Source of the DNA: Candidatus Saccharimonadota bacterium
Lineage (GTDB): Bacteria; Patescibacteriota; Saccharimonadia; Saccharimonadales; UBA4665
Length of the DNA: 64,000 nt
Assembly (NCBI GenBank): GCA_025928155.1
Contig: JAICKC010000002.1
Span: 24,873 to 88,872, forward strand
Reading direction: 5' to 3'
Shown in pieces: positions 1-64,000 of the stretch. The first letter of the stretch is position 1. Every line of letters starts with the position of its first letter. Position numbers and translations under genes: made by a program. The notes under the pieces were generated by a model, which saw only the letters and a list, made by a program, of their open reading frames with translations, searched no databases and was not told the origin of the DNA.

Positions 1-915
1 ATTTTTGCCGAGCCAAATGTCGCCCGCATCTTTCAGCCGGATGTACCCGCTGGGCCCGTTGTGCAAATGGGTCATGTGCTCGACGGCGTCAGCGACTATA
101 TGCTGGAGCAGCCAGCCGAGCTTGGATTCCGTCTGGCTACAGCCAAGCCGGCTGATGTCGTGCACGTACTCAAAGCCTGCAAGGCCGACATCCTCATAAA
201 CTATCTGCCGGTGGGTTCACAAAAGGCGACTGAGTTTTACGCCCAAGCAGCCATTGATGCCGGCGTGGCATTTTTGAACTGTATTCCGGTATTCATCGCC
301 AGCAACCCGGAATGGGAGCAGAAATTCATTGATGCCGGCCTGCCGCTCGTCGGCGATGACATGCGCTCACAGCTCGGCGCCAGCGTGCTCAGCCAGATCT
401 TGCAAGAACTAGCCTTTGACCGCGGGTTGGCAGTAGATTTCCACCAGCAGCTCAACATCGGTGGCAACACCGACTTCAATAACATGATGGTACAGACCCG
501 CTTGGCCAGCAAAAAGAAGAGTAAAGAAAACGTGATCCGCGCTCAAAACGACATCCGTGGCATCCCGGTGCCCGAGCACAGCCTGTTTGCCGGGCCGAGC
601 ACCTACCTGCCCTACCTCAAAGACAACAAAGTAGCGTATTTTAACCTGCGCCTGCGTGGCTTCGGTGATGCGCCGGTAACCATTGACGCCAAACTAAGCG
701 TCCAGGACAGCGAAAACAGCGCCGGGGTAGTCATTGACGCCATCCGCTACCTGCAGGTCGCCCGCGAGCTCGGCGTAGTAGGTGCCCTGCGCGGCCCCAG
801 CGCCTGGACACAGAAGACTCCGCCGGAACAGATGATGTATGCCGCTGCCAAGCAGGAGTGCGAAGCGCTGGCTCACCGCCAGCTCTCGGCGTCGGTCCGC
901 AAACAGCTCAAGTAA
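1..915 (+). CDS. ino1: myo-inositol-1-phosphate synthase, 5' end truncated by window
   Basis: Frame is open from base 1; NYLPVGSQKA...LNCIPVFIASNP...GDDMRSQLGAS...LNIGGNTDFNNM typical of inositol-3-phosphate synthase. Confidence 0.9.
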   Translation: MFAEPNVARIFQPDVPAGPVVQMGHVLDGVSDYMLEQPAELGFRLATAKPADVVHVLKACKADILINYLPVGSQKATEFYAQAAIDAGVAFLNCIPVFIASNPEWEQKFIDAGLPLVGDDMRSQLGASVLSQILQELAFDRGLAVDFHQQLNIGGNTDFNNMMVQTRLASKKKSKENVIRAQNDIRGIPVPEHSLFAGPSTYLPYLKDNKVAYFNLRLRGFGDAPVTIDAKLSVQDSENSAGVVIDAIRYLQVARELGVVGALRGPSAWTQKTPPEQMMYAAAKQECEALAHRQLSASVRKQLK

Positions 916-919
916 TAAT

Positions 920-994
920 CTCATACTACTTCTTTCCGCTTGGGTGTGCTTGGGGCACAGGCCTTTGGTAAGGTGGTACTGGAAGTAGTATGAG
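920..994. repeat. Stem-loop repeat copy 1 (CTCATACTACTTC...GAAGTAGTATGAG)
   Basis: 13-bp terminal inverted repeat plus internal hairpins TGTGC-TTGGG-GCACA and CCTT-TGGT-AAGG; near-identical copies at 1489 and 2714. Confidence 0.85.
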
Positions 995-1226
995 CATAAG
1001 CCCGTGGGCTACGGAGCGTAGCGCCGCGTTCTTGAAATGAGGAAGGTGGGGTATAAAAAGATACGCCCGTCCTACCCGGCGGAGAATCATCGCTGACCAT
1101 TGTTGTCTGCGAATCCGCCGACCTGTTTCCAGGGTATTTATCTGATATTGGCCTCAGACTGCCGTATAAGCCTAACCTCACTTGTGGTAATGACGGTTAA
1201 GCCCGACGATGGCAGGCAGCGTGTGA

Positions 1227-1382
1227 TTACTTCTTAGAGTCGCCTCCCTTGTTCCTCTTCAGCCAGCGCCTTTCCTTGCGACGAGTCCTTTTCGCGTTGG
1301 CGCTGGGCGCCTTGGCGGTAAGTCCCTTTTCTACGCGCGCTGCGCGCTGCTTCTTCCGACGCTCGGTGTTCTCGTTTCCCAT
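1227..1382 (-). CDS. Tiny basic protein (51 aa) MGNENTERRKKQRAARVEKGLTAKAPSANAKRTRRKERRWLKRNKGGDSKK
   Basis: Complete ORF below the track cut-off; K/R rich; shares KGxTxxAPxANA with neighbour 1656..2021. Confidence 0.5.
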   Translation of the reverse strand: MGNENTERRKKQRAARVEKGLTAKAPSANAKRTRRKERRWLKRNKGGDSKK

Positions 1383-1488
1383 GCTGGTTATTCCCTTCGG
1401 TAGGAATGGTTGTGCAAGGAGTTTTTGCCTGCCACGACACTTCTTTATACCAGATTTGACAGTTTTTGCAACGCTTCGTTATAAAAAT

Positions 1489-1562
1489 CATACTACTTCG
1501 TTCCGCTTGGAGCGTGCTTGGGGAGCACAAGCCTTTGGTAAGGTGGTACTGGAAGTAGTATG
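1489..1562. repeat. Stem-loop repeat copy 2
   Basis: CATACTACTTC...GAAGTAGTATG; internal hairpin GTGCT-TGGGG-AGCAC replaces TGTGC-TTGGG-GCACA of copies 1/3. Confidence 0.85.
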
Positions 1563-1576
1563 AGTGTAGGCACCTC

Positions 1577-1628
1577 CTTTCGTGCCGGGCGAGGCATGGA
1601 TTGGGGACTGCCCCGCCGGGCACGAAAG
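1577..1628. repeat. Second stem-loop next to copy 2 (CTTTCGTGCCGGGCG...CGCCGGGCACGAAAG)
   Basis: 15-bp inverted repeat with one mismatch, just downstream of the minus gene ending at 1656. Confidence 0.7.
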
Positions 1629-1655
1629 TTAGTGCTTGAGGTAAGAGACTAGGTA

Positions 1656-2021
1656 CTACCCCTTACGTTTACCCCTTATGCGGAAAGCGCGTGCCACGAC
1701 GTTCTTCCCCTGGGCTGCCTTCTGGCGAGCATTAGCCTCTGGAGCACGCCTGGTTTCACCCTTGGCTGCACGCCTGTCACGCTCTGCCTTCCGGTCGCGC
1801 GTCTTCTTGGAGCCTTGACCGGCAGGACTCTTCGGTTTCGCGTCTTCCTTTTTTAGACGCTCTTGGCGATTCTTCAGAGCGTTATCCGCTCGTCGTTCCT
1901 TAGCACCGGGAGCACGCGCCGGTTTACCCTGATCGACACGATTGGCACGCGTTCTTGCACGGGCGCGAGTTTTCCTAGAAGCTCGGCTTCCACCGGAGTC
2001 GCTGGGTGGGTTCCTTACCAT
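1656..2021 (-). CDS. Low-complexity Arg/Lys/Ala-rich basic protein
   Basis: 121-aa ORF, strongly basic, followed by two stem-loops. Confidence 0.6.
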   Translation of the reverse strand: MVRNPPSDSGGSRASRKTRARARTRANRVDQGKPARAPGAKERRADNALKNRQERLKKEDAKPKSPAGQGSKKTRDRKAERDRRAAKGETRRAPEANARQKAAQGKNVVARAFRIRGKRKG

Positions 2022-2169
2022 AATGGCATTCCCTCTCCTGAGGAGTGGTGTGATCAGCGGTTGCTGTCACGGATACTTTTAATACTCCATTTGGTGTGCT
2101 TTTTCAAGCCCACTTTCGTATTGACACCTTCGTACTTTATATAAAAACGGAGATAATGGCGTGAGAAAA

Positions 2170-2241
2170 CTGTCGGCGGATTGTAGGGAGGCTATGCCTC
2201 TTGCGTGTAAACGCGCTACACACCTACTATCCGCCAGACAG
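2170..2241. repeat. Large stem-loop with two internal hairpins
   Basis: CTGTCGGCGGATTGTAGG / CCTACTATCCGCCAGACAG; internal GAGGC-TAT-GCCTC and GCGT-GTAA-ACGC. Confidence 0.7.
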
Positions 2242-2317
2242 CCTCCTTAGTATTTTCGTGTCTTGCGAGGGTAGCTCACGTCAACTGGCATACCTGCCTT
2301 GGGACACAGTTAACCTT

Positions 2318-2488
2318 TTACCTCGTCTTCCTCCTCCGAGGCTTGGCTTTGGCTCCCTTTGCGTGCCTAGGCGGTTTCTTGGGACCGATGAAGCGCTTCT
2401 GACAGTTGCCACAACGAAGTGCTCCGCGGTTCAACCTACTGGCCCTTTTGAGGCCGGCGTGCCACCCGCAACCTGCGACTGGAGACAT
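2318..2488 (-). CDS. Tiny CxWH / CxxC zinc-ribbon basic protein (56 aa)
   Basis: MSPVAGCGWHAGLKRASRLNRGALRCGNCQKRFIGPKKPPRHAKGAKAKPRRRKTR; paralogous to 9561..9788 and 9757..9915; SD-like GGAGAAGG upstream. Confidence 0.65.
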   Translation of the reverse strand: MSPVAGCGWHAGLKRASRLNRGALRCGNCQKRFIGPKKPPRHAKGAKAKPRRRKTR

Positions 2489-2713
2489 TCCTTCTCCTAG
2501 AGTTCTTGTCTTGCGTCTGCTATCGACGCCGCTTGTTGGTCATCTCTAAGACTGGTTGCTTGTCGACCTATCGTCCTGCCTTACCTTCTTTCCCCTTCTG
2601 GTGGATACTGAGCGCAGTTAACCTGTCGTGAGTTATTATGCCAATTTGGCTATTTTTGCACTTGTCTGAGGACAAGCACGGAAGCATACATGAATAAAAT
2701 GTAGTGATAATCT

Positions 2714-2784
2714 CATACTACTTCGTTCCGCTTGGGTGTGCTTGGGGCACAGGCCTTTGGTAAGGTGGTACTGGAAGTAGTATG
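2714..2784. repeat. Stem-loop repeat copy 3
   Basis: One nucleotide different from copy 1 over 71 bp. Confidence 0.85.
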
Positions 2785-2802
2785 GGTGCAAGGAGACCCG
2801 TT

Positions 2803-2843
2803 GTGCCGGTGAGGCGTGGTGGTGGCCAAAGCCCCACCGGCAC
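2803..2843. repeat. Second stem-loop next to copy 3 (GTGCCGGTGAGGC...GCCCCACCGGCAC)
   Basis: Inverted repeat resembling the 1577..1628 element, in the same relative position. Confidence 0.65.
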
Positions 2844-2855
2844 GCGGAGCAGCAT

Positions 2856-3395
2856 CTAGCTGCTGGGGGTGGGGTGCGCCTCGTCAGGCGAGGGTCCCCG
2901 TGTGGTGAGGATGCAATAGATCAGGGTAGCGATCACCGCGACCACAGACCCCCAGACGAGCAGGGCGGTCTGGACACTGAGCGGAACGCCGAACCCACGA
3001 AGGGCGAAGATCACCCCGAATGTGCCGCCGGCTCCCAGGATACCCTGAGGGACTGCCGCGAACGACGCGCCCTTGCCGCCCTTGCCTTGCACGCCTCCCG
3101 ATGGTCGAGTCCTGACCCCTACCTTCTTCTGGGCCCTGGCCTGCTTCTTGGGCTTCTGGCTGTCGACCTTTGCCTTTGCGTGCGGTTTGAGTGCCGTGAT
3201 GTTACCCTTGATGGTCTCAGGATCCTTGGTGTTATCCCTATCACCGTGCGCGCCCGCTGGGCGACCCCTGGACCCCTCGAACCTCCTAGCTGCTCGGCTC
3301 GGCCTGCTCGCCGCTGGCCGCTGGCTTCGCATTGCACCGGTTTCACCTGTGTTAGGCTCACGCCAGTTCGGACTGTTCTTATGACGGCTTGGCAT
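2856..3395 (-). CDS. Basic N-terminal region plus C-terminal transmembrane segments
   Basis: ATG at 3395 preceded by AGGTGA; GAGGTFGVIFALRGF and ALLVWGSVVAVIATLIYCIL hydrophobic stretches. Confidence 0.6.
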   Translation of the reverse strand: MPSRHKNSPNWREPNTGETGAMRSQRPAASRPSRAARRFEGSRGRPAGAHGDRDNTKDPETIKGNITALKPHAKAKVDSQKPKKQARAQKKVGVRTRPSGGVQGKGGKGASFAAVPQGILGAGGTFGVIFALRGFGVPLSVQTALLVWGSVVAVIATLIYCILTTRGPSPDEAHPTPSS

Positions 3396-3518
3396 GTTAA
3401 TGTTCACCTCATCCTTGTTGAGTGGTGTGTCCTTGCGTATATAGTAATAACATTATATTTATATAAAAACAAGCTCTTTCGCGCCAGGCTTGCGGCTATA
3501 ATTTGTGGAGAGTTTGTA

Positions 3519-3588
3519 CGGATGAGTGGGCTTGGGTGCGAGCGATTGACAGCTGTCGCTGCATCGAGAGCCCTCGCCCACTCATCCG
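3519..3588. repeat. Large stem-loop (CGGATGAGTGGGC...GCCCACTCATCCG)
   Basis: 13-bp perfect inverted repeat; stem and flank shared with 8973..9038. Confidence 0.75.
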
Positions 3589-3645
3589 GTTAGAAATAGT
3601 AGCTCCAACTGCTAGGTTCTTCGGGCAGGTGCGTCAGGGCACGTC

Positions 3646-3819
3646 CTACTGGCCCTTTTGCTTGCGCTTGGCCTCAGCCTTGGCAACAGCCCGTTGCGCG
3701 CGCTGTGCCTTAGCCAAAGCCTTGGCGGCTTGCGGAGAGCGTCCTCCGTGCTTGTTCATGGCCTTGCCGAGGTCGTCCCGAGCCTTCGCGCGCCTCGTTA
3801 CCAACTCTTTCCAGCCCAT
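3646..3819 (-). CDS. Tiny basic protein, GxxSPQA family
   Basis: MGWKELVTRRAKARDDLGKAMNKHGGRSPQAAKALAKAQRAQRA...; GAGAGGAGGTGATAAT SD immediately upstream. Confidence 0.75.
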   Translation of the reverse strand: MGWKELVTRRAKARDDLGKAMNKHGGRSPQAAKALAKAQRAQRAVAKAEAKRKQKGQ

Positions 3820-3860
3820 ATTATCACCTCCTCTCAAGGGTTGTAGAAAATAGCGCAGTG

Positions 3861-4049
3861 CTACTTCCTCCCCTTACTCCCCTTCCTGGCCGTCTTGGTC
3901 TTTTGAGCCTTCTTGGCCTTGGCGAGATCAGCCGTGCGCGCTCGCACTAGCTTGGCACTCGCTGCCTTGGCTTGGGGCGAAAAGACCCCATGCTTCCGTA
4001 CCGCTCGAGTGTAAGCCCGTTCTGCCAACTGGACTCTTAGTCCAGGCAT
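3861..4049 (-). CDS. Tiny basic protein, GxxSPQA family
   Basis: MPGLRVQLAERAYTRAVRKHGVFSPQAKAASAKLVRARTADLAKAKKAQ...; CGAGAGGAGGTGAAAGTC SD. Confidence 0.75.
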   Translation of the reverse strand: MPGLRVQLAERAYTRAVRKHGVFSPQAKAASAKLVRARTADLAKAKKAQKTKTARKGSKGRK

Positions 4050-4173
4050 GACTTTCACCTCCTCTCGAAGGTTGCAGTCTGTGGGGTGCCCACCGTAAGA
4101 ACCGCTCATATTTTTATACTTGTTCACCATATCGTCAAGCTAAATACAATATTTATATACATAATTTGTAAAA

Positions 4174-5271
4174 ATGTCAATATGGTGTAAAATTGCCTAC
4201 GTACAATACCGCCGACACAGGAAGAAGGTACGTACATTGACAGCCCAACCTACCACCTTTGGACAGCTATGGCACGAACCATTGCCTAGGTTGTTCGCGA
4301 GAGCAGCGCAGATAAAGCGCACGGAGCTACGTTGGCGCCGAATGTCACCGCTGGCCTGGCTTTACCCATCAGACATGGATCTGATGAGAGCGCTTGAGGT
4401 TAGTGTTCTGTGGCTCAGGCTCACCATGCAGCAACCGTTGCTCAGCGTGCTCGTGCGGACACCCGGCATGGGGTGTGCTCGACTCCGGACGCTCCTTTGC
4501 CTGCGCTGGTTCCAGCACACGCTCGACCACATTATCGACGGGCAGATCAAGATGCCAATTGAGGGAAAGCCACGGGATTACTTCGACCAAGCCGAACGTC
4601 TGTGCGAAGCGCTCCTCTGCCCGCAGGACATCGCAGACGAGGTCGCCCTGCCGCTCATGGCAACGCTGGTCTACGTCCTGCGTGCTTGCAGCGAACAGCT
4701 CGGCTTCGATCCGAGGCCGGAGCTACAAGCCATATGGCACGGCTGGCACGGCGATGCCGAGCGGGTTCTCAACAAGGAGCCGTTCGCGGACGAGGCAACC
4801 CTCAGCGCAGCACATAATGCTAGCGTCGAGATCGTCGAGCTGATGCTGCGCATCATGGACGTTCCGGCGTCCATCACACAGAGTGTCAGGTTGCACCTGA
4901 AGCTCCTGCTGGATGCCGACAACCTTGATGACTTCGCGAGTGACGTGCGAGACGGCAATCTCCAGTTTCCGCGCGAAGAGTTCGAGCGAGCTGGCATCGA
5001 CCCCGACCAATTGCTAGCCTGCGCGCACCCCCGCGTCCAGAAAACCCGAGAGTGCCTGACAGCGCTTCCTGGGTTTTACGCCTGGCTGCGGTCCCGCGTA
5101 GCAGCATGCGAGCAGCTACAAAACGTCACCGACGCAGCGATCGTGCTCAGCTACATACAGCCCAAGTGGCTGCGTGGCTACGTGCGGCGACACATCCAGC
5201 AGGGCATCCAGAAGCCCGCACTAGCTCTCGCTGCCTACAGCGAGACCCATACCTCACTTGAGAGGAGGTGA
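4174..5271 (+). CDS. Putative squalene/phytoene synthase-like protein (divergent)
   Basis: DHIID near the N-terminal third and DADNLDDFASDVRDGNLQFPREEFERAGI resemble the two Asp-rich motifs and GxxxxP region of squalene/phytoene synthases. Confidence 0.5.
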   Translation: MSIWCKIAYVQYRRHRKKVRTLTAQPTTFGQLWHEPLPRLFARAAQIKRTELRWRRMSPLAWLYPSDMDLMRALEVSVLWLRLTMQQPLLSVLVRTPGMGCARLRTLLCLRWFQHTLDHIIDGQIKMPIEGKPRDYFDQAERLCEALLCPQDIADEVALPLMATLVYVLRACSEQLGFDPRPELQAIWHGWHGDAERVLNKEPFADEATLSAAHNASVEIVELMLRIMDVPASITQSVRLHLKLLLDADNLDDFASDVRDGNLQFPREEFERAGIDPDQLLACAHPRVQKTRECLTALPGFYAWLRSRVAACEQLQNVTDAAIVLSYIQPKWLRGYVRRHIQQGIQKPALALAAYSETHTSLERR

Positions 5272-5274
5272 AGT

Positions 5275-5514
5275 ATGAAAAACACACCACAATGGATGCG
5301 GCTCAGTAAGAACCCCAACCGCGAGGTGAGCAGCGTGCACAAGGTCGCTGCACCCGCCCGGGGACAGAAGTACCGCGTCACCGTGACCAAGGACGACCGG
5401 CACGGCGGGAGGCAGTCCAAGGACTACCACGCGCGCACCAAAAAAAGGGCGGAGCGGATCGAGGCGCGCGAAGATGAGTACGCCGAGAAGCGGAACAACT
5501 CCTCGTGGATTTAG
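5275..5514 (+). CDS. Small basic protein
   Basis: 79 aa; GAGAGGAGGTGAAGT SD before ATG. Confidence 0.7.
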   Translation: MKNTPQWMRLSKNPNREVSSVHKVAAPARGQKYRVTVTKDDRHGGRQSKDYHARTKKRAERIEAREDEYAEKRNNSSWI

Positions 5515-5520
5515 GAGGTA

Positions 5521-5595
5521 GGTGCTGTCAGACGGTACGGCGGATACAAACGAGCGAGCTTTTGGCTCCCACTTGTACCCGCCGTACCCAGCACC
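5521..5595 (+). terminator. Large stem-loop, possible terminator
   Basis: GGTGCTG..GGTACGGCGG / CCGCCGTACC..CAGCACC followed by CTTTTATC. Confidence 0.55.
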
Positions 5596-5750
5596 CTTTT
5601 ATCACCTTTACAAATCTTTATAATGATATACTCTATACTGTAAGCTTTCTTGCTGACTGAAATATCAAGTTGTGGTATATGCACGTTATATACTGAGCAA
5701 GCAAAGTAGCACATGACGAGCAGAGAGTCGACGTTAGGAGAGGAGTGCCC

Positions 5751-5927
5751 ATGACGGCACGCCCCCCAGGTGGCAAGGACGGTCGCAACCGGAAAGGACA
5801 CCGGATGCACCGAAGGAAGCCGATGGAACGTGACCCCAAGGTCGCACGACGGAGGTTGTTGCGGTCCTCGAAGATTCACGTTCCTCCGGAAACGGTTACC
5901 AACCGGCTGTACAAGGCAGATGGGTAA
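5751..5927 (+). CDS. Small basic protein (MTARPPGGKDGRNRKGHRMHRRKPMERDPKVARRRLL...)
   Basis: GGAGAGGAG SD upstream of ATG; basic composition. Confidence 0.55.
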   Translation: MTARPPGGKDGRNRKGHRMHRRKPMERDPKVARRRLLRSSKIHVPPETVTNRLYKADG

Positions 5928-6100
5928 TGCATCGTCCTCGGCGGCGCAGGTCGTACCAACCGAATACACGGCTATCACGGCCTCCTAGCAGGCTGACTAC
6001 GCCGCGAAAGCAAGGGTGAAGAACCACACAGGCGCCGTTAGGCCGAAGATAGGCTTAACAGCCACAACCTACTCCCTCAACTTCCGAAAGGAGGTGAACC

Positions 6101-6235
6101 ATGCCCAGGCTAACGGGGAAAGCCAGCAAAAAGAAGACCCGTTACGTTAAATCTGAAAAGAAGACTCAGAGGTCGAAGACGGCACGCGCAGAAAAGAAGG
6201 TACTGCGCGTACTCGGCAGGACCCAGAAGTCCTGA
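6101..6235 (+). CDS. Tiny basic protein (44 aa) MPRLTGKASKKKTRYVKSEKKTQRSKTARAEKKVLRVLGRTQKS
   Basis: AAAGGAGGTGAACC SD before ATG; below ORF-track cut-off. Confidence 0.65.
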   Translation: MPRLTGKASKKKTRYVKSEKKTQRSKTARAEKKVLRVLGRTQKS

Positions 6236-6379
6236 CAGGCTACTTCTCCAAGCAGCCCGATAGACGGACGTGACGACAGGGACTCTAGCGAGGTTCAAGG
6301 TGTCGTCATCGACAACCTTATACCTCTCCAAACTCCTCCCTGCTCGTCATTTCCGTCTTATGAAAAACGATTCCGAACT

Positions 6380-6403
6380 CCGCTCTAGCAGCGGACCTTT
6401 TTA
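6380..6403 (+). terminator. Rho-independent terminator-like hairpin
   Basis: CCGCT-CTAGC-AGCGG followed by ACCTTTTTAT. Confidence 0.5.
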
Positions 6404-8326
6404 TACTAAAACGGCTTTAATGCGGCGGATACCGGCGCTCGACGACTCTTCTTTGGTAATCTTGAACTTCTTGCCATCTTCGGCCAGCTGGCCGGTGTGG
6501 TCCACATGCGGACCACCGCAAATTTCCAAGCTGACGATGTGGTCGTCCGGACCCATTTGGTACACCTTGACGGTTTCAGCATAACGCTCCCCAAATGGCC
6601 CAATGGCGCCCATATCCAGCGCCTGCTGCGTGGGGTACTCGGTGAATTTGACCGGCAGGTCTTCGGCAATCCAGCCGTTGACGAGATCTTCGGCCTGCTT
6701 GATTTCCTCGTCGGTCAGTTTGGCTTCGTGACTAAAGTCGAACCGCAAACGTTCCTCGGTAATATTACTGCCGTGCTGGCGCAACTCCAAGCCGAACAGT
6801 TGGCGCAGAGCGCTTTGCAGCAGGTGAGTCGCCGTGTGGTATTTCTTGTGCTGCAAGGTTTGGCCGCCTAGGCCGCCCTTAAACGTGCCTTTTGCCGCCG
6901 TCTGGGAGCGAGCCCTTTGCTCGCGCATACTTTTCTCAAATTGAACGTCCGCATTATCCGCGACAACAACGCCTCGCTTGAATGCTTCTTCTTTTGAGAG
7001 TTCCACAGGAAAGCCGTATGTATCGTACAGCTTAAAGATCATCTGGCCTGATAGCCTGCTTTCGAAATCGTTTTTAAAGCTGTCGCCATCACCTAAAGAG
7101 GTTGTGAGTATGATTTTCTCAAATTCCTGAAGGCCCTTGCGCAGCGTCTGGCGGAAAACTTTCTCTTCCTTTACCAGAATCTCAATAACTTTCTCGCGAT
7201 TTTCCTTAACTTCTGGATAGTCGGCTTCGTATAGGCCGACAATAACCGGCACCACCTGCTCAACAAAATTCTGCTCAATACCGAGGTCAAACGCAAACCG
7301 GATAGCCCGGCGCATCAGCCGGCGCATCACGTAGCCCTGCTCCTTGTTGCTTGGCACTACGCCGTCCACGGCTAGGAAGACCGCACCGCGCAGATGGTCG
7401 GCAATGACGCGCATACTGGTGCTATGACTGTCATATTTTTTGCCCGATACGGCTTCTAGCTTCTCTACGATTGGCCACAGAATGGTCGACTTGAAGGCAT
7501 CCGCACTATCGATAGCAGCCATGGCGATACGCTCCAGCCCGCCGCCAAAATCGATGTTTTTATTCGGCAGCGGCTCAAACCCGTTTTCCCGCCGGACATA
7601 CTGCATAAGTACATTGTTGCCGATCTCTACAAACCGGCCGCAGTCGCAGTTGGGATGGCACTTAGGCCCGTATTCGGTATTATGCTCAATGTAATCAAAT
7701 TCATAAAAGATTTCACTGGAAGGGCCGCCTGGCTCGCCAACCGGCATATCCTCGATGTTTTTGCCACGATACCACCAGTTCTTGTCAGCCGCATAGTAAA
7801 AGATACGGGCGCCAGGGTTCATGCCCTTTTGGTAGCCATCGGCTTCAGTGCCAATCTCCATTTCGCCCGCCTCAATGCCTTTGCCTGCAAACAGCTTCTT
7901 CCATATGGCACCGCTTTCGGTGTCTTTCGGTATTCCAAACGCTTCGTGACCCAAGAAAGTTGTTATGTACAATTTATGCGGATCAAGTCCGACCACATCG
8001 GTCAGGAACTCAAAAATCCACGGAAACTGCTCCGCCTTGAAATAATCGCCCAAAGACCAGTTACCCAGCATCTCAAAAAATGTAGTGTGTCGATTATCCC
8101 CAACTTCCTCAATATCCTGGGCACGGAGACAAGTCTGGCTATCCACTATGCGCTTACCTTCCGGGTGAACTTGGCCAAGCAAATACGACATAAGCTGTTG
8201 CATGCCGCTACCGGTAAATAAGGTGGTGGGGTCATTATGTAGCACCAAGGGTGCCCGCGGAATCACCTTGTGGCCACGCTCTTCAAAAAACTGCAAATAT
8301 TTGTTACGAATCTCCTGCGCCATCAT
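6401..8326 (-). CDS. alaS: Alanyl-tRNA synthetase, catalytic and editing domains only
   Basis: RNKYLQFFEERGHKVIPRAPLV...; editing motifs HTATH and CGGPHVDHT; ends at SAGIRRIKAVLV. Confidence 0.95.
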   Translation of the reverse strand: MMAQEIRNKYLQFFEERGHKVIPRAPLVLHNDPTTLFTGSGMQQLMSYLLGQVHPEGKRIVDSQTCLRAQDIEEVGDNRHTTFFEMLGNWSLGDYFKAEQFPWIFEFLTDVVGLDPHKLYITTFLGHEAFGIPKDTESGAIWKKLFAGKGIEAGEMEIGTEADGYQKGMNPGARIFYYAADKNWWYRGKNIEDMPVGEPGGPSSEIFYEFDYIEHNTEYGPKCHPNCDCGRFVEIGNNVLMQYVRRENGFEPLPNKNIDFGGGLERIAMAAIDSADAFKSTILWPIVEKLEAVSGKKYDSHSTSMRVIADHLRGAVFLAVDGVVPSNKEQGYVMRRLMRRAIRFAFDLGIEQNFVEQVVPVIVGLYEADYPEVKENREKVIEILVKEEKVFRQTLRKGLQEFEKIILTTSLGDGDSFKNDFESRLSGQMIFKLYDTYGFPVELSKEEAFKRGVVVADNADVQFEKSMREQRARSQTAAKGTFKGGLGGQTLQHKKYHTATHLLQSALRQLFGLELRQHGSNITEERLRFDFSHEAKLTDEEIKQAEDLVNGWIAEDLPVKFTEYPTQQALDMGAIGPFGERYAETVKVYQMGPDDHIVSLEICGGPHVDHTGQLAEDGKKFKITKEESSSAGIRRIKAVLV

Positions 8327-8396
8327 AAGCACCTATTGTATAACAGAGGTAGCGTAACGCCAAACATGCAACTATATAAAATGTTTTGAATGTTTT

Positions 8397-8466
8397 GCAG
8401 ATAGGCGAGGTTGGTCTTGGGTGCTTCGACTAGAAGTCGCACCACAGGCCTCGCCCGCCTATCTGC
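8397..8466. repeat. Large stem-loop
   Basis: GCAGATAGGCG / CGCCTATCTGC; internal GGTGC-TTC-GACT-AGA-AGTC-GCACC. Confidence 0.7.
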
Positions 8467-8520
8467 TTGTTCTTAAGTTTCCCGCGCGCGTCAGTGGACC
8501 ATTGTTTGCCAGCTACTGCA

Positions 8521-8583
8521 GTTTGCTAGTTTGCCGACTATGCGCCGTCCCGCTTAGGGCGCGGTACCTAGGCACTAGCAAAC
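8521..8583. repeat. Large stem-loop
   Basis: GTTTGCTAGT / ACTAGCAAAC; internal GCGCC...GGCGC. Confidence 0.65.
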
Positions 8584-8692
8584 AGGCCGGCACTCGCCGA
8601 TAACATCATCGTACACCGCCTTTACGTTGGCCCTGGTAGCCTGATAGCGACCAGACTTCTCAGCCGTTTACGGATCCTAGACCCGTCCAGGC

Positions 8693-8857
8693 CTACCTGC
8701 CTCCTCGTAGTGTCCGCAGCCAGGACAGTTTGCTTTGCGCTTCCTTCGCTTGGGGCGACCTCTCGCCTTGCCGCGTTTTTGCCACACGCAAAGCCTGTCT
8801 GGCCTTCCGAATATCTTTCTTCGAAGGACGAGTAGCCTTACTAGAGCGCTTAGCCAT
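8693..8857 (-). CDS. Tiny basic protein, GxxSPQA family (54 aa)
   Basis: MAKRSSKATRPSKKDIRKARQALRVAKTRQGERSPQAKEAQSKLSWLRTLRGGR; CGAGGAGGTGAGAAC SD; below/misframed in ORF track. Confidence 0.7.
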   Translation of the reverse strand: MAKRSSKATRPSKKDIRKARQALRVAKTRQGERSPQAKEAQSKLSWLRTLRGGR

Positions 8858-8972
8858 GTTCTCACCTCCTCGAAACTGGTCGTGGGGTGCGCGGTTTTAC
8901 CTAAGAACTGTACTGTTATAAGCCAAGTGCACCTGCTCGTCAAGGCAAATTGGCTAGTTATAAAAAGGGATT

Positions 8973-9038
8973 GGATGAGCGGGCGGGGTCTGGAGTAGAT
9001 TCAGCCAAAAGGCCAATCGCGACCCCGCCCGCTCATCC
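8973..9038. repeat. Large stem-loop (18-bp perfect arms)
   Basis: GGATGAGCGGGCGGGGTC / GACCCCGCCCGCTCATCC; adjoining AGCTCCAACTGCTA[C]GTTCTT[G]GGGC shared with 3601..3626. Confidence 0.8.
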
Positions 9039-9086
9039 TGCTGGAATTGAATAGCTCCAACTGCTACGTTCTTGGGGCCCACGGAG

Positions 9087-9302
9087 CTACCTGTGCCGCC
9101 CTCTGGCTTCCCGCTGTCTCCCGTACTGCCTGACGAGGGCGTCCACTTTGGCGTTTCTACTCTGTGTCCGCTCCGAGCGTACGACGCCACGTTTACGATC
9201 GGCTCGCTCCGAGCTGATAGCCCCGAGGATCGCCCAGCTAACCTTGGCCTGTGTTACCTTCTTCTCTTTCGACTTTCCTTTGGGCCTCTTTCCCATGCGC
9301 AT
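9087..9302 (-). CDS. Small basic protein
   Basis: M(R)MGKRPKGKSKEKKVTQAKVSWAILGAISSERADRKRG...; GGAAGGGAGT upstream. Confidence 0.6.
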   Translation of the reverse strand: MRMGKRPKGKSKEKKVTQAKVSWAILGAISSERADRKRGVVRSERTQSRNAKVDALVRQYGRQREARGRHR

Positions 9303-9560
9303 ACTCCCTTCCGAGATTGATTCTGCGTACGATGGGTGGGGCATCTATGGCTGTCGGTACTTACCGCATAAAGCCATACGGTGGATAGTGAGAGGTGCGA
9401 AGTGCTTGCGGTTCTATATAACGTTCGCCCCAGAACTGTTTTTAGTTATAGCCAACCATGCGCATCCTTGCAATGGTGTTGTCGGTATTGAGATACTACG
9501 CTTGGCAGGTTAGGGCTTATCAGGAAACCACACAAAGCTCATTCACAAGAGGAGGCAGTC

Positions 9561-9788
9561 ATGGCAGGTTCCTGCGCGTGGCACACCAACACGGACTTTA
9601 AGCGCGTCCTCCCTCTTTTTGGAGGGATCCGGTGCAAGGGGTGCGGCGGGCGCTTTGCTCCTCGCAAGCCAAAGGCATCACCACCCAAGCATGCCAGAAG
9701 CCGAAGGGGCGCCAAGGAGTTAGTCGCAACGGATCCACTTCTAGAAAGGAAGGATAATGGCAAAATCACCGCTTTGCAGCTGGCATAA
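9561..9788 (+). CDS. CxWH / CxxC zinc-ribbon small protein
   Basis: MAGSCAWHTNTDFKRVLPLFGGIRCKGCGGRFAPRKPKASPPKHARS...; AAGAGGAGGCAGTC SD. Confidence 0.65.
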   Translation: MAGSCAWHTNTDFKRVLPLFGGIRCKGCGGRFAPRKPKASPPKHARSRRGAKELVATDPLLERKDNGKITALQLA

Positions 9789-9915
9789 CAGCCCGCAGGT
9801 GAAGCGTTCCGTCCTTAGAGGGACGCCATGCCCAGGGTGCGGAAAGAAATTCATCGTCCGCAGAGATAAGCTGGGAGGAGAGGCGACCATACCCATCAAA
9901 CGAAAGCGCAAGTAA
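9757..9915 (+). CDS. CxWH / CxxC zinc-ribbon small protein (52 aa)
   Basis: MAKSPLCSWHNSPQVKRSVLRGTPCPGCGKKFIVRRDKLGGEATIPIKRKRK; AAAGGAAGGATA SD; overlaps the previous CDS by 32 nt. Confidence 0.65.
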   Translation: MAKSPLCSWHNSPQVKRSVLRGTPCPGCGKKFIVRRDKLGGEATIPIKRKRK

Positions 9916-10021
9916 TATCTTGGTATTCAGTCCCTCCCCAGGAGGGATACGAGCCTGCCGGACATGCACAAGTGAACGTATTAGCTTAATATGTAGCGCA
10001 TGCGTGTCAACGTGGTGAGGT

Positions 10022-10083
10022 GCTGTTGGCGTATTGTCATGGTGCCATTTACGGCAAACAAAACCAGACAAAACGCCGACAGC
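10022..10083. repeat. Large stem-loop
   Basis: GCTGTTGGCGTATTGTC / GACAAAACGCCGACAGC (2 mismatches in 17 bp); internal GCC-ATTTAC-GGC. Confidence 0.65.
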
Positions 10084-10099
10084 CCTCCCTATACACTTA

Positions 10100-11023
10100 C
10101 TAGCCCTTTGGGCTGGCGGCCGCGATGGTCTTCCAGGCAGCGTCCGAGAGTATCTCGATAGTTTTTATGCCGTGTGTCTCTGACTTGTTGCCATTAGTTA
10201 ATACCGCGATAGTGTAATTCGCGTCACCACCATTCACATATCCAACACTGTTCACCACCCAGCCATTGCCATTGGTTTCCCCTGGGTCGAGCCAGCCGTT
10301 TTTGAGCCGCACAGTCACGCCGCTCGGCACACCGCCACTCACGCCCCAGTGCTGGTCAGGGTTGACATGGTCAAGCAGGTTATTGGCCACAGCAACCGAT
10401 GTAGCCGATAGCAGCTTAGGGTACGCCACCTGCCCGATAACATTCACCTGGTCGGCCGCGGTCGTGGTGGACCAACCCCAATGTTCCGTACTACCGTGGC
10501 TGCCTGTAGTGCCGATTTGCTGAAAAAAACTATTGACTGCCTTGCTGCCGCCAATGGTCGTCCACAGAGAACTCGCCGCATCGTTATCGCTGTTTTCAAT
10601 CATGGGCGTCGCCTCGGCAAGTTGACTCGTCGTCAGGCCGGATATGTTGCTCTTCTGGTTCTGCCACAACATCGTTTCCAGGATAGACAGCTTAATGACG
10701 CTGGCTGTCATGAATCCCGTGCCGGGTGGCGTGTTTGTATAATAGGCCGTGGCTCCAGTTGCACTGTCGTACACCGCCACATCCACATTGCCGTCAGGCG
10801 GGGCTGCTACGAGCGCCTGCTGCCAAGACGTTTCCAACTGGCCTTTGAGCACTGCAGCCTTTTGAGCTTTGACGGCTGCTTCGGCCTGCTGTTTAGCCAC
10901 CGCCGCCTTGTGCGCCCGCCGCACTGCAATAGTATGTACCGAATGATACCCCACGTAATATCCGCCCAGCACTACCACGCACACGAGTATCAGAACCTTT
11001 TTAGAAAATCCAAATTGACCCAT
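10100..11023 (-). CDS. Membrane-anchored class A beta-lactamase-like serine hydrolase
   Basis: SxxK (TASVIKLSI), SDN (IENSDNDAA), KNG motif; N-terminal TM. Confidence 0.7.
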   Translation of the reverse strand: MGQFGFSKKVLILVCVVVLGGYYVGYHSVHTIAVRRAHKAAVAKQQAEAAVKAQKAAVLKGQLETSWQQALVAAPPDGNVDVAVYDSATGATAYYTNTPPGTGFMTASVIKLSILETMLWQNQKSNISGLTTSQLAEATPMIENSDNDAASSLWTTIGGSKAVNSFFQQIGTTGSHGSTEHWGWSTTTAADQVNVIGQVAYPKLLSATSVAVANNLLDHVNPDQHWGVSGGVPSGVTVRLKNGWLDPGETNGNGWVVNSVGYVNGGDANYTIAVLTNGNKSETHGIKTIEILSDAAWKTIAAASPKG

Positions 11024-11177
11024 AGGGTTTCCAAACCGTTTATCTTTAGTTCACATGATACCACTTAAAGCGCGGCACTACCTGCAGATCTGTCCTATCA
11101 CCCCTCAGAGTGGCAATTTTTACATACTTTTTTAGCCTTTTTTACTAGCATGGAGGTACGGAGAAAGGAGGCACGAT

Positions 11178-11684
11178 ATGGCACAAGGTTTATCTCCCTC
11201 GGTCCCCCAGTTTTCTCCGCCGGCTGCAGAGCAGGGTACTCGTACGATGACCCCGCAGGAGTCGAGGCAGGAGCTGTGGCAGGCTATCCGGGGATCTAAC
11301 CAGGTTCTTGCGCGGGCACAGACGGTGCTGGCGCTTTTTCCCGACACTATGATTATCGACCGGGCCAAAGTCACCGTTACTAAGCGGCAATTCTTCCGTA
11401 CTGCCGACGTGATGAGCGTGCGCATAGAAGACATCCTAAACGCCACTTGCACGGTTGGGCCGTTCTTTGGCACCGTTACCCTTGTGAGCAGGGTCATGAA
11501 TGATGACCAAATCACGACCATTGGCCGGTTCTGGCGTGCCGACGCCAAGCGTTTGAAGCGTGTACTGCAGGGGTACATCATAGCCTTGCAGCGGGGCATC
11601 GACTGCAGCAGCCTGGAGACCCGGGAGCTGGCGGGCATGCTGGAAAAGCTCGGAGCCGACAATCATCCCCACTACGTAGATTAA
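11178..11684 (+). CDS. Hypothetical protein
   Basis: 168 aa; GAGAAAGGAGG SD. Confidence 0.65.
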   Translation: MAQGLSPSVPQFSPPAAEQGTRTMTPQESRQELWQAIRGSNQVLARAQTVLALFPDTMIIDRAKVTVTKRQFFRTADVMSVRIEDILNATCTVGPFFGTVTLVSRVMNDDQITTIGRFWRADAKRLKRVLQGYIIALQRGIDCSSLETRELAGMLEKLGADNHPHYVD

Positions 11685-11704
11685 CTAATCGAAAGGAGCC
11701 CTTT

Positions 11705-11863
11705 ATGGCTACACTACCAGAAGCTGCCGATAACCTCGGCCAAGAAATCAAGCTGAAACGCGATGCTGTCAAAGCTAGCGAGGCTGCTGCCGCCAAGGCG
11801 GCCGACGAAAAGCTGAAAGCTCAGCAAGACCACGAAAAGAACAAAAAACAGGGTATGATTTAA
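11705..11863 (+). CDS. Small charged helical protein (52 aa)
   Basis: MATLPEAADNLGQEIKLKRDAVKASEAAAAKAADEKLKAQQDHEKNKKQGMI; CGAAAGGAGCCC SD. Confidence 0.65.
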   Translation: MATLPEAADNLGQEIKLKRDAVKASEAAAAKAADEKLKAQQDHEKNKKQGMI

Positions 11864-11886
11864 GCGATCTTACTTAAAATAATCTA

Positions 11887-11920
11887 AAAAGAGCTCCGGC
11901 CAGACGGAGCTCTTTTATTT
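11887..11920 (+). terminator. Rho-independent terminator
   Basis: AAAAGAGCTCCG-GCCAGA-CGGAGCTCTTTT. Confidence 0.85.
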
Positions 11921-11937
11921 CCCTGTTCAGACGGTGC

Positions 11938-12081
11938 TTAGAGCGAAAACGCGCGGCGGCCACTGCGGTAGAACCGCGCCTTGTTCTGCCATTTCTGCTC
12001 AAAGCCGGTCAACACCCCTCGAAGCTCTTCGTGACTACGGGGAGTTATGTTGAGTTTTTCTTGTGTGTCTCTGTCCATCAT
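11938..12081 (-). CDS. Small protein (47 aa)
   Basis: MMDRDTQEKLNITPRSHEELRGVLTGFEQKWQNKARFYRSGRRAFSL; GGGAGGAT SD. Confidence 0.55.
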   Translation of the reverse strand: MMDRDTQEKLNITPRSHEELRGVLTGFEQKWQNKARFYRSGRRAFSL

Positions 12082-12168
12082 CGGCGTATCCTCCCTTTAC
12101 ACTTACCATTCTAGGCGGGATACCGTGAAACTGCTGTAAAAAAGCTAACGCCTAAACCGTGAGTTTAA

Positions 12169-12378
12169 TCACTCTGTACCATCGAGTTCGTCGCCTGGAA
12201 CTTCGTTGCTAAGTCGATCGCTGTCTTCATCGTTGTCACTCTGGGCACGCAGGTCCCTTAGGAGTTCGCGTGCCTCTTCGGGCGAAAGTTCGCCAGGCTT
12301 ATAGCCGTTGCGCAGCAGCAAATCCTTGTCTTCGTTGCTTAAGGGATTGTAGGTAAAGTTTTGGTCAGTCGGGTCCAT
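12169..12378 (-). CDS. Small acidic hypothetical protein
   Basis: 69 aa, AAGGAGC SD. Confidence 0.55.
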   Translation of the reverse strand: MDPTDQNFTYNPLSNEDKDLLLRNGYKPGELSPEEARELLRDLRAQSDNDEDSDRLSNEVPGDELDGTE

Positions 12379-12411
12379 GGGGCAGCTCCTTTGTTACTAC
12401 CCCAGTATACC

Positions 12412-12666
12412 TTATCGACTGCCGCCTTTGCGGCCAGCAGTACGCGCCCGCTCAAGGTCGTTTTTAAAGTTACCGGGGCTTACACTGCCGCCTTTGCGGC
12501 CAGCATGAGCCGCTCGTGACGGGTCGTTCTTGAAGTTGCCGGAGCTTACCATGCCGCCTTTGCGGCCAGCACGCGCATGTCCCTCCGGATCGCCGTGCCA
12601 GCCCTTGCCGGTGCTTTTTTCCGCAGGCTTTATTACCCGTTCTGCAATCGTTGCTTGTTTTGCCAT
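12412..12666 (-). CDS. KGG (con-10-like) stress-induced repeat protein
   Basis: Three GHARAGRKGG / SPGNFKNDxxRAxxAGRKGG repeats; start MAKQATIAERV. Confidence 0.8.
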   Translation of the reverse strand: MAKQATIAERVIKPAEKSTGKGWHGDPEGHARAGRKGGMVSSGNFKNDPSRAAHAGRKGGSVSPGNFKNDLERARTAGRKGGSR

Positions 12667-12746
12667 AATGGTTATGGTACGGCGTTGGCTATTGATGATG
12701 CTATGAGAAATTTTACTAACCCTCTTTTGAGTATAATCGAAAATGC

Positions 12747-12775
12747 TTGTCATTTTTATATTAAAGTGATATAAT
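12747..12775 (+). promoter_or_regulatory. Sigma70-like promoter
   Basis: TTGTCA-17 bp-TATAAT. Confidence 0.75.
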
Positions 12776-12796
12776 ATGCATATCTGATGAGCTCTG

Positions 12797-12832
12797 CTTG
12801 TCAGGGCGAGATCATCTGATCTCTTTGACAAG
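12797..12832 (+). repeat. Leader hairpin
   Basis: CTTGTCA..GAGATCA-TC-TGATCTC..TGACAAG. Confidence 0.7.
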
Positions 12833-12866
12833 AGAAAGCATGGAGTAGACGCAAGGTTTTGTTAGC

Positions 12867-12917
12867 GTCAGGTTGGATTAGTTCGCTCGAATTTCGAGCG
12901 CGGTAATCCAAGCTGAC
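12867..12917 (+). repeat. Leader stem-loop
   Basis: GTCAGGTTGGATTA / TAATCCAAGCTGAC; internal CGCTCGA-ATT-TCGAGCG. Confidence 0.75.
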
Positions 12918-12946
12918 AAGTCACGAAACCCGAAAGGATTCACGCA

Positions 12947-13306
12947 ATGCCCACGCTTAAGCTCCTCACCAACCACGGAAAGCACACTGTCCTGGAGCAG
13001 GAAGTAGACGACTCCACGTGGTTGGCCCTCGAGACGACCCTCCCGAGCCTGAACGAGTACACACTGCTCATCAACGGCGGGGCCGTCGCCATCACCCAGT
13101 GGTGGTTCACCGAGAGGGGCACCTTCTACTGGAACATCGTCCCTGCCGACGGACCTACCGCCGCGAAGGTTACCCACTACCTCCGGAGCATCGGCATCGA
13201 CCCTACCCCCGGCGCTGACGTCGTAGGGAAGCCATTCGCCATCATCGGTGAGGCTGAGCTGACCGTCCAGGCCCTTCAGGACCTGATGCGCCGTAGCTCT
13301 AGCTAG
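12947..13306 (+). CDS. Hypothetical protein of an isolated hairpin-flanked module
   Basis: 119 aa, GAAAGGA SD, promoter and two leader hairpins upstream. Confidence 0.65.
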   Translation: MPTLKLLTNHGKHTVLEQEVDDSTWLALETTLPSLNEYTLLINGGAVAITQWWFTERGTFYWNIVPADGPTAAKVTHYLRSIGIDPTPGADVVGKPFAIIGEAELTVQALQDLMRRSSS

Positions 13307-13331
13307 CTGTAGCACCGTACCTAGCATTCGC

Positions 13332-13388
13332 CGGCTCCGCAGCCACTCTGTCGTGTTCGCACCCGCGGACCCAGAGTGGCTGCAGCCG
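13332..13388 (+). repeat. Stem-loop downstream of 12947..13306
   Basis: CGGCTCCGCAGCCACTCTG / CAGAGTGGCTGCAGCCG. Confidence 0.7.
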
Positions 13389-13815
13389 CGCTACATTCTG
13401 CCGACTTCACCTGTCCGCCCTCCTTTCCCGCGCCACCCTACTTTCTCTTGTCACTTTTCCATAAGGTTTTACACGAGTTGATTTGCTAGCTTCGACTGAT
13501 GTAAAATTTTATACCCGATCTATTCCAGGCTTGGTGGGCACTAATGCCTCAAAGGCTTACGGCTCGCCGGCTTCGTACTCCGCCCTCACGGCAGACAGTC
13601 CAGCAACAATCTCTTTGAGCGTACCTCCAGAGAGCACACTTGCACCTCGTTGGACCTCCGTGGTAGGGTCGAGCTCAGATCGGTGACGATACACTCCTCT
13701 GAGCCATCCTCAAACTGCGTATACTCGTACGCTGTACCGCTACCCTACTACACCGAATATCGTCTGAGGCTAGTACGGGGCGTGTATTTGTAAACGCTTC
13801 TTCCTGTGTTGACAC

Positions 13816-13842
13816 AAATTAGTTTAGCAACTATACTAATTT
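13816..13842 (+). promoter_or_regulatory. Putative MarR operator overlapping a promoter
   Basis: Palindrome AAATTAGTTTAG-CAA-CTATACTAATTT between TTGACA and the marR start. Confidence 0.65.
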
Positions 13843-13854
13843 GCATATACTGGC

Positions 13855-14319
13855 ATGAAACGCGAAGCACTTATCGAAGCCATATTCAGCACCATGCAGC
13901 AACTGCACCGCACGAGTCAGACGCGCCTGCATACGCTAATGGGGCAACATGACATCTCGCTCACACAAATGGAGCTATTGCTTACCGTCAAACACCAGCA
14001 GCCCATAAACGTCAAAGATTTGGCAGCGCAGATGCGGCTGACACCAGGCGCCGTCACCCAGTTGCTCGAGGGGTTAAGCCTGCGCAACTACGTGGGCCGC
14101 GAGCCAGCCGAGTATGACCGCCGGGTGACCATAGTGAGCCTGACCCCCAGCGGCGCCGAGAAACTGAAGAGTCTGTGGGAACAGCGCAAGGCAACACTGC
14201 GGCAGATTATGGAAACGCTCGACACCGAAGACCTCGCTGCTATGCTGCGCGTGCAGGAGAAGATGTTGCGGCATTTTGAAAAGCACGAGCCCGCTCAGCA
14301 AAATAAACCTTTAAAATAG
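13855..14319 (+). CDS. MarR family transcriptional regulator
   Basis: LTQMELLLTVKHQQPINVKDLAAQMRLTPGAVTQLLEGL wHTH. Confidence 0.85.
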   Translation: MKREALIEAIFSTMQQLHRTSQTRLHTLMGQHDISLTQMELLLTVKHQQPINVKDLAAQMRLTPGAVTQLLEGLSLRNYVGREPAEYDRRVTIVSLTPSGAEKLKSLWEQRKATLRQIMETLDTEDLAAMLRVQEKMLRHFEKHEPAQQNKPLK

Positions 14320-14340
14320 ATCCCGAAGGAGATAATAGAC

Positions 14341-15990
14341 GTGAAATTTGGATTGTTTAAACGTGGGGCCCAGGCCGGGGTGCAAAAACCCGTCTACGTT
14401 ACTGCCGCTACCGTGGCACCGGCGCCACATATCGAGGAACCCGCCGAGCGCTCACATGCCGAAATCATGGTCATTATCGTGGCCCTCATGCTCGCCATGC
14501 TGCTGGCCGCCCTCGACCAGACCATTGTCTCTACCGCCCTGCCGAAAATCGCCAGCGACTTAAACGGCCTCAGTAAGTATTCATGGGTGGCTACTGCCTA
14601 CCTGCTGACGAGTGCCGTAGCCACACCGCTGTACGGCAAGATCAGCGACATGTTCGGGCGCAAAAAAATCTTCCAGATCGCGATTATTATCTTCTTGCTT
14701 GGCTCGGCGCTGTGCGGCGCGGCCCACAGCATGAACCAGCTGATCTTCTTCCGTGGGTTGCAGGGCATTGGTGCCGGCGGCCTGATGGTGCTCGCCATGT
14801 CGGTCGTCGGTGATATTGTGCCGCCGCGTAACCGAGGCCGCTACCAGGGCTACTTTGGCGCGGTGTTTGCCGTATCGAGCGTAGTCGGGCCGCTGCTCGG
14901 GGGATTCCTTGCCGACACGAATTCATTGCTGGGTGTGGCCGGCTGGCGCTGGATCTTCTACATCAACCTGCCAATCGGCCTTGTGGCGCTCAGCGCCATT
15001 GCAACCCGGCTGCACTTGCCGGTACGCCGGTCGCCGCACAAGATTGACTACGCCGGCGCTACCTTGCTGGCCATCAGCGTGGCGACATTGCTGCTCGGCA
15101 CAGTGTGGGGCGGTGTGGATTACCCGTGGGGTTCGATGCAGATCATCGCCCTGTTCGCTACCTCCGTCGTAGCCGCAGCCCTCTTCCTGTGGCGAGAACG
15201 TTTCGCTCGTGAGCCGATCATCCCGCCATACCTGTTCCGAAACGCTATTTTTAGTGTGAGTAGCCTGCTCAGCTTCATCATCGGCGTCGTGATGTTCGGC
15301 GCGCTTATTTTCCTGCCGCAGTACCAGCAGCTGGTGCGCGGTGACAGCGCTACCAAGTCAGGCCTAATGCTGCTACCCATGATCGCCGGCCTGATGTTTG
15401 CCTCGGTCAGCTCTGGGCGTCTCATCTCCAAGTTCGGTCGCTATCGTAAGTTCCCTATCATCGGCACAGCGGCGGTGGCGCTCGCTTTCTGGCTGTTTAG
15501 TCACATTGCAGTCGATACTAGCCGCGTACTGCTCGGTTTCTGGATGGTTATCTTGGGTCTGGGCATCGGCATGGTCATGCCCGTGCTCACTTTGGCCGTA
15601 CAGAACGCCGTGGAGCGCAAAGACCTCGGCACCGCCACTTCCTCAGTAACCTTTTTCCGGAGCATCGGCAGCTCGCTGGGCGCAGCTATTTTCGGTGCAA
15701 TACTTACGAATCGTCTCGCCCACCACATTAACCAGGATGTAGGCGGTGTAGTCGGGGCACATGCTGCCAAGGGCCTCAGCACCAGCGCGGCTAGTTTACG
15801 ACACCTGCCTCCAACGGTCTTGCATGAAGTCCTCACGGCCTTTGCGCAGTCCTTCCACGACGTCTTTATTTTCGGTACACCGTTTGCCATTTTGGCGTTT
15901 GTAGTAGCCCTGTTCTTACGCGAATCACCGTTGCGTACGGGGGCCCGCGAAGAAGCCGCCGGCGAAGGTTTGGAAACACACGATCTATAA
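14341..15990 (+). CDS. MFS multidrug transporter, DHA2 family
   Basis: LAALDQTIVSTALPKI, multiple TM, downstream of marR. Confidence 0.9.
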   Translation: MKFGLFKRGAQAGVQKPVYVTAATVAPAPHIEEPAERSHAEIMVIIVALMLAMLLAALDQTIVSTALPKIASDLNGLSKYSWVATAYLLTSAVATPLYGKISDMFGRKKIFQIAIIIFLLGSALCGAAHSMNQLIFFRGLQGIGAGGLMVLAMSVVGDIVPPRNRGRYQGYFGAVFAVSSVVGPLLGGFLADTNSLLGVAGWRWIFYINLPIGLVALSAIATRLHLPVRRSPHKIDYAGATLLAISVATLLLGTVWGGVDYPWGSMQIIALFATSVVAAALFLWRERFAREPIIPPYLFRNAIFSVSSLLSFIIGVVMFGALIFLPQYQQLVRGDSATKSGLMLLPMIAGLMFASVSSGRLISKFGRYRKFPIIGTAAVALAFWLFSHIAVDTSRVLLGFWMVILGLGIGMVMPVLTLAVQNAVERKDLGTATSSVTFFRSIGSSLGAAIFGAILTNRLAHHINQDVGGVVGAHAAKGLSTSAASLRHLPPTVLHEVLTAFAQSFHDVFIFGTPFAILAFVVALFLRESPLRTGAREEAAGEGLETHDL

Positions 15991-15992
15991 AC

Positions 15993-16400
15993 TTAACGCT
16001 CGGTCTTTTCGAGCAACGCCAGCTGGCGCTCGCTAATCGCGATTAAACGCTCCATGTCTTTGTAAGTAGTCTGGGTGGTTTTAAATTGCTCGTCGGCCAC
16101 GACGGCACTGTGCTGGCTCTGGATATTCTGGCCGACCATGATGATTGGCAGCAGCACCAGCTGCAGAAATGTCTGAGCAATCCAGCTCACGATGGTAATA
16201 AGGTTGTGCGAATGGATGGCTGCTGGCAGGCTTACCAAGCTTAAGCAGGCAAAGATAATCGCGCAAATCATGGTGCCGACTAGATTGGTGATTTTGAGCC
16301 CAATCCGGTTGAGCACGCCCATATTTTGACGGTGGCGCACGTTAGCATTGGCCGGCTTGTGCCGTTCGTAGGTTTGCCGTAGCTTGGTTGGTTCACTCAT
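15993..16400 (-). CDS. DUF1003-like membrane protein
   Basis: Two TM and LVLLPIIMVGQNIQSQHS. Confidence 0.5.
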   Translation of the reverse strand: MSEPTKLRQTYERHKPANANVRHRQNMGVLNRIGLKITNLVGTMICAIIFACLSLVSLPAAIHSHNLITIVSWIAQTFLQLVLLPIIMVGQNIQSQHSAVVADEQFKTTQTTYKDMERLIAISERQLALLEKTER

Positions 16401-16453
16401 GGATTAGGCCTCAAGCCCCATAGATTATATGTATGTCTGCATTGTACCGCACA

Positions 16454-16768
16454 TTACAGCTTGGGCCAGACCACTTTTGCCACGATGGTATCAGCCTGCA
16501 CCCAGCCAAAGCTGCGACTGTCGGTGCTGGCAGTCGGATTGTCACCTAACAAATACAGCAGACTGCCCTGTTGGCGTTCAATGCGCTTAATTTTTTCTAG
16601 TCCGCCCTGGCTCACGATGACCACATCGCCCGGACGTAACTCGTCAGTACGACGCCCAACTACCAACTGGCCCGACGCCAGTGTCGGCGCCATGCTCTCG
16701 CCCTCCACTTGGCGGACGATGAACGTCTTAGGCTTTTTTGGTTTCCCAGAATATCTCGGCGATTTCAT
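16454..16768 (-). CDS. sodX: S26-type peptidase, probable Ni-SOD maturation protease
   Basis: VEGESMAPTL, RPGDVVIV, LEKIKRI, LLGDNPTASTDSRSFG; next to sodN. Confidence 0.75.
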   Translation of the reverse strand: MKSPRYSGKPKKPKTFIVRQVEGESMAPTLASGQLVVGRRTDELRPGDVVIVSQGGLEKIKRIERQQGSLLYLLGDNPTASTDSRSFGWVQADTIVAKVVWPKL

Positions 16769-17111
16769 CGATCATATCCAAGAGTTTCTGACCCTCAATC
16801 GGTTCGCTGTGGTGTTTGCACTCGCCGGCCTGCTTGGTAGCTTTCCAGAAGCGTTCGTGCAAGTCCGGGTACTTTTCCAGGTGCTCGGGTTTAAAGTAGT
16901 CGGTCCAAAGCACCCACAAGTGATGCTTCACCAATTCAGCACGCTCCTCCTTGATGAACAGCGCCCGCACGCGGTCATCGCCCTCGAACTTTTCCATTTT
17001 GTCCATGATGGCCTTAACGCTCTGTGCCTCAATCTTAGCCTGGGCCGGATCGTACACACCGCACGGCAGATCGCAGTGCGCATAGACGGGCTTGATAAAG
17101 GGTACTCTCAT
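16728..17111 (-). CDS. sodN: Nickel superoxide dismutase
   Basis: HCDLPCGVYDPAQA Ni-hook after an 11-residue leader. Confidence 0.92.
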   Translation of the reverse strand: MRVPFIKPVYAHCDLPCGVYDPAQAKIEAQSVKAIMDKMEKFEGDDRVRALFIKEERAELVKHHLWVLWTDYFKPEHLEKYPDLHERFWKATKQAGECKHHSEPIEGQKLLDMIDEIAEIFWETKKA

Positions 17112-17177
17112 AGCTGTTCCTCCTCTTACATGAACAGTGTACAGCTCGTAGCCCTTGGCGGCAATGAGGCCGCGCTC

Positions 17178-17750
17178 TCACTCCCTGGCGCGCGTAATCT
17201 GGGCAATAATCGTATTGATCTGCTCGAACGTGTGCTCAAGCGTGCCAGCCGCATCCAGATGGTAATCTGCACTTTGCATAACCTTATCTGTTTCGAACTT
17301 TAGGCCAGGTGCAATCTCGACAGCGTCATCGTCCCGCTCGTTCTGGATGAAAGTGGCGAAATCAGGAGGGTACTTTGCCGTGTCGGCGTGGTCTTGTGTA
17401 TGTGCGAAACGAGTTTCAGGAGGACAATCAAAAGCGATTTCGACGCCGCCTTCGCGGCGAAGCAGTTCAGCGTAGCGCACCACACGCATGTCATCGACAC
17501 ATAGCCGCTCCGTGTCGAGCGCAAGCGCGAGCTGCAGTGTATAGTCCCACCCGTGCTCTTTAAGCATACGAGCATGCGTGTTCGCATAGTCCGCCCGTTT
17601 TTCTAGTCTAATACCTTCTCTGGCGGCATAGTCGCGAATGACTGCGCTGAAGCTGAAGGGCGTAAAGCCATGTTTTTCTTGTAGGTAACGCGCGACAGAG
17701 GTTTTACCACTACCTGGGTGACCGACTAATGAGATAAGGATTTTTTGCAT
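17178..17750 (-). CDS. P-loop nucleotide kinase-like protein
   Basis: ISLVGHPGSGKTSVARYL Walker A. Confidence 0.65.
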   Translation of the reverse strand: MQKILISLVGHPGSGKTSVARYLQEKHGFTPFSFSAVIRDYAAREGIRLEKRADYANTHARMLKEHGWDYTLQLALALDTERLCVDDMRVVRYAELLRREGGVEIAFDCPPETRFAHTQDHADTAKYPPDFATFIQNERDDDAVEIAPGLKFETDKVMQSADYHLDAAGTLEHTFEQINTIIAQITRARE

Positions 17751-17778
17751 TAGCTCATAGTACCACGCCCGAGCGGTT

Positions 17779-18447
17779 TTAAGCGGGCCCGGCTTTGTGG
17801 GCGTTTTTCGCGCGCCACTTGGCAATTTCGCCGTGGTGGCCAGTGAGCAGTACTTCCGGAACTTTCAGGCCGCGGAAGTCTTCGGGGCGAGTATACTGCG
17901 GAAACTCGATGTTTTCGTCGTCATCTTGGAACGACTCGATTTCGGCGCTGGTTTCGCCACCGAGCACGCCAGGCAGCAGCCGCACCACGCTATCAATAAG
18001 GATCATAGCCGGCAGTTCACCGCCGGTCAGCACGTAGTTACCTATGGAGTACTGGCGGTCGACCCACTGCGTGATGCGCTCGTCGTAGCCTTCGTAGCGC
18101 GGAGATACGATGATTAGACCACGACCCTGTTGCCCGGCAGCGGCAATCTCTTTAGCATCGGACTGTTTGTAGGTCTTGCCGCGCGGCGTCGGTAGCAGTA
18201 CCAGGGCGTCCGGATCATTTTGCCGGGCTTGCTCTATAGCCGCCACGACGGGGTCGGGTTTGAGCAGCATACCATCACCGCCGCCGTACGGCGTATCGTC
18301 CACTGTTTTACGCGGTCCCAGGCCGAAGTCGCGGAGGTTTATAAAGCTATAGTCAGCTATGCCGCGGTCAGCCGCTTTCCACAGCATACTACTACCGAGC
18401 ACGCCTTCAAACATTTCTGGGAATAGTGTAATGACTTGGATCTTCAT
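17779..18447 (-). CDS. trmD: tRNA (guanine-N1)-methyltransferase
   Basis: MKIQVITLFPEMFEGVLGSSM...YVLTGGELPAMILIDSVVRLLPGVLG. Confidence 0.95.
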   Translation of the reverse strand: MKIQVITLFPEMFEGVLGSSMLWKAADRGIADYSFINLRDFGLGPRKTVDDTPYGGGDGMLLKPDPVVAAIEQARQNDPDALVLLPTPRGKTYKQSDAKEIAAAGQQGRGLIIVSPRYEGYDERITQWVDRQYSIGNYVLTGGELPAMILIDSVVRLLPGVLGGETSAEIESFQDDDENIEFPQYTRPEDFRGLKVPEVLLTGHHGEIAKWRAKNAHKAGPA

Positions 18448-18453
18448 ATCGAG

Positions 18454-19275
18454 TTACGCTCCCAGCATCTCAAGCAATTGCCCCTTCCAGGCGGGCAGAA
18501 AGTCGGGTCCAGGGCATGGCGTTTTACTATTTACCTCATTGTGCCCTAGTAAGGTATTGGGGTGTATGTTTACATCATCGTAGTTACTCGTGATGATATG
18601 CTTAACGCCCTCAAGCTCAGCAATACTAGGCGGCCTATGCGACAAATCGCCATCTATGCATACGGCCACACTGCTACAATTAACATCCCAATTACCGGCC
18701 TGCCAGCCGGTTTCGTCATCCCGCAAGTAGCGTGTCGGTTGGCCGTCAGCTCCGACCATATGATGGTAAATCCAAAATACCTGGTTGCCATCAGAGTCCT
18801 GGTGACCGGAGTGCATCAATGGCTGCGCCGCTATACGGGGCGCATCATCTTCCGGAGGACGAGCATATTCTGGAACGTACAGGCGGAGCAGCTCCATCGC
18901 GCTATGGTATCCCGGACGTGTAGGCTGCGGGCTCTTCGAGTGATGGAGTACAATCCGATCCACCGGTTGTCGTTCACGGTCCCAGTCCACACCTTCACCC
19001 ACGGGTGCCATAGAGACTTGCCTGGTAGCCAGTAATTCTTCAAAAGCCAGGTAGGTGACATGCTTGGGATGAGATTTAGCCGGTTGCCGGCCGTTTAACT
19101 CAACATCGCCAACTGCCAAGAGAGTCGCATTAGCCAAACGCAACACGCTACTCAGCTGTCTCGGTCGTGCGTATAGGTGACGCTCAGAGCCGATTTGTCG
19201 ATACCAATAGGGATCTGCTGTAACCTCGGCCCACTGGCGTACCTGCCGGCCCATAAGCCGCTCGCTGAATTGCAT
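18454..19275 (-). CDS. N-acetylmuramoyl-L-alanine amidase (amidase_2/PGRP)
   Basis: VDRIVLHHSKS...WIYHHMV...NSKTPCPGPDFLP. Confidence 0.75.
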   Translation of the reverse strand: MQFSERLMGRQVRQWAEVTADPYWYRQIGSERHLYARPRQLSSVLRLANATLLAVGDVELNGRQPAKSHPKHVTYLAFEELLATRQVSMAPVGEGVDWDRERQPVDRIVLHHSKSPQPTRPGYHSAMELLRLYVPEYARPPEDDAPRIAAQPLMHSGHQDSDGNQVFWIYHHMVGADGQPTRYLRDDETGWQAGNWDVNCSSVAVCIDGDLSHRPPSIAELEGVKHIITSNYDDVNIHPNTLLGHNEVNSKTPCPGPDFLPAWKGQLLEMLGA

Positions 19276-19322
19276 AAGCTAACTATACTGTTTTTTGGGC
19301 GACCCCGCTACCCTTCACGATC

Positions 19323-19355
19323 AAAAAGAACCGGGGTAGCAGCCGGTTCTTTTTT
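19323..19355. terminator. Bidirectional terminator
   Basis: AAAAAGAACCGG / CCGGTTCTTTTTT. Confidence 0.8.
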
Positions 19356-19476
19356 ACACATAAAGCTCCCACCTTTGGTGGCTCGCGGATGAGCTTGTCG
19401 TGTTTATTTTTGGTTCCACTTCATGTGAAGCTTAAGCAGTATTGTACGGGACCGCCTGGCTCCGTGCAAGCAGATT

Positions 19477-19953
19477 CTAGATATCCAAGTCGTCGAGTTC
19501 GGCGAGTTCTTGGCGGGTTCGGGCGACAGCGTCGCTGGCGGGTTTAACCACATTCTCTTCTGCTTTGATTTCGGCAGGCTTTTCAGCCCCTTTAACAGCA
19601 GGCTTCGGCACAGTAGCGTCCTGTGCCGAATCGTCAGATTGGTCGTCGTCATCGCTTGCAACAGCTGGGGCACCGGCTGATACGCCGCGCTCACTTTCAG
19701 GCTTGTCAACATCGACAATCTTGAGGTTATAGCGGGCTTCGTTTTTAGTGCCGAGGGCGCGCAGCAGCGTACGCAGAGACTGCGCTGTGGCGCCACGCTT
19801 CCCAATCACACGACCGAGGTCGTCAGCATCGACCGTCAGCTCCAGTAGAACACCCTTTTCATCTATCCGGCGGTCCACCCTAACACCGTCGGGGTTATTT
19901 ACGAGCGACTTTACAATGTACTCAACAAACTGTTGGTCTATACTGCTAGCCAT
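19477..19953 (-). CDS. khpA: KH domain RNA-binding protein (KhpA-like) with acidic tail
   Basis: DDLGRVIGKRGATAQSLRTLLRA. Confidence 0.8.
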   Translation of the reverse strand: MASSIDQQFVEYIVKSLVNNPDGVRVDRRIDEKGVLLELTVDADDLGRVIGKRGATAQSLRTLLRALGTKNEARYNLKIVDVDKPESERGVSAGAPAVASDDDDQSDDSAQDATVPKPAVKGAEKPAEIKAEENVVKPASDAVARTRQELAELDDLDI

Positions 19954-20067
19954 CGGTGAATGCCTCCTTCTCCGTAACTAACGCGCATTATAACAAAAGC
20001 GTAATGGCGTCCTAGCGTAATATTTCACATTATACACGAAAAAACCTTAAGCACTTTGTTTGCTGGC

Positions 20068-20487
20068 CTATTCAGCAGGCTTTTCAGTTTCTTCGGCGAC
20101 CGGGGCTTCCGGCTCGGCAGCAGCTTCAGCTTTTACAGATGCCGCTTCAGCCGGAGTCTCTACTGGCTCTTCTTTGGGCTGATTGCGGCGGAGCTTCTCG
20201 GGGTTGCGGAGCTTGCCCGCCTTTTCGGCAGACGCCTTTACCCACTTCGGCAGCTTGACGCCTTCCGCGGTCAGCAAGCGCGCTACACGCTCAGACGGCT
20301 GGGCGCCGTGAGACAGATAGTGCTCAGCGCGCTCCTTGTTAAGAGTAGTTACCTTGGCATGCGGGTCATACGTGCCCACTTGGGCGACGATTTTACCGCT
20401 GGTAGGGGTCCGGCGGCTGTCCTGAACGACAACCCGGAACTGAGCGTGGCCCTTGCGGCCGGTACGCTGCAAACGGATTACTAACAT
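20068..20487 (-). CDS. rpsP: 30S ribosomal protein S16
   Basis: MLVIRLQRTGRKGHAQFRVVVQDSRR. Confidence 0.95.
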   Translation of the reverse strand: MLVIRLQRTGRKGHAQFRVVVQDSRRTPTSGKIVAQVGTYDPHAKVTTLNKERAEHYLSHGAQPSERVARLLTAEGVKLPKWVKASAEKAGKLRNPEKLRRNQPKEEPVETPAEAASVKAEAAAEPEAPVAEETEKPAE

Positions 20488-20547
20488 CCCTGTCCTTTCG
20501 GTTTAGTTAATGCAGCTATTTTACACCGTTCCACCTCTGTTGTCAAC

Positions 20548-21240
20548 CTATTGATACTGCTTGAGGGCATCGGTGGCAGCGGCGACTTGGGCGGCCTGCT
20601 TGCTCGGGCCTTGGCCCTGACCCTTCTGCCGGTCATCCACAAAGACACCGACCGTGAATACTTTGTCATGGTCGGGCCCTTCTTCGCTTAAAACACGGTA
20701 CTGCGGAGTGGATTCGCCCTGACTCTGTACCATCTCTTGCAAGTGACTCTTGGGGTCCATCCAGCTGCCGGTTTTAAGGATGTCGTCAAAGGTGCTCAAG
20801 ATGTTATCGGTAATAAATTGCTTGGCGGCTTCGTACCCCTTATCTAAATAGAGAGCCCCGGTCACCGCCTCGAAGCTGTTCGCCAAAATTTGCGCGCGAG
20901 CCCGCTCGGTACCGCGTTTCTCGCCACGGCTCAAGCGTAGCAGCGGTTCAAGCCCAAGTCGTTCTGCTGCCGCTCCGATGCTTTCAGTACGCACCAGGGC
21001 ACTGCGCCAGTTGGTTAGAATGCCTTCCGGCTCACTGTAATTACCGTACAGATACTCTGTCACCACAAGCTCAAGCACTGCGTCGCCCAAGAACTCCAGA
21101 CGCTCGTTATGTTCTTTGACGGTGCTACGATGTTCATTCAGGTAGCTGCGGTGCGTGAGTGCGGTTATGAGCAAATCAAGCTGCTCAAACTCGCCGCCCA
21201 GTTTATCTTTTGCCAGCTGTTGGTATGCGCTTGTGTCCAT
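20548..21240 (-). CDS. rnc: Ribonuclease III
   Basis: HNERLEFLGDAVLELVV; C-terminal dsRBD. Confidence 0.95.
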   Translation of the reverse strand: MDTSAYQQLAKDKLGGEFEQLDLLITALTHRSYLNEHRSTVKEHNERLEFLGDAVLELVVTEYLYGNYSEPEGILTNWRSALVRTESIGAAAERLGLEPLLRLSRGEKRGTERARAQILANSFEAVTGALYLDKGYEAAKQFITDNILSTFDDILKTGSWMDPKSHLQEMVQSQGESTPQYRVLSEEGPDHDKVFTVGVFVDDRQKGQGQGPSKQAAQVAAATDALKQYQ

Positions 21241-21242
21241 AT

Positions 21243-21776
21243 TTATAGTTTTTGTTCCCTTATCTTTTTCATGCCAAGCAGCATCAGTTTGCCAATGTCT
21301 TCATAGGCGATACCATCCACCGCCTGAGTGGCTGGCAGCCATTGGATATCGCTCAGCCAATCTTCGGGGTGCAGGCGGTCGGTGTTGCCCAGACCTTGCA
21401 CTAGATAGATATGCATGGTCATGAGCACTAAGGTGTGATTGCGACGGTAGCGGAAGTTAACCTTGCCGAGCCATTCGCGCACCTTCATCTCCTGCAGGCC
21501 GGTTTCCTCGGTGATTTCGCGAGCCGCCGTGTCCTTGGGCTCTTCGTTGGGTTCCACGTGCCCCTTGGGGATAGTCCAACGGTTCTTGGCGTCTTTGATA
21601 AGCAGGATTTCCAGTTCGTTAGTTTTGGCGTTACGACGGAACACCACACCGCCGCTGGTGGTTTCGTGGACGACCTCTTCAATCGCCGGGCGGCGCGTTA
21701 CAAACTTACGGAAGCCCTCGATAGGCTTCTTGGCGACGTCCAGCGGCCGCGCTCGATGCTTTTTGCGAGCCGCCAC
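21243..21776 (-). CDS. NUDIX hydrolase
   Basis: GHVEPNEEPKDTAAREITEETGL Nudix box. Confidence 0.9.
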   Translation of the reverse strand: MAARKKHRARPLDVAKKPIEGFRKFVTRRPAIEEVVHETTSGGVVFRRNAKTNELEILLIKDAKNRWTIPKGHVEPNEEPKDTAAREITEETGLQEMKVREWLGKVNFRYRRNHTLVLMTMHIYLVQGLGNTDRLHPEDWLSDIQWLPATQAVDGIAYEDIGKLMLLGMKKIREQKL

Positions 21777-22273
21777 TAAGCCGCCTCTTTGCTTTCCGTT
21801 GTTTCGGCTGGCTCCTCACCAACCTTGGCCGACGGTGGCGTCGTATCGCCCTGCTTGTTTTTGAGGGCCGTGCCCAGCACGCCGTTCACGAACTTGCTGG
21901 AATTCTCGCCGCCAAAGGCCTTGGCGAGCTCCACGGCTTCGTTTATGGCCACTTTGGGTGGTACGTCCTGCTCGTAGGTCAATTCGTAGAGTCCGATACG
22001 CAGCACGACCCGGTCCATGCGGGCGATTTGCTCGATAGGCCATTCGGGCGCTAGCGGGCGCAGTTCTTCATCGAGTTCCTTCTCGTACTTAGCAACGCCG
22101 CGCACCAGCTCTTCTATGAAAAAGACATCGTCGACAGTAGACTCGTAGCGTGTAATGTTGCGCTTGAGCACCTGTCCGAGGTCAAATGACTCGTCTTCGG
22201 CTTCGCGGCGAAAATCCTGCTCATAGAGCGTCTGGAGGGCGACGATGCGGCCGAGATGGCGGTTGCTTGCCAT
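21776..22273 (-). CDS. nusB: Transcription antitermination protein NusB
   Basis: [14 protein letters not shown]...[26 protein letters not shown]. Confidence 0.93.
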
Positions 22274-22299
22274 ACCTGTTAACTCCTATCTGAGGGAGA

Positions 22300-22455
22300 T
22301 TACTTAACGGCAGCCAGTTTCTTGCCGCTCTCGCGGCGAGTCGTGTACGCCTTGACTGGTGATTTTTTATTAACCGCGCGGGCCAATTTGACCACCAAGT
22401 GGCTGCGGCGAGCACCGGTGGCGCGGGGGCTGGTGCGTTTCTTTGGTTTACCCAT
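22300..22455 (-). CDS. rpmF: 50S ribosomal protein L32
   Basis: MGKPKKRTSPRATGARRSHLVVKLARAVNKKSPVKAYTTRRESGKKLAAVK; below ORF cut-off. Confidence 0.75.
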   Translation of the reverse strand: MGKPKKRTSPRATGARRSHLVVKLARAVNKKSPVKAYTTRRESGKKLAAVK

Positions 22456-22627
22456 GATGTGCTAACTCCTTTTCATAGAGTTCTTTATGCTAGTAATTGC
22501 CCTGTATTATACCCTGTTTTGCCCTTCATCTCAACCTCAGTTATGCCGCAAAAGAAGTATTCTATACCGTTACCGCAGCTTGGCTCCTAACAGAGTAGCC
22601 GGTGAAACCTTAACAGGGGTGGATCTA

Positions 22628-22656
22628 TTGACAATAATTTATACTTATGCTATTAT
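22628..22656 (+). promoter_or_regulatory. Sigma70-like promoter
   Basis: TTGACA-17 bp-TATTAT. Confidence 0.75.
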
Positions 22657-22735
22657 AAAGATACTTTCGTTGAGGCGATTTACTCCCTCCGGAAGCACCT
22701 TGACAAGAGAAGAATACGGAAGAGACCAGTCTTAC

Positions 22736-22791
22736 GAGTCTGGGGTAGTGTGTCTGAGTGTATAGCCGCTCATGCCTACCACCCCGGACTC
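22736..22791 (+). repeat. Leader stem-loop
   Basis: GAGTCTGGGGTAGT / ACCACCCCGGACTC. Confidence 0.6.
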
Positions 22792-22883
22792 GCAACCAGC
22801 GAGACTACGGCCATCGATACCCTCTATGGGTCTCGATTGGAACCAGCACCACCGCCAGCAGTACTCACGATTAAGGAACGGAC

Positions 22884-23489
22884 ATGCAGATCAACCCACG
22901 CAGGTTTACGCGCAGGCAGCTGATCGGCTTCCTGATGGTCCTCCTCGGCATCGGCATGCTCGGCAGCGCCGCCGCAGTCATCGCCGACAGCAGCAACACG
23001 TCCGCGCAGGGCAGCTCGGTAACCAGGAGTGCCCCAAGCGCGTGCGAGCTGCTCCGCGGCGGCGAGGCACTCACTACCAGTGGCGAGCAAGTCACCTTGA
23101 CGCCGAAACAGCTCACCGGCAACGCCTGCCAGTACACGGGACACGGCTACACGGTCACCTTTGTCGTCAAGGCACATAATGCCCCCAAGGCCTATGCCGA
23201 CGACTACCAGTCCGCTGACAACACCGGCAAGAACCCACAGCAGCTCAGCAGTAAGGACAACGTCGGCCCTAATCAGTTCATTAATGCCTATCAGGCGTTT
23301 GAGGTCTTGGCCGTCGGCTCCGACACCATCGAGTATCTGACCACCTTCCGGCCCACCACAACCACTGGCGGCATCACCGAGTCGAGCTCCACGTCCATAT
23401 GGATAGCCATCGTCATCACAAGTAGTAACGCTAGCATCGCACACTCACCGCTGTCGCTCAAGATCCTGGCCTCCAGGAGTTCCTGGTAA
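22884..23489 (+). CDS. Putative secreted/anchored protein of an isolated hairpin-flanked module
   Basis: MQINPRRFTRRQLIGFLMVLLGIGMLGSAAAVIADSS signal/TM. Confidence 0.65.
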   Translation: MQINPRRFTRRQLIGFLMVLLGIGMLGSAAAVIADSSNTSAQGSSVTRSAPSACELLRGGEALTTSGEQVTLTPKQLTGNACQYTGHGYTVTFVVKAHNAPKAYADDYQSADNTGKNPQQLSSKDNVGPNQFINAYQAFEVLAVGSDTIEYLTTFRPTTTTGGITESSSTSIWIAIVITSSNASIAHSPLSLKILASRSSW

Positions 23490-23559
23490 CCACGCCGTCG
23501 GTCGACGTCTCCGACGCCTCACGCGCCTGAGACCGACCGCTTCCACCCCTTCTCCTGCC

Positions 23560-23627
23560 TACACACCCCTCTCTACGCTCACGCAAGTGAGATTCCCGTC
23601 AAACGGAAAGAGATCAAGGGGTGTGTA
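23560..23627 (+). repeat. Stem-loop downstream of 22884..23489
   Basis: TACACACCCCT / AGGGGTGTGTA, internal CTCAC-GCAA-GTGAG and TTCC(C)GT-CAA-ACGGAA. Confidence 0.75.
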
Positions 23628-23643
23628 TTCATGTCCGGACAGT

Positions 23644-26127
23644 TTATTTGACAACAAAGTTCAGCAATTTGGCAGGAACGTAGATGGTTTTTATGATTTG
23701 TTTGCCCTCGAGGTTGGCAGCAATTTTGGTATCGGCACAAGCCAGCTCAACAGCTTTTGCTTCATCGGCCTCCGCCGGGGATTGTACTGTACCGCGCAGT
23801 TTGCCGTTGATCTGTACTGCTATGGTCACTGTGTCCTCCACCAGGTATTTCGCGTCATATATGGGCCACTGACTAGTATGGATCGAGCCTTCATGACCCA
23901 GCTGTGCCCACAGTTCTTCGGTCATATGCGGGGCAAAGGGCGCCAGCAGCTGCAGCGTAGTCTTCAGAGTTTCTTGCCATACTACGCTGCCAAGCGGCAC
24001 TTCAGCCTTTAGTTTGTACAGCTCGTTGGTCAGTTCCATGAGTGCAGCGATGGCGGTGTTAAAGCCCATGTCGGCCAGGTCGTCGCTCACTCGCTTAGTG
24101 GCTCGGTGCACAGCCCGACGCACTGCTTCATTGTCGCCGTCCGTTTTTTCGGTGCTCACATGTTCCTGCACTAAGTTCCAAATACGCTGCAGGAAGCGGA
24201 AACTACCGCCCATTCCCTCGACGCTCCAGTTAGCGCTCTGGTTCCACGGGCCGATGAACAGCTCCATGATACGGATGCAGTCGACGCCGTAGCCCTGCTC
24301 GATGAGCTCATCAGGTTGGATGGCGTTGCCTTTGCTCTTGCTCATTTTTTGGCCGTCAGGCGCCAGGATCATGCCCTGATTACGGAGCGCTTTGAACGGT
24401 TCGCCGAAGTCAATCAGCCCTTCATCCTGCATCACCTTCGTCCACATGCGGGCGTACAGTAGGTGCATCACCGCATGTTCTGCACCACCGATGTAATCAT
24501 CCACAGGCAGCCAGAATTTGACTTTGTCAGCATCAAACGCCTTTTGGCCGTTGTGCGGGTCGGCAAACCGCAGAAAGTACCAACTGCTGCAAGCAAAGCC
24601 GTCCATAGTGTCGGTTTCGCGCTCAGCATCGCCCCCACATTTCGGGCACATCACGTTCACGAACTCTGGCACGTTGGCCAGTGGGCTGCGGCCGTCGCCG
24701 CTCGGCTCAAATTTCTTGAGCTCCGGTAGGGTAACCGGCAGCTGGTTTTCGGGCACCGGTACGATGCCATCTTTCGGGCAGTGGATCATCGGGATCGGCG
24801 CACCCCAGTAACGCTGGCGACTGATCAGCCAGTCACGCAAGTGGTAACTGTGCACACGCTTGCCCATACCATGCTCAACCATGTAGTCCTTGATCCTCTC
24901 GGTGGCGCCCTGGATACTCATACCATCCAGAAAGCCGGAGTTCACCATTTTGCCGGCATGCTCCTGCACCTGCTTGGCCTCAGTGATTGGCCCATCGTCG
25001 CCGTTTTCACCCACGACAACACGCTTGATGGGCAAATCAAATGTCTTGGCAAACTGGAAATCGCGCATGTCGTGTCCGGGGACACCTACCACAGCGCCGG
25101 TACCGAACCCGGCCAGCACGAAGTCACTTACCCACACCGGCATCTCTTCGCCGGTCAGTTCGTTTTTAACATACAGCCCAGTAAATACGCCTGTTTTCAA
25201 GCGGCCTTCTTCTTGGCGCTCAACCTCACTTTTGGCCAGCGACTTTTGTACATAGTGTTCCACGGCTTGCCAGTGTGACGAGCCAGTTCTGGGCACGATT
25301 TCTTGCTGCATCACTTTGCGCACAAACTCGTGCTCAGGGGCCAGTACTACGAAAGTGGCACCAAAGTTGGTATCGGGTCGGGTCGTGAATACCGTAATTG
25401 ACTCATCTGTTTTTGCATTGGTGACGTTGTAAGTAATATTAATGCCTGTTTTGTGGCCAATCCAGTTGCGCTGCATGCTCTTGATGCTGTCCGTCCAGTC
25501 GAGGTCGTCCAGATCTTTCTCCAGCTGGTCGGCATAGTCGGTAATTTTGAAAAACCACTGCTTGAGTGCCTTTTTTTCGACTTCAGAACCACAGCGCCAG
25601 CAGCGACCGTTCTCCACCTGTTCGTTAGCCAGCACGGTTTTGTCGACCGGGCACCACCACTGCAAGCTCTCCTGGCGGTACGCCAGCTCGCGTTTATAGA
25701 GCAGGAGGAAGAACCACTGCGTCCACTTGTAGTAATCCGGGTCAGATGACGTAACCTCGCGGCTCCAGTCATAGCTGAAGCCCATGGCCGTCAGCTGCTG
25801 CTTAAACTTGCCGGTGTTTTCGGCAATGGCCTGCTGGGGGCTGACGCCCGTCTTGATTGCATAGTTTTCGGCTGGCAGACCGAACGCATCCCAGCCCATT
25901 GGGTGCAATACATTGTAGCCGTTCATACGCGCGTGACGGCTAACAACATCACCTATGGTGTAATTGCGCACGTGTCCGACGTGCATAGCCGCACCACTGG
26001 GGTAGGGAAAGTACTCTAGGATATATTTTTTGGGCTTGGCCGCATCTTCGCTGGCCTCGTAAATTTTGTCGGCCGCCCACTTTTGTTGCCACTTGGGTTC
26101 AATCTCTTTCGGGTTGTATCGTTTCAC
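23644..26127 (-). CDS. leuS: Leucyl-tRNA synthetase
   Basis: YFPYPSGAAMHVGHVRNYTIGDV; KMSKSKGN. Confidence 0.97.
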   Translation of the reverse strand: MKRYNPKEIEPKWQQKWAADKIYEASEDAAKPKKYILEYFPYPSGAAMHVGHVRNYTIGDVVSRHARMNGYNVLHPMGWDAFGLPAENYAIKTGVSPQQAIAENTGKFKQQLTAMGFSYDWSREVTSSDPDYYKWTQWFFLLLYKRELAYRQESLQWWCPVDKTVLANEQVENGRCWRCGSEVEKKALKQWFFKITDYADQLEKDLDDLDWTDSIKSMQRNWIGHKTGINITYNVTNAKTDESITVFTTRPDTNFGATFVVLAPEHEFVRKVMQQEIVPRTGSSHWQAVEHYVQKSLAKSEVERQEEGRLKTGVFTGLYVKNELTGEEMPVWVSDFVLAGFGTGAVVGVPGHDMRDFQFAKTFDLPIKRVVVGENGDDGPITEAKQVQEHAGKMVNSGFLDGMSIQGATERIKDYMVEHGMGKRVHSYHLRDWLISRQRYWGAPIPMIHCPKDGIVPVPENQLPVTLPELKKFEPSGDGRSPLANVPEFVNVMCPKCGGDAERETDTMDGFACSSWYFLRFADPHNGQKAFDADKVKFWLPVDDYIGGAEHAVMHLLYARMWTKVMQDEGLIDFGEPFKALRNQGMILAPDGQKMSKSKGNAIQPDELIEQGYGVDCIRIMELFIGPWNQSANWSVEGMGGSFRFLQRIWNLVQEHVSTEKTDGDNEAVRRAVHRATKRVSDDLADMGFNTAIAALMELTNELYKLKAEVPLGSVVWQETLKTTLQLLAPFAPHMTEELWAQLGHEGSIHTSQWPIYDAKYLVEDTVTIAVQINGKLRGTVQSPAEADEAKAVELACADTKIAANLEGKQIIKTIYVPAKLLNFVVK

Positions 26128-26299
26128 AATCTAATAATCTCGCTTATCTGTTACTAGGAATTATACTGGAGCGTTACAAAATTGCCCTACCGGGCGAGGA
26201 GGAGACTGAGCCGGATCGTGTGCGTACTCATAGTGTCTACTACTATATCATATTTTTCATAACTCAATCCAGGTAGCGGGTGGTATACTTTGTACACCT

Positions 26300-27193
26300 A
26301 TGGCAAACGTTACTGTTTTGTGCGGCGGCACGTCGGCCGAACGCGAAGTGTCTCTACGTTCCGGCGCGGCGGTAGCGGAAGCCTTGAAAGCCGCAGGTTA
26401 CGAAGTTACTGTGCTCGACCCGGCCGTATCCTCTCTCGACAAGATGATGGCTTGTGATGCCGTTTTTCCAGCTCTGCACGGTACTGGCGGCGAAGACGGC
26501 GCTATCCAATCCGCACTAGAAGAGGTGAACGCACACTACGTCGGCTCCGATTCGACCGCCTCGCGCCTGTGCTTTGACAAGTGGCAATACCGGCAGCATA
26601 TCACTGCAGCCGGCCTACTTATGCCGGAGGGAGCGCTCGTGCACGCACAGACCTACCATGAGCACCGGCTGGCGGCTCAACCGTATGTGCTTAAGCCAGT
26701 GGCTGGCGGCTCAAGTATCGACACGTTCATAGTACGTGATCCTGAGCATCCACCGCACGGCATAGCCGAAGTATTCACCCGCTATGCGACCATGCTTATG
26801 GAGCAGCTCATTGCGGGCACAGAACTGACCGTGGGTGTTCTGAACAACCAAGCACTGCCGGTCATAGAGATCATTCCTCCGAAAGATAGCGAGTTCGACT
26901 ACACTAATAAATACAACGGCGCCACCCAGGAACTCGTGCCGCCCAAGCACGTCAGCGGCGACTTGCAGCGCAAAGCCCAAGCGCTTGCTCTCCAGGCGCA
27001 CCAGTTCACCGGCTGCCGTGATCTTTCGCGTACTGACATTATGCTCGACAAAAAAGGGCAACTCTATGTGCTCGAAACCAATACGCTGCCCGGCTTGACC
27101 AACCAGAGCCTACTCCCCAAAGCAGCTCATGCCGCCGGCCTTGATATGCCCGCCCTCTGTAAGCAGCTCGTTGAAATGGCGCTTGCGCGCTAA
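26300..27193 (+). CDS. ddl: D-alanine--D-alanine ligase
   Basis: VLCGGTSAEREVSLRSG...LETNTLPGLT. Confidence 0.93.
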   Translation: MANVTVLCGGTSAEREVSLRSGAAVAEALKAAGYEVTVLDPAVSSLDKMMACDAVFPALHGTGGEDGAIQSALEEVNAHYVGSDSTASRLCFDKWQYRQHITAAGLLMPEGALVHAQTYHEHRLAAQPYVLKPVAGGSSIDTFIVRDPEHPPHGIAEVFTRYATMLMEQLIAGTELTVGVLNNQALPVIEIIPPKDSEFDYTNKYNGATQELVPPKHVSGDLQRKAQALALQAHQFTGCRDLSRTDIMLDKKGQLYVLETNTLPGLTNQSLLPKAAHAAGLDMPALCKQLVEMALAR

Positions 27194-28809
27194 CCGAACT
27201 GCTGCTGTTTCTTGGTAAGCCAGTATGGACTCTGACGAACCAGTTTAGCGGCGTCAGTGGGATCGGCCAGGAGCGGTTTGAGCGCTTCTTCGGTAAAGAC
27301 ACCATTCTGCGAACCTTTAGCCAGCACGATACCGCCCTTTTGGAGCTTGCCGGACACGTACTTGCCGGCGTCGTACGGACTGTCAAAGCACTGCACAGCG
27401 CAGCCCTTTTCGCGGGCCGCTGGCGCCAGCCATTTTTTGGCGTCCTGGCCAACGGTCACGACCACGGCGAGTTTTTTAGGATCGCAATATGCACCGACCT
27501 CGGCGTGCGCCTGGCGGGAATAGTCGCCCATTTCGTTCATACTACCGAGGATGGCAATGCGCTGCCCGGTGCGGGCGGCGTAGAGCACGTCCAAGGCAGC
27601 TTTAACTGTCAGCGGCGCAGCGTTGTATGTGTCGTCAATAACTGTTGCGCCTTTTACACCGGGTAATATTTGCATACGCCCGGAGAATGGCTGCAATTCA
27701 TTTAACCCCTTAGTAATGACAGCCCTCTTGACACCCAGCACATCCGCTACGGCAGCCGCAGCTAAAGTGACCTTGGCTCCCTGCTCACCCAAAAAATGGA
27801 TATCGGCCGTAAGGCCGCCACGCGGAAGTCTTACGTCCAGCTTCTGCCCTTGTAAGCCTTTGAATTTAGCCGTACCAAGGTACTGCGCCCGCTCACTTTG
27901 CACACTATATTCGGCGAACTCACGGCCCGCTAGATACTTGCCAGCGATGTCGTCACCGTTTACGAGCACCCGTGCACTGTAATCAAATACGCTCAGCTCT
28001 TCGGTAGCTACCTTATCGAGCGTACCGAAGAATTCCATGTGCTCTTCGGAGACAGCTGTCACGACTGCGACATCGGGCGCGAGGTAAGCAAATTGTTCCA
28101 TTTGGCCGGGGCCATCAGTGCCCAATTCCACAACTACTACATCGTAGGGGTAGGGCAGCGCTATCTCCGCCTGAGTGGCACCAATCACCCTCAGCCAAGC
28201 GACTACGTTATACAGGCTTGGCTCGTTGAGACCAAAAAACACCAGTGGTACGGTGACACGGTCGTTATAGTTGCCGGTCTGGTAGCGCACACGCAGACCG
28301 CTCTGTTCCAGCAACTGGGCCACAGCCAGTTTGGTACTGGTCTTGCCCATGCTGCCCGCCACAGCCACAACCTTAAAGCGGTGCCGTGCCCGCAGCTGGC
28401 GCACTTGTACTTCCAGCATAGTGCACACCAGTGAACGCGCCGCTTTCTTGGGGTGGGCGACCCCCCAGGCCAAGTTCCAAGCCCAGAGTACCACGACCAC
28501 AGCGTGCGCCCACACCAGCGGATAGGATAATAGCAGAGCCGCTCCAAATTCCCAGGCACCAGCCGTGCCGAAGCGGGCCCATTGCACCAAAAGGCCTATG
28601 CCGAGAGCGACCTGGCCAAGCATACCTAAGGCCAACAATACTGCCCACGACCGTTCAAGCTCGTTCAGGCGCCGCTGGGGTGGAAACTGTCGGGCATGCC
28701 AAACCCAATACAACAGCCGCCAACCCGAGTAGTTCACCTGGCGCAAACGAGCAATCAGCACCGCCGGAAAGGCGAGGCCGTACAAGTCTGCCAGACTATG
28801 AAGAAGCAT
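27190..28809 (-). CDS. murF: Mur ligase (MurF-like)
   Basis: VAGSMGKTSTK...VIDDTYNAAPLTVKAAL. Confidence 0.85.
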   Translation of the reverse strand: MLLHSLADLYGLAFPAVLIARLRQVNYSGWRLLYWVWHARQFPPQRRLNELERSWAVLLALGMLGQVALGIGLLVQWARFGTAGAWEFGAALLLSYPLVWAHAVVVVLWAWNLAWGVAHPKKAARSLVCTMLEVQVRQLRARHRFKVVAVAGSMGKTSTKLAVAQLLEQSGLRVRYQTGNYNDRVTVPLVFFGLNEPSLYNVVAWLRVIGATQAEIALPYPYDVVVVELGTDGPGQMEQFAYLAPDVAVVTAVSEEHMEFFGTLDKVATEELSVFDYSARVLVNGDDIAGKYLAGREFAEYSVQSERAQYLGTAKFKGLQGQKLDVRLPRGGLTADIHFLGEQGAKVTLAAAAVADVLGVKRAVITKGLNELQPFSGRMQILPGVKGATVIDDTYNAAPLTVKAALDVLYAARTGQRIAILGSMNEMGDYSRQAHAEVGAYCDPKKLAVVVTVGQDAKKWLAPAAREKGCAVQCFDSPYDAGKYVSGKLQKGGIVLAKGSQNGVFTEEALKPLLADPTDAAKLVRQSPYWLTKKQQQFG

Positions 28810-28898
28810 ATGCTTAGTATTGTCGCATATTTTGCGCGAAAAAGGAGGGCTCGCCGCTTTGCGGCACAGCCGCCGATTGGGTACAATAAAGTAAACCT

Positions 28899-29525
28899 AT
28901 GCGCGGTCCTGTTTTAAGCCGACTCCTCCCTTCTAGCATTGAATTGTGGTATGTTGCGCTTGTTGCTGGCATTTTAGTGTTGCTTGGCAACGGCAAGCTA
29001 TTGATTGAAAAGCTTGGACTAATTGACTCTGCTCAGTTGATTGGAGGACAAGTTACCACAACCGTTACTGCCGGGCTTACGACGCTCTCGACGCTTCAGT
29101 TTACCGCCAGCGTGGCCAACATGATCGTCTGGGGTGCTACGGGGCTGCTGATCTACAGCGCCCTTCAGGCGCTAGTGCGGGGCTTGCGCACAATACAGTA
29201 CGAGCGCGATTTTGACTCCAACCGCTACATACATCCGCAGAGCTATACACATAAAGCCTATTGGCGGCAGCTTGTACTCGATGCCATCCTAGGGTTCGTG
29301 CTGCTGGTGCTGCTGGTAGTCGGCGCCATACTATACATAGTGGTGGCAGTACCCGCCAGCTTTGCTTACATACAGGTGTTTATCGTCAGGCCGACATTGG
29401 CTATTGCGTACTATCCTATCGTAGGAGTTGTTATCGCGTTCGCAGCCACAACTCTCTTGTACTTACTGATCAAGCTAGTCATCCGCCACCACCGCATCTC
29501 AATCGTGACAGACGCCGAAGGTTAG
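28899..29525 (+). CDS. Hypothetical membrane protein
   Basis: 208 aa, several TM segments. Confidence 0.65.
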   Translation: MRGPVLSRLLPSSIELWYVALVAGILVLLGNGKLLIEKLGLIDSAQLIGGQVTTTVTAGLTTLSTLQFTASVANMIVWGATGLLIYSALQALVRGLRTIQYERDFDSNRYIHPQSYTHKAYWRQLVLDAILGFVLLVLLVVGAILYIVVAVPASFAYIQVFIVRPTLAIAYYPIVGVVIAFAATTLLYLLIKLVIRHHRISIVTDAEG

Positions 29526-29578
29526 CAGCAGCCCTCTGGAAATTACTCGCCAAATAGGCTATACTTACGGTGTTATTT

Positions 29579-29655
29579 GGGGCTGTAGCTCAGTTGACTA
29601 GAGCGCTTCCATGGCATGGAAGAGGTCCAGGGTTTGAGTCCCTGTAGCTCCACCA
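29579..29655 (+). tRNA. tRNA-Ala (GGC), CCA encoded
   Basis: Cloverleaf; anticodon loop ATGGCAT; G3:U70 in acceptor GGGGCTG/TAGCTCC. Confidence 0.95.
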
Positions 29656-29692
29656 AAGTAAAAACACCAGCTTGCCTGGTGTTTTTACTTTT
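29655..29692 (+). terminator. Terminator after tRNA-Ala
   Basis: AAAAACACCAG-CTTG-CCTGGTGTTTTT. Confidence 0.75.
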
Positions 29693-29703
29693 AGATAGGC
29701 TCT

Positions 29704-29889
29704 CTACAGAACCGGACCCACTGGTGGAACCGAATCACCGCGTTTGGCGCTTTCAAACCCATGGTGCCGCTCGTAGTCCACGTGATTGACCACGGCACGC
29801 ATCTTTTTCATCGCATACTTGCGAAGACGGCTATGCGCACGACTCTCGCCTTTACGGTTAGTGTGCCGACTTCGTTCTGCCATAGACAT
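29704..29889 (-). CDS. Small basic protein
   Basis: 61 aa; GGAGGTTTACACACC upstream of ATG. Confidence 0.6.
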   Translation of the reverse strand: MSMAERSRHTNRKGESRAHSRLRKYAMKKMRAVVNHVDYERHHGFESAKRGDSVPPVGPVL

Positions 29890-29925
29890 GGTGTGTAAAC
29901 CTCCACTTAACGTGACATTGCTGTA

Positions 29926-30288
29926 CTACTCCAGCTCGGCGACCATGCGCCGGGGAAGTTCGGCCGTGATGTCATCGACCTCGCGGCTATCGAAGATTTC
30001 GCATATGGCCTGCCAAGCGGCCTTGATGCGGGCCTTGGCATTATTCTCGTCAACCTCGTCTAAGTCCATCAGCTGGCTGATGATATCTTCGTCGATATGA
30101 CTGGCCGTCGGTACCATTTGGGCGGCATCTTGCAGCTCCTCGGGGAGTGCGTCGGCAAAGTCGCGGCGGGTATGATCACTTAAGTGCGCGGCCACGTTTT
30201 CTACCACCAGCTCAAGCGCGTCTTGCGACTCGTCGTCGTCGATATGAGCGATGGTTTTTATCTTTCTGACTAAATCATTGTATCGCAC
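29926..30288 (-). CDS. DUF2267-like protein
   Basis: RRDFADALPEELQDAAQM; GTG start after AAGGAGGAACC. Confidence 0.65.
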   Translation of the reverse strand: MRYNDLVRKIKTIAHIDDDESQDALELVVENVAAHLSDHTRRDFADALPEELQDAAQMVPTASHIDEDIISQLMDLDEVDENNAKARIKAAWQAICEIFDSREVDDITAELPRRMVAELE

Positions 30289-30590
30289 GGTAGGTTCCTC
30301 CTTACAGCTGCTACTATGCACGCTGTGGCTGCAAATAAGCTATAAGCTTTTTTACATAAAACGGCTTGCACGGACGAAGCATAAGTGCGATATTGGAAGT
30401 GTAAACCTAAGGTGCTTTTGGGAAAGTATGCAAGTCACGAAAGACCACACAAAGAGAGGGGGTAATCCACATTGAAAAGTCCTAGATCTAACGGGCAGGA
30501 TTATTGTAGCGCTACGAGCGAGGTACTTACGCGCTAGCCTCCTTCTGTTGATAGGCTCGTCCTGCCTATGTAGGCCGAATACCTTAAGCC

Positions 30591-30614
30591 CTTCTTCTCA
30601 AGAAGGGCTTTTCT
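30591..30614. terminator. Terminator hairpin
   Basis: AAGCCCTTCTT-CTC-AAGAAGGGCTTTTC. Confidence 0.7.
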
Positions 30615-30627
30615 GTTGGCAGGAGGG

Positions 30628-30810
30628 TCACATAGCTTTGCGGTTAGGGACTTTGGCGCCCTCACGACGAGCTTCATCAAGACCGATAGCCACGGCTTGC
30701 TCGCGGCTCGTCACTTTTTTACCGCTGCGGCCGCTTTTCAGCTTACCCTCTTTCATTTCGTGCATTACTTTACCCACTCTCTCTTGAGCCTTTGGGCCGT
30801 ACTTCGTCAT
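30628..30810 (-). CDS. DUF6496-like small protein
   Basis: MTKYGPKAQERVGKVMHEMKEGKLKSGRSGKKVTSREQAVAIGLDEARREG. Confidence 0.65.
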   Translation of the reverse strand: MTKYGPKAQERVGKVMHEMKEGKLKSGRSGKKVTSREQAVAIGLDEARREGAKVPNRKAM

Positions 30811-30972
30811 GTGAATAATCTCCGCTTACCTTTGTAGTGTAGCGACACGTTCATGCTTACGCTGTAACGATCTTCACTCGGAGGCTGGGGATTTGTCACA
30901 GCAAAATAGTGTGGAACCTCACTGCGCGTTTTGTGCGCTTAGTTATAGTAGAGGATGGAAAGGAGAGAAGCT

Positions 30973-31332
30973 ATGGAGAAACGACTCAGCCAATCAAGAC
31001 TCGCGAGTTCGCTGATGGTGCTTTTGGGAGCGTGGGTGATGATTTCGCCAATATTCATTTCCATTACTGGCGCAGCGTTAACCAGCCTACTAATCACCGG
31101 TGGCGTCATGATAGTTTTCGGGCTCGTTCAGCTGACCTGGCAGAACACTCTGCCAAGCTGGATAAATGCCTTGGCGGCTATCTGGCTACTGGTATCGGCG
31201 TTTACGTTTAGTATCAGCGCAGCAATGGCTTGGAACCAGGTAATCTCCGCGATTATCGCCTTCGTGCTGTCCACCTGGGACGGCGTCGAAATGGGCGAAG
31301 TGCAGCGCATGCACCACACGCACGCAGTGTAA
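30973..31332 (+). CDS. SPW-repeat-like membrane protein
   Basis: MVLLGAWVMISPIF and repeated TM unit. Confidence 0.6.
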   Translation: MEKRLSQSRLASSLMVLLGAWVMISPIFISITGAALTSLLITGGVMIVFGLVQLTWQNTLPSWINALAAIWLLVSAFTFSISAAMAWNQVISAIIAFVLSTWDGVEMGEVQRMHHTHAV

Positions 31333-31371
31333 TATGTTGTGCGTGCCGCGCTAGCGACCAAGACCTCCCCG

Positions 31372-31398
31372 GTAGCCCACCCACCGGGGAGGTTTTTG
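31372..31398 (+). terminator. Rho-independent terminator
   Basis: ACCTCCCCGG-TAGCCCAC..CCGGGGAGGTTTTTG. Confidence 0.85.
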
Positions 31399-31637
31399 TT
31401 GCAGGTCTTACTCCTGACGGCGGATTGTAAGCGAGCCGAGAAGTAGGGCTGCAATAGCATAGGCCACAACTATAGCAGACGAGCGCTAAGCTGGACAGAC
31501 GCCTCAGACAGGTCTGTTGATGCCTTTATGGCGCTGGCTGTGACATATTCACTCTCCGTGCACATCGCTTGTGGTATATACTGAGTTTGACCGCACGAGC
31601 CGGGGGCAGAAATTCAGAATTCTTTCTGAAGGGGAAT

Positions 31638-32174
31638 ATGACTAAAGCAGACATCCTGACGATACGCCGCACACTACCAGGGCCGCATCTCTTGGCCTTC
31701 ATCCTGCTTGTCATTTCCTTTGCCGGCACGCCCGTTCACGTCTTGGCGAACTCAGCTGTCACCTGCGTCAGCTTGGCCGTCGCGCACAGTCCGGGTAAGG
31801 ACTCCTACGCGTTTACCGCTACCAGCTCCGGCAATGCCAATGCCATAACTGGCTACGTGTTCGACTTCGGCGACCAGCAGTCATATACTGTCGACCCCAG
31901 TACGGCTGGCAGCAAAAACCACCTTGTCGCCACCGTCACGCACATCTATCGAGATAACGGCACCTACAGACCGTCGGTGCAGATACGCATAGGAACCGGC
32001 AGCACAACATCGACCGTATCATCACCGACCTGCCAAGTCAGCATTACCACCGACTTACCAATCAGCTCACTCCCCTCCGCCGGCGCTGGTAACACGATTA
32101 GAGTGTTCGTGGTAGCAGCCCTAGCCGGTATGAGCCTCTCCCAGTTCCGGTTGCGCCGTCGGCGGCACGCATAG
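31638..32174 (+). CDS. Secreted PKD-like domain protein with LPxxG-TM-RRRR tail
   Basis: Signal peptide; YVFDFGDQQSYTV; C-term LPSAGAGNTIRVFVVAALAGMSLSQFRLRRRRHA. Confidence 0.65.
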   Translation: MTKADILTIRRTLPGPHLLAFILLVISFAGTPVHVLANSAVTCVSLAVAHSPGKDSYAFTATSSGNANAITGYVFDFGDQQSYTVDPSTAGSKNHLVATVTHIYRDNGTYRPSVQIRIGTGSTTSTVSSPTCQVSITTDLPISSLPSAGAGNTIRVFVVAALAGMSLSQFRLRRRRHA

Positions 32175-32238
32175 CGTTAACCATACGCGGAATGCTACAC
32201 TAGGCTTAAAACGCGCCGAATCAAAACGTAAAGACCCC

Positions 32239-33366
32239 ATGCTCGCAATTATTTTCGCTTTCCTCGCCCTAGCCAGTAGCCTGGTGTGGTATTTGCTCCG
32301 ACACGATCACGGGCGACACCTGCCGGCCGGCTCGCTGTGGACAGCGTTTGGGTTTGGCGTGCTGGCCATGGGATTGGCGCTCGTGGTCGAAGGCTTGCTC
32401 TTTCCGAACGCACTTTTTGATTCTCCCGCTAGCTTCTCACTACACTATCGGTTCTTCGCGGCGCTCGGCGTGGGATTTGTTGAAGAATCCCTCAAATTTG
32501 TGCCGTTCGCGCTCTTTATATATAAGCGGCCCTACTTCCGCGAACATACCGACGGGGTGATTTACTTTGCCATTTGCGGCCTCACTTTCGGGCTAACTGA
32601 AAACATCGGCTACACCTTGTCCTTTGGTGCTGGTGCCGGTGTCGCCCGACTGATATTGACGCCGTTTTTTCATGCCGCCGGGACCGGTATACTCGGCTAC
32701 TACCTAATAGGCGAGAAGCTCAATCGCTCAAGTTGGCCAATACTACTGCTAGCTTGTTTGACAATCCCAGTCCTGCACGGGTTGTACGACTTTGGTCTGC
32801 TGTCGAGCATTCCCATTTTTGTCTTAGTCTCACTCATGGTTACTCTACTGCTCACCATGGGACTGTTTCTATATTTTATGAGCGCTAATGAGCTTGACCG
32901 CGCAAATTTGGCTCGCGAAGCCGCCGCACCGCTGTCGCTGTCGCACGTCGCCGGCCGACCGGTTTATGCGAGCACGCCGCCAGTGCCGCAGTTGCCGCTC
33001 GTAGATGTGCCTACCGCGCCCGGCCAGCGCAATGGCTTAGCCATTGCTGGATTTGTGCTGAGCGTATTGGGTTGTCTGGCTTGGCTGCTTTCGCTGGTCG
33101 GCACCGTTATCGGCGTACTGGCGCTTGTCTTCGGCATTAAGGGACTCCATTCGCGGCATCGCGGCTTGGCTATTACCAGTATCGTGCTCTCGCTGCTCGT
33201 TATCCCACTGTCGCTCTTCATGACGCTCGCTTACATCGGGTATTACGAAGGGGCCTCAACCAAATCGCCCACTTCCGACCCCTCAAGTGCGTTGTTTTCT
33301 GAGCCTATACAACCTGCGACGATCCTCCGCTACGCTGCCACAATTGGAAGTGTTATGTCCAATTAG
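32239..33366 (+). CDS. PrsW-family intramembrane protease with C-terminal DUF4190-like domain
   Basis: GFVEESLKFVPF, GLTFGLTENIGYT, FFHAAGTGILGYY; C-term NGLAIAGFVLSVLGCL. Confidence 0.75.
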   Translation: MLAIIFAFLALASSLVWYLLRHDHGRHLPAGSLWTAFGFGVLAMGLALVVEGLLFPNALFDSPASFSLHYRFFAALGVGFVEESLKFVPFALFIYKRPYFREHTDGVIYFAICGLTFGLTENIGYTLSFGAGAGVARLILTPFFHAAGTGILGYYLIGEKLNRSSWPILLLACLTIPVLHGLYDFGLLSSIPIFVLVSLMVTLLLTMGLFLYFMSANELDRANLAREAAAPLSLSHVAGRPVYASTPPVPQLPLVDVPTAPGQRNGLAIAGFVLSVLGCLAWLLSLVGTVIGVLALVFGIKGLHSRHRGLAITSIVLSLLVIPLSLFMTLAYIGYYEGASTKSPTSDPSSALFSEPIQPATILRYAATIGSVMSN

Positions 33367-34336
33367 TTGTCTCGGAATAGACTACCTCGACCCTTGCGCC
33401 CTTCCTAGCCTCAATCTTGTCGTTAGGTCCCATATCTCGCGGCAGTTCAATGACATGATTCTGAGTCCAGAATAGCTCTGGCTTAGTGCCATAGCGTGCC
33501 GTATCAGCGTGACGTCCATTACGCGCCAACTCACCAAGTGCTTTGCGGACAGGAGAGCCCCTACGTTCGCCTGTCAGTTCGTTAGTATCCGGTACGGGAC
33601 ACCTTCCACAAGCCTTAACCCGTCTAAATACTGCAACCAGCCCATTACTTCCTACGCGAATTTCTTCAACATAGTCTTCGGGAAATACATTATCTGGCAG
33701 CTCCGCACAGTTAGGAAGAGAAAGGCCCGCAAGCAATATAGTAACTCTTGGGCGTTTCCCACTTATGGGCGGATAGCCGACGGCGTTAAGCCTTTCATTT
33801 ACTAGACCGACGGAGTCTATGCTGCCCACGGTTACAGGATATCCATCAGCGAATCCAACGCAACCAAGGCTTGGGTCGTCCTCAACCCATCTTGGCGCCT
33901 CATGACTTACTGCTACCAAGCGGACTGGTCGACCAATAGCTTCCGCTCCCCACTGCGCAGCCTCATCTCCTTGATCAATGCCTTCACCATGCCACCCCCA
34001 GACACTTACCGGTATTCTATGCGCGGCAACATCCTCTGTTGGCGGCACATAAAGCGCACCAGCAGTATGGCGCATACGGAGCGTGACCCCACCTTGTGCC
34101 TCTAGGGTCGGAGCAACTTGAGTAAGGGCTGGGTCTTCCCGGAGTGACAAAAAATGTCCGGTTTTCGCAGTCTCCCCTCTGCGATATAGCACATTTACGT
34201 GCGGTACAGCTTCAACCCACATATAGCTTCTATCGCCAAACATGCCGTCCGCACCAATGGTTACAGCCTCTACATCCTCGTAAGGAGCCATCGCCTTGCC
34301 GGGAGCAAAGTTTAATTCTGCTATTGTTACTGACAT
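33353..34336 (-). CDS. MOSC domain protein
   Basis: MSVTIAELNFAPGKAM...; RVKACGRCPVPDTN. Confidence 0.8.
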   Translation of the reverse strand: MSVTIAELNFAPGKAMAPYEDVEAVTIGADGMFGDRSYMWVEAVPHVNVLYRRGETAKTGHFLSLREDPALTQVAPTLEAQGGVTLRMRHTAGALYVPPTEDVAAHRIPVSVWGWHGEGIDQGDEAAQWGAEAIGRPVRLVAVSHEAPRWVEDDPSLGCVGFADGYPVTVGSIDSVGLVNERLNAVGYPPISGKRPRVTILLAGLSLPNCAELPDNVFPEDYVEEIRVGSNGLVAVFRRVKACGRCPVPDTNELTGERRGSPVRKALGELARNGRHADTARYGTKPELFWTQNHVIELPRDMGPNDKIEARKGARVEVVYSETTNWT

Positions 34337-34430
34337 GGTCGCTATTATGCCATTGAGGTTAGAGAGCGACAAGGCTATCCGAGCTATGATAAAACTAAAG
34401 ACCTCGATTTGCAGAGGTCAAAAGACTTAC

Positions 34431-34570
34431 GGTGGAGCGCCTCGAAAAAGGTCTACCCCCTCCTCTTCGACGAGTTAGCTAGATAGCAAGATTTAATCCG
34501 GAAGGGTTATCTCGATTACCAAAGTGAGCGGAATCGACAGAAGTAGTTAATAGCCCCTTAAGGTCTACAC
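34431..34570 (+). pseudogene. Boundary repeat S1: GGTGGAGC plus degenerate ~43-codon coding remnant
   Basis: Homologous to 37557..37689 (DELAR*QDLIRKGYLDYQSERNRQK*LIAP*), frameshift and stops; hairpin GACCTC..GAGGTC 11 nt before GGTGGAGC. Confidence 0.65.
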
Positions 34571-34580
34571 CCCTCCCTAG

Positions 34581-35561
34581 CTACACTTCCCTAAGCTTCT
34601 GCCGCAAGTACTCAAGCATGCGTCTACTCTCTCCTTCGACTTCATCGAGTCTACCCTTCAATAAGTCTTCCACCTTGCCAAAGCCAGTTATAATCTCATA
34701 ACAGATAACGCTTCTAACCTCGCTCATATGTAACTTACGCCCGAGTTCCGCTTCATAGGCCTCTTTGAAACGATTACGTATGTTGACAAAAAGGGAGTCG
34801 CCATACGAGCGGCCCTGACGCGCCTGCTCTCGATAGGAGAAATGGTTGAAAGTCGCGAAATCCCAGAGAGGGTCCCCGGCCAATGGTTGAGGGTCGGTTA
34901 TGGCAGAAATGGTACCGTCCGAGTTTGTGAATAGGTTTTTGAACTTATAGTCTCCATGCAACAACCTTGATTGAGCCTCGGGGTATTCAGCATGTCTTTT
35001 CAGTGCATGAAGCAAGTCACTCTCAGCCTGCGTTATATAGCCCCTCTGACGAATCCAGGTTAGAGGGTAATGCGTCTGCAGAAACTCTGACCAGTCGGAC
35101 AAGATACCGACGCCGGCTACGTCGAGATACCCAAAACCCTCGCAAGGGAGCTGACGTAAGCGAGTCAAATACCTTCCGGCGTCGGCTGCAGCATTTTGCT
35201 GCGCAGCTTCAGCTATGTCAAACGTAAACGGCTCGCCAGTAACATAATTCATAAGAATGTATTGAATATCGTTGAGTGCCCCCGAAACTTTGGGGGTAGG
35301 CACAGGGACGCCTAGCTGACTATATCTTCTATATGAATTAGCAATATTAGTAACGTTATAAATCGGGCTACAACTTAGACGCAACACCGCTTTGCCGCTT
35401 TGATTTTTTATTATGTACACCACTGCTTGCGGTCGCTTAACTTTCTTAAGAACCGCAAAGTACAAACCTCCAAAGTACATCCTCAGCACTTCTTCTGCAA
35501 CCGAGTCGCCGGATGCAAATAAGTGCTGCAATTGGTCAGGAGTCGTTCGTGGTCGAATCAT
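34581..35561 (-). CDS. Aminoglycoside/homoserine phosphotransferase-family kinase
   Basis: RLLHGDYKFKNLFTN...AITDPQPLAGDPLWDFA. Confidence 0.75.
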   Translation of the reverse strand: MIRPRTTPDQLQHLFASGDSVAEEVLRMYFGGLYFAVLKKVKRPQAVVYIIKNQSGKAVLRLSCSPIYNVTNIANSYRRYSQLGVPVPTPKVSGALNDIQYILMNYVTGEPFTFDIAEAAQQNAAADAGRYLTRLRQLPCEGFGYLDVAGVGILSDWSEFLQTHYPLTWIRQRGYITQAESDLLHALKRHAEYPEAQSRLLHGDYKFKNLFTNSDGTISAITDPQPLAGDPLWDFATFNHFSYREQARQGRSYGDSLFVNIRNRFKEAYEAELGRKLHMSEVRSVICYEIITGFGKVEDLLKGRLDEVEGESRRMLEYLRQKLREV

Positions 35562-35640
35562 CAGGGAAAATTGTATAGTATAACATCAATAATAAACATA
35601 ATGACCTCCGAGACCGGAGCTCGTTGTACTTAATGCTTAA

Positions 35641-35850
35641 TGGAGCTGCCGGTAATTGCAACCGGGTCCGTCGGCATTTCAGTTAGCCGTCTACAGACAT
35701 AGTCCGTTTTATTGGGCCTGCCCATCCACAAAACCTGGGCTCCGCAATCAGGCACGATCAAGCGATTTTTTACTTAGATAGAATAAGTTGGCCTTCCCTT
35801 CGGGATAGATATCCAGAAGGAGACGTCTATTCTGGTTCGCTTTCGTCCTT
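35641..35850 (-). ncRNA. Second tmRNA-like 3' half (fragment); inner boundary approximate
   Basis: Minus strand CCGGT-TGCAATT-ACCGG T-arm plus CAGCTCCA; first ~70 nt align with the 3' end of tmRNA 38377..38773; no matching 5' half seen. Confidence 0.6.
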
Positions 35851-36514
35851 TTGAACTCATCAGTATAGACACGCATCTATAGAGCGAAACATGGCAAGCA
35901 GAAAACACAAAAACAGAGAAGAAGGAGGAAAACTACGGGCGCAAATGCTCGTACCATTCTCGCCGCTCCAAAGCTCTTGTATCCACTGCTGCCATGTTTA
36001 CACTCTAGCGGGCTTACGCACGAATGCGGACAACGGTAGTTATCTAACCTTCGTGGATAAGAACGGGACTTGGCAGCTACCCGCCGGTTCGTCTACGGTT
36101 AGACGTGAACGGCGAAAGCGAACCGAAGAATGAGTAGTATGATGTCGGCCAGTATCGCGACCATGAGAATTGCGGCGAAGGCCATACTCATCGTTCGCAT
36201 GCTGGTGCTTGAGTCGCAGGTGTGCCACCGGTAGGTCAGTGCATCCCGGATATGGAACCAGAGCAGGAGTGCGTCGAGAACGAGCCCGATGCACCCAAGC
36301 GCCAGCATAGAAGGTGAGGCGGCGTAGTTGGGGAAGCCTGCGGACGCAGACAGTAGGAGCGCCGCATAGAACGGGATGACCAGGTAGGCAGCTTCGCGCC
36401 GCATGCCATCCTGAGCGCGGACAATTTCCTCCTGGGGCTTGCCCTTCCAGGGATCGATGTAGTCGATGAACTGCACGCTAAACTCCAGCTCTCTTGTTGT
36501 CTCCTGATGGAAGA

Positions 36515-36697
36515 TCAGTGGTCGCGCAGGTGTCTGCCGATCACGACGAACTTGGGGCCGGCCACGGCGATGATTGCGCCGATGAGGCCGAGCTGCCATG
36601 AGCTCACGATTATTGCGGTAACGATGAATACCGCGCCAATCACAATGAGGGTTGCGATGGTCGGGAAACCCCACTGGGTCCCGGGTGTAGCAGGCAT
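36515..36697 (-). CDS. Small membrane protein
   Basis: MPATPGTQWGFPTIATLIVIGAVFIVTAIIVSSWQLGLIGAIIAV...; upstream GATAGGAGC. Confidence 0.55.
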   Translation of the reverse strand: MPATPGTQWGFPTIATLIVIGAVFIVTAIIVSSWQLGLIGAIIAVAGPKFVVIGRHLRDH

Positions 36698-36942
36698 AAC
36701 ATGCTCCTATCATCTGTGCTGGTCAGAACGGGTTATGTAGATTTCTCTTTCTCTAAAGACACGGGGCAACGACACTACGGCGATATATTGTTGTTGCACC
36801 GTGTCTTGAGAGCGTTCTTGAGGTCTGCTTGTCAATGTGCTTCGGAGCAACTCTTTACTCTACGAAGTATTTATACACTAGCATAATACTTACTTCCTGT
36901 CAATTCAGTAACCTCTGCGTAAACAGGGGTTACAGTGCACAC

Positions 36943-37080
36943 GGTGGAGCACCTTGAAAAAAGTTCGCCCCTCATTGTGAAGAAGATTGTAAGGTGGCAT
37001 GATTTACTCCGGTAGGATTAGTTAGAGTATTAAACCGAGCAGAAACAACGAAAGAACTTAATGTTCCCCTAGCGGGATAG
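36943..37080 (+). pseudogene. Boundary repeat S2: GGTGGAGC plus degenerate coding remnant
   Basis: Ungapped alignment to S3 with three in-frame stops; hairpin GTAACCTCTG..CAGGGGTTAC upstream. Confidence 0.65.
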
Positions 37081-37166
37081 GCCCTGATTTATACGGACGC
37101 CTCAGTTTACGTTCACGGTATCGTGTGTAACATGGCGTAGGCAGCATCAAGTATACTTAAATCACC

Positions 37167-37538
37167 ATGCAGAAACGAAAAATGATCTACCAGATACTTG
37201 CCCTAGTGTCAGCCTCGGGCATAATAGTAAGCTTCTTATTTGGACCCGGTACGGTAGCACCACGACTGACTGTCTACACATTACTTAGCGGATCGGCACT
37301 TCTCTGCACCGAATACCTTACACTACGCGAAAACGCGCTTCTAAAGGGTCGGGCAGTTGACGTAAAATGGGTACTGGTTACGTTAGCAGTACTTATCGTA
37401 AGCCTGATTCCTCAAGCCCTTTATTTTTTCATAGCGACTTTTTTGTGGTTTTTAGCTCTCCCAACGTTCGGAGTCCTGGCTGTTGTACTTCTCTTTAAGC
37501 TACTTAGAATTCAGAAACAAAAAGACCTCCGAGACTAG
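37167..37538 (+). CDS. Small multi-TM membrane protein
   Basis: 123 aa, four hydrophobic segments. Confidence 0.65.
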   Translation: MQKRKMIYQILALVSASGIIVSFLFGPGTVAPRLTVYTLLSGSALLCTEYLTLRENALLKGRAVDVKWVLVTLAVLIVSLIPQALYFFIATFLWFLALPTFGVLAVVLLFKLLRIQKQKDLRD

Positions 37539-37554
37539 AGGTCGTATTGTTCAA

Positions 37555-37689
37555 ATGGTGGAGCGCCTCCAAAAAAGTCCACCCCTCATTGCTGACGAGA
37601 TAGCTAGATGGAGGAATCTAATCTGGGAGGATTATTTGGATCATCAACAGGAGCAAAAGCGACGAAAGAAGTTAGTAATCCCCTAAAGG
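37555..37689 (+). CDS. Boundary repeat S3 with intact short ORF MVERLQKSPPLIADEIARWRNLIWEDYLDHQQEQKRRKKLVIP
   Basis: Aligned to S1/S2 with shared stop position; hairpin GACCTC..GAGGTC upstream. Confidence 0.45.
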
Positions 37690-37697
37690 GATACCCC

Positions 37698-38297
37698 TCA
37701 GACAAGCGGGGTATGGGAGTACCTGATTTTTCGAGACGAGAAGACCAGTATCAGCGTAAACATCATATTCATTAGTAGCACGTACAGCGCGAAAAAATAG
37801 TCTACGAACACTCTATTGCGTACGGTCAGAAGCACTAGGAGCGAGCTACCTATCTCAAAAGCATATGCGAGAGTCGTCTCTGTCTCAGGATGCTTATACG
37901 ACTTAATGATGGTTGGGATGGCCGCAGACAAGTCGGCGATAACGCTGAATACCAAGGATAATAGCGGCTGGCTTGTAAGAAGCAGAAGACACAAGGCTAT
38001 CAAGGATATGCAGCCACACGCAATATCAAATGGTGTGATCTGCCAGTAAGCTTTCTTATCTATAAACGATGCACCGAAAATTGCAAATGGTATTAGTGCA
38101 ATAATAAGCGTGTAAAGTATCTGCTCACCACCGCCTGCGTTATGCTGTGCAAAAAACGCAATCAGTGGCGCAACGCCCCATAGGAAGAATGTCACCCTAT
38201 TAGGCCTGGTTTCACCTTTGAGGGTATCACGAAGATAAAAAAAGTTGCCGAATATTGCTATTGCAAGAGCAACCCATATGAAGCTTTGGCTTAGCAT
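37698..38297 (-). CDS. PQ-loop-like multi-TM membrane protein
   Basis: MLSQSFIWVALAIAIFGNFFYLRDTLKGETRPNRVTFFLWGVAPLIAF... Confidence 0.65.
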   Translation of the reverse strand: MLSQSFIWVALAIAIFGNFFYLRDTLKGETRPNRVTFFLWGVAPLIAFFAQHNAGGGEQILYTLIIALIPFAIFGASFIDKKAYWQITPFDIACGCISLIALCLLLLTSQPLLSLVFSVIADLSAAIPTIIKSYKHPETETTLAYAFEIGSSLLVLLTVRNRVFVDYFFALYVLLMNMMFTLILVFSSRKIRYSHTPLV

Positions 38298-38376
38298 TCT
38301 ATCAGTATAACAAGTTAATGTTAAGTTGAATTTAATATACAAAAACGACCCCATCTTACAGAGGTCAAAGTGCTTA

Positions 38377-38773
38377 TGGTGGAGCTGGTGGGTACTGCCC
38401 CCACGTCCGCCGGCGTTTTAGTTAGTCATCTACAGGCTTAGGCTGTTTTGGGTCTATAGCGCACGGGGTTTTAAACAGACAAACAACCCGTGCGAGCAAT
38501 CCTAATCTTAGCAGTCGAGGTGGATAGTTTCGTCTGAGCGTCCAGAAATATGAAACGCCGTTATACTATCTGGCGTCGTACTAGGTGTTGCCCAGATAAT
38601 TAAATCTAGGCTGTTGCAAAGCTAGGAGTCAGATTCATTGCCTTGATGGCAGCGACTGTGCTCTTCACTTTAGCGAAAGATGTGTTTGCATCTATTGGTT
38701 ATGCCTATAACGCTGACAAGCGACCTGCTGATCTAACCGTAACGTACCAACGTCGAGCTTAAAATTCAGCCCC
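38377..38773 (-). ncRNA. ssrA: tmRNA (SsrA)
   Basis: 5' GGGGCTGAATTTTAAGCTCGACGTTGGTA, 3' CGGACGTGGGGGCAGTACCCACCAGCTCCACCA; 7-bp acceptor with G3:U70; tag ORF in between. Confidence 0.9.
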
Positions 38774-38875
38774 ATAAACGTTCTTGCCATCTCTGGCGTA
38801 CTCATATTATACCATAAGCACAAGAGAAGAATAAAGACTTGTCGAACTACGCTGCCGGTCCCTATACTAAACCTC

Positions 38876-39418
38876 ATGCAAACCCCTCACGTGTACATAT
38901 TCCGTGGTGCAGCGGCCAGCGGCAAAAGCACTCTAGCGCCGAAATTTGCCGAGCTGCTGCCACAGCCAGTAGCTCTCATCGAACAGGACCAGTTCCGATG
39001 GGGCTTACATCTCCTGGGCCGTGGTGTTCCAGACGTCCAAGACGATGAGCATATGTTTGCTTACCGCAATACCGTCCTGATCTACGAACAATACCTTAAG
39101 GCCAACCACTACAACATTGTCGTCGAAGGGCTATTCACCTGGGGCGACACGGCATCCAGCCAAGGTAATGCGCGAGAACTTATGGAGCTTGCCAGGCAGT
39201 ACGGCCTCCCATGTAACAGCGTGGTACTTAAAGCCGACAAGGACGAACTCTTACGACGCAACGCTACACGTGCCTACTCAGTTCCGGCCGCTGAATTTGA
39301 AAGACTCTACGATAATATTTACCATACGACCGACTCGGCCGAGCTGGTGATTGATTCTACCGGCCAGGATACTGAGGCAACTCTACGGCTTCTTAGGGCA
39401 AAGCTACACGTTGCTTAG
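38876..39418 (+). CDS. P-loop kinase (zeta-toxin/AAA_33-like)
   Basis: YIFRGAAASGKSTLAPKFAE Walker A. Confidence 0.7.
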   Translation: MQTPHVYIFRGAAASGKSTLAPKFAELLPQPVALIEQDQFRWGLHLLGRGVPDVQDDEHMFAYRNTVLIYEQYLKANHYNIVVEGLFTWGDTASSQGNARELMELARQYGLPCNSVVLKADKDELLRRNATRAYSVPAAEFERLYDNIYHTTDSAELVIDSTGQDTEATLRLLRAKLHVA

Positions 39419-39419
39419 C

Positions 39420-40211
39420 TTAGACTTCGCTTTTGCGGTATAGAGCATGCCAGTTTTCGAGCGACAGAGCTTGGGCGCGCTGATTAGGCGCAATGTCGGC
39501 AGATTCGCAGAGCTGGCGAGCTTCGCTTTTGGAGATATGTAAACCACCGCTCAGCGCATTTTCGAGCGTCTTGCGTTTTTGGCTGAAACCGGCGTGTACC
39601 AGACGGAAGAACGGTTTAGTATCTAAACCATCCCCAAAGAGTGGCTCCGGTCGATATTTAAGCACGAGCACCTGGCTATCGACCTTGGGGGGCGGCGTGA
39701 ACAGCTCCGCTTTCACCACTGGCCCGAGGCTGACCTCGCAGTAAAATTGCGCGCTCACGCTCAGCAGCGACATCTGGCCGGGTCCAGCCGCGGCACGCAC
39801 GGCAACCTCTTTCTGTACCAGCAGTGCGGCCTGGCTAAAGGGGTGGACACTTTCGGTCAGCACGCGAATCAGGTTGCTCGTAAGATAATACGGGATATTC
39901 GCTACCACCTTGTAGCCGGACGATAACTGTGTCAAATCAAATCGCAAAATATCTTCATTCACCACTGTTAAATCACTTGCGGAAGGACAATCCTCGCGCA
40001 GAGCCTCTGCGAGCGGTTTGTCGAATTCTACCGCTGTTACATGAGCACCACGGGCGAGCAAGCGGCGCGTGAGAGTGCCAAGGCCCGGACCAACCTCCAG
40101 CACAGCATCACCGGCCTGGATATCGGCGCAGTCGACTATGGAGTCCAGCGTCGCTTCATCATGCAGCCAATGTTGTCCCAACGATTTCTTTGGTACGGAA
40201 TCCATCAGCAT
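39420..40211 (-). CDS. rsmA: 16S rRNA dimethyladenosine transferase
   Basis: KKSLGQHWLHD...VLEVGPGLGTLT...NIPYYLTS. Confidence 0.95.
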   Translation of the reverse strand: MLMDSVPKKSLGQHWLHDEATLDSIVDCADIQAGDAVLEVGPGLGTLTRRLLARGAHVTAVEFDKPLAEALREDCPSASDLTVVNEDILRFDLTQLSSGYKVVANIPYYLTSNLIRVLTESVHPFSQAALLVQKEVAVRAAAGPGQMSLLSVSAQFYCEVSLGPVVKAELFTPPPKVDSQVLVLKYRPEPLFGDGLDTKPFFRLVHAGFSQKRKTLENALSGGLHISKSEARQLCESADIAPNQRAQALSLENWHALYRKSEV

Positions 40212-40214
40212 ATT

Positions 40215-41483
40215 TTACCAGTTGTGATTCGTCGACCAGTGATTATAGGCACCTGCCCAGCTGCCGTAGCGGCCGACTGCATAACCGGTTGCCCATCGGA
40301 TCTGCGTCACCGCGCTTGTCGCCCAATCGCTGCCCGCCGACGCCATTTTACTGCCCGGTGTAGCCTGAAATATGCCGTAACCACCGTGAGCGGGTACATC
40401 GGCGGGGTTTATATATCCGGGACAATTATGTGTGCCCTGGATTTTGGTAGGACACCAGCCGCCTTCGTGGCTAGCGATGTAATCAACATATTTATAATCG
40501 TCCGGGTTAATGCCGGCCTGCGCCATCACTGCCTGCTTATCAGCCGGAATACTGACCGCCTTACCATGAGCAACGATTTGCGGCACCGGCTGCACCGTGA
40601 TGACCGTTTGCAACAGTGTCCGCTGCCCGCCGTTCACCTGCCAGGTCGTGACCTGCGTGCCGGGCACTCCCTGCTGGCGGGTGGCGCTCGTGCCGAAACT
40701 TAAAGAGTCGTCTTCCACGATCTGCACAGGCGGCGGAATATTGCTGGCTTCAGTCACGATCTGTGTGCCCTTGCGATTCACAAACACCTGCAACCCGGCA
40801 GTGACGGGAGTATCGGCATCAGGTATGACTGTATCCGCTGGCGTCAGCTTGATGTTAATGGATCTGAGCAACGCCGCCACGGTTTTTTCGTGCGTACGCA
40901 GTGGCAGTACCGCACCGTAGTTATTGAGCGTGACTGGAACGGCACGGTGGATGACGATGTGCGCACCAACGCTCTGCTCATCCACCAGGCTGACAGCTGG
41001 CTGGTTAATAACCTGATCTTCGGCATATAAGGGGACGCCGGCGTCGGTAACCATACCGCGTGGCGTTGCTGCCGCACTGTACGTAGTGTGTGCTATACCG
41101 CCGTCCGTAATTGTAACCGGTACGGCTCGATAGATATTCACCCGGAAGTTGTCTTGAGCGATACCGGTATCCAGACTTGGCTCGACGCGGTCCCGCGGAC
41201 TGATCGGTATATGCAGTCTTTGTAGCAGCGCCCGGACAGTCGGCTCGTTGGTTGGCACTGTCTGCGTCTCGCCATCGTGCTTGATAATGACAATATAACT
41301 AGTGTAGGGGTGAAACGTGGTGGTAGTGTGCGTTTCCGACAGCACCGCTAACAGTACACCACCCACAACAACTGCAGCCAAAAAGGCCAAGACTGGCAAG
41401 CCGAACGGGTGCTGCCGCCAGCGCAGATACCGTCGCCTCTGTGCCGCATAAAAGCGCCTAAATGCTCGCCGTATTTTTTGCAT
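40215..41483 (-). CDS. G5/DUF348 domain protein with Rpf/transglycosylase-like C-terminus
   Basis: Repeated ubiquitin-like (DUF348) segments; C-term HGGYGIFQATPGSKMASAGSDW...WGAYNHW-like. Confidence 0.7.
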   Translation of the reverse strand: MQKIRRAFRRFYAAQRRRYLRWRQHPFGLPVLAFLAAVVVGGVLLAVLSETHTTTTFHPYTSYIVIIKHDGETQTVPTNEPTVRALLQRLHIPISPRDRVEPSLDTGIAQDNFRVNIYRAVPVTITDGGIAHTTYSAAATPRGMVTDAGVPLYAEDQVINQPAVSLVDEQSVGAHIVIHRAVPVTLNNYGAVLPLRTHEKTVAALLRSINIKLTPADTVIPDADTPVTAGLQVFVNRKGTQIVTEASNIPPPVQIVEDDSLSFGTSATRQQGVPGTQVTTWQVNGGQRTLLQTVITVQPVPQIVAHGKAVSIPADKQAVMAQAGINPDDYKYVDYIASHEGGWCPTKIQGTHNCPGYINPADVPAHGGYGIFQATPGSKMASAGSDWATSAVTQIRWATGYAVGRYGSWAGAYNHWSTNHNW

Positions 41484-41532
41484 AATATTGGGGATTCACC
41501 CCTCTACTCTATCGCTCTTAGTATAGCAAACG

Positions 41533-43731
41533 CTAGAGTTTTTCGAGCGGAGCGAAAGCGATGTTGAGCTTTTTGGGGCCGACTCCCTGAAAATAGATGG
41601 TCGCCACATCGCCATCGAGCTCTATAATAGTTCCTTTACCGAACAGCTCATGTTTGACGCCGTCGCCGGTTTCAAAATCAGGCACGTAGCGCGGCTCGCC
41701 GTCGCCGGCAATAGGCCCAAACGATGTGGCCGTGACTTGAGGATAATACTGTCGGTCGTCGTAGCCACCGCCGCCGAAGCCGCCCGCAAAGCTCATGCCG
41801 GTTGCCATTTCGGCCGCATACTCGGCATCGATCTCAGCTAGGAAACGGCTCGGCGGATTGTGTTGCATGCCGCCGTAGAGCATCCGCGACGTAGCATATA
41901 TCATATACAGCTCTTCGCGGGCGCGCGTCATACCTACATAACACAGCCGACGTTCCTCTTCCATTTCGGTAGGACTGTAGAGCGCACGGGAATGCGGAAA
42001 AATCGACTCCTCCATGCCGGTCATACATACCACTGGGAACTCGAGGCCTTTCGCCGCATGCAGCGTCATGAGCGTAACAGCGTTGCCATTTGGATCGTAG
42101 GTATCAATATCGGAGATGAGCGCGATTTCTTCCAAAAACAGGGGTAGGCCCTGCTCCTGATAGCCCTGCGCCGTGCCCATCAGTTCCTTGACGTTTTCCT
42201 GGCGGCTTTCGGCCTGCGGTGTACCATCGTCTAGATACTGCAGGTAGCCGACGCGCCGGACCAGCGAATCAATAAGTGCGGCCGGCGGCACATCATCGAC
42301 GAGTTCACGCATTGACTTTAGAATGTCACCCAGCTCTACCAACCCTTTTTTGGCCTTGCCCGTGACCATACCGCAATGAGCCGCTTGGTCGAGCGCATCA
42401 CTTAATTGCAGCCCCAGCCCCTCGTACCACTCGTAGAAATTCTGCAAACTTTTGATGCCGATGCCGCGCGTCGGCACGTTCACAATTCGCTCAAAGCTGA
42501 TGCGGTCTTCGGGCTGGTAGATGAGCCGCAGGTACGCCACCAAGTCTTTGATTTCCTTGCGGTCGTAAAAGCGCACACCACCCACGATGCGGTACGGAAT
42601 ACCGTATTGGATAAATGCCTCTTCCACGCTCCGACTCTGGGCATTAGTGCGGTACAATACGGCATAATCACGGTAGTGTCGCTTACGCGTATCCACGCCT
42701 GATTTTATGCGACGCACAATAGCTTCGGCTTCGGCCCGCTCGCTACCTACCTGCAAAATTTGTACCTTTTCGCCCTCGCCGGCAGCCGTCCAGAGTTTTT
42801 TGTCTGAACGCTGTTCGTTCCGGATAATAAGGCTATGGGCCGCGTTAAGGATGTGGCCGGTGGATCGGTAGTTCTGTTCAAGTTTAATAACCGTACAACT
42901 TGGATAGTCACGCTCGAAGTTCAAAATGTTCCGAAAATCAGCCTGCCTCCATCCATATACTGATTGCCAGTCGTCACCCACGACGGCAAGATTTTGTTTG
43001 TCACCAACCAACAATTTGATAAGTTTGTATTGAGCAGTGTTCGTGTCCTGGTATTCGTCGATCATGATATAGGCAAATTGTTGTCGCCATTTGTCTCGTA
43101 TCTGTTGTATCTTTTGCAATAATTCTACAGTTCGAGCGATTAGGTCGTCAAAGTCCAAGGCACCGCTGTCTTTTAATATCTGCTGGTAACGCGGATAGAC
43201 TTCGCTGGCGGCCCGGGTGGCCGGACTGCCGCCGGCGCGGTCATAGTCATCCGGCGTGACCAGTTCGTTTTTGGCGCTGCTGATGAGGCTAGCAATAACG
43301 CGCGGCGGGAAGGCTTTTTCGTCGATACCGAGTTGCTTGCTCGCCTGTTTGACCGCCGCTAAGCGGTCAGCTTCATCAAAAATGACAAACGAGCGCGGAA
43401 TACCAATGTGCTCACCGTCCTGCCGCAAAATCCGTACGCAAATGCTGTGAAATGTACCCATGTACGGCATAAAACCACGGTTGCCGGCATCAGCACTGAG
43501 CAGCCCTGCTACGCGTCCGCGCATTTCGCGTGCAGCTTTGTTGGTAAATGTCACGGCTAAGATGTTGTACGGCGTGGCCTGTCGCGTGGCAATTAGGTAG
43601 GCAATGCGGTGCGTCAGCGTCTTGGTCTTGCCGCTCCCCGCTCCAGCCTGAATCAGCAGTGGGCCGTCAGTCGTCTCGACCGCCCGCCGCTGCTCCGGAT
43701 TCAAACCCTCAAAGAGATCTTCTGGCATCAC
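41533..43731 (-). CDS. pcrA: UvrD/PcrA-type DNA helicase
   Basis: LIQAGAGSGKTKTLTHRIAYLI; DEYQDTN; LMTLHAAKGLEFPVV. Confidence 0.93.
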   Translation of the reverse strand: MMPEDLFEGLNPEQRRAVETTDGPLLIQAGAGSGKTKTLTHRIAYLIATRQATPYNILAVTFTNKAAREMRGRVAGLLSADAGNRGFMPYMGTFHSICVRILRQDGEHIGIPRSFVIFDEADRLAAVKQASKQLGIDEKAFPPRVIASLISSAKNELVTPDDYDRAGGSPATRAASEVYPRYQQILKDSGALDFDDLIARTVELLQKIQQIRDKWRQQFAYIMIDEYQDTNTAQYKLIKLLVGDKQNLAVVGDDWQSVYGWRQADFRNILNFERDYPSCTVIKLEQNYRSTGHILNAAHSLIIRNEQRSDKKLWTAAGEGEKVQILQVGSERAEAEAIVRRIKSGVDTRKRHYRDYAVLYRTNAQSRSVEEAFIQYGIPYRIVGGVRFYDRKEIKDLVAYLRLIYQPEDRISFERIVNVPTRGIGIKSLQNFYEWYEGLGLQLSDALDQAAHCGMVTGKAKKGLVELGDILKSMRELVDDVPPAALIDSLVRRVGYLQYLDDGTPQAESRQENVKELMGTAQGYQEQGLPLFLEEIALISDIDTYDPNGNAVTLMTLHAAKGLEFPVVCMTGMEESIFPHSRALYSPTEMEEERRLCYVGMTRAREELYMIYATSRMLYGGMQHNPPSRFLAEIDAEYAAEMATGMSFAGGFGGGGYDDRQYYPQVTATSFGPIAGDGEPRYVPDFETGDGVKHELFGKGTIIELDGDVATIYFQGVGPKKLNIAFAPLEKL

Positions 43732-43771
43732 TTTATTCTAACAAACTCTGGAGGCTACCCTAGGAATAGCT

Positions 43772-45439
43772 TTACCTAATAAGCCATTTCAGCAGCCGCT
43801 CAGCCGGTCGGTAGAGAAAGCGATCCAGAGGATGATCCGCCGAACCCAGACGACTCACCCACGCCACCCGGGCAGCGCCAGCCCGATGAGCGGCCAACAC
43901 GTCCACCAGCTTATCGCCGACAAACCCAGCCGCCTCCGGAGGTATCTCAAGTTTAGCAAGTGCGATGCGCAGCATGGCCGGGCTTGGCTTGCGTTCACCT
44001 CTAGCAAGTGGCACGTGGTAGGTGGTGGCATTAATTTGTTCCGCCACTTTCGCGGCCCGAGCGACATGACGAGCATTCATATTACTGACTAGTCCGTAGT
44101 GTTCGATGCCCGCCTTCCGCGCACGTTTGAGTGCTAACGCAATCACTTCGTCTACCCGGTGGTCAGCCCAAGGTGTTAGCGTCCCTTCAATATCGAATAG
44201 CACAGCCCGGACGCCGTACTGTTTATGCCAGGCGGCGAAGTCGATAACTGCAACACCCGGTGCGTGTTCCAGCCATTCAAACGAACGGCCGATAGCTCGA
44301 GTGTAGCCTATCAACGACTGCAGTGTAAGAACAGCTGCTGCCAGGAGGAGTACCGCAGCGAACCACGTAAACGCCGTTACTTGCACGCCGAGTACCATGG
44401 CGACTAAACCAATCATTAAGAGTGCCGTTTTCAACTTGGCTATTTTGCTGGCTGGCATCGGCCGCGGTAGCACAAAGCGCAGCGTCATCGTAAGCACATC
44501 GTACGCCCCAAAGAGCCCGAACATCAGCCAATACCATGGACTGACATACGCTGCCGCTATGGCTAGTAGGGTCAGGCATACGACCTTATCCGCCAGCGGA
44601 TCGAATGTCATGCCGAACGTACTCACAACGTTCCAGCGACGAGCCAACCTACCATCCAGGAAATCAGAGGCAAACGCCAAAAACGTTAGTACTAGCACTG
44701 CAAGCCAGTGGTTCGATACAGCCAGAACAATGATTGCGGCGGCGCAAACAATACGAAAACCGGTCACCGCACACACCACCGTAGCCAGTATCGGCCGCCG
44801 CAAGTGGACGGTCGCCTGTTGGTAATATTCGAGTATCGCTTTGGCGGCAAGCCCCACAAAGACAATAGTCAGCACATAGGCAACGACCATCGCCCCAGCG
44901 TACAGCGTGCCCAGATCGAGATGATCGGCCACTCGAGCCACCGGGAACATCAGCAGGATGGCCCAAGCACCTACCGTGGCAAACTTTCCAACAGCACCGG
45001 AGTGTAGTTCGACACGCCGCACGCGAGCGGTAACTGCTAGCGCGCTATTGGTAGTAACGTGGAGTGCAATACATAGTACCGGCACTGTGGGTATCCAATG
45101 GAGTGCCACGAAAACGGCCAGCACCACTATGGCTGCCAATTTGTCGAAGGTGGCGTCCACTACTTCGCCGACCGGACCTTTTGTACCAGTTCGGGCGGCA
45201 ATGGTACCGTCGAGGATATCGGCAACCCTGCCAACCAGAATCAGTCCGATCCCCTGCCAGAAATTCTCAATCGAGACGATAATAAGCCCCGCCAGCACCA
45301 GCACGATGCCGACCAGACTCACAGCATTACCCGGCGTGGCCACTCCATGACTGCGCGCGGCTAGGCGCTGCCAGCGGTTTCTGCTCGGCTCGGGCACCGC
45401 CTCCCAATCTGCCCGATTCGTTGCGTAGTGCAGTTGCAT
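43772..45439 (-). CDS. Fusion: two CDP-alcohol phosphatidyltransferase domains and a HAD/YqeG-like phosphatase
   Basis: DILDGTIAARTGTKGPVGEVVDATFD; DFLDGRLARRWNVVSTFGMTFDPLAD; LFDIEGTLTPW...GFVGDKLVDVLAA. Confidence 0.85.
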   Translation of the reverse strand: MQLHYATNRADWEAVPEPSRNRWQRLAARSHGVATPGNAVSLVGIVLVLAGLIIVSIENFWQGIGLILVGRVADILDGTIAARTGTKGPVGEVVDATFDKLAAIVVLAVFVALHWIPTVPVLCIALHVTTNSALAVTARVRRVELHSGAVGKFATVGAWAILLMFPVARVADHLDLGTLYAGAMVVAYVLTIVFVGLAAKAILEYYQQATVHLRRPILATVVCAVTGFRIVCAAAIIVLAVSNHWLAVLVLTFLAFASDFLDGRLARRWNVVSTFGMTFDPLADKVVCLTLLAIAAAYVSPWYWLMFGLFGAYDVLTMTLRFVLPRPMPASKIAKLKTALLMIGLVAMVLGVQVTAFTWFAAVLLLAAAVLTLQSLIGYTRAIGRSFEWLEHAPGVAVIDFAAWHKQYGVRAVLFDIEGTLTPWADHRVDEVIALALKRARKAGIEHYGLVSNMNARHVARAAKVAEQINATTYHVPLARGERKPSPAMLRIALAKLEIPPEAAGFVGDKLVDVLAAHRAGAARVAWVSRLGSADHPLDRFLYRPAERLLKWLIR

Positions 45440-45493
45440 CCCTTATATAATACCTGACCCGCTTCAGGAAGCAGTTTTTGTTATTATAGAGAC

Positions 45494-45619
45494 GTGGCTA
45501 TATTCGCTATTGTTTTGACGCTTTTAATCGGCATGGTAGGCATCGTGTATATTACTAGCCCCTGCACGAGCCCTGTCACGCTGGACGCGTTCAAGACCAT
45601 GCGAAAGGCACTGGCGTGA
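45494..45619 (+). CDS. Short TM protein upstream of DAG kinase
   Basis: VAIFAIVLTLLIGMVGIVYITSPCTSPVTLDAFKTMRKALA; stop overlaps next start. Confidence 0.4.
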   Translation: MAIFAIVLTLLIGMVGIVYITSPCTSPVTLDAFKTMRKALA

Positions 45620-46611
45620 AAGCAGTCTTACAGCGCCAGTCTGCGACAACCAACACTATACCGTTCGACACCTGCATTATTGTCTACAACCCAAGGAGTA
45701 CACAGGCAGAGCAAACACTGCAACGCATTGAATCCCTAAGCAAACTGTTTCCGAAAGACGCCATTACCCTCCTGGAGATCCGGCCAAACGCCGACGCCAA
45801 TCGTACACTATTGCGCAATGAGGTCGCGCGGCTAGGCAGCCGCACGCTCCTGGCAGTGGGCGGCGGAGATGGCACCGCTAACTTTGTGGTCGATGTGCTG
45901 CTGGGTGATCCACACCTTACACCTGAACAGCGCCGCGCCGCCGTACTACCGCTTTGGGGCGGCAACGGTAACGACCTCGCACATATGCTCAACGGCTCGC
46001 CGGGCCGACTGCCGTTAAACACGCTGTTGCAAACCGGCAAATCCGTTGCCGTTTACCCCCTGCGCTGTATTATTACGACCGAGGACAAAGCGGTGCAACG
46101 CACCGCGATTTGCTACGCCAGCTTCGGTGCTTCGGCGTTCGCGGCGCACCAGCTCGAAAGTATGCGCGGGACGCGGCCATTTTTTCACCGCTTGGGTCTC
46201 GCAAAGTTTATTCATGAGCTCGGCCTGGTCTGGCGTGCCATGCTGCGAGCCCCACGCTTTTTGGTACTCGACACCACCTCGCCGCGACCTATTTACGACC
46301 GCCTGTTTATAAATGGATCACGGTTCGCCAAGGTCAGCGGCGTACCGCTGCAACTGACTGACAAGCAGTTTTGCGCTATTACCGTGGAACAAAAGCGGGC
46401 TTCCGCAGTAGCCTACCACCTTGCTGAGCTGCTACGGAGACACCCAGAGCACTATATAGTGCAAAACGGACAGACAATCGATTTTACCCTGTATGAAGCC
46501 GCCTGGGCGCAAATTGACGGCGAGATCGTCCATCTGCCAGCCGGCAGTTCGGTGAGCGTGCAACAAGCCGAGCAACCATTCTACGCGCTCAGCACTTTAC
46601 TATCCGGCTAG
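45616..46611 (+). CDS. Diacylglycerol kinase catalytic-domain lipid kinase
   Basis: YNPRSTQAEQTL...VGGGDGTANFVVD...GGNGNDLAHML. Confidence 0.85.
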   Translation: MKAVLQRQSATTNTIPFDTCIIVYNPRSTQAEQTLQRIESLSKLFPKDAITLLEIRPNADANRTLLRNEVARLGSRTLLAVGGGDGTANFVVDVLLGDPHLTPEQRRAAVLPLWGGNGNDLAHMLNGSPGRLPLNTLLQTGKSVAVYPLRCIITTEDKAVQRTAICYASFGASAFAAHQLESMRGTRPFFHRLGLAKFIHELGLVWRAMLRAPRFLVLDTTSPRPIYDRLFINGSRFAKVSGVPLQLTDKQFCAITVEQKRASAVAYHLAELLRRHPEHYIVQNGQTIDFTLYEAAWAQIDGEIVHLPAGSSVSVQQAEQPFYALSTLLSG

Positions 46612-47273
46612 CTTTTGGAGAAAAAATGGGTGTGCGGTGCGCTTGACGGCACAGTTACGAGGCCGATGTCGGCCACAGCGTCGACAAGTGCAAGCAAAAG
46701 TACCAACGCGAGGACGCACAAGACCAGTGTATTAACCTGTGAGCGGTGGCGCTGTACGGCATTGATAGGCACAGCATATTTACCGCTGTCGATGAGCGCT
46801 TCCAGTTCGGCATCACGCTTGGCTTTGGCTTCGGCAGCGGCCGCTTCCTCGGCAGTTTGGGCGGCGTCCGGATCTCGTTTAGAGTCAGTGTCTCCACTAG
46901 CGTCTTCTGTCGGCAGGTCTGACGCCTCCTCGTGGGCAGGAGCAGACGGCTTTGGCTGGGCAGGTTTCTCTTCAGCTTTTGCTTCTGCCTGAGTTTGTTC
47001 GGCCTCTGGCGGCGTTTGAACAGGATCAGCCGCTGGCTGCTCGGCAGCATCTTTGGGCGAGCTATCGAGCGGTGCGATGATCTTGCCAGTATGGTTGAGT
47101 GTTTCACCCGGTGCATCGGCTGGCTTCTCTTCAACAGCGGTAGGTGCCATCATTGGGTCGTTAGCCATCGTAGGGTGGTTCGTGACAATAATGGGCCGAG
47201 CGGTAGCTGGTGGCGTAATCTTCTCCGGCCGTTTTACGTCGTCGATTTTGGGAGACTTTGGTGCTATTGCCAT
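46608..47273 (-). CDS. Pro/Ala/Glu-rich protein with C-terminal TM
   Basis: Low-complexity region then TLVLCVLALVLLLALVDAVADIGLV. Confidence 0.6.
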   Translation of the reverse strand: MAIAPKSPKIDDVKRPEKITPPATARPIIVTNHPTMANDPMMAPTAVEEKPADAPGETLNHTGKIIAPLDSSPKDAAEQPAADPVQTPPEAEQTQAEAKAEEKPAQPKPSAPAHEEASDLPTEDASGDTDSKRDPDAAQTAEEAAAAEAKAKRDAELEALIDSGKYAVPINAVQRHRSQVNTLVLCVLALVLLLALVDAVADIGLVTVPSSAPHTHFFSKS

Positions 47274-47277
47274 TATC

Positions 47278-48060
47278 TTATGCTCTAATTCGTATTTGAT
47301 AAGCCGTGTCGACCATGGCCGCAAACTGATGATAGTTGAGGCTGGCGGCACCCACCAGCGCGCCGTCCACGCCGGGCACTTCAAGGTAGGCACGAATATC
47401 CTGGTCATCCACGCTGCCGCCGTACAGGATCAGCATTTTCTCGGCGGCCCGCTGGCCATACAGATCAGCAAGCTGCGTGCGAATATACTTTATAGCCTGG
47501 TCGATCTCGTGTGGTTTGGCCAAAATGCCGTCAAACGTGCTGATCGCCCATACCGGTTCATATGCCAGCACTACTTTGTCGAGATCGCGGCTGGTAAGGT
47601 TCATGAGCGCTGTCGTTAGCTGGTCGTGAATCACCTGGCGGCTTTGTCCCTCGTCGTGCTCCTGCTTGGTTTCACCGATGCAAATGATGGGCGTGATGCC
47701 GTTGCGCACCGCAGCAGCTGCTTTATCACGCACTGTCTCGAGCGTTTCACCGAAATACAGGCGGCGGGCGCTATGACCCACAATAGCGTATTCCACCAAA
47801 TCACCCAGCATGGTAAAGCTAACTTCGCCGGTGTAGCCACCTTCATCCTTAAAATAAGCGTCCTGAGCGGCCAGCTTGAACTTGCGCCGGTCGATTTGCA
47901 GGCTCAATGGCTGCAATGACAGCATACTGGGCGCCAGCACCACTTCAATAGCACGGTGGGTCTTGATGCGCTCATTCAGTCGGTGCACGAGCAGGCTGGA
48001 CTGGTGCACATTAAGGTGCATTTTCCAGTTACCGACGATTAAGGTTTTGCGCTCATGCAT
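47278..48060 (-). CDS. tpiA: Triosephosphate isomerase
   Basis: LIVGNWKMHLN...VLAYEPVWAIST...GGSVDDQDI. Confidence 0.96.
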   Translation of the reverse strand: MHERKTLIVGNWKMHLNVHQSSLLVHRLNERIKTHRAIEVVLAPSMLSLQPLSLQIDRRKFKLAAQDAYFKDEGGYTGEVSFTMLGDLVEYAIVGHSARRLYFGETLETVRDKAAAAVRNGITPIICIGETKQEHDEGQSRQVIHDQLTTALMNLTSRDLDKVVLAYEPVWAISTFDGILAKPHEIDQAIKYIRTQLADLYGQRAAEKMLILYGGSVDDQDIRAYLEVPGVDGALVGAASLNYHQFAAMVDTAYQIRIRA

Positions 48061-48089
48061 TGCTTATGGCTATTGTACCTTATTTACGC

Positions 48090-49382
48090 TTACTGCTTAT
48101 TTTCTAGCGCTTCGACGCCGGGAAGCTTGCGCCCGCTCATTAGCTCCAAAGACGCGCCACCGCCGGTCGATACATGGTTGAACGCGCCGAGTAGCTTGCG
48201 GCTTTCTATATAGCCTACGGTATCACCGCCGCCGACTAGGCTAAACGGCCGGTTGCCGAATTGGCCGGTCATAGCTTCAGTAAGTAGTTCGGTGCCGTGT
48301 GCGAACGGCCCCACTGGTCCCTGCAAGCCCGGTGTCTCGGTAACGCCGAGAGCGCCGTTCCACACTACGGTGCCGGCCAGCTGTAACAGACCGGCAATAA
48401 ATGCACCACTGAATGGTCCGGTGTCCAGGATCATTTCATCTTCGTGTACCACGGCCGTTTCGTGCGACGGACGCTTGGGGTAGCTCTCAACTTCAGCGAT
48501 AATGTGTGCGCTCCAGTCTACAATGCGGGTTTTGGCGCTTCTGTCCACCTTGCTCGCTACCACGCCGTCTTGGGGCAGGTAGAATACAAAATTGCCGTTC
48601 CGGGACTTGGCCGCGGCCAGCTCCATGATTTGCTTGGCAAGTGGCAAATCCTCGGCGTCGGTCTTGCTTTTGCCGATATGAATGCCTTTGGCCTGCAAAA
48701 ATGTGTTGGCCATAGCACCGCCCACAGCAACCACATCTGCAATATCGATAAACCGCTTGAGCACATCAATTTTATCAGCGATTTTAGCGCCGCCCACCAC
48801 GGCCACCAACGGACGCTCCGGTTTTTCCATGACATTGGTGATAGTGTCGACTTCATGCTCCAGCAGCAGGCCGGCCACGCTCGGCAAAAAGTGCGTCACC
48901 GCTTCGGTGCTGGCGTGAGCGCGGTGCACCACGCCAAAGCCGTCCTGTACAAAGATTTGCGCTAGTTCGGCCAACTGCTTGGCAAAGCCGGGATCGTTTT
49001 TTTCCTCCTCGGCGTGGAAACGCAGGTTTTCCAGCAACACGACTTGCCCGGGCTGCAGGTTTTCGGATGCTTTACGAGCGCGGTCGCCAACGCAGTCCGG
49101 CACAAACTCCACAGGCCGGCCAAGCAGTTCGCTCAAGCGCTTAGCTACTGGCATTAGGCTGTATTTAGGGTCTGGCTTGCCGTCAGGCCGGCCAAGATGC
49201 GAGCACACGATCAGCCCGACGCCGCGTTCCAGCAGAAAGCGCAGTGTCGGCACACTTTGCTGCAAACGGTAATCATCGGTAATCTTACTGTGGTCATCGA
49301 GCGGCACATTATAGTCAGCCCGCAGCAGCACCTTTTTGCCGTGCAAATCTATATCCCGGACGGTCTTTTTCGTGAAACTCAT
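48090..49382 (-). CDS. pgk: Phosphoglycerate kinase
   Basis: VLLRADYNVPLD...SHLGRPDG...VSTGGGASLELM. Confidence 0.96.
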   Translation of the reverse strand: MSFTKKTVRDIDLHGKKVLLRADYNVPLDDHSKITDDYRLQQSVPTLRFLLERGVGLIVCSHLGRPDGKPDPKYSLMPVAKRLSELLGRPVEFVPDCVGDRARKASENLQPGQVVLLENLRFHAEEEKNDPGFAKQLAELAQIFVQDGFGVVHRAHASTEAVTHFLPSVAGLLLEHEVDTITNVMEKPERPLVAVVGGAKIADKIDVLKRFIDIADVVAVGGAMANTFLQAKGIHIGKSKTDAEDLPLAKQIMELAAAKSRNGNFVFYLPQDGVVASKVDRSAKTRIVDWSAHIIAEVESYPKRPSHETAVVHEDEMILDTGPFSGAFIAGLLQLAGTVVWNGALGVTETPGLQGPVGPFAHGTELLTEAMTGQFGNRPFSLVGGGDTVGYIESRKLLGAFNHVSTGGGASLELMSGRKLPGVEALENKQ

Positions 49383-49437
49383 CTTCCCACCTCTTCTGGT
49401 ATCAGTATACGATAAACGTAAGCCGAAACCCAAGCCT

Positions 49438-50874
49438 CTATTCTAGTTGTCGGACTTTGATCGTATCGGTCGTGCCCACGACGCCGGGGTGCTGGCCGCT
49501 GGCCGTTACCACTATGTCGCCCTTCTTAAGCACACCGCTTTCACGCAAGAAATCAGTAAGCCTTACAGCCGCTTCACGGCTCACCGGACGTACGTAGCTT
49601 TTTATGCCATACACAATGGCCAAATGCTGCGCAGTACGAGGTTCGTCGGTGACCGCTATAAGCGGAATTTCAGGGCGCTCGGCCGCAATATTGAGTGCTG
49701 TGGCACCGGATTTGGTCTCGGCCACGATGGCAGTCGCCTTTATACTGTCGGCTAGGCTAATGATGCCCCGGCTGATAGCGAGCTGGCGACTCATGACTCG
49801 TTCGGCCGTGCTTGGGAACACCGCTTTCACCGGTGTGTGGCCTTCAGTGTAACGGATTACGCGCTTCATAATACTCACCGCCTCGATGGGATATTGGCCC
49901 ATGGCTGTCTCGTCGCTCAACATCACGCAATCCGCGCCGACCAGGACAGCAGTGGCGACATCGGACACCTCGGCGCGAGTCGGCTCCGGCATTTCGGTCA
50001 TGCTGGCGAGCATCTGCGTGGCCACAATGGTTGGCTTGCCATATTTGAGCCCCAGGCCGATAATCTGGCGCTGTACAATCGGCACGCTCTCTGGCAGCGT
50101 TTCTACGGCCAAGTCACCGCGGGCGACCATCACCGCGTCGCTGGCTTGGACAATAGTTTCAATGTTCTCAACTGCCAGCTGCGTCTCTACCTTGGTGATG
50201 AGCCTGCGCTCCACACCGAGATTTTTAGTGAGCCGCCGCATCTGCTCGACATCGCGTGCTGACTGCACAAAGCTCATAGCCACGTAGTCAATATCGTGCT
50301 GGCTGCCGTAAGCCAGGTCGGCCTTATCCTTTTCGGTTATCACGTCGCCGCCGAAGTCGGTGTCAGGCAAGTTCATACCTTTGCGCTGGATAAGAATGCC
50401 GGCGTTCATCGCCTCAGCATATACCACGCCGTCTTTTACACTCGTGACAGTACAACGCACCTTACCGTCGTACAAATATAATCGCTCGCCGCGCTTAAGC
50501 TTGGTACTTAAATCGTATTGCGTGGGGATAATGCCCGTGCCGACCCAATCGGCTTTGTAGCCGAAGCGCAATGTCTGGCCCGTTTGTACGCGTATGATGT
50601 CATCGAAATCGCCTAGGCGAATCTTCGGCCCCTGCAAGTCCTGGATGATAGCAACTGGCTTGCCAAGCTCTTTACTTGCCTTGCGAATCCACGGAATCTG
50701 CTGATCACGCTCAGCATTAGTACCATGGCTGAAATTAAGCCGCAGTCCGTTGGCACCGTTTTCTATGAGCTGCTTAATAGCCTCGTAGCTATTCGTAGCC
50801 GGCCCGATGGTCGCGATTATCTTAGTACGTTTGTACGCGTGTAATGACACGCCCTTCTTCTCTTGCTCACCCAT
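49438..50874 (-). CDS. pyk: Pyruvate kinase
   Basis: TKIIATIGPATNS...MVARGDLAVE...MLSDETAMGQYP. Confidence 0.96.
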   Translation of the reverse strand: MGEQEKKGVSLHAYKRTKIIATIGPATNSYEAIKQLIENGANGLRLNFSHGTNAERDQQIPWIRKASKELGKPVAIIQDLQGPKIRLGDFDDIIRVQTGQTLRFGYKADWVGTGIIPTQYDLSTKLKRGERLYLYDGKVRCTVTSVKDGVVYAEAMNAGILIQRKGMNLPDTDFGGDVITEKDKADLAYGSQHDIDYVAMSFVQSARDVEQMRRLTKNLGVERRLITKVETQLAVENIETIVQASDAVMVARGDLAVETLPESVPIVQRQIIGLGLKYGKPTIVATQMLASMTEMPEPTRAEVSDVATAVLVGADCVMLSDETAMGQYPIEAVSIMKRVIRYTEGHTPVKAVFPSTAERVMSRQLAISRGIISLADSIKATAIVAETKSGATALNIAAERPEIPLIAVTDEPRTAQHLAIVYGIKSYVRPVSREAAVRLTDFLRESGVLKKGDIVVTASGQHPGVVGTTDTIKVRQLE

Positions 50875-50972
50875 ATTGATTACAGTGTACTCGGTTGTAC
50901 CGTTTTAGGGCAAGGCCGGTGCCTTCGGCTTGCTTGTTCGCCTCTGTTATGGTATGATTTTTAGGTTATTTT

Positions 50973-51047
50973 GGCCCCGTCGTCCAGCGGTCAAGACACC
51001 GGGTTTTCATCCCGGCAACCGGAGTTCGACTCTCCGCGGGGTCACCA
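50973..51047 (+). tRNA. tRNA-Glu (TTC), CCA encoded
   Basis: GGCCCCG...CCGGG-TTTTCAT-CCCGG...GGAGTTCGACTCTCC...CACCA. Confidence 0.94.
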
Positions 51048-51257
51048 TATTGGAATTACAGATATGAAGAGTTCCGCCGTTTATTCCGTGGAGCTCTTTT
51101 GTTTATGCTGCCTTTGTTATATTGAGTTTGACTCTTTTACGGTAAGAAGAGGTATCATTGGCGTACTCACCTTTTTCAAGCCAAAAAGCCCTTGTAGCAG
51201 GTACCGAGTAACTGCTTTGTCAGCCAATCGTAAGGTTTGTCCCTGTACACTACGAGG

Positions 51258-51938
51258 ATGAAGTTACTGGTCATCGAGGATAACCATAAGGTTGCGAACG
51301 TGGTACGCGACGTACTAAATGCTGAATTATTTGCGACTGATGTCTGCTATGACGGCGAAGACGGCCTAAATGCCAGTTTAAATGAGGACTACGATCTCAT
51401 AATCTTGGATCGCATGCTGCCTGACGGCATGGATGGCGTTACAGTTTGCCAGAAGCTACGTAAAGCCGGTAGGTGTATGCCCATACTTATGCTAACCGCC
51501 AAAGACCAAGTGAAGCAAAGGGTGGAAGGCTTGAACGCCGGCGCTGACGATTACCTGATAAAGCCCTTTTCTTTTGACGAGTTGCTCGCGCGTATCAATG
51601 CTTTACTTCGCCGACCACACGATAGTCTCGGTAGTATATTAAGAGTCGGCGACTTAACGCTTGATACTGCCGGTAAAAGGTGCAGACGCAACGGCCAATT
51701 GATTACGCTTTCCGCCAAGGAATACCTCCTCCTTGAGTATCTGATGCGCAACAAAAGTAAGCTACTCAGCAAGCAACACCTCATAACACATATCTGGGAC
51801 TTCGATGCGGATATTTTGCCGAATGCCGTTGAAGCGCACATGGCTCGTCTGCGCGCTAAGATAGATAAGCCGTTCAAGGGCCCCCAGCTTATTCATAACG
51901 TCAGGGGGTTGGGCTATAAGATTGACGCGGATCCGTGA
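51258..51938 (+). CDS. OmpR-family response regulator
   Basis: MKLLVIEDNHKVANVVRDVL...LILDRMLPDGMDG; winged-helix C-term. Confidence 0.92.
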   Translation: MKLLVIEDNHKVANVVRDVLNAELFATDVCYDGEDGLNASLNEDYDLIILDRMLPDGMDGVTVCQKLRKAGRCMPILMLTAKDQVKQRVEGLNAGADDYLIKPFSFDELLARINALLRRPHDSLGSILRVGDLTLDTAGKRCRRNGQLITLSAKEYLLLEYLMRNKSKLLSKQHLITHIWDFDADILPNAVEAHMARLRAKIDKPFKGPQLIHNVRGLGYKIDADP

Positions 51939-53065
51939 AAACGATACAAGGTTTCGTGCGCCGCACTCAGCCATTCGTTTGCTCTGCTTCGACCCGGTTG
52001 GCGTTATCATATTTAGTTATCTTCATGGTATTGAGCGTCAGCTTCAGTATAGTGCTGTACAAAGTATCATCGGACTCTTTGCAAGAGACGAAGACACCTG
52101 CCACGAGTACCAACAGCGCCCGCAGCATCGTAGAGAACAATAGGGGTGTTCTCGTACCTAATAATTCACCGGACACTAAGTACCGCTTGCCTACGAACGG
52201 TAAGCCTCAACTAGGAGGAGAAGCTAGTGCTGGAGCACTAAAGCGTCAGGTGGGGCAGCAGATCATCGCTTCTATACAGAAGCGTTTAGTTGAAAGGCTG
52301 GTGTTCCTGAACGTTTCGGTCTTGATACTTGGCGCCGGCTTAAGTTATGGGCTGGCACGCCGTACGCTTCGACCGATTGAAGCAGCAATGGAAGCGCAGG
52401 CGCGATTTACGTCCGACGCTTCACACGAGCTACGGACGCCGCTGACGGTTATCCAAGCAGAGACTGAAGGCGCGCTGCGAATGCTGAAGCTGCCTGAACG
52501 GGCCCGAACGGTTCTCCAGAGCAATCTCGAAGAAATTGTCCAGCTTAAGCAGTTGTCAGAGAGTTTATTAAAGTTGGCCCGTAATGCCGAGGTGATTCCG
52601 GTTGGGCCGGTGCCGGTTGACGAAGTGGTTGCCAAGGCCAGGCGCCGTGCCGCGAAGTTCGCCCAAACCAGAGCTATCACTATCCAGGCGACAATACCGC
52701 ATATCGACGTACTAGCTGACACAATAAGTCTGACACAAATCATCAGCATCCTGCTCGACAATGCTATTAGGTACAGTCCGCGAAAGGGCATTATTACTAT
52801 CGAAGCGCACGCGGACAGTAAAAAGCATACACACATAATTGTACGTGACCACGGTATCGGAATCGACCGGACTGAACTGAGCCGCATATTTGATCGCTTC
52901 TACCGTTCGGAACAGGCGCGCAAGCAGTCAGCCACGGGGCATGGCTTAGGTCTTTCAATTGCGCAGAAACTCGCGGAACGGCAACACGGCCGCCTAACGG
53001 CTGAGAGCGAGGTGGGTAAAGGGTCAGTATTTACAGTCACACTACCGACTTTCAAAAATAGCTAG
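51935..53065 (+). CDS. Sensor histidine kinase
   Basis: FTSDASHELRTPLTVIQAETEGAL; HGLGLSIAQKLAERQHG. Confidence 0.93.
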   Translation: MKTIQGFVRRTQPFVCSASTRLALSYLVIFMVLSVSFSIVLYKVSSDSLQETKTPATSTNSARSIVENNRGVLVPNNSPDTKYRLPTNGKPQLGGEASAGALKRQVGQQIIASIQKRLVERLVFLNVSVLILGAGLSYGLARRTLRPIEAAMEAQARFTSDASHELRTPLTVIQAETEGALRMLKLPERARTVLQSNLEEIVQLKQLSESLLKLARNAEVIPVGPVPVDEVVAKARRRAAKFAQTRAITIQATIPHIDVLADTISLTQIISILLDNAIRYSPRKGIITIEAHADSKKHTHIIVRDHGIGIDRTELSRIFDRFYRSEQARKQSATGHGLGLSIAQKLAERQHGRLTAESEVGKGSVFTVTLPTFKNS

Positions 53066-53137
53066 CCTATGTCAGCGTCCCGTCAGTCGGTGCTGCTACA
53101 TTCATACTTGTAATCTAAGCCACGGCTAAGGAAAAGT

Positions 53138-54496
53138 ATGAATATAGCAACACGGGGTATGAAAAACGCGTTCCGCAACACTACGCGGACGTTATCAATT
53201 ACCATTATATTGGGTCTGAGTATCGGTCTCAGTCTGGTGATGCTTATCGCGCATCAGACAGTGCAGGATCAAATAAGAACAACCCTTAGCTCGATCGGAA
53301 ACACAGTGAGCATACTTCCGGCCGGTGGGTTCAATAGTCTGGTTAGTGAGTCGAACTTACTCACAACGGATAAGCTGCAAAGGGTGAGGTCAATTACTCA
53401 CGTGACGAACGTGGACGAACAGTTAAATGACCGCGTACAAACGGTGAGTACGGCCGGCTCAAATCAGCAACCCAACGAAGCCACGACCAGCCTCAGATCA
53501 CCCTATCACCTAAGCTGTAGTAGCGGTGTGTGTAGCGGCGGTGACATTCGAGCTCGCACCCCTAACGGCGGTACACTCGGTAACCTTGATCTCGACATGG
53601 CAGTTATCGGCACGAATACCCCGACCGACCCGTCTAACATAGATTCGTCGTGGCTTACTATCATCAGCGGCCATGCTATTGACAACTCCGCCGACACCGA
53701 CAACGCCATGGTCAGCAAAGCTATGGCGCAAAAGAATAATCTAAGCGTCGGCTCAACATTCGAAGCCTATGCCAAGATATTGACAGTAGCAGCAATTTTT
53801 AACTGCGACACCCAAGGTGGCAGCAATTCTATTATTGTCAGTCTTCCGACACTGCAGCGCTTGACCGGTTACACGAACGATATCACCACTGCTACAGCAA
53901 CGGTCGATTCACTTGAAAACTTGAGTACCGCAACTTCAGCTATTAAAACCCTGCTCGGCTCATCTGCCGATGTAAAAAGCGATGTAGACCAGGCGAATGC
54001 TGCACTGCAACCACTCGATAGCGTTAAGAGAGTGTCGTTGTACAGTCTCATCGGCGCAGTCATGGCTGGCGCTGTCATCATACTGCTCACCATGATTATG
54101 ATCGTACGCGAACGCAAACGAGAGATAGGCATTTTTAAGGCTATTGGGTTCGGCAACATACGCATCATGGTACAGTTTATGGCCGAAGCCTTAACGCTCA
54201 CCGTGTTGGGGGCAGTTATTGGACTGATTATCGGTGTGCTCGGCGGTAATCCGGTAACAACCACACTAGTTAGCAATAGTACCAACTCAAGCAACAGTGT
54301 TGGAGCAGGCAAAGGGAGTGCTCACCTGCCTGGTGCACCAAGCCTAAGCAATATTCAAAATGTTCACGCTCAGATCGGTTGGAGTATTATCCTCTATGGT
54401 TTGGGGGCGGCTGTTGTCACGGCGCTGGTCGGCAGCGCACTAGCATCGTACTTCATAAGTAAAGTGCGGCCAGCAGAAGTATTAAGGAGTGAATAG
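53138..54496 (+). CDS. FtsX/MacB-type ABC transporter permease
   Basis: N-terminal TM, large extracytoplasmic domain, C-terminal FtsX-like TMs (RERKREIGIFKAIGF). Confidence 0.87.
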   Translation: MNIATRGMKNAFRNTTRTLSITIILGLSIGLSLVMLIAHQTVQDQIRTTLSSIGNTVSILPAGGFNSLVSESNLLTTDKLQRVRSITHVTNVDEQLNDRVQTVSTAGSNQQPNEATTSLRSPYHLSCSSGVCSGGDIRARTPNGGTLGNLDLDMAVIGTNTPTDPSNIDSSWLTIISGHAIDNSADTDNAMVSKAMAQKNNLSVGSTFEAYAKILTVAAIFNCDTQGGSNSIIVSLPTLQRLTGYTNDITTATATVDSLENLSTATSAIKTLLGSSADVKSDVDQANAALQPLDSVKRVSLYSLIGAVMAGAVIILLTMIMIVRERKREIGIFKAIGFGNIRIMVQFMAEALTLTVLGAVIGLIIGVLGGNPVTTTLVSNSTNSSNSVGAGKGSAHLPGAPSLSNIQNVHAQIGWSIILYGLGAAVVTALVGSALASYFISKVRPAEVLRSE

Positions 54497-54498
54497 GT

Positions 54499-55170
54499 AT
54501 GTTGCAAATCACTGACCTAAAAAAGATCTTTCAAGCAGGGGATATGAAGATTGCCGCCGTCAACGGTGTGAGCTTTATCGTTGAGCAAGGAGAATTCGCC
54601 AGTATTGTCGGACGGAGCGGCAGCGGCAAAACGACGCTCATGAGCCTAATCGGCGGGCTAGATAAGCCCACGGAAGGCAGTATCAAGCTTGATGGCAGAA
54701 ACATAGCACAGCTGCATGACCACGCCCTAATTGACTATCGTTGTAAGCAGATCGGCTTCATCTTCCAGGCATATAACCTGATACCGAATCTAACGGCCTT
54801 GGAGAATGTCATGCTGCCCATGGAAGCAGCCAAAGTGCCTACACCGCAGCGAAAAGAGCGAGCCCTGGAGCTGTTACGACAAGTGGGATTAAGCAGCGAT
54901 CAAATGAAGCGCAAGCCCGGACGATTGAGTGGCGGCCAGCAGCAAAGGATCGCGGTGGCCCGTGCTCTTGCGAACAACCCAGTTCTCTTACTGGCCGACG
55001 AACCGACCGGAAATCTTGATTCGAATACCGGCGAGATGATCTTTGAGCTCCTGAGAGATCTGGCACACAAGCAAAAGACGACGGTTATTATTGTCACCCA
55101 CGACCTGTCTATGGCAAGGCAAACCGACGTAGTTCTCCGGCTCAAAGACGGAAAGTTAATTGGAGGCTAG
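54499..55170 (+). CDS. ABC transporter ATP-binding protein
   Basis: GRSGSGKTTLMSLIGG; LSGGQQQRIAVARAL; LLADEPTGNLD. Confidence 0.95.
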   Translation: MLQITDLKKIFQAGDMKIAAVNGVSFIVEQGEFASIVGRSGSGKTTLMSLIGGLDKPTEGSIKLDGRNIAQLHDHALIDYRCKQIGFIFQAYNLIPNLTALENVMLPMEAAKVPTPQRKERALELLRQVGLSSDQMKRKPGRLSGGQQQRIAVARALANNPVLLLADEPTGNLDSNTGEMIFELLRDLAHKQKTTVIIVTHDLSMARQTDVVLRLKDGKLIGG

Positions 55171-55179
55171 GGACGGGCT

Positions 55180-55701
55180 ATGCAAGAAGACCGATATATA
55201 TCAGGAGAAGAATACCAAGCTATGCGGCAAGGCAAACCGCTACATAGAGGCAGGCCATCGGCTCATCGGTTCGTTGTTGGGCTTATATTACTTGTTGGCG
55301 TGGGACTTTTTAGCGCATTCGGATATTCTTTACAGCACAAGACCGATCCGAGTAATATTGGGCCGTCCGAAAACCCTGATAATGCGACTTCGCAAACCGT
55401 CGGCTGCTCCGGAAACCCTAAGAAGTGCTTGGCATCGTCTGGTGGCGGCCGCAGAATTATGGAATCTGAAGGTACGGTCACCACCTATAGTGCGACCAGC
55501 CTTACTATAGCAACCGAGAATGGCACAGAAAGTTTTACTATCACGGACAATACAACAGAGCGAAGCTCGCCTGGAGAACAGACTACATATAGTCTTACGG
55601 ATATTCATACTGGCCAGATCGTTACTGTCGTGACGAGCGGTGCGGCCCCCAATCAGGCAGTGGCTATCCTGCTTTTCTCCCAGTCTTCAGCAACCAAATA
55701 G
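55180..55701 (+). CDS. Membrane-anchored hypothetical protein
   Basis: TM FVVGLILLVGVGLFSAFGYSL then extracytoplasmic region. Confidence 0.6.
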   Translation: MQEDRYISGEEYQAMRQGKPLHRGRPSAHRFVVGLILLVGVGLFSAFGYSLQHKTDPSNIGPSENPDNATSQTVGCSGNPKKCLASSGGGRRIMESEGTVTTYSATSLTIATENGTESFTITDNTTERSSPGEQTTYSLTDIHTGQIVTVVTSGAAPNQAVAILLFSQSSATK

Positions 55702-55944
55702 TTCAGGCCAGCTTCTGTAAAGTCTGCTTTGGCTCTACTACGTAATAGTGTTGGCTATGTGTATTTATTAACGCTTCTCGGAGGAGAGGATGATCTAATA
55801 AATATTAGGCACAAGCGAAGGCTAGGCGCAGTTGCGATTGTAGGTACTGCGCTAATTATCGTAGCAGACGTAGGGGGAGCTGCGTGATCAGATGGGTGGT
55901 CAACAAACACTACCCCAACGGTCGTCGTATAAAAGAGTACGACT

Positions 55945-56154
55945 GTGGAGTGCCTTACCCTTGCTGGCCAACGACGGCTGGCGATAGGAGACGGCATGAA
56001 TGATTTGCCGCTATTTGCAGCCGCTGGGCCAGAGGGCATTAAGGTCGCAATTCGCAATGCGCCGTACGTTCTAAAGGATTTGGCGAACTGGGTTGCATCG
56101 TCGGTTGAGGAGCATGGGTTTGCGGTGGCTATGGAGCGGTACCAGCTCATCTAG
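55945..56154 (+). pseudogene. Cof-type HAD hydrolase C-terminal remnant
   Basis: RRLAIGDGMNDLPLFAAAGPEGIKVAIRNAPYVLKDLANWV without a catalytic N-terminus upstream. Confidence 0.6.
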
Positions 56155-56353
56155 GATCCTAACTCTTTAAGCTGTTCGTCCAACCGCTCCAGCCCACCCC
56201 AAAAATGTTTCGCCGAAGGTCCCCGCAGGCTCACCATTGGAAAATTACTGGTAAGAATTTGTTATAGATTTTCTTCGATTAAAGCTAAGCGCTAACCCCT
56301 AGTCTGTTAAATTATTCATTTCTATTTTGGACTCAGTTTGCTACTTTTTAACT

Positions 56354-56776
56354 ATGAAGACAAAATTCTTCTTTATTACTTTCGGTGTAGCTAATCTCGA
56401 AAAGAGTGTTTCTTTTTATCGAGATGGTTTAGGCTGGCAGACTGATGGAATTGTCGCCGAGGATTTACATGACGATAACACTGGCGCTGATGGCACTATA
56501 GCGTTCTTCAAATTTGACAATGGCATATTACTGGCTCTTTACGAACGCCAGAATCTTGCCAAAGACGCTCACATTGAGCTAGGCAGCAGTAGCGCCACCG
56601 AGTTTAGTCTTGGCTATCCAGCAGAGTCAAAAGCTGAAGTAGATAGTATTCTCGAGCACGCCAAGGCAGCTGGAGCTATAATTACAGCGCCACCACACGA
56701 GCGACCCTGGGGAATATACTCGGGCTATTTCAAAGATCCGGACGGACATTTATGGGAAGTTGTTTATCGACCTTAA
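56354..56776 (+). CDS. VOC/glyoxalase-family protein
   Basis: FITFGVANLEKSVSFYRDGLGW...GYFKDPDGHLWEVVY. Confidence 0.85.
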   Translation: MKTKFFFITFGVANLEKSVSFYRDGLGWQTDGIVAEDLHDDNTGADGTIAFFKFDNGILLALYERQNLAKDAHIELGSSSATEFSLGYPAESKAEVDSILEHAKAAGAIITAPPHERPWGIYSGYFKDPDGHLWEVVYRP

Positions 56777-56964
56777 ACTCCGGGTGAAGAGTGATTAAGA
56801 CACAGTTTGTTCCATCTAAATAAACCGAGTGGTCTAGGATTACCATACTGATCATCACGTCGAATTGAAGAGCTGCGATAAAACTTTCGGAGCCCTTTTA
56901 ATTTAGCCTCACGGACCGATGTTCTATATATAATAAAAGGAGATTAGTAAGGAGACGCCGTTGA

Positions 56965-57567
56965 ATGGACAAAACAAGAACCGAAACTTTCTCTGATGGG
57001 GTTTTTGCGATAGCGGCTACGCTGCTGGTGCTAGGCTTTCATTACCCGACCACCGATGGTCATTTAGGGCGTTTTATACTCAATCTTTGGCCTTCACTGT
57101 TTGCGTACTTCGTGAGTTTTCTACTAGTCGGTCTCATTTGGGCCAATCACCACTCCATGTTTGTTCATTTTCAGCGCGTTGATCGTACACTCCTGCTCCT
57201 CAATACGCTTTTGCTGGCTAGTGTCGCATTCCTGCCTTTTCCTACCGAGTTGGTGGCGCATGCGCTTGATGCCGGACAGGATTTGAAGCCGGCGGCGCTC
57301 CTATACGGGCTGACCCTTACCGTAGGAGGCATTTTTTTCAATGCCGTCTGGAACTACGCGGCAAACTACAAAAAACTACTAAAAGCAGACTTATCGAAGA
57401 AGTTTATCCGCCAGACAACTCGTCGTTTTTTATTGGGGCCGCTCTTCTATGGTATGGCCACGATTATATCGCTCATCGCCCCTTTGATATCGCTTGTCGG
57501 TTACATGGTACTTATAATTTTCTATTGGTTGCCACCAAAGGATGAAAACAAAGCCCTCAGTGTCTAG
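56965..57567 (+). CDS. TMEM175/DUF1211-family membrane protein
   Basis: RTETFSDGVFAIAATLLVL. Confidence 0.85.
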   Translation: MDKTRTETFSDGVFAIAATLLVLGFHYPTTDGHLGRFILNLWPSLFAYFVSFLLVGLIWANHHSMFVHFQRVDRTLLLLNTLLLASVAFLPFPTELVAHALDAGQDLKPAALLYGLTLTVGGIFFNAVWNYAANYKKLLKADLSKKFIRQTTRRFLLGPLFYGMATIISLIAPLISLVGYMVLIIFYWLPPKDENKALSV

Positions 57568-57573
57568 GCTTAT

Positions 57574-58029
57574 TTAGGTCGTCGTCCTTTCCAAATCCTT
57601 ATTGCCGTCTATAAATTTGACGTTGTAGATGAAGGAATTAATTTTCCACGTGCCAGACCTTTTCACGAGCTCGAATGCGTAGCTGCCGACGAATGTCCGG
57701 GTATTTTTGCCGGACTTATTGGGTAAATAGTGGTACGCCGTGCCATAGCAGTTAACCGTGGCCTTTTCTCCCTTTATAACCACCTGGATATTGCCGATTT
57801 GGTGGTGTATTGCTTGCAATGGCTTCAGGCCTTCGTCCCAGCTAGCGGTTATATCGCTTGGGGATATGTGGGACGGTTCGCCGCCAGTCAGGGAGGTTTG
57901 ATCAAAGTAGACGCTCTCGGTAAAGCATGCCTGTGCCCGTGACCAGTCCTCTAGGTCGGTTGCGACAAACAACTCCGTTACGGCATCAACCAGTCGACTT
58001 TTCTCCCTAAGATACTCGAGATCATCCAT
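57574..58029 (-). CDS. SnoaL/NTF2-like protein
   Basis: YLREKSRLVDAVTELFVATDLEDW...RTFVGSYAFELVKRSGTWKI. Confidence 0.75.
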   Translation of the reverse strand: MDDLEYLREKSRLVDAVTELFVATDLEDWSRAQACFTESVYFDQTSLTGGEPSHISPSDITASWDEGLKPLQAIHHQIGNIQVVIKGEKATVNCYGTAYHYLPNKSGKNTRTFVGSYAFELVKRSGTWKINSFIYNVKFIDGNKDLERTTT

Positions 58030-58238
58030 AGGTATATCTATCCTTTCGCTTTTATATTGAAACTATCTTCTGTGACTTCTCATCTAGGCTACAGGTCTTC
58101 GGAAGAGGCGTCTGTTAAAAATTTACTTTGCCGGCTTTAGTGTCTCAAAAGCGCCACTCGTGGCTCAATATATTTCAGCTCACCGAAGAGGGTTCCGGCC
58201 TGAGTAGTCGTTAGTTTCACCACTGATAGTAGCAAAAG

Positions 58239-58278
58239 TAAGAAACTCCAGAATTTATTATCTTGGAGTCTTTCTTTT
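58239..58278. terminator. Terminator-like hairpin
   Basis: AGAAACTCCA...TGGAGTCTTTCTTTT. Confidence 0.5.
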
Positions 58279-58399
58279 GGATGGCCTCTGTAAAACGAAG
58301 CCTCAGCCTCTTGGTATCATTGATAGGTATTACATTTACCATCTATATACTATAATGCTCATAGTTTATGACGAGGTGTGTTAACAGCTATTTTAAGAA

Positions 58400-60316
58400 A
58401 TGACGGCCGTTTCAGATAATTTTCAGAGAGCGAACGGGGCGCTGGGAGCCAACTGGACCAATTGGTCGTGGTCGGGTGCGGTTGGGCCGCAAATTAGTTC
58501 CAATACGGCTACCGGCGGTGGCGGTGGCGGTACTACCAGCGGTGCTTTCTGGTCTGCGAATACCTTTGCAAATAACCAGTTTTCACAAGTCACCTTTGGA
58601 GCAGTACCGGCTGGAAGCGACTGGGCCGGGGTCACCGTGCGCCAAGCTGGTAATGGTGGCAGTGGCTATTTGGGGCTGTGGTTCGCCAATAATGGCAGCT
58701 CGTTATTCATGCTATTTGCCGAAAATGGTACGAGCAGCCCGCCTTCGCTCAGCAGTGTCAGCGGATCAATGTCCGCAGGTGATACGCTGGCGATCAGCGC
58801 CAACGGCACGACAATAAACCTGTATCACAACGGCCTGCTTGTGCTCTCTGCTACCGACAGCACGTATAGCTCGGGAAAACCTGGGGTGGCGTTCTATGCG
58901 GCTGCCGGCGCGCAGACGAGCGCCGTGACCTTATGGCAGGGCAACGACACCTTGGCAGTCGCTACGAGCAGCCTTCCAAATGGCACCGTCGGGACAGCAT
59001 ATAGTCAGACGCTCGCCTCGAGCGGCGGCACTGCTCCGTATACCTGGACAGTGAGCTCCGGCAGCTTGCCTGCGGGGCTTAGCCTATCCAGCGGCGGCGT
59101 CATTTCGGGCACACCGACGACCGGGGGCTCTAGTTCATTCACCGTGCAAGTAACGGACACAAACAGCAATACGGCAACCGGCAACCTTAGCATAACCATT
59201 ACGGCCAGTCCGCTCGCCATTGTCACCGCAAGCATGGCGAACGTCGCGCAAAACGTAGTTGTGAAGCGCTGGCTGCTTGCCTCTGGAGGCAGTTTGCCGT
59301 ACACCTGGACGATAGACTCCGGCAGCTTGCCGGCAGGCCTAGCGCTTGCCACCGACGGTACGGTCTCCGGCACACCGACTGCCACTGGGGCTTCCTCAGT
59401 AACCGTCCGGGTCACTGATGCCTCCTCCGCTACGACTACCGCTAGCCTGTCGATTACATCCGTTAGCGCGCCGTTCTCTCCTTCCAGCCCGACAACCGAT
59501 GGCAATGGCGTCATAACCTGGCAGATTAACAGCACGCTCAACGGCAATGATGCCGAGTCCATCCGGGTGCTACAACCGACGAGCCCAAGCTCCAGCTACC
59601 CACCCGCATTTCTATTCACGCTGCCGGTCAACAGCGGCACCGATGACACCACGTATGGCAACGGCCTCGACACAGTGCGCACACTGGGCTTGCATAACAC
59701 CTACAACTTGACCGTGGTCGAACCGAGTACCGGCGGCTACTGGCTGGCCGATAACCCGACTAACACACACATCATTCAGGAGACTTACCTACTCCAGCTG
59801 GCTGCTTGGGCGCGTACTACCTACGGCACAACTAACGAGCGCATTTACCTCATCGGCTTCTCGAGAACTGGCATCGGTGGCCAGAGTCTATTTTTTCACC
59901 ATCCGGACATCTACGCTGCGGTAGCCAGCTGGGACTTTCCAGCCGTTATGAGTACGTATGACGGCACCGACATCGACGGCATCACGGGCGGCAACCCAGC
60001 CGGCACGTACGGCACTCAGGATAACTTTGCGGCTAACTACCAGCTATCCGCCAGTAACCTTGCCAAGTGGTCGGCCGGGCAAAATTTTGGCAGTGTGAAC
60101 CGTATCTGGATCGGCGGCTACGTCGCTTTCCAAGATGATGTCACCGCGTACGACCCGGTGCTGACAACAGCAGGAATCTTACATACCAAGGCGTTGGTAT
60201 CAGCCTCTGTACACAACTGGGCGCCGACACCTGGCTGGGTCGCTCCCGCGCTGGCGGCCATTGTTACTCCCCTGCCTCCGACCACCTCCAGCCTTCTGAT
60301 GGTCGGCTTTCCGTAA
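58400..60316 (+). CDS. Large Ig-like (putative Ig/He_PIG) repeat protein with C-terminal hydrolase/esterase-like domain
   Basis: Two SGGTAPYTWTVSSGSLPAGLSLSSGGVISGTPT-type repeats; LIGFSRTGIGGQSLFFHHPDIYAAVASWDF. Confidence 0.8.
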   Translation: MTAVSDNFQRANGALGANWTNWSWSGAVGPQISSNTATGGGGGGTTSGAFWSANTFANNQFSQVTFGAVPAGSDWAGVTVRQAGNGGSGYLGLWFANNGSSLFMLFAENGTSSPPSLSSVSGSMSAGDTLAISANGTTINLYHNGLLVLSATDSTYSSGKPGVAFYAAAGAQTSAVTLWQGNDTLAVATSSLPNGTVGTAYSQTLASSGGTAPYTWTVSSGSLPAGLSLSSGGVISGTPTTGGSSSFTVQVTDTNSNTATGNLSITITASPLAIVTASMANVAQNVVVKRWLLASGGSLPYTWTIDSGSLPAGLALATDGTVSGTPTATGASSVTVRVTDASSATTTASLSITSVSAPFSPSSPTTDGNGVITWQINSTLNGNDAESIRVLQPTSPSSSYPPAFLFTLPVNSGTDDTTYGNGLDTVRTLGLHNTYNLTVVEPSTGGYWLADNPTNTHIIQETYLLQLAAWARTTYGTTNERIYLIGFSRTGIGGQSLFFHHPDIYAAVASWDFPAVMSTYDGTDIDGITGGNPAGTYGTQDNFAANYQLSASNLAKWSAGQNFGSVNRIWIGGYVAFQDDVTAYDPVLTTAGILHTKALVSASVHNWAPTPGWVAPALAAIVTPLPPTTSSLLMVGFP

Positions 60317-60426
60317 CTCTAATACCAGTATTAGCCACTGACAGCCCCCGGGGTGGATGGATGAACATCCAAGCACTGCAGAATATTGTTTACTAATTGT
60401 GATGAGAGTCCGATAGAATAAACAGT

Positions 60427-60960
60427 ATGGACGAGCTACAAAGTATTATTGGCGACTATCGGGCCTTTCTCAAACAGATACTACAAGAAATAACAGACGC
60501 AGGCTTTGACCTGGCCGACTTTGTGCAGATGGATCATATGTGCTACCGAGTGCCTTCACTGGAGCGCTATGAGCTGAAAAAGCGGGAACTAGCAGCGTGT
60601 GGTACGCTGCTCGGCGAAGCGCAAGTTAACGGCCGGCCGATCGCAACGTTCCGTCTGCATAAGCCAGTGCACTTCGAGGGCTGGCGCATAGATACAGTGG
60701 AACTACCTGCGCCCAAAGATGGCGTCAAGACAAAAGAAGGACTCGAGCACGTCGAGATGGTGCTATACGACGACATGGAAGTGTTCCTGCAGAAATATTC
60801 TGACAAATCTTTTGAGCTGCAAGCCGCAGACCGGAGCATTAACCCGGAGATTGTCTTCCGGCTGCCGACCTACACGGTAAAATTCCACCTGCTCAACCTC
60901 CCAACCGTCGTATATTTGGAGAGAAAGTTGGGCATAATGGAGGTTCGGACCGGGCAATAA
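60427..60960 (+). CDS. YecM-like VOC-fold protein
   Basis: DFVQMDHMCYRVPSLERYELKKREL...HVEMVLYDDME. Confidence 0.7.
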   Translation: MDELQSIIGDYRAFLKQILQEITDAGFDLADFVQMDHMCYRVPSLERYELKKRELAACGTLLGEAQVNGRPIATFRLHKPVHFEGWRIDTVELPAPKDGVKTKEGLEHVEMVLYDDMEVFLQKYSDKSFELQAADRSINPEIVFRLPTYTVKFHLLNLPTVVYLERKLGIMEVRTGQ

Positions 60961-60974
60961 GTCTGGCAGCAACT

Positions 60975-61469
60975 ATGACAAGCGCGTTATTACCGTTGGT
61001 CCAAAAATCGTTGGATGCCCGTGCCATTATCTATAAAGTTTTTGAATGCGATCCTGATCTCGCTGATACTGCCGTATTTTGTGAAAAATACGGGTTCGAC
61101 CTCGACCACTCCGCCAACGCAATCCTGGTGGCGGGCAAGTCAGACCCGGTGCGATACGCATGCTGCGTGATACTGGCGACAACAAAGCTAGATGTGAACA
61201 AGAAGGTCTGCCAGCTACTGGGGGTACGGAAAGCATCATTCGCCCCTCACGAAGCAGCAATCAAGTTCTCGCAGATGGAATATGGCGGTGTCACGGCTTT
61301 CGGCCTGCCCGACGACATTCCGATCTATGTCGATGCGAGCGTAATGGAGCACGAGGAGGTTGTGATGGGCGGTGGGAACCGGTCTTCGAAAGTTTTGATC
61401 GACCCTAGTGAGCTGAAAAAACTACCAGCCGTACAGATCATCGAAGGCCTCGCGAAGGCAAAAAATTAG
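60975..61469 (+). CDS. YbaK/EbsC aminoacyl-tRNA deacylase-like protein
   Basis: AILVAGKSDPVRYACCVILATTKLDVNKKVCQLLG; GGVTAFGLPDDIPIYVDASV. Confidence 0.8.
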   Translation: MTSALLPLVQKSLDARAIIYKVFECDPDLADTAVFCEKYGFDLDHSANAILVAGKSDPVRYACCVILATTKLDVNKKVCQLLGVRKASFAPHEAAIKFSQMEYGGVTAFGLPDDIPIYVDASVMEHEEVVMGGGNRSSKVLIDPSELKKLPAVQIIEGLAKAKN

Positions 61470-61479
61470 CCTTACGCCA

Positions 61480-62383
61480 TTACGGTAGATGGTTGCCGCC
61501 GGTGACGCCCAGCACTTCGGCGGTAACGTAACTTGACTCCTGAGATGCAAAAAAGACGTATGCTGGCGCGACCTCTGCCGGTTGCCCCGGCCGGCCGAGG
61601 GGGGTTTGCTCGCCAAACTTCGGAATGGCTTCCGCCGGCTGGCCGTGGCTCGGCTGCAGCGGTGTCCAGACCGGCCCAGGCGCTACCGCGTTCACGCGGA
61701 TGCCCTTCTCGGCCACTTGTTTGGCAAGCGCTTTGGTAAATGCTACGATGGCAGCCTTGGTTGAAGCGTAGTCAAGGAGCTGCGGCGACGGCTGGTACGA
61801 CTGAATGGATGCCGTATTAATTAATAATACTGGCACCCTTGGGCATGTACGGCAGCGCGTATTTACAGAGCCAAAACATGGCGTACACATTTATCGCAAA
61901 GGTTCGCTCAAACTGGCCGGTGGAAAGTTCAGCAATATCAGTCGCTGCAATCTGCTTGCCGGCAATGTTCGCCAGAATGTCTAAACCACCTAACGTTTCC
62001 GCGCCTTCGGTGGCCAGTTTCTCGCAAAAAGCCTCGTTGGAAATATCCCCCGGCATAGCTACTGCTTGACGGCCCTCTTTTTCAATGAAGTACACGGCTT
62101 CCTGAGCGTCCGCTTCCTCCTCGGGTAAATATGACAGTATGACGTCCGCCCCTTCGCGGGCAAAGGCAATGGCCGTTGCTCGGCCGATGCCCGAATCCGC
62201 GCCCGTCACGAGAGCCTTGCGGCCGGCTAACCGGCCGCTGCCCTTATATGACTGCTCGCCGTGATCGGGCGCTGGCTGCATAGCCTGTGCCAATCCCGGC
62301 TCGGCCTGAGTCTGCTTGAGGAACGGCGGCCGCAGATATTGCGTCTTTGGATCTTGCATGGCGAGTTGATTATTCCGTACCAT
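61480..62383 (-). pseudogene. SDR oxidoreductase split by a frameshift
   Basis: 61817..62383 ends GASIIN*; homologous continuation [24 protein letters not shown]... in another frame; extra TTAA at ATTATTAATTAATACGG. Confidence 0.8.
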
Positions 62384-62408
62384 AAGCTTCTACCTTATAC
62401 CCTCTCTC

Positions 62409-62681
62409 CTACACCCCCACGTGGTGGCGTGACCGATTCTGTACGGCGTTCAGAATAGCAACCAGAATGAGCGATCCAACGAATGACCAGAATAGGCCGA
62501 CCCATGAGAACGCTAGATACGCCTGGTCACCCATGCCAAGCATCCGCGACAGCAAACCACCAATAATCGAGCCGATGACGCCAATAACGATACTGGCGAC
62601 AATGCCTTCGTTCCGGCCAGCGGTTTTAGCCGCGAGCCAACCAACAATACCACCGATGATAAGTGAAATAATTATGCTCAT
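62409..62681 (-). CDS. GlsB/YeaQ/YmgE family membrane protein
   Basis: MSIIISLIIGGIVGWLAAKTAGRNEGIVASIVIGVIGSIIGGLL. Confidence 0.85.
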   Translation of the reverse strand: MSIIISLIIGGIVGWLAAKTAGRNEGIVASIVIGVIGSIIGGLLSRMLGMGDQAYLAFSWVGLFWSFVGSLILVAILNAVQNRSRHHVGV

Positions 62682-62700
62682 ACAATATATCCTCCTTTGA

Positions 62701-62961
62701 CTAACAGGCGCTTGGCGCGCCCTGTGTCTGGATAACTTTAACGAGTGCCTGATCGCTCCAGGCACATTTCTTGAAACACGGGAATGGTTCGCTTTGCGTG
62801 GCAGCAGCAGCAATCATGGAGCTGCCGTTTTCACCGGCACTATGCCCGCTACTGAACTGGCCACCGAACGATCCGCCCAAGCGGGCAAGTGCAGTAGCCG
62901 GCAGGGTTATCGCCACTTCTTCATCCGAAACTGCTGAGGTTGTGTTGATATTCGTTGTCAT
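62701..62961 (-). CDS. Small hypothetical protein
   Basis: 86 aa, AAGGAGAAG SD. Confidence 0.5.
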   Translation of the reverse strand: MTTNINTTSAVSDEEVAITLPATALARLGGSFGGQFSSGHSAGENGSSMIAAAATQSEPFPCFKKCAWSDQALVKVIQTQGAPSAC

Positions 62962-63034
62962 AGTGGCTTCTCCTTATTCTTGGGGTGGGCAGAGCTGTAA
63001 TACCCTGCCCACGTTTTAGCGCGCAGTCCGCCGA

Positions 63035-63226
63035 TTAGTCGTTCTGGTGGCTGTGCTGGCCGCCAAGGCGCTTTGCCGCAGTCGGTTGCGCTTTGGCGCC
63101 CTTCTTGCCAAGCTTGGACATATCCTGCTTCTTGCTGCTGGCTTCACCGCCCATACGAGCGATGTCGCGCTGTTTGTCGTCGTCCATGGCTGCAAAACCA
63201 CGGTTGCTAGTGTTGTTATCTGCCAT
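63035..63226 (-). CDS. Con-10/KGG-like small stress protein
   Basis: RGFAAMDDDKQRDIARMGGEASSKKQDMSKLGKKGAKA. Confidence 0.7.
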   Translation of the reverse strand: MADNNTSNRGFAAMDDDKQRDIARMGGEASSKKQDMSKLGKKGAKAQPTAAKRLGGQHSHQND

Positions 63227-63360
63227 AATGACCTCCTTTGCCTTACGTTGGCACTCTCTACTGTAAATGTTCAGGAAGCTGGCCGCTGTAAGAGTGCTCG
63301 TACGGCCAGTTCAAGATGTTTGGCAGCGGCGGCAAAAATATCTTACAAACACCGCCGTTA

Positions 63361-63906
63361 TTACCGCCTTAGCTGCGGGCTAAACCATCCCTCGATTGCC
63401 TCGATAAATGCGGGTATGTCATCTGGCTGACGGCTGGTAATAAGATGGCTGTCTATGACGACTGGCTGGTCAATCCATTCAGCGCCAGCGTTGCGAATGT
63501 CGTCCTGCAAGGTGTAGTAGCTGGTGAGCCTACGGCCTTCTACGAGGTCAGCCGACACCAGTAGCCAAGGCGCATGGCAAATGGCAGCAATGAGTTTGCC
63601 GTCGTCAGTAAATCGGTTGACCCAATCGCGCGCCCGCTTGTTCATACGTACATGGTCGGCATTCACAACGCCGCCCGGCAAAACAAGCGCGTCATACTCA
63701 TCGAAGTTAGCATCGGCAACCAACATATCGGCGATAAACTTGTCGCCCGCTTGAGTATGCTGCAGGGCCTGCAGATTTTTCTTATCAGTCGCCACCACCG
63801 TTACTGCCGCACCGCCCTCTTTGAGCCGCTTCAGAGGCTGCTCGAACTCGGCTTGTTCAAAGTAGTCGTCGACGAGTAGGGCGATCTTTTGTCTAGCTAT
63901 GCTCAT
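63361..63906 (-). CDS. DJ-1/PfpI family protein
   Basis: YDALVLPGGVVNADHVR...KLIAAICHAPWLLV. Confidence 0.9.
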   Translation of the reverse strand: MSIARQKIALLVDDYFEQAEFEQPLKRLKEGGAAVTVVATDKKNLQALQHTQAGDKFIADMLVADANFDEYDALVLPGGVVNADHVRMNKRARDWVNRFTDDGKLIAAICHAPWLLVSADLVEGRRLTSYYTLQDDIRNAGAEWIDQPVVIDSHLITSRQPDDIPAFIEAIEGWFSPQLRR

Positions 63907-64000
63907 GGGGCATCCTCCTTTTTCGGGAGTATTTATTATAGACCGACTCTTTCGATTCTGCTGTAAGGATTTAAGAGGTTATCGTGTAAATAATCTCCGC

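Follow-up and report, generated by a model that had tools for sequence, protein, structure and literature searches.

A repeated gene-end hairpin among small-protein genes of a Candidatus Saccharimonadota bacterium

Three near-identical copies of a 71–74-nt hairpin element lie behind three unrelated small genes of a Candidatus Saccharimonadota bacterium. We analysed them within a 64,000-nucleotide stretch of one contig (the window) and across the genome. The reading that we tentatively prefer, with a confidence a little short of even, is that the element forms the long hairpin within a duplicated 3′-end module, terminator-like or RNA-stabilising in the sense of the small genes; judged by the sequences searched, this module would be specific to this genome. 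A structured nucleic-acid element is likely, as the original prediction held, but not for the reason it gave, as the copies hold no compensatory change. Better support comes from outside the three copies, namely from a compensatory change in the neighbouring hairpin T3, from two-sided changes between the related hairpins at 3519 and 8973, and from the recurrence of hairpins at the 3′ ends of small genes.

Copies of the element and the duplicated module

A pattern scan of the window for the two arms, with a spacer of N40..60, located CATACTACTTC-N49..52-GAAGTAGTATG at three places. The strand listed, putative for the element, follows the sense of the small genes.

922–992, minus strand: copy 1 of the element, 71 nt, 3′ of gene F; it ends the array where the inositol-phosphate synthase gene converges on it
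1489–1562, minus strand: copy 2 of the element, 74 nt, 3′ of gene E
2714–2784, minus strand: copy 3 of the element, 71 nt, 3′ of gene C

With none expected from 100 shuffles, three copies are far beyond chance, and their predicted positions and perfect 11-bp arms are borne out; perfect pairing extends to 13 bp in copy 1, 12 bp in copy 2 and 11 bp in copy 3. Copies 1 and 3 are, as predicted, a single base apart within the element (T/G, position 12) and 98% identical over 82 bp, and copy 2 has two substitutions and three inserted bases relative to copy 3. The genome-wide search that the prediction had proposed returned the same three places and none besides in 1,301,116 bases, both by pattern and by covariance model. 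Single arms, counted with one mismatch allowed and with the six real arms included, were no commoner than a reversed control (8 and 12 matches on the two strands versus 8 and 11), so the genome shows no background of decayed copies.

Copies 2 and 3 are parts of a 138-bp module, 81% identical between the two, which carries a second, GC-rich hairpin beside the stop codon.

1570–1635, minus strand: GC-rich hairpin T2, between the gene E stop and copy 2 in the same module; an inverted repeat of 27 nt, 81% complementary
About 2803–2843, minus strand: GC-rich hairpin T3, between the gene C stop and copy 3; homologous to T2 by module alignment

About 60 bp downstream are common to copies 2 and 3, and copies 1 and 3 have 10 of 11 bp in common upstream of the repeat, on the opposite side of the module. 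Because both pairs share flanking sequence, the duplicated unit is larger than first described, and the earlier preference for structural selection 'rather than simple duplication' is not established. Within the module, the middle 71 nt stayed nearly identical and the flanks diverged.

Near-identical copies behind unrelated genes, with identity that breaks off sharply at the inverted-repeat ends on one side, are also what a non-autonomous mobile or REP/MITE-like hairpin element inserted beside genes could leave. We regard such an origin as improbable, because the copies are few, clustered and without target duplication: there are three, within 1.9 kb, with none elsewhere in 1.3 Mb, and alignment by eye of all three showed no flanking direct repeat of the kind that marks MITE insertion. 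Nor does insertion alone explain the shared flanking module sequence. On a Komeilibacteria contig (L049), an ORF for a RAYT-type transposase adjoins a hairpin with the same 11-bp arms, but this arm match is close to what chance alone would give in a scan of this type (estimated at about one match). The one RAYT found in the present genome lies on contig C2 among unrelated palindromes, unlike the element, and a RAYT link of the REP/RAYT type was rejected for this genome; that gene, of the Y1 transposase kind, is at about 6000–6650 (L059), and its flanking palindromes are of the GAGGACTGTCCTC type. REP/BIME and other intergenic palindromic repeats resemble the element as palindromic repeats near gene ends, with GTAG in the arm; they differ in their genome-wide dispersal, the element being confined to three copies in one 1.9-kb stretch.

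Architecture of the small-gene array

The myo-inositol-phosphate synthase gene on the plus strand ends at 915, six bases ahead of copy 1. From 1227 to 4049 follow six short minus-strand ORFs.

1227–1382, minus strand: gene F, 51 aa, predicted pI 11.8, AAGGGA upstream; without Pfam or NCBIfam match
1656–2021, minus strand: gene E, 121 aa, pI 12.0; without Pfam or NCBIfam match
2318–2488, minus strand: gene D, 56 aa, zinc-ribbon-like (CxWH...CxxCxxxF), followed by a different hairpin
2856–3395, minus strand: gene C, 179 aa, with a basic N terminus and C-terminal hydrophobic stretches
3646–3819, minus strand: gene B, 57 aa, SPQA family
3861–4049, minus strand: gene A, 62 aa, SPQA family, first gene of the array; without a long hairpin upstream

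Most of these ORFs have a ribosome-binding-like site upstream, that of gene F being weaker, and the proteins are very basic (predicted pI 11.4–12.0). The SPQA motif of genes A and B recurs in a third gene, at 8693–8857, and gene D has paralogues at 9561–9788, at 9757–9915 and on contig C11. Comparison of the small proteins with Pfam, NCBIfam and PHROGs gave no family above cut-off. A search of 197 genomes from the same order for the SPQA and zinc-ribbon families gave, outside this genome, only one weak match, with internal stops; no viral relatives of either family were found, and in four relatives that have the synthase gene, the roughly 1.4 kb read next to it contains no such array. Arrays encoding tiny, very basic or zinc-ribbon proteins occupy 1227–4049, 5275–5927 and 8693–9915 of the window and about 24500–26400 of contig C11. 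Between the first two lies a 365-aa ORF (4174–5271) that has only a sub-threshold squalene/phytoene synthase match and no homologue in 20 relatives.

Fold and base-pair variation

The original prediction gave the element a three-way-junction fold. On the minus strand this holds, a three-way-junction-like fold being the minimum-energy fold in all three copies; on the plus strand it is found in copy 2 only, and copies 1 and 3 form one long hairpin. The copies fold with z-scores of −3.8 to −5.4, which are probably owed largely to the outer stem. This 11-bp stem is invariant across the copies. The plus strand is the more stable of the two, at −33 to −36 kcal/mol versus −23 to −28 kcal/mol on the minus strand.

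Pairing had also been said to be kept in copy 2, which the comparison does not confirm: none of the 22 pairs of the proposed structure changes on both sides among the three copies, one changes on a single side (U-G to U-A) and one is lost (U-A to C.A). An inserted GA in copy 2 lets the inner hairpin re-form one base further in; the structure is tolerated there, and this shift is no covariation. Compensatory base-pair changes are thus absent among the three copies, which leaves the element itself without a covariation signal for structured RNA, and its variation cannot tell structural selection from recent duplication.

The adjoining hairpins vary in a different manner. GGGC/GCC of T2, beside copy 2, matches GGT/ACC of T3, beside copy 3, a single compensatory change from C-G to T-A, and the module alignment shows a G.G mismatch removed through deletion on both arms. 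A further position reads as A-C on the plus strand, a mismatch, and as a G-U pair in gene sense. The strand evidence is split, the downstream hairpins T2 and T3 pairing better in gene sense and the element being more stable antisense.

A plus-strand transcript would fit the second half of this evidence. The element could belong to a three-copy family of small non-coding RNAs, divergent from the next small gene, with a 5′ end at or near the element and a 3′ end in the variable downstream hairpin. One feature that points that way is the following.

1456–1485, plus strand: promoter-like TTGACA-N18-TATAAA, 11 of 12 consensus positions, ending 3 nt before copy 2

Promoter-like sites of this kind number 7 in the window and 0–2 in shuffles. 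Just upstream of copies 1 and 3, RATAATCT is kept, and the conserved 5′ domain, the diverged 3′ hairpin and the greater stability of the plus strand fit the same picture. Such a family is a serious rival, although we consider it unlikely. Copies 1 and 3 have no good −35 by eye and no promoter-like site was reported there; copy 1 has no comparably strong downstream hairpin and stands directly against the stop codon of the plus-strand gene; no plus-strand U-tract follows the downstream hairpins; T2 and T3 pair better in the minus sense; and the element is absent from all searched relatives. Multi-copy bacterial sRNA families share with the element a conserved 5′ part, a variable 3′ hairpin and, at one copy here, a promoter-like site; the element differs from them in having neither a terminator U-tract nor a homologue in relatives.

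Hairpins at the ends of small genes

We scanned the window for hairpins with perfect arms of at least 11 bp and loops of 30–60 nt, which gave 19 nested matches versus 0–4 in shuffles. Beyond the three copies, the scan found hairpins at 3519–3588, 8397–8466, 8973–9038 and 23560–23627, and six of the seven (the three copies included) are inside small-gene arrays. In about 440 kb of the genome, 66–76-nt hairpins with such arms occur in the window only, the others being 49–59 nt long. The further hairpins of the arrays, which usually measure 66–79 nt, are as follows.

2168–2246, minus strand: hairpin H2, 79 nt, 3′ of gene D
3519–3588, minus strand: hairpin H3, 70 nt, 3′ of gene B; homologous to 8973–9038
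8397–8466, minus strand: hairpin, 70 nt, 3′ of the SPQA-family gene at 8693–8857
8973–9038, minus strand: hairpin, 66 nt, 3′ of a small basic ORF ending at 9087, in the second array

The hairpin outside the arrays (23560–23627) is 68 nt long with perfect 11-bp arms (TACACACCCCT), and lies just beyond the 3′ end of a leucyl-tRNA-synthetase-like ORF (23644–26127, minus strand).

A strong hairpin is present downstream of all the separate minus-strand units: F, E, D, C, A–B and the two whose ends are at 9087 and 8693. The hairpins of units E, C, B and D and of the ORF ending at 9087 lie 12–94 nt beyond the stop codon; for the 8693 unit the distance is about 226 nt, and gene F has two hairpins past its stop, H1 about 97 nt away and copy 1 234 nt away. 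The first array has four gaps between separate units, and in all four the hairpins are closer to the preceding stop than to the next start: 20 and 93 nt from the stop versus 106 from the start (E to F), about 12 and 71 versus 225 (C to D), 71 versus 146 (D to E) and 57 versus 123 (B to C). The 41 nt that separate genes A and B contain no hairpin. The ends of the array favour a 3′-end over a 5′-end association, because no long hairpin stands 5′ of the first gene, A, and copy 1 follows the last gene, F; facing the convergent gene from that last position, copy 1 cannot be the leader of another minus-strand gene. What the DNA shows directly is the copies, the limits of the module, the order of the genes and where the hairpins stand with respect to stop codons.

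Contig C11 repeats this design of a gene followed by a hairpin module. Two zinc-ribbon genes there are each followed by a 116-bp module, 83% identical between the two, with a small and a long hairpin.

Contig C11, 24735–24847: hairpin module after a zinc-ribbon gene
Contig C11, 25228–25342: hairpin module after a zinc-ribbon gene

The arm of the C11 hairpins has GGAGGCTGTCTGGCG in common with H2, the hairpin after zinc-ribbon gene D. Between 3519–3588 and 8973–9038, a 65-nt stretch is 80% identical; the respective consensus folds contain six two-sided changes in gene sense and three antisense, some of them in loosely aligned inner parts. The same pair of hairpins shows a T-A/C-G exchange in the arms and a common tail, TAGCTCCAACTGCTASGTTCTT. 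The C11 hairpins and a hairpin at 5534–5588 are more stable in antisense.

Small ORFs in one orientation, each followed by an imperfect palindrome, also recall the recombination sites that end integron gene cassettes; attC sites are 57–141 nt long, a range similar to the hairpin lengths found here, and the genome has three tyrosine-recombinase-type genes. These recombinases are on contigs C8, C23 and C31, and none is on the contig of the array. Neither the R-box GTTRRRY nor its complement RYYYAAC was found at any hairpin end, the few GTTRRRY sites at 850–4200 lying elsewhere; the hairpins have no common core, and the units have promoter-like AT-rich regions of their own. Lacking an R-box and an integrase gene on the contig, the attC identification was rejected, and we consider it very improbable.

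Searches for homologues

No Rfam family matches the element at or above its gathering score. Searches of 60 and 343 related genomes by DNA comparison, covariance model and pattern gave only short, chance-level matches and no credible copy; the best model match, in one relative (G012), was rejected as lying inside a transketolase gene, and the other matches inspected in relatives apparently lie inside coding sequence too. The exact core occurs in neither the genome_contigs nor the viral_contigs collection. The exact arms are absent from the viral contigs and have five matches in genome_contigs, which were discounted: three Clostridium hairpins share the arms and not the interior, and the Endomicrobium and Komeilibacteria matches are long perfect fold-backs. 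The Clostridium hairpins, from three species (L045, L046 and L047), combine the arms AGACATACTACTTC with unrelated loops and represent a different family of repeats with the same 11-bp arm. A pattern for the internal core had seven matches in viral contigs, none with the context of the element; plasmid and phage collections gave no match, and a literature search on the element and related topics yielded nothing relevant. At the sensitivities used, the element thus appears to be an uncharacterised local example of an already known kind, the repeated gene-end hairpin, without a detected relative.

A gene-end model for the element

If the hairpins work at gene ends, each small basic-protein gene would be its own transcription unit, with A and B sharing one. 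The putative minus-strand RNA would run from the ORF through a short spacer to a short GC-rich hairpin and then to the 71–74-nt hairpin closed by the 11-bp stem; these hairpins would serve to terminate or protect the transcript and to insulate neighbouring units from each other. Duplication of the module behind the unrelated genes F, E and C would have given rise to the three copies.

This gene-end model is favoured because all separate minus-strand units have a downstream hairpin, stop-proximal in all four gaps, because C11 repeats the design, because T2 and T3 differ by a C-G to T-A change and hold a G-U pair in gene sense, and because the two-sided changes of the 3519/8973 pair are more numerous in gene sense. 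It is weakened by the absence of covariation in the element itself, by the greater stability of the element's plus strand (the C11 and 5534 hairpins favour antisense too), by the good plus-strand promoter-like site at copy 2, and by the near-identity of 71 nt behind unrelated genes, which exceeds what a generic terminator needs. Transcription of the element, its strand and its terminating or stabilising role are putative. A terminator scan of the three copies on both strands returned no terminator-like site. Because no consistent U-tract is present at any hairpin on either strand (in gene sense, only copy 2, with ATTTTT, and H2, with TTTT, have one), the hairpins are not canonical intrinsic terminators. 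Like intrinsic terminators and stabilising 3′-UTR hairpins, the element places a strong hairpin shortly past the stop, at the end of a transcription unit; it differs from them in having no consistent U-tract, in the size of the hairpins (66–79 nt, most loops 30–52 nt) and in that one sequence recurs nearly unchanged behind unrelated genes.

A bolder version, which we think has a small chance of being right, is that a dedicated structured RNA element caps expanding one-gene units of tiny, very basic or zinc-ribbon proteins, copied near-identically behind unrelated genes, and so forms a system that controls a lineage-specific repertoire of small proteins at the RNA level. Should the hairpins end or protect transcripts, they would delimit the units of a lineage-specific array of small-protein genes and exemplify gene-end hairpins that lack U-tracts in a bacterium with a small genome. 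The small-protein arrays are a more unusual finding than the hairpin repeat, and these tiny basic and zinc-ribbon proteins, absent from the searched relatives, may merit more attention than the repeat itself.
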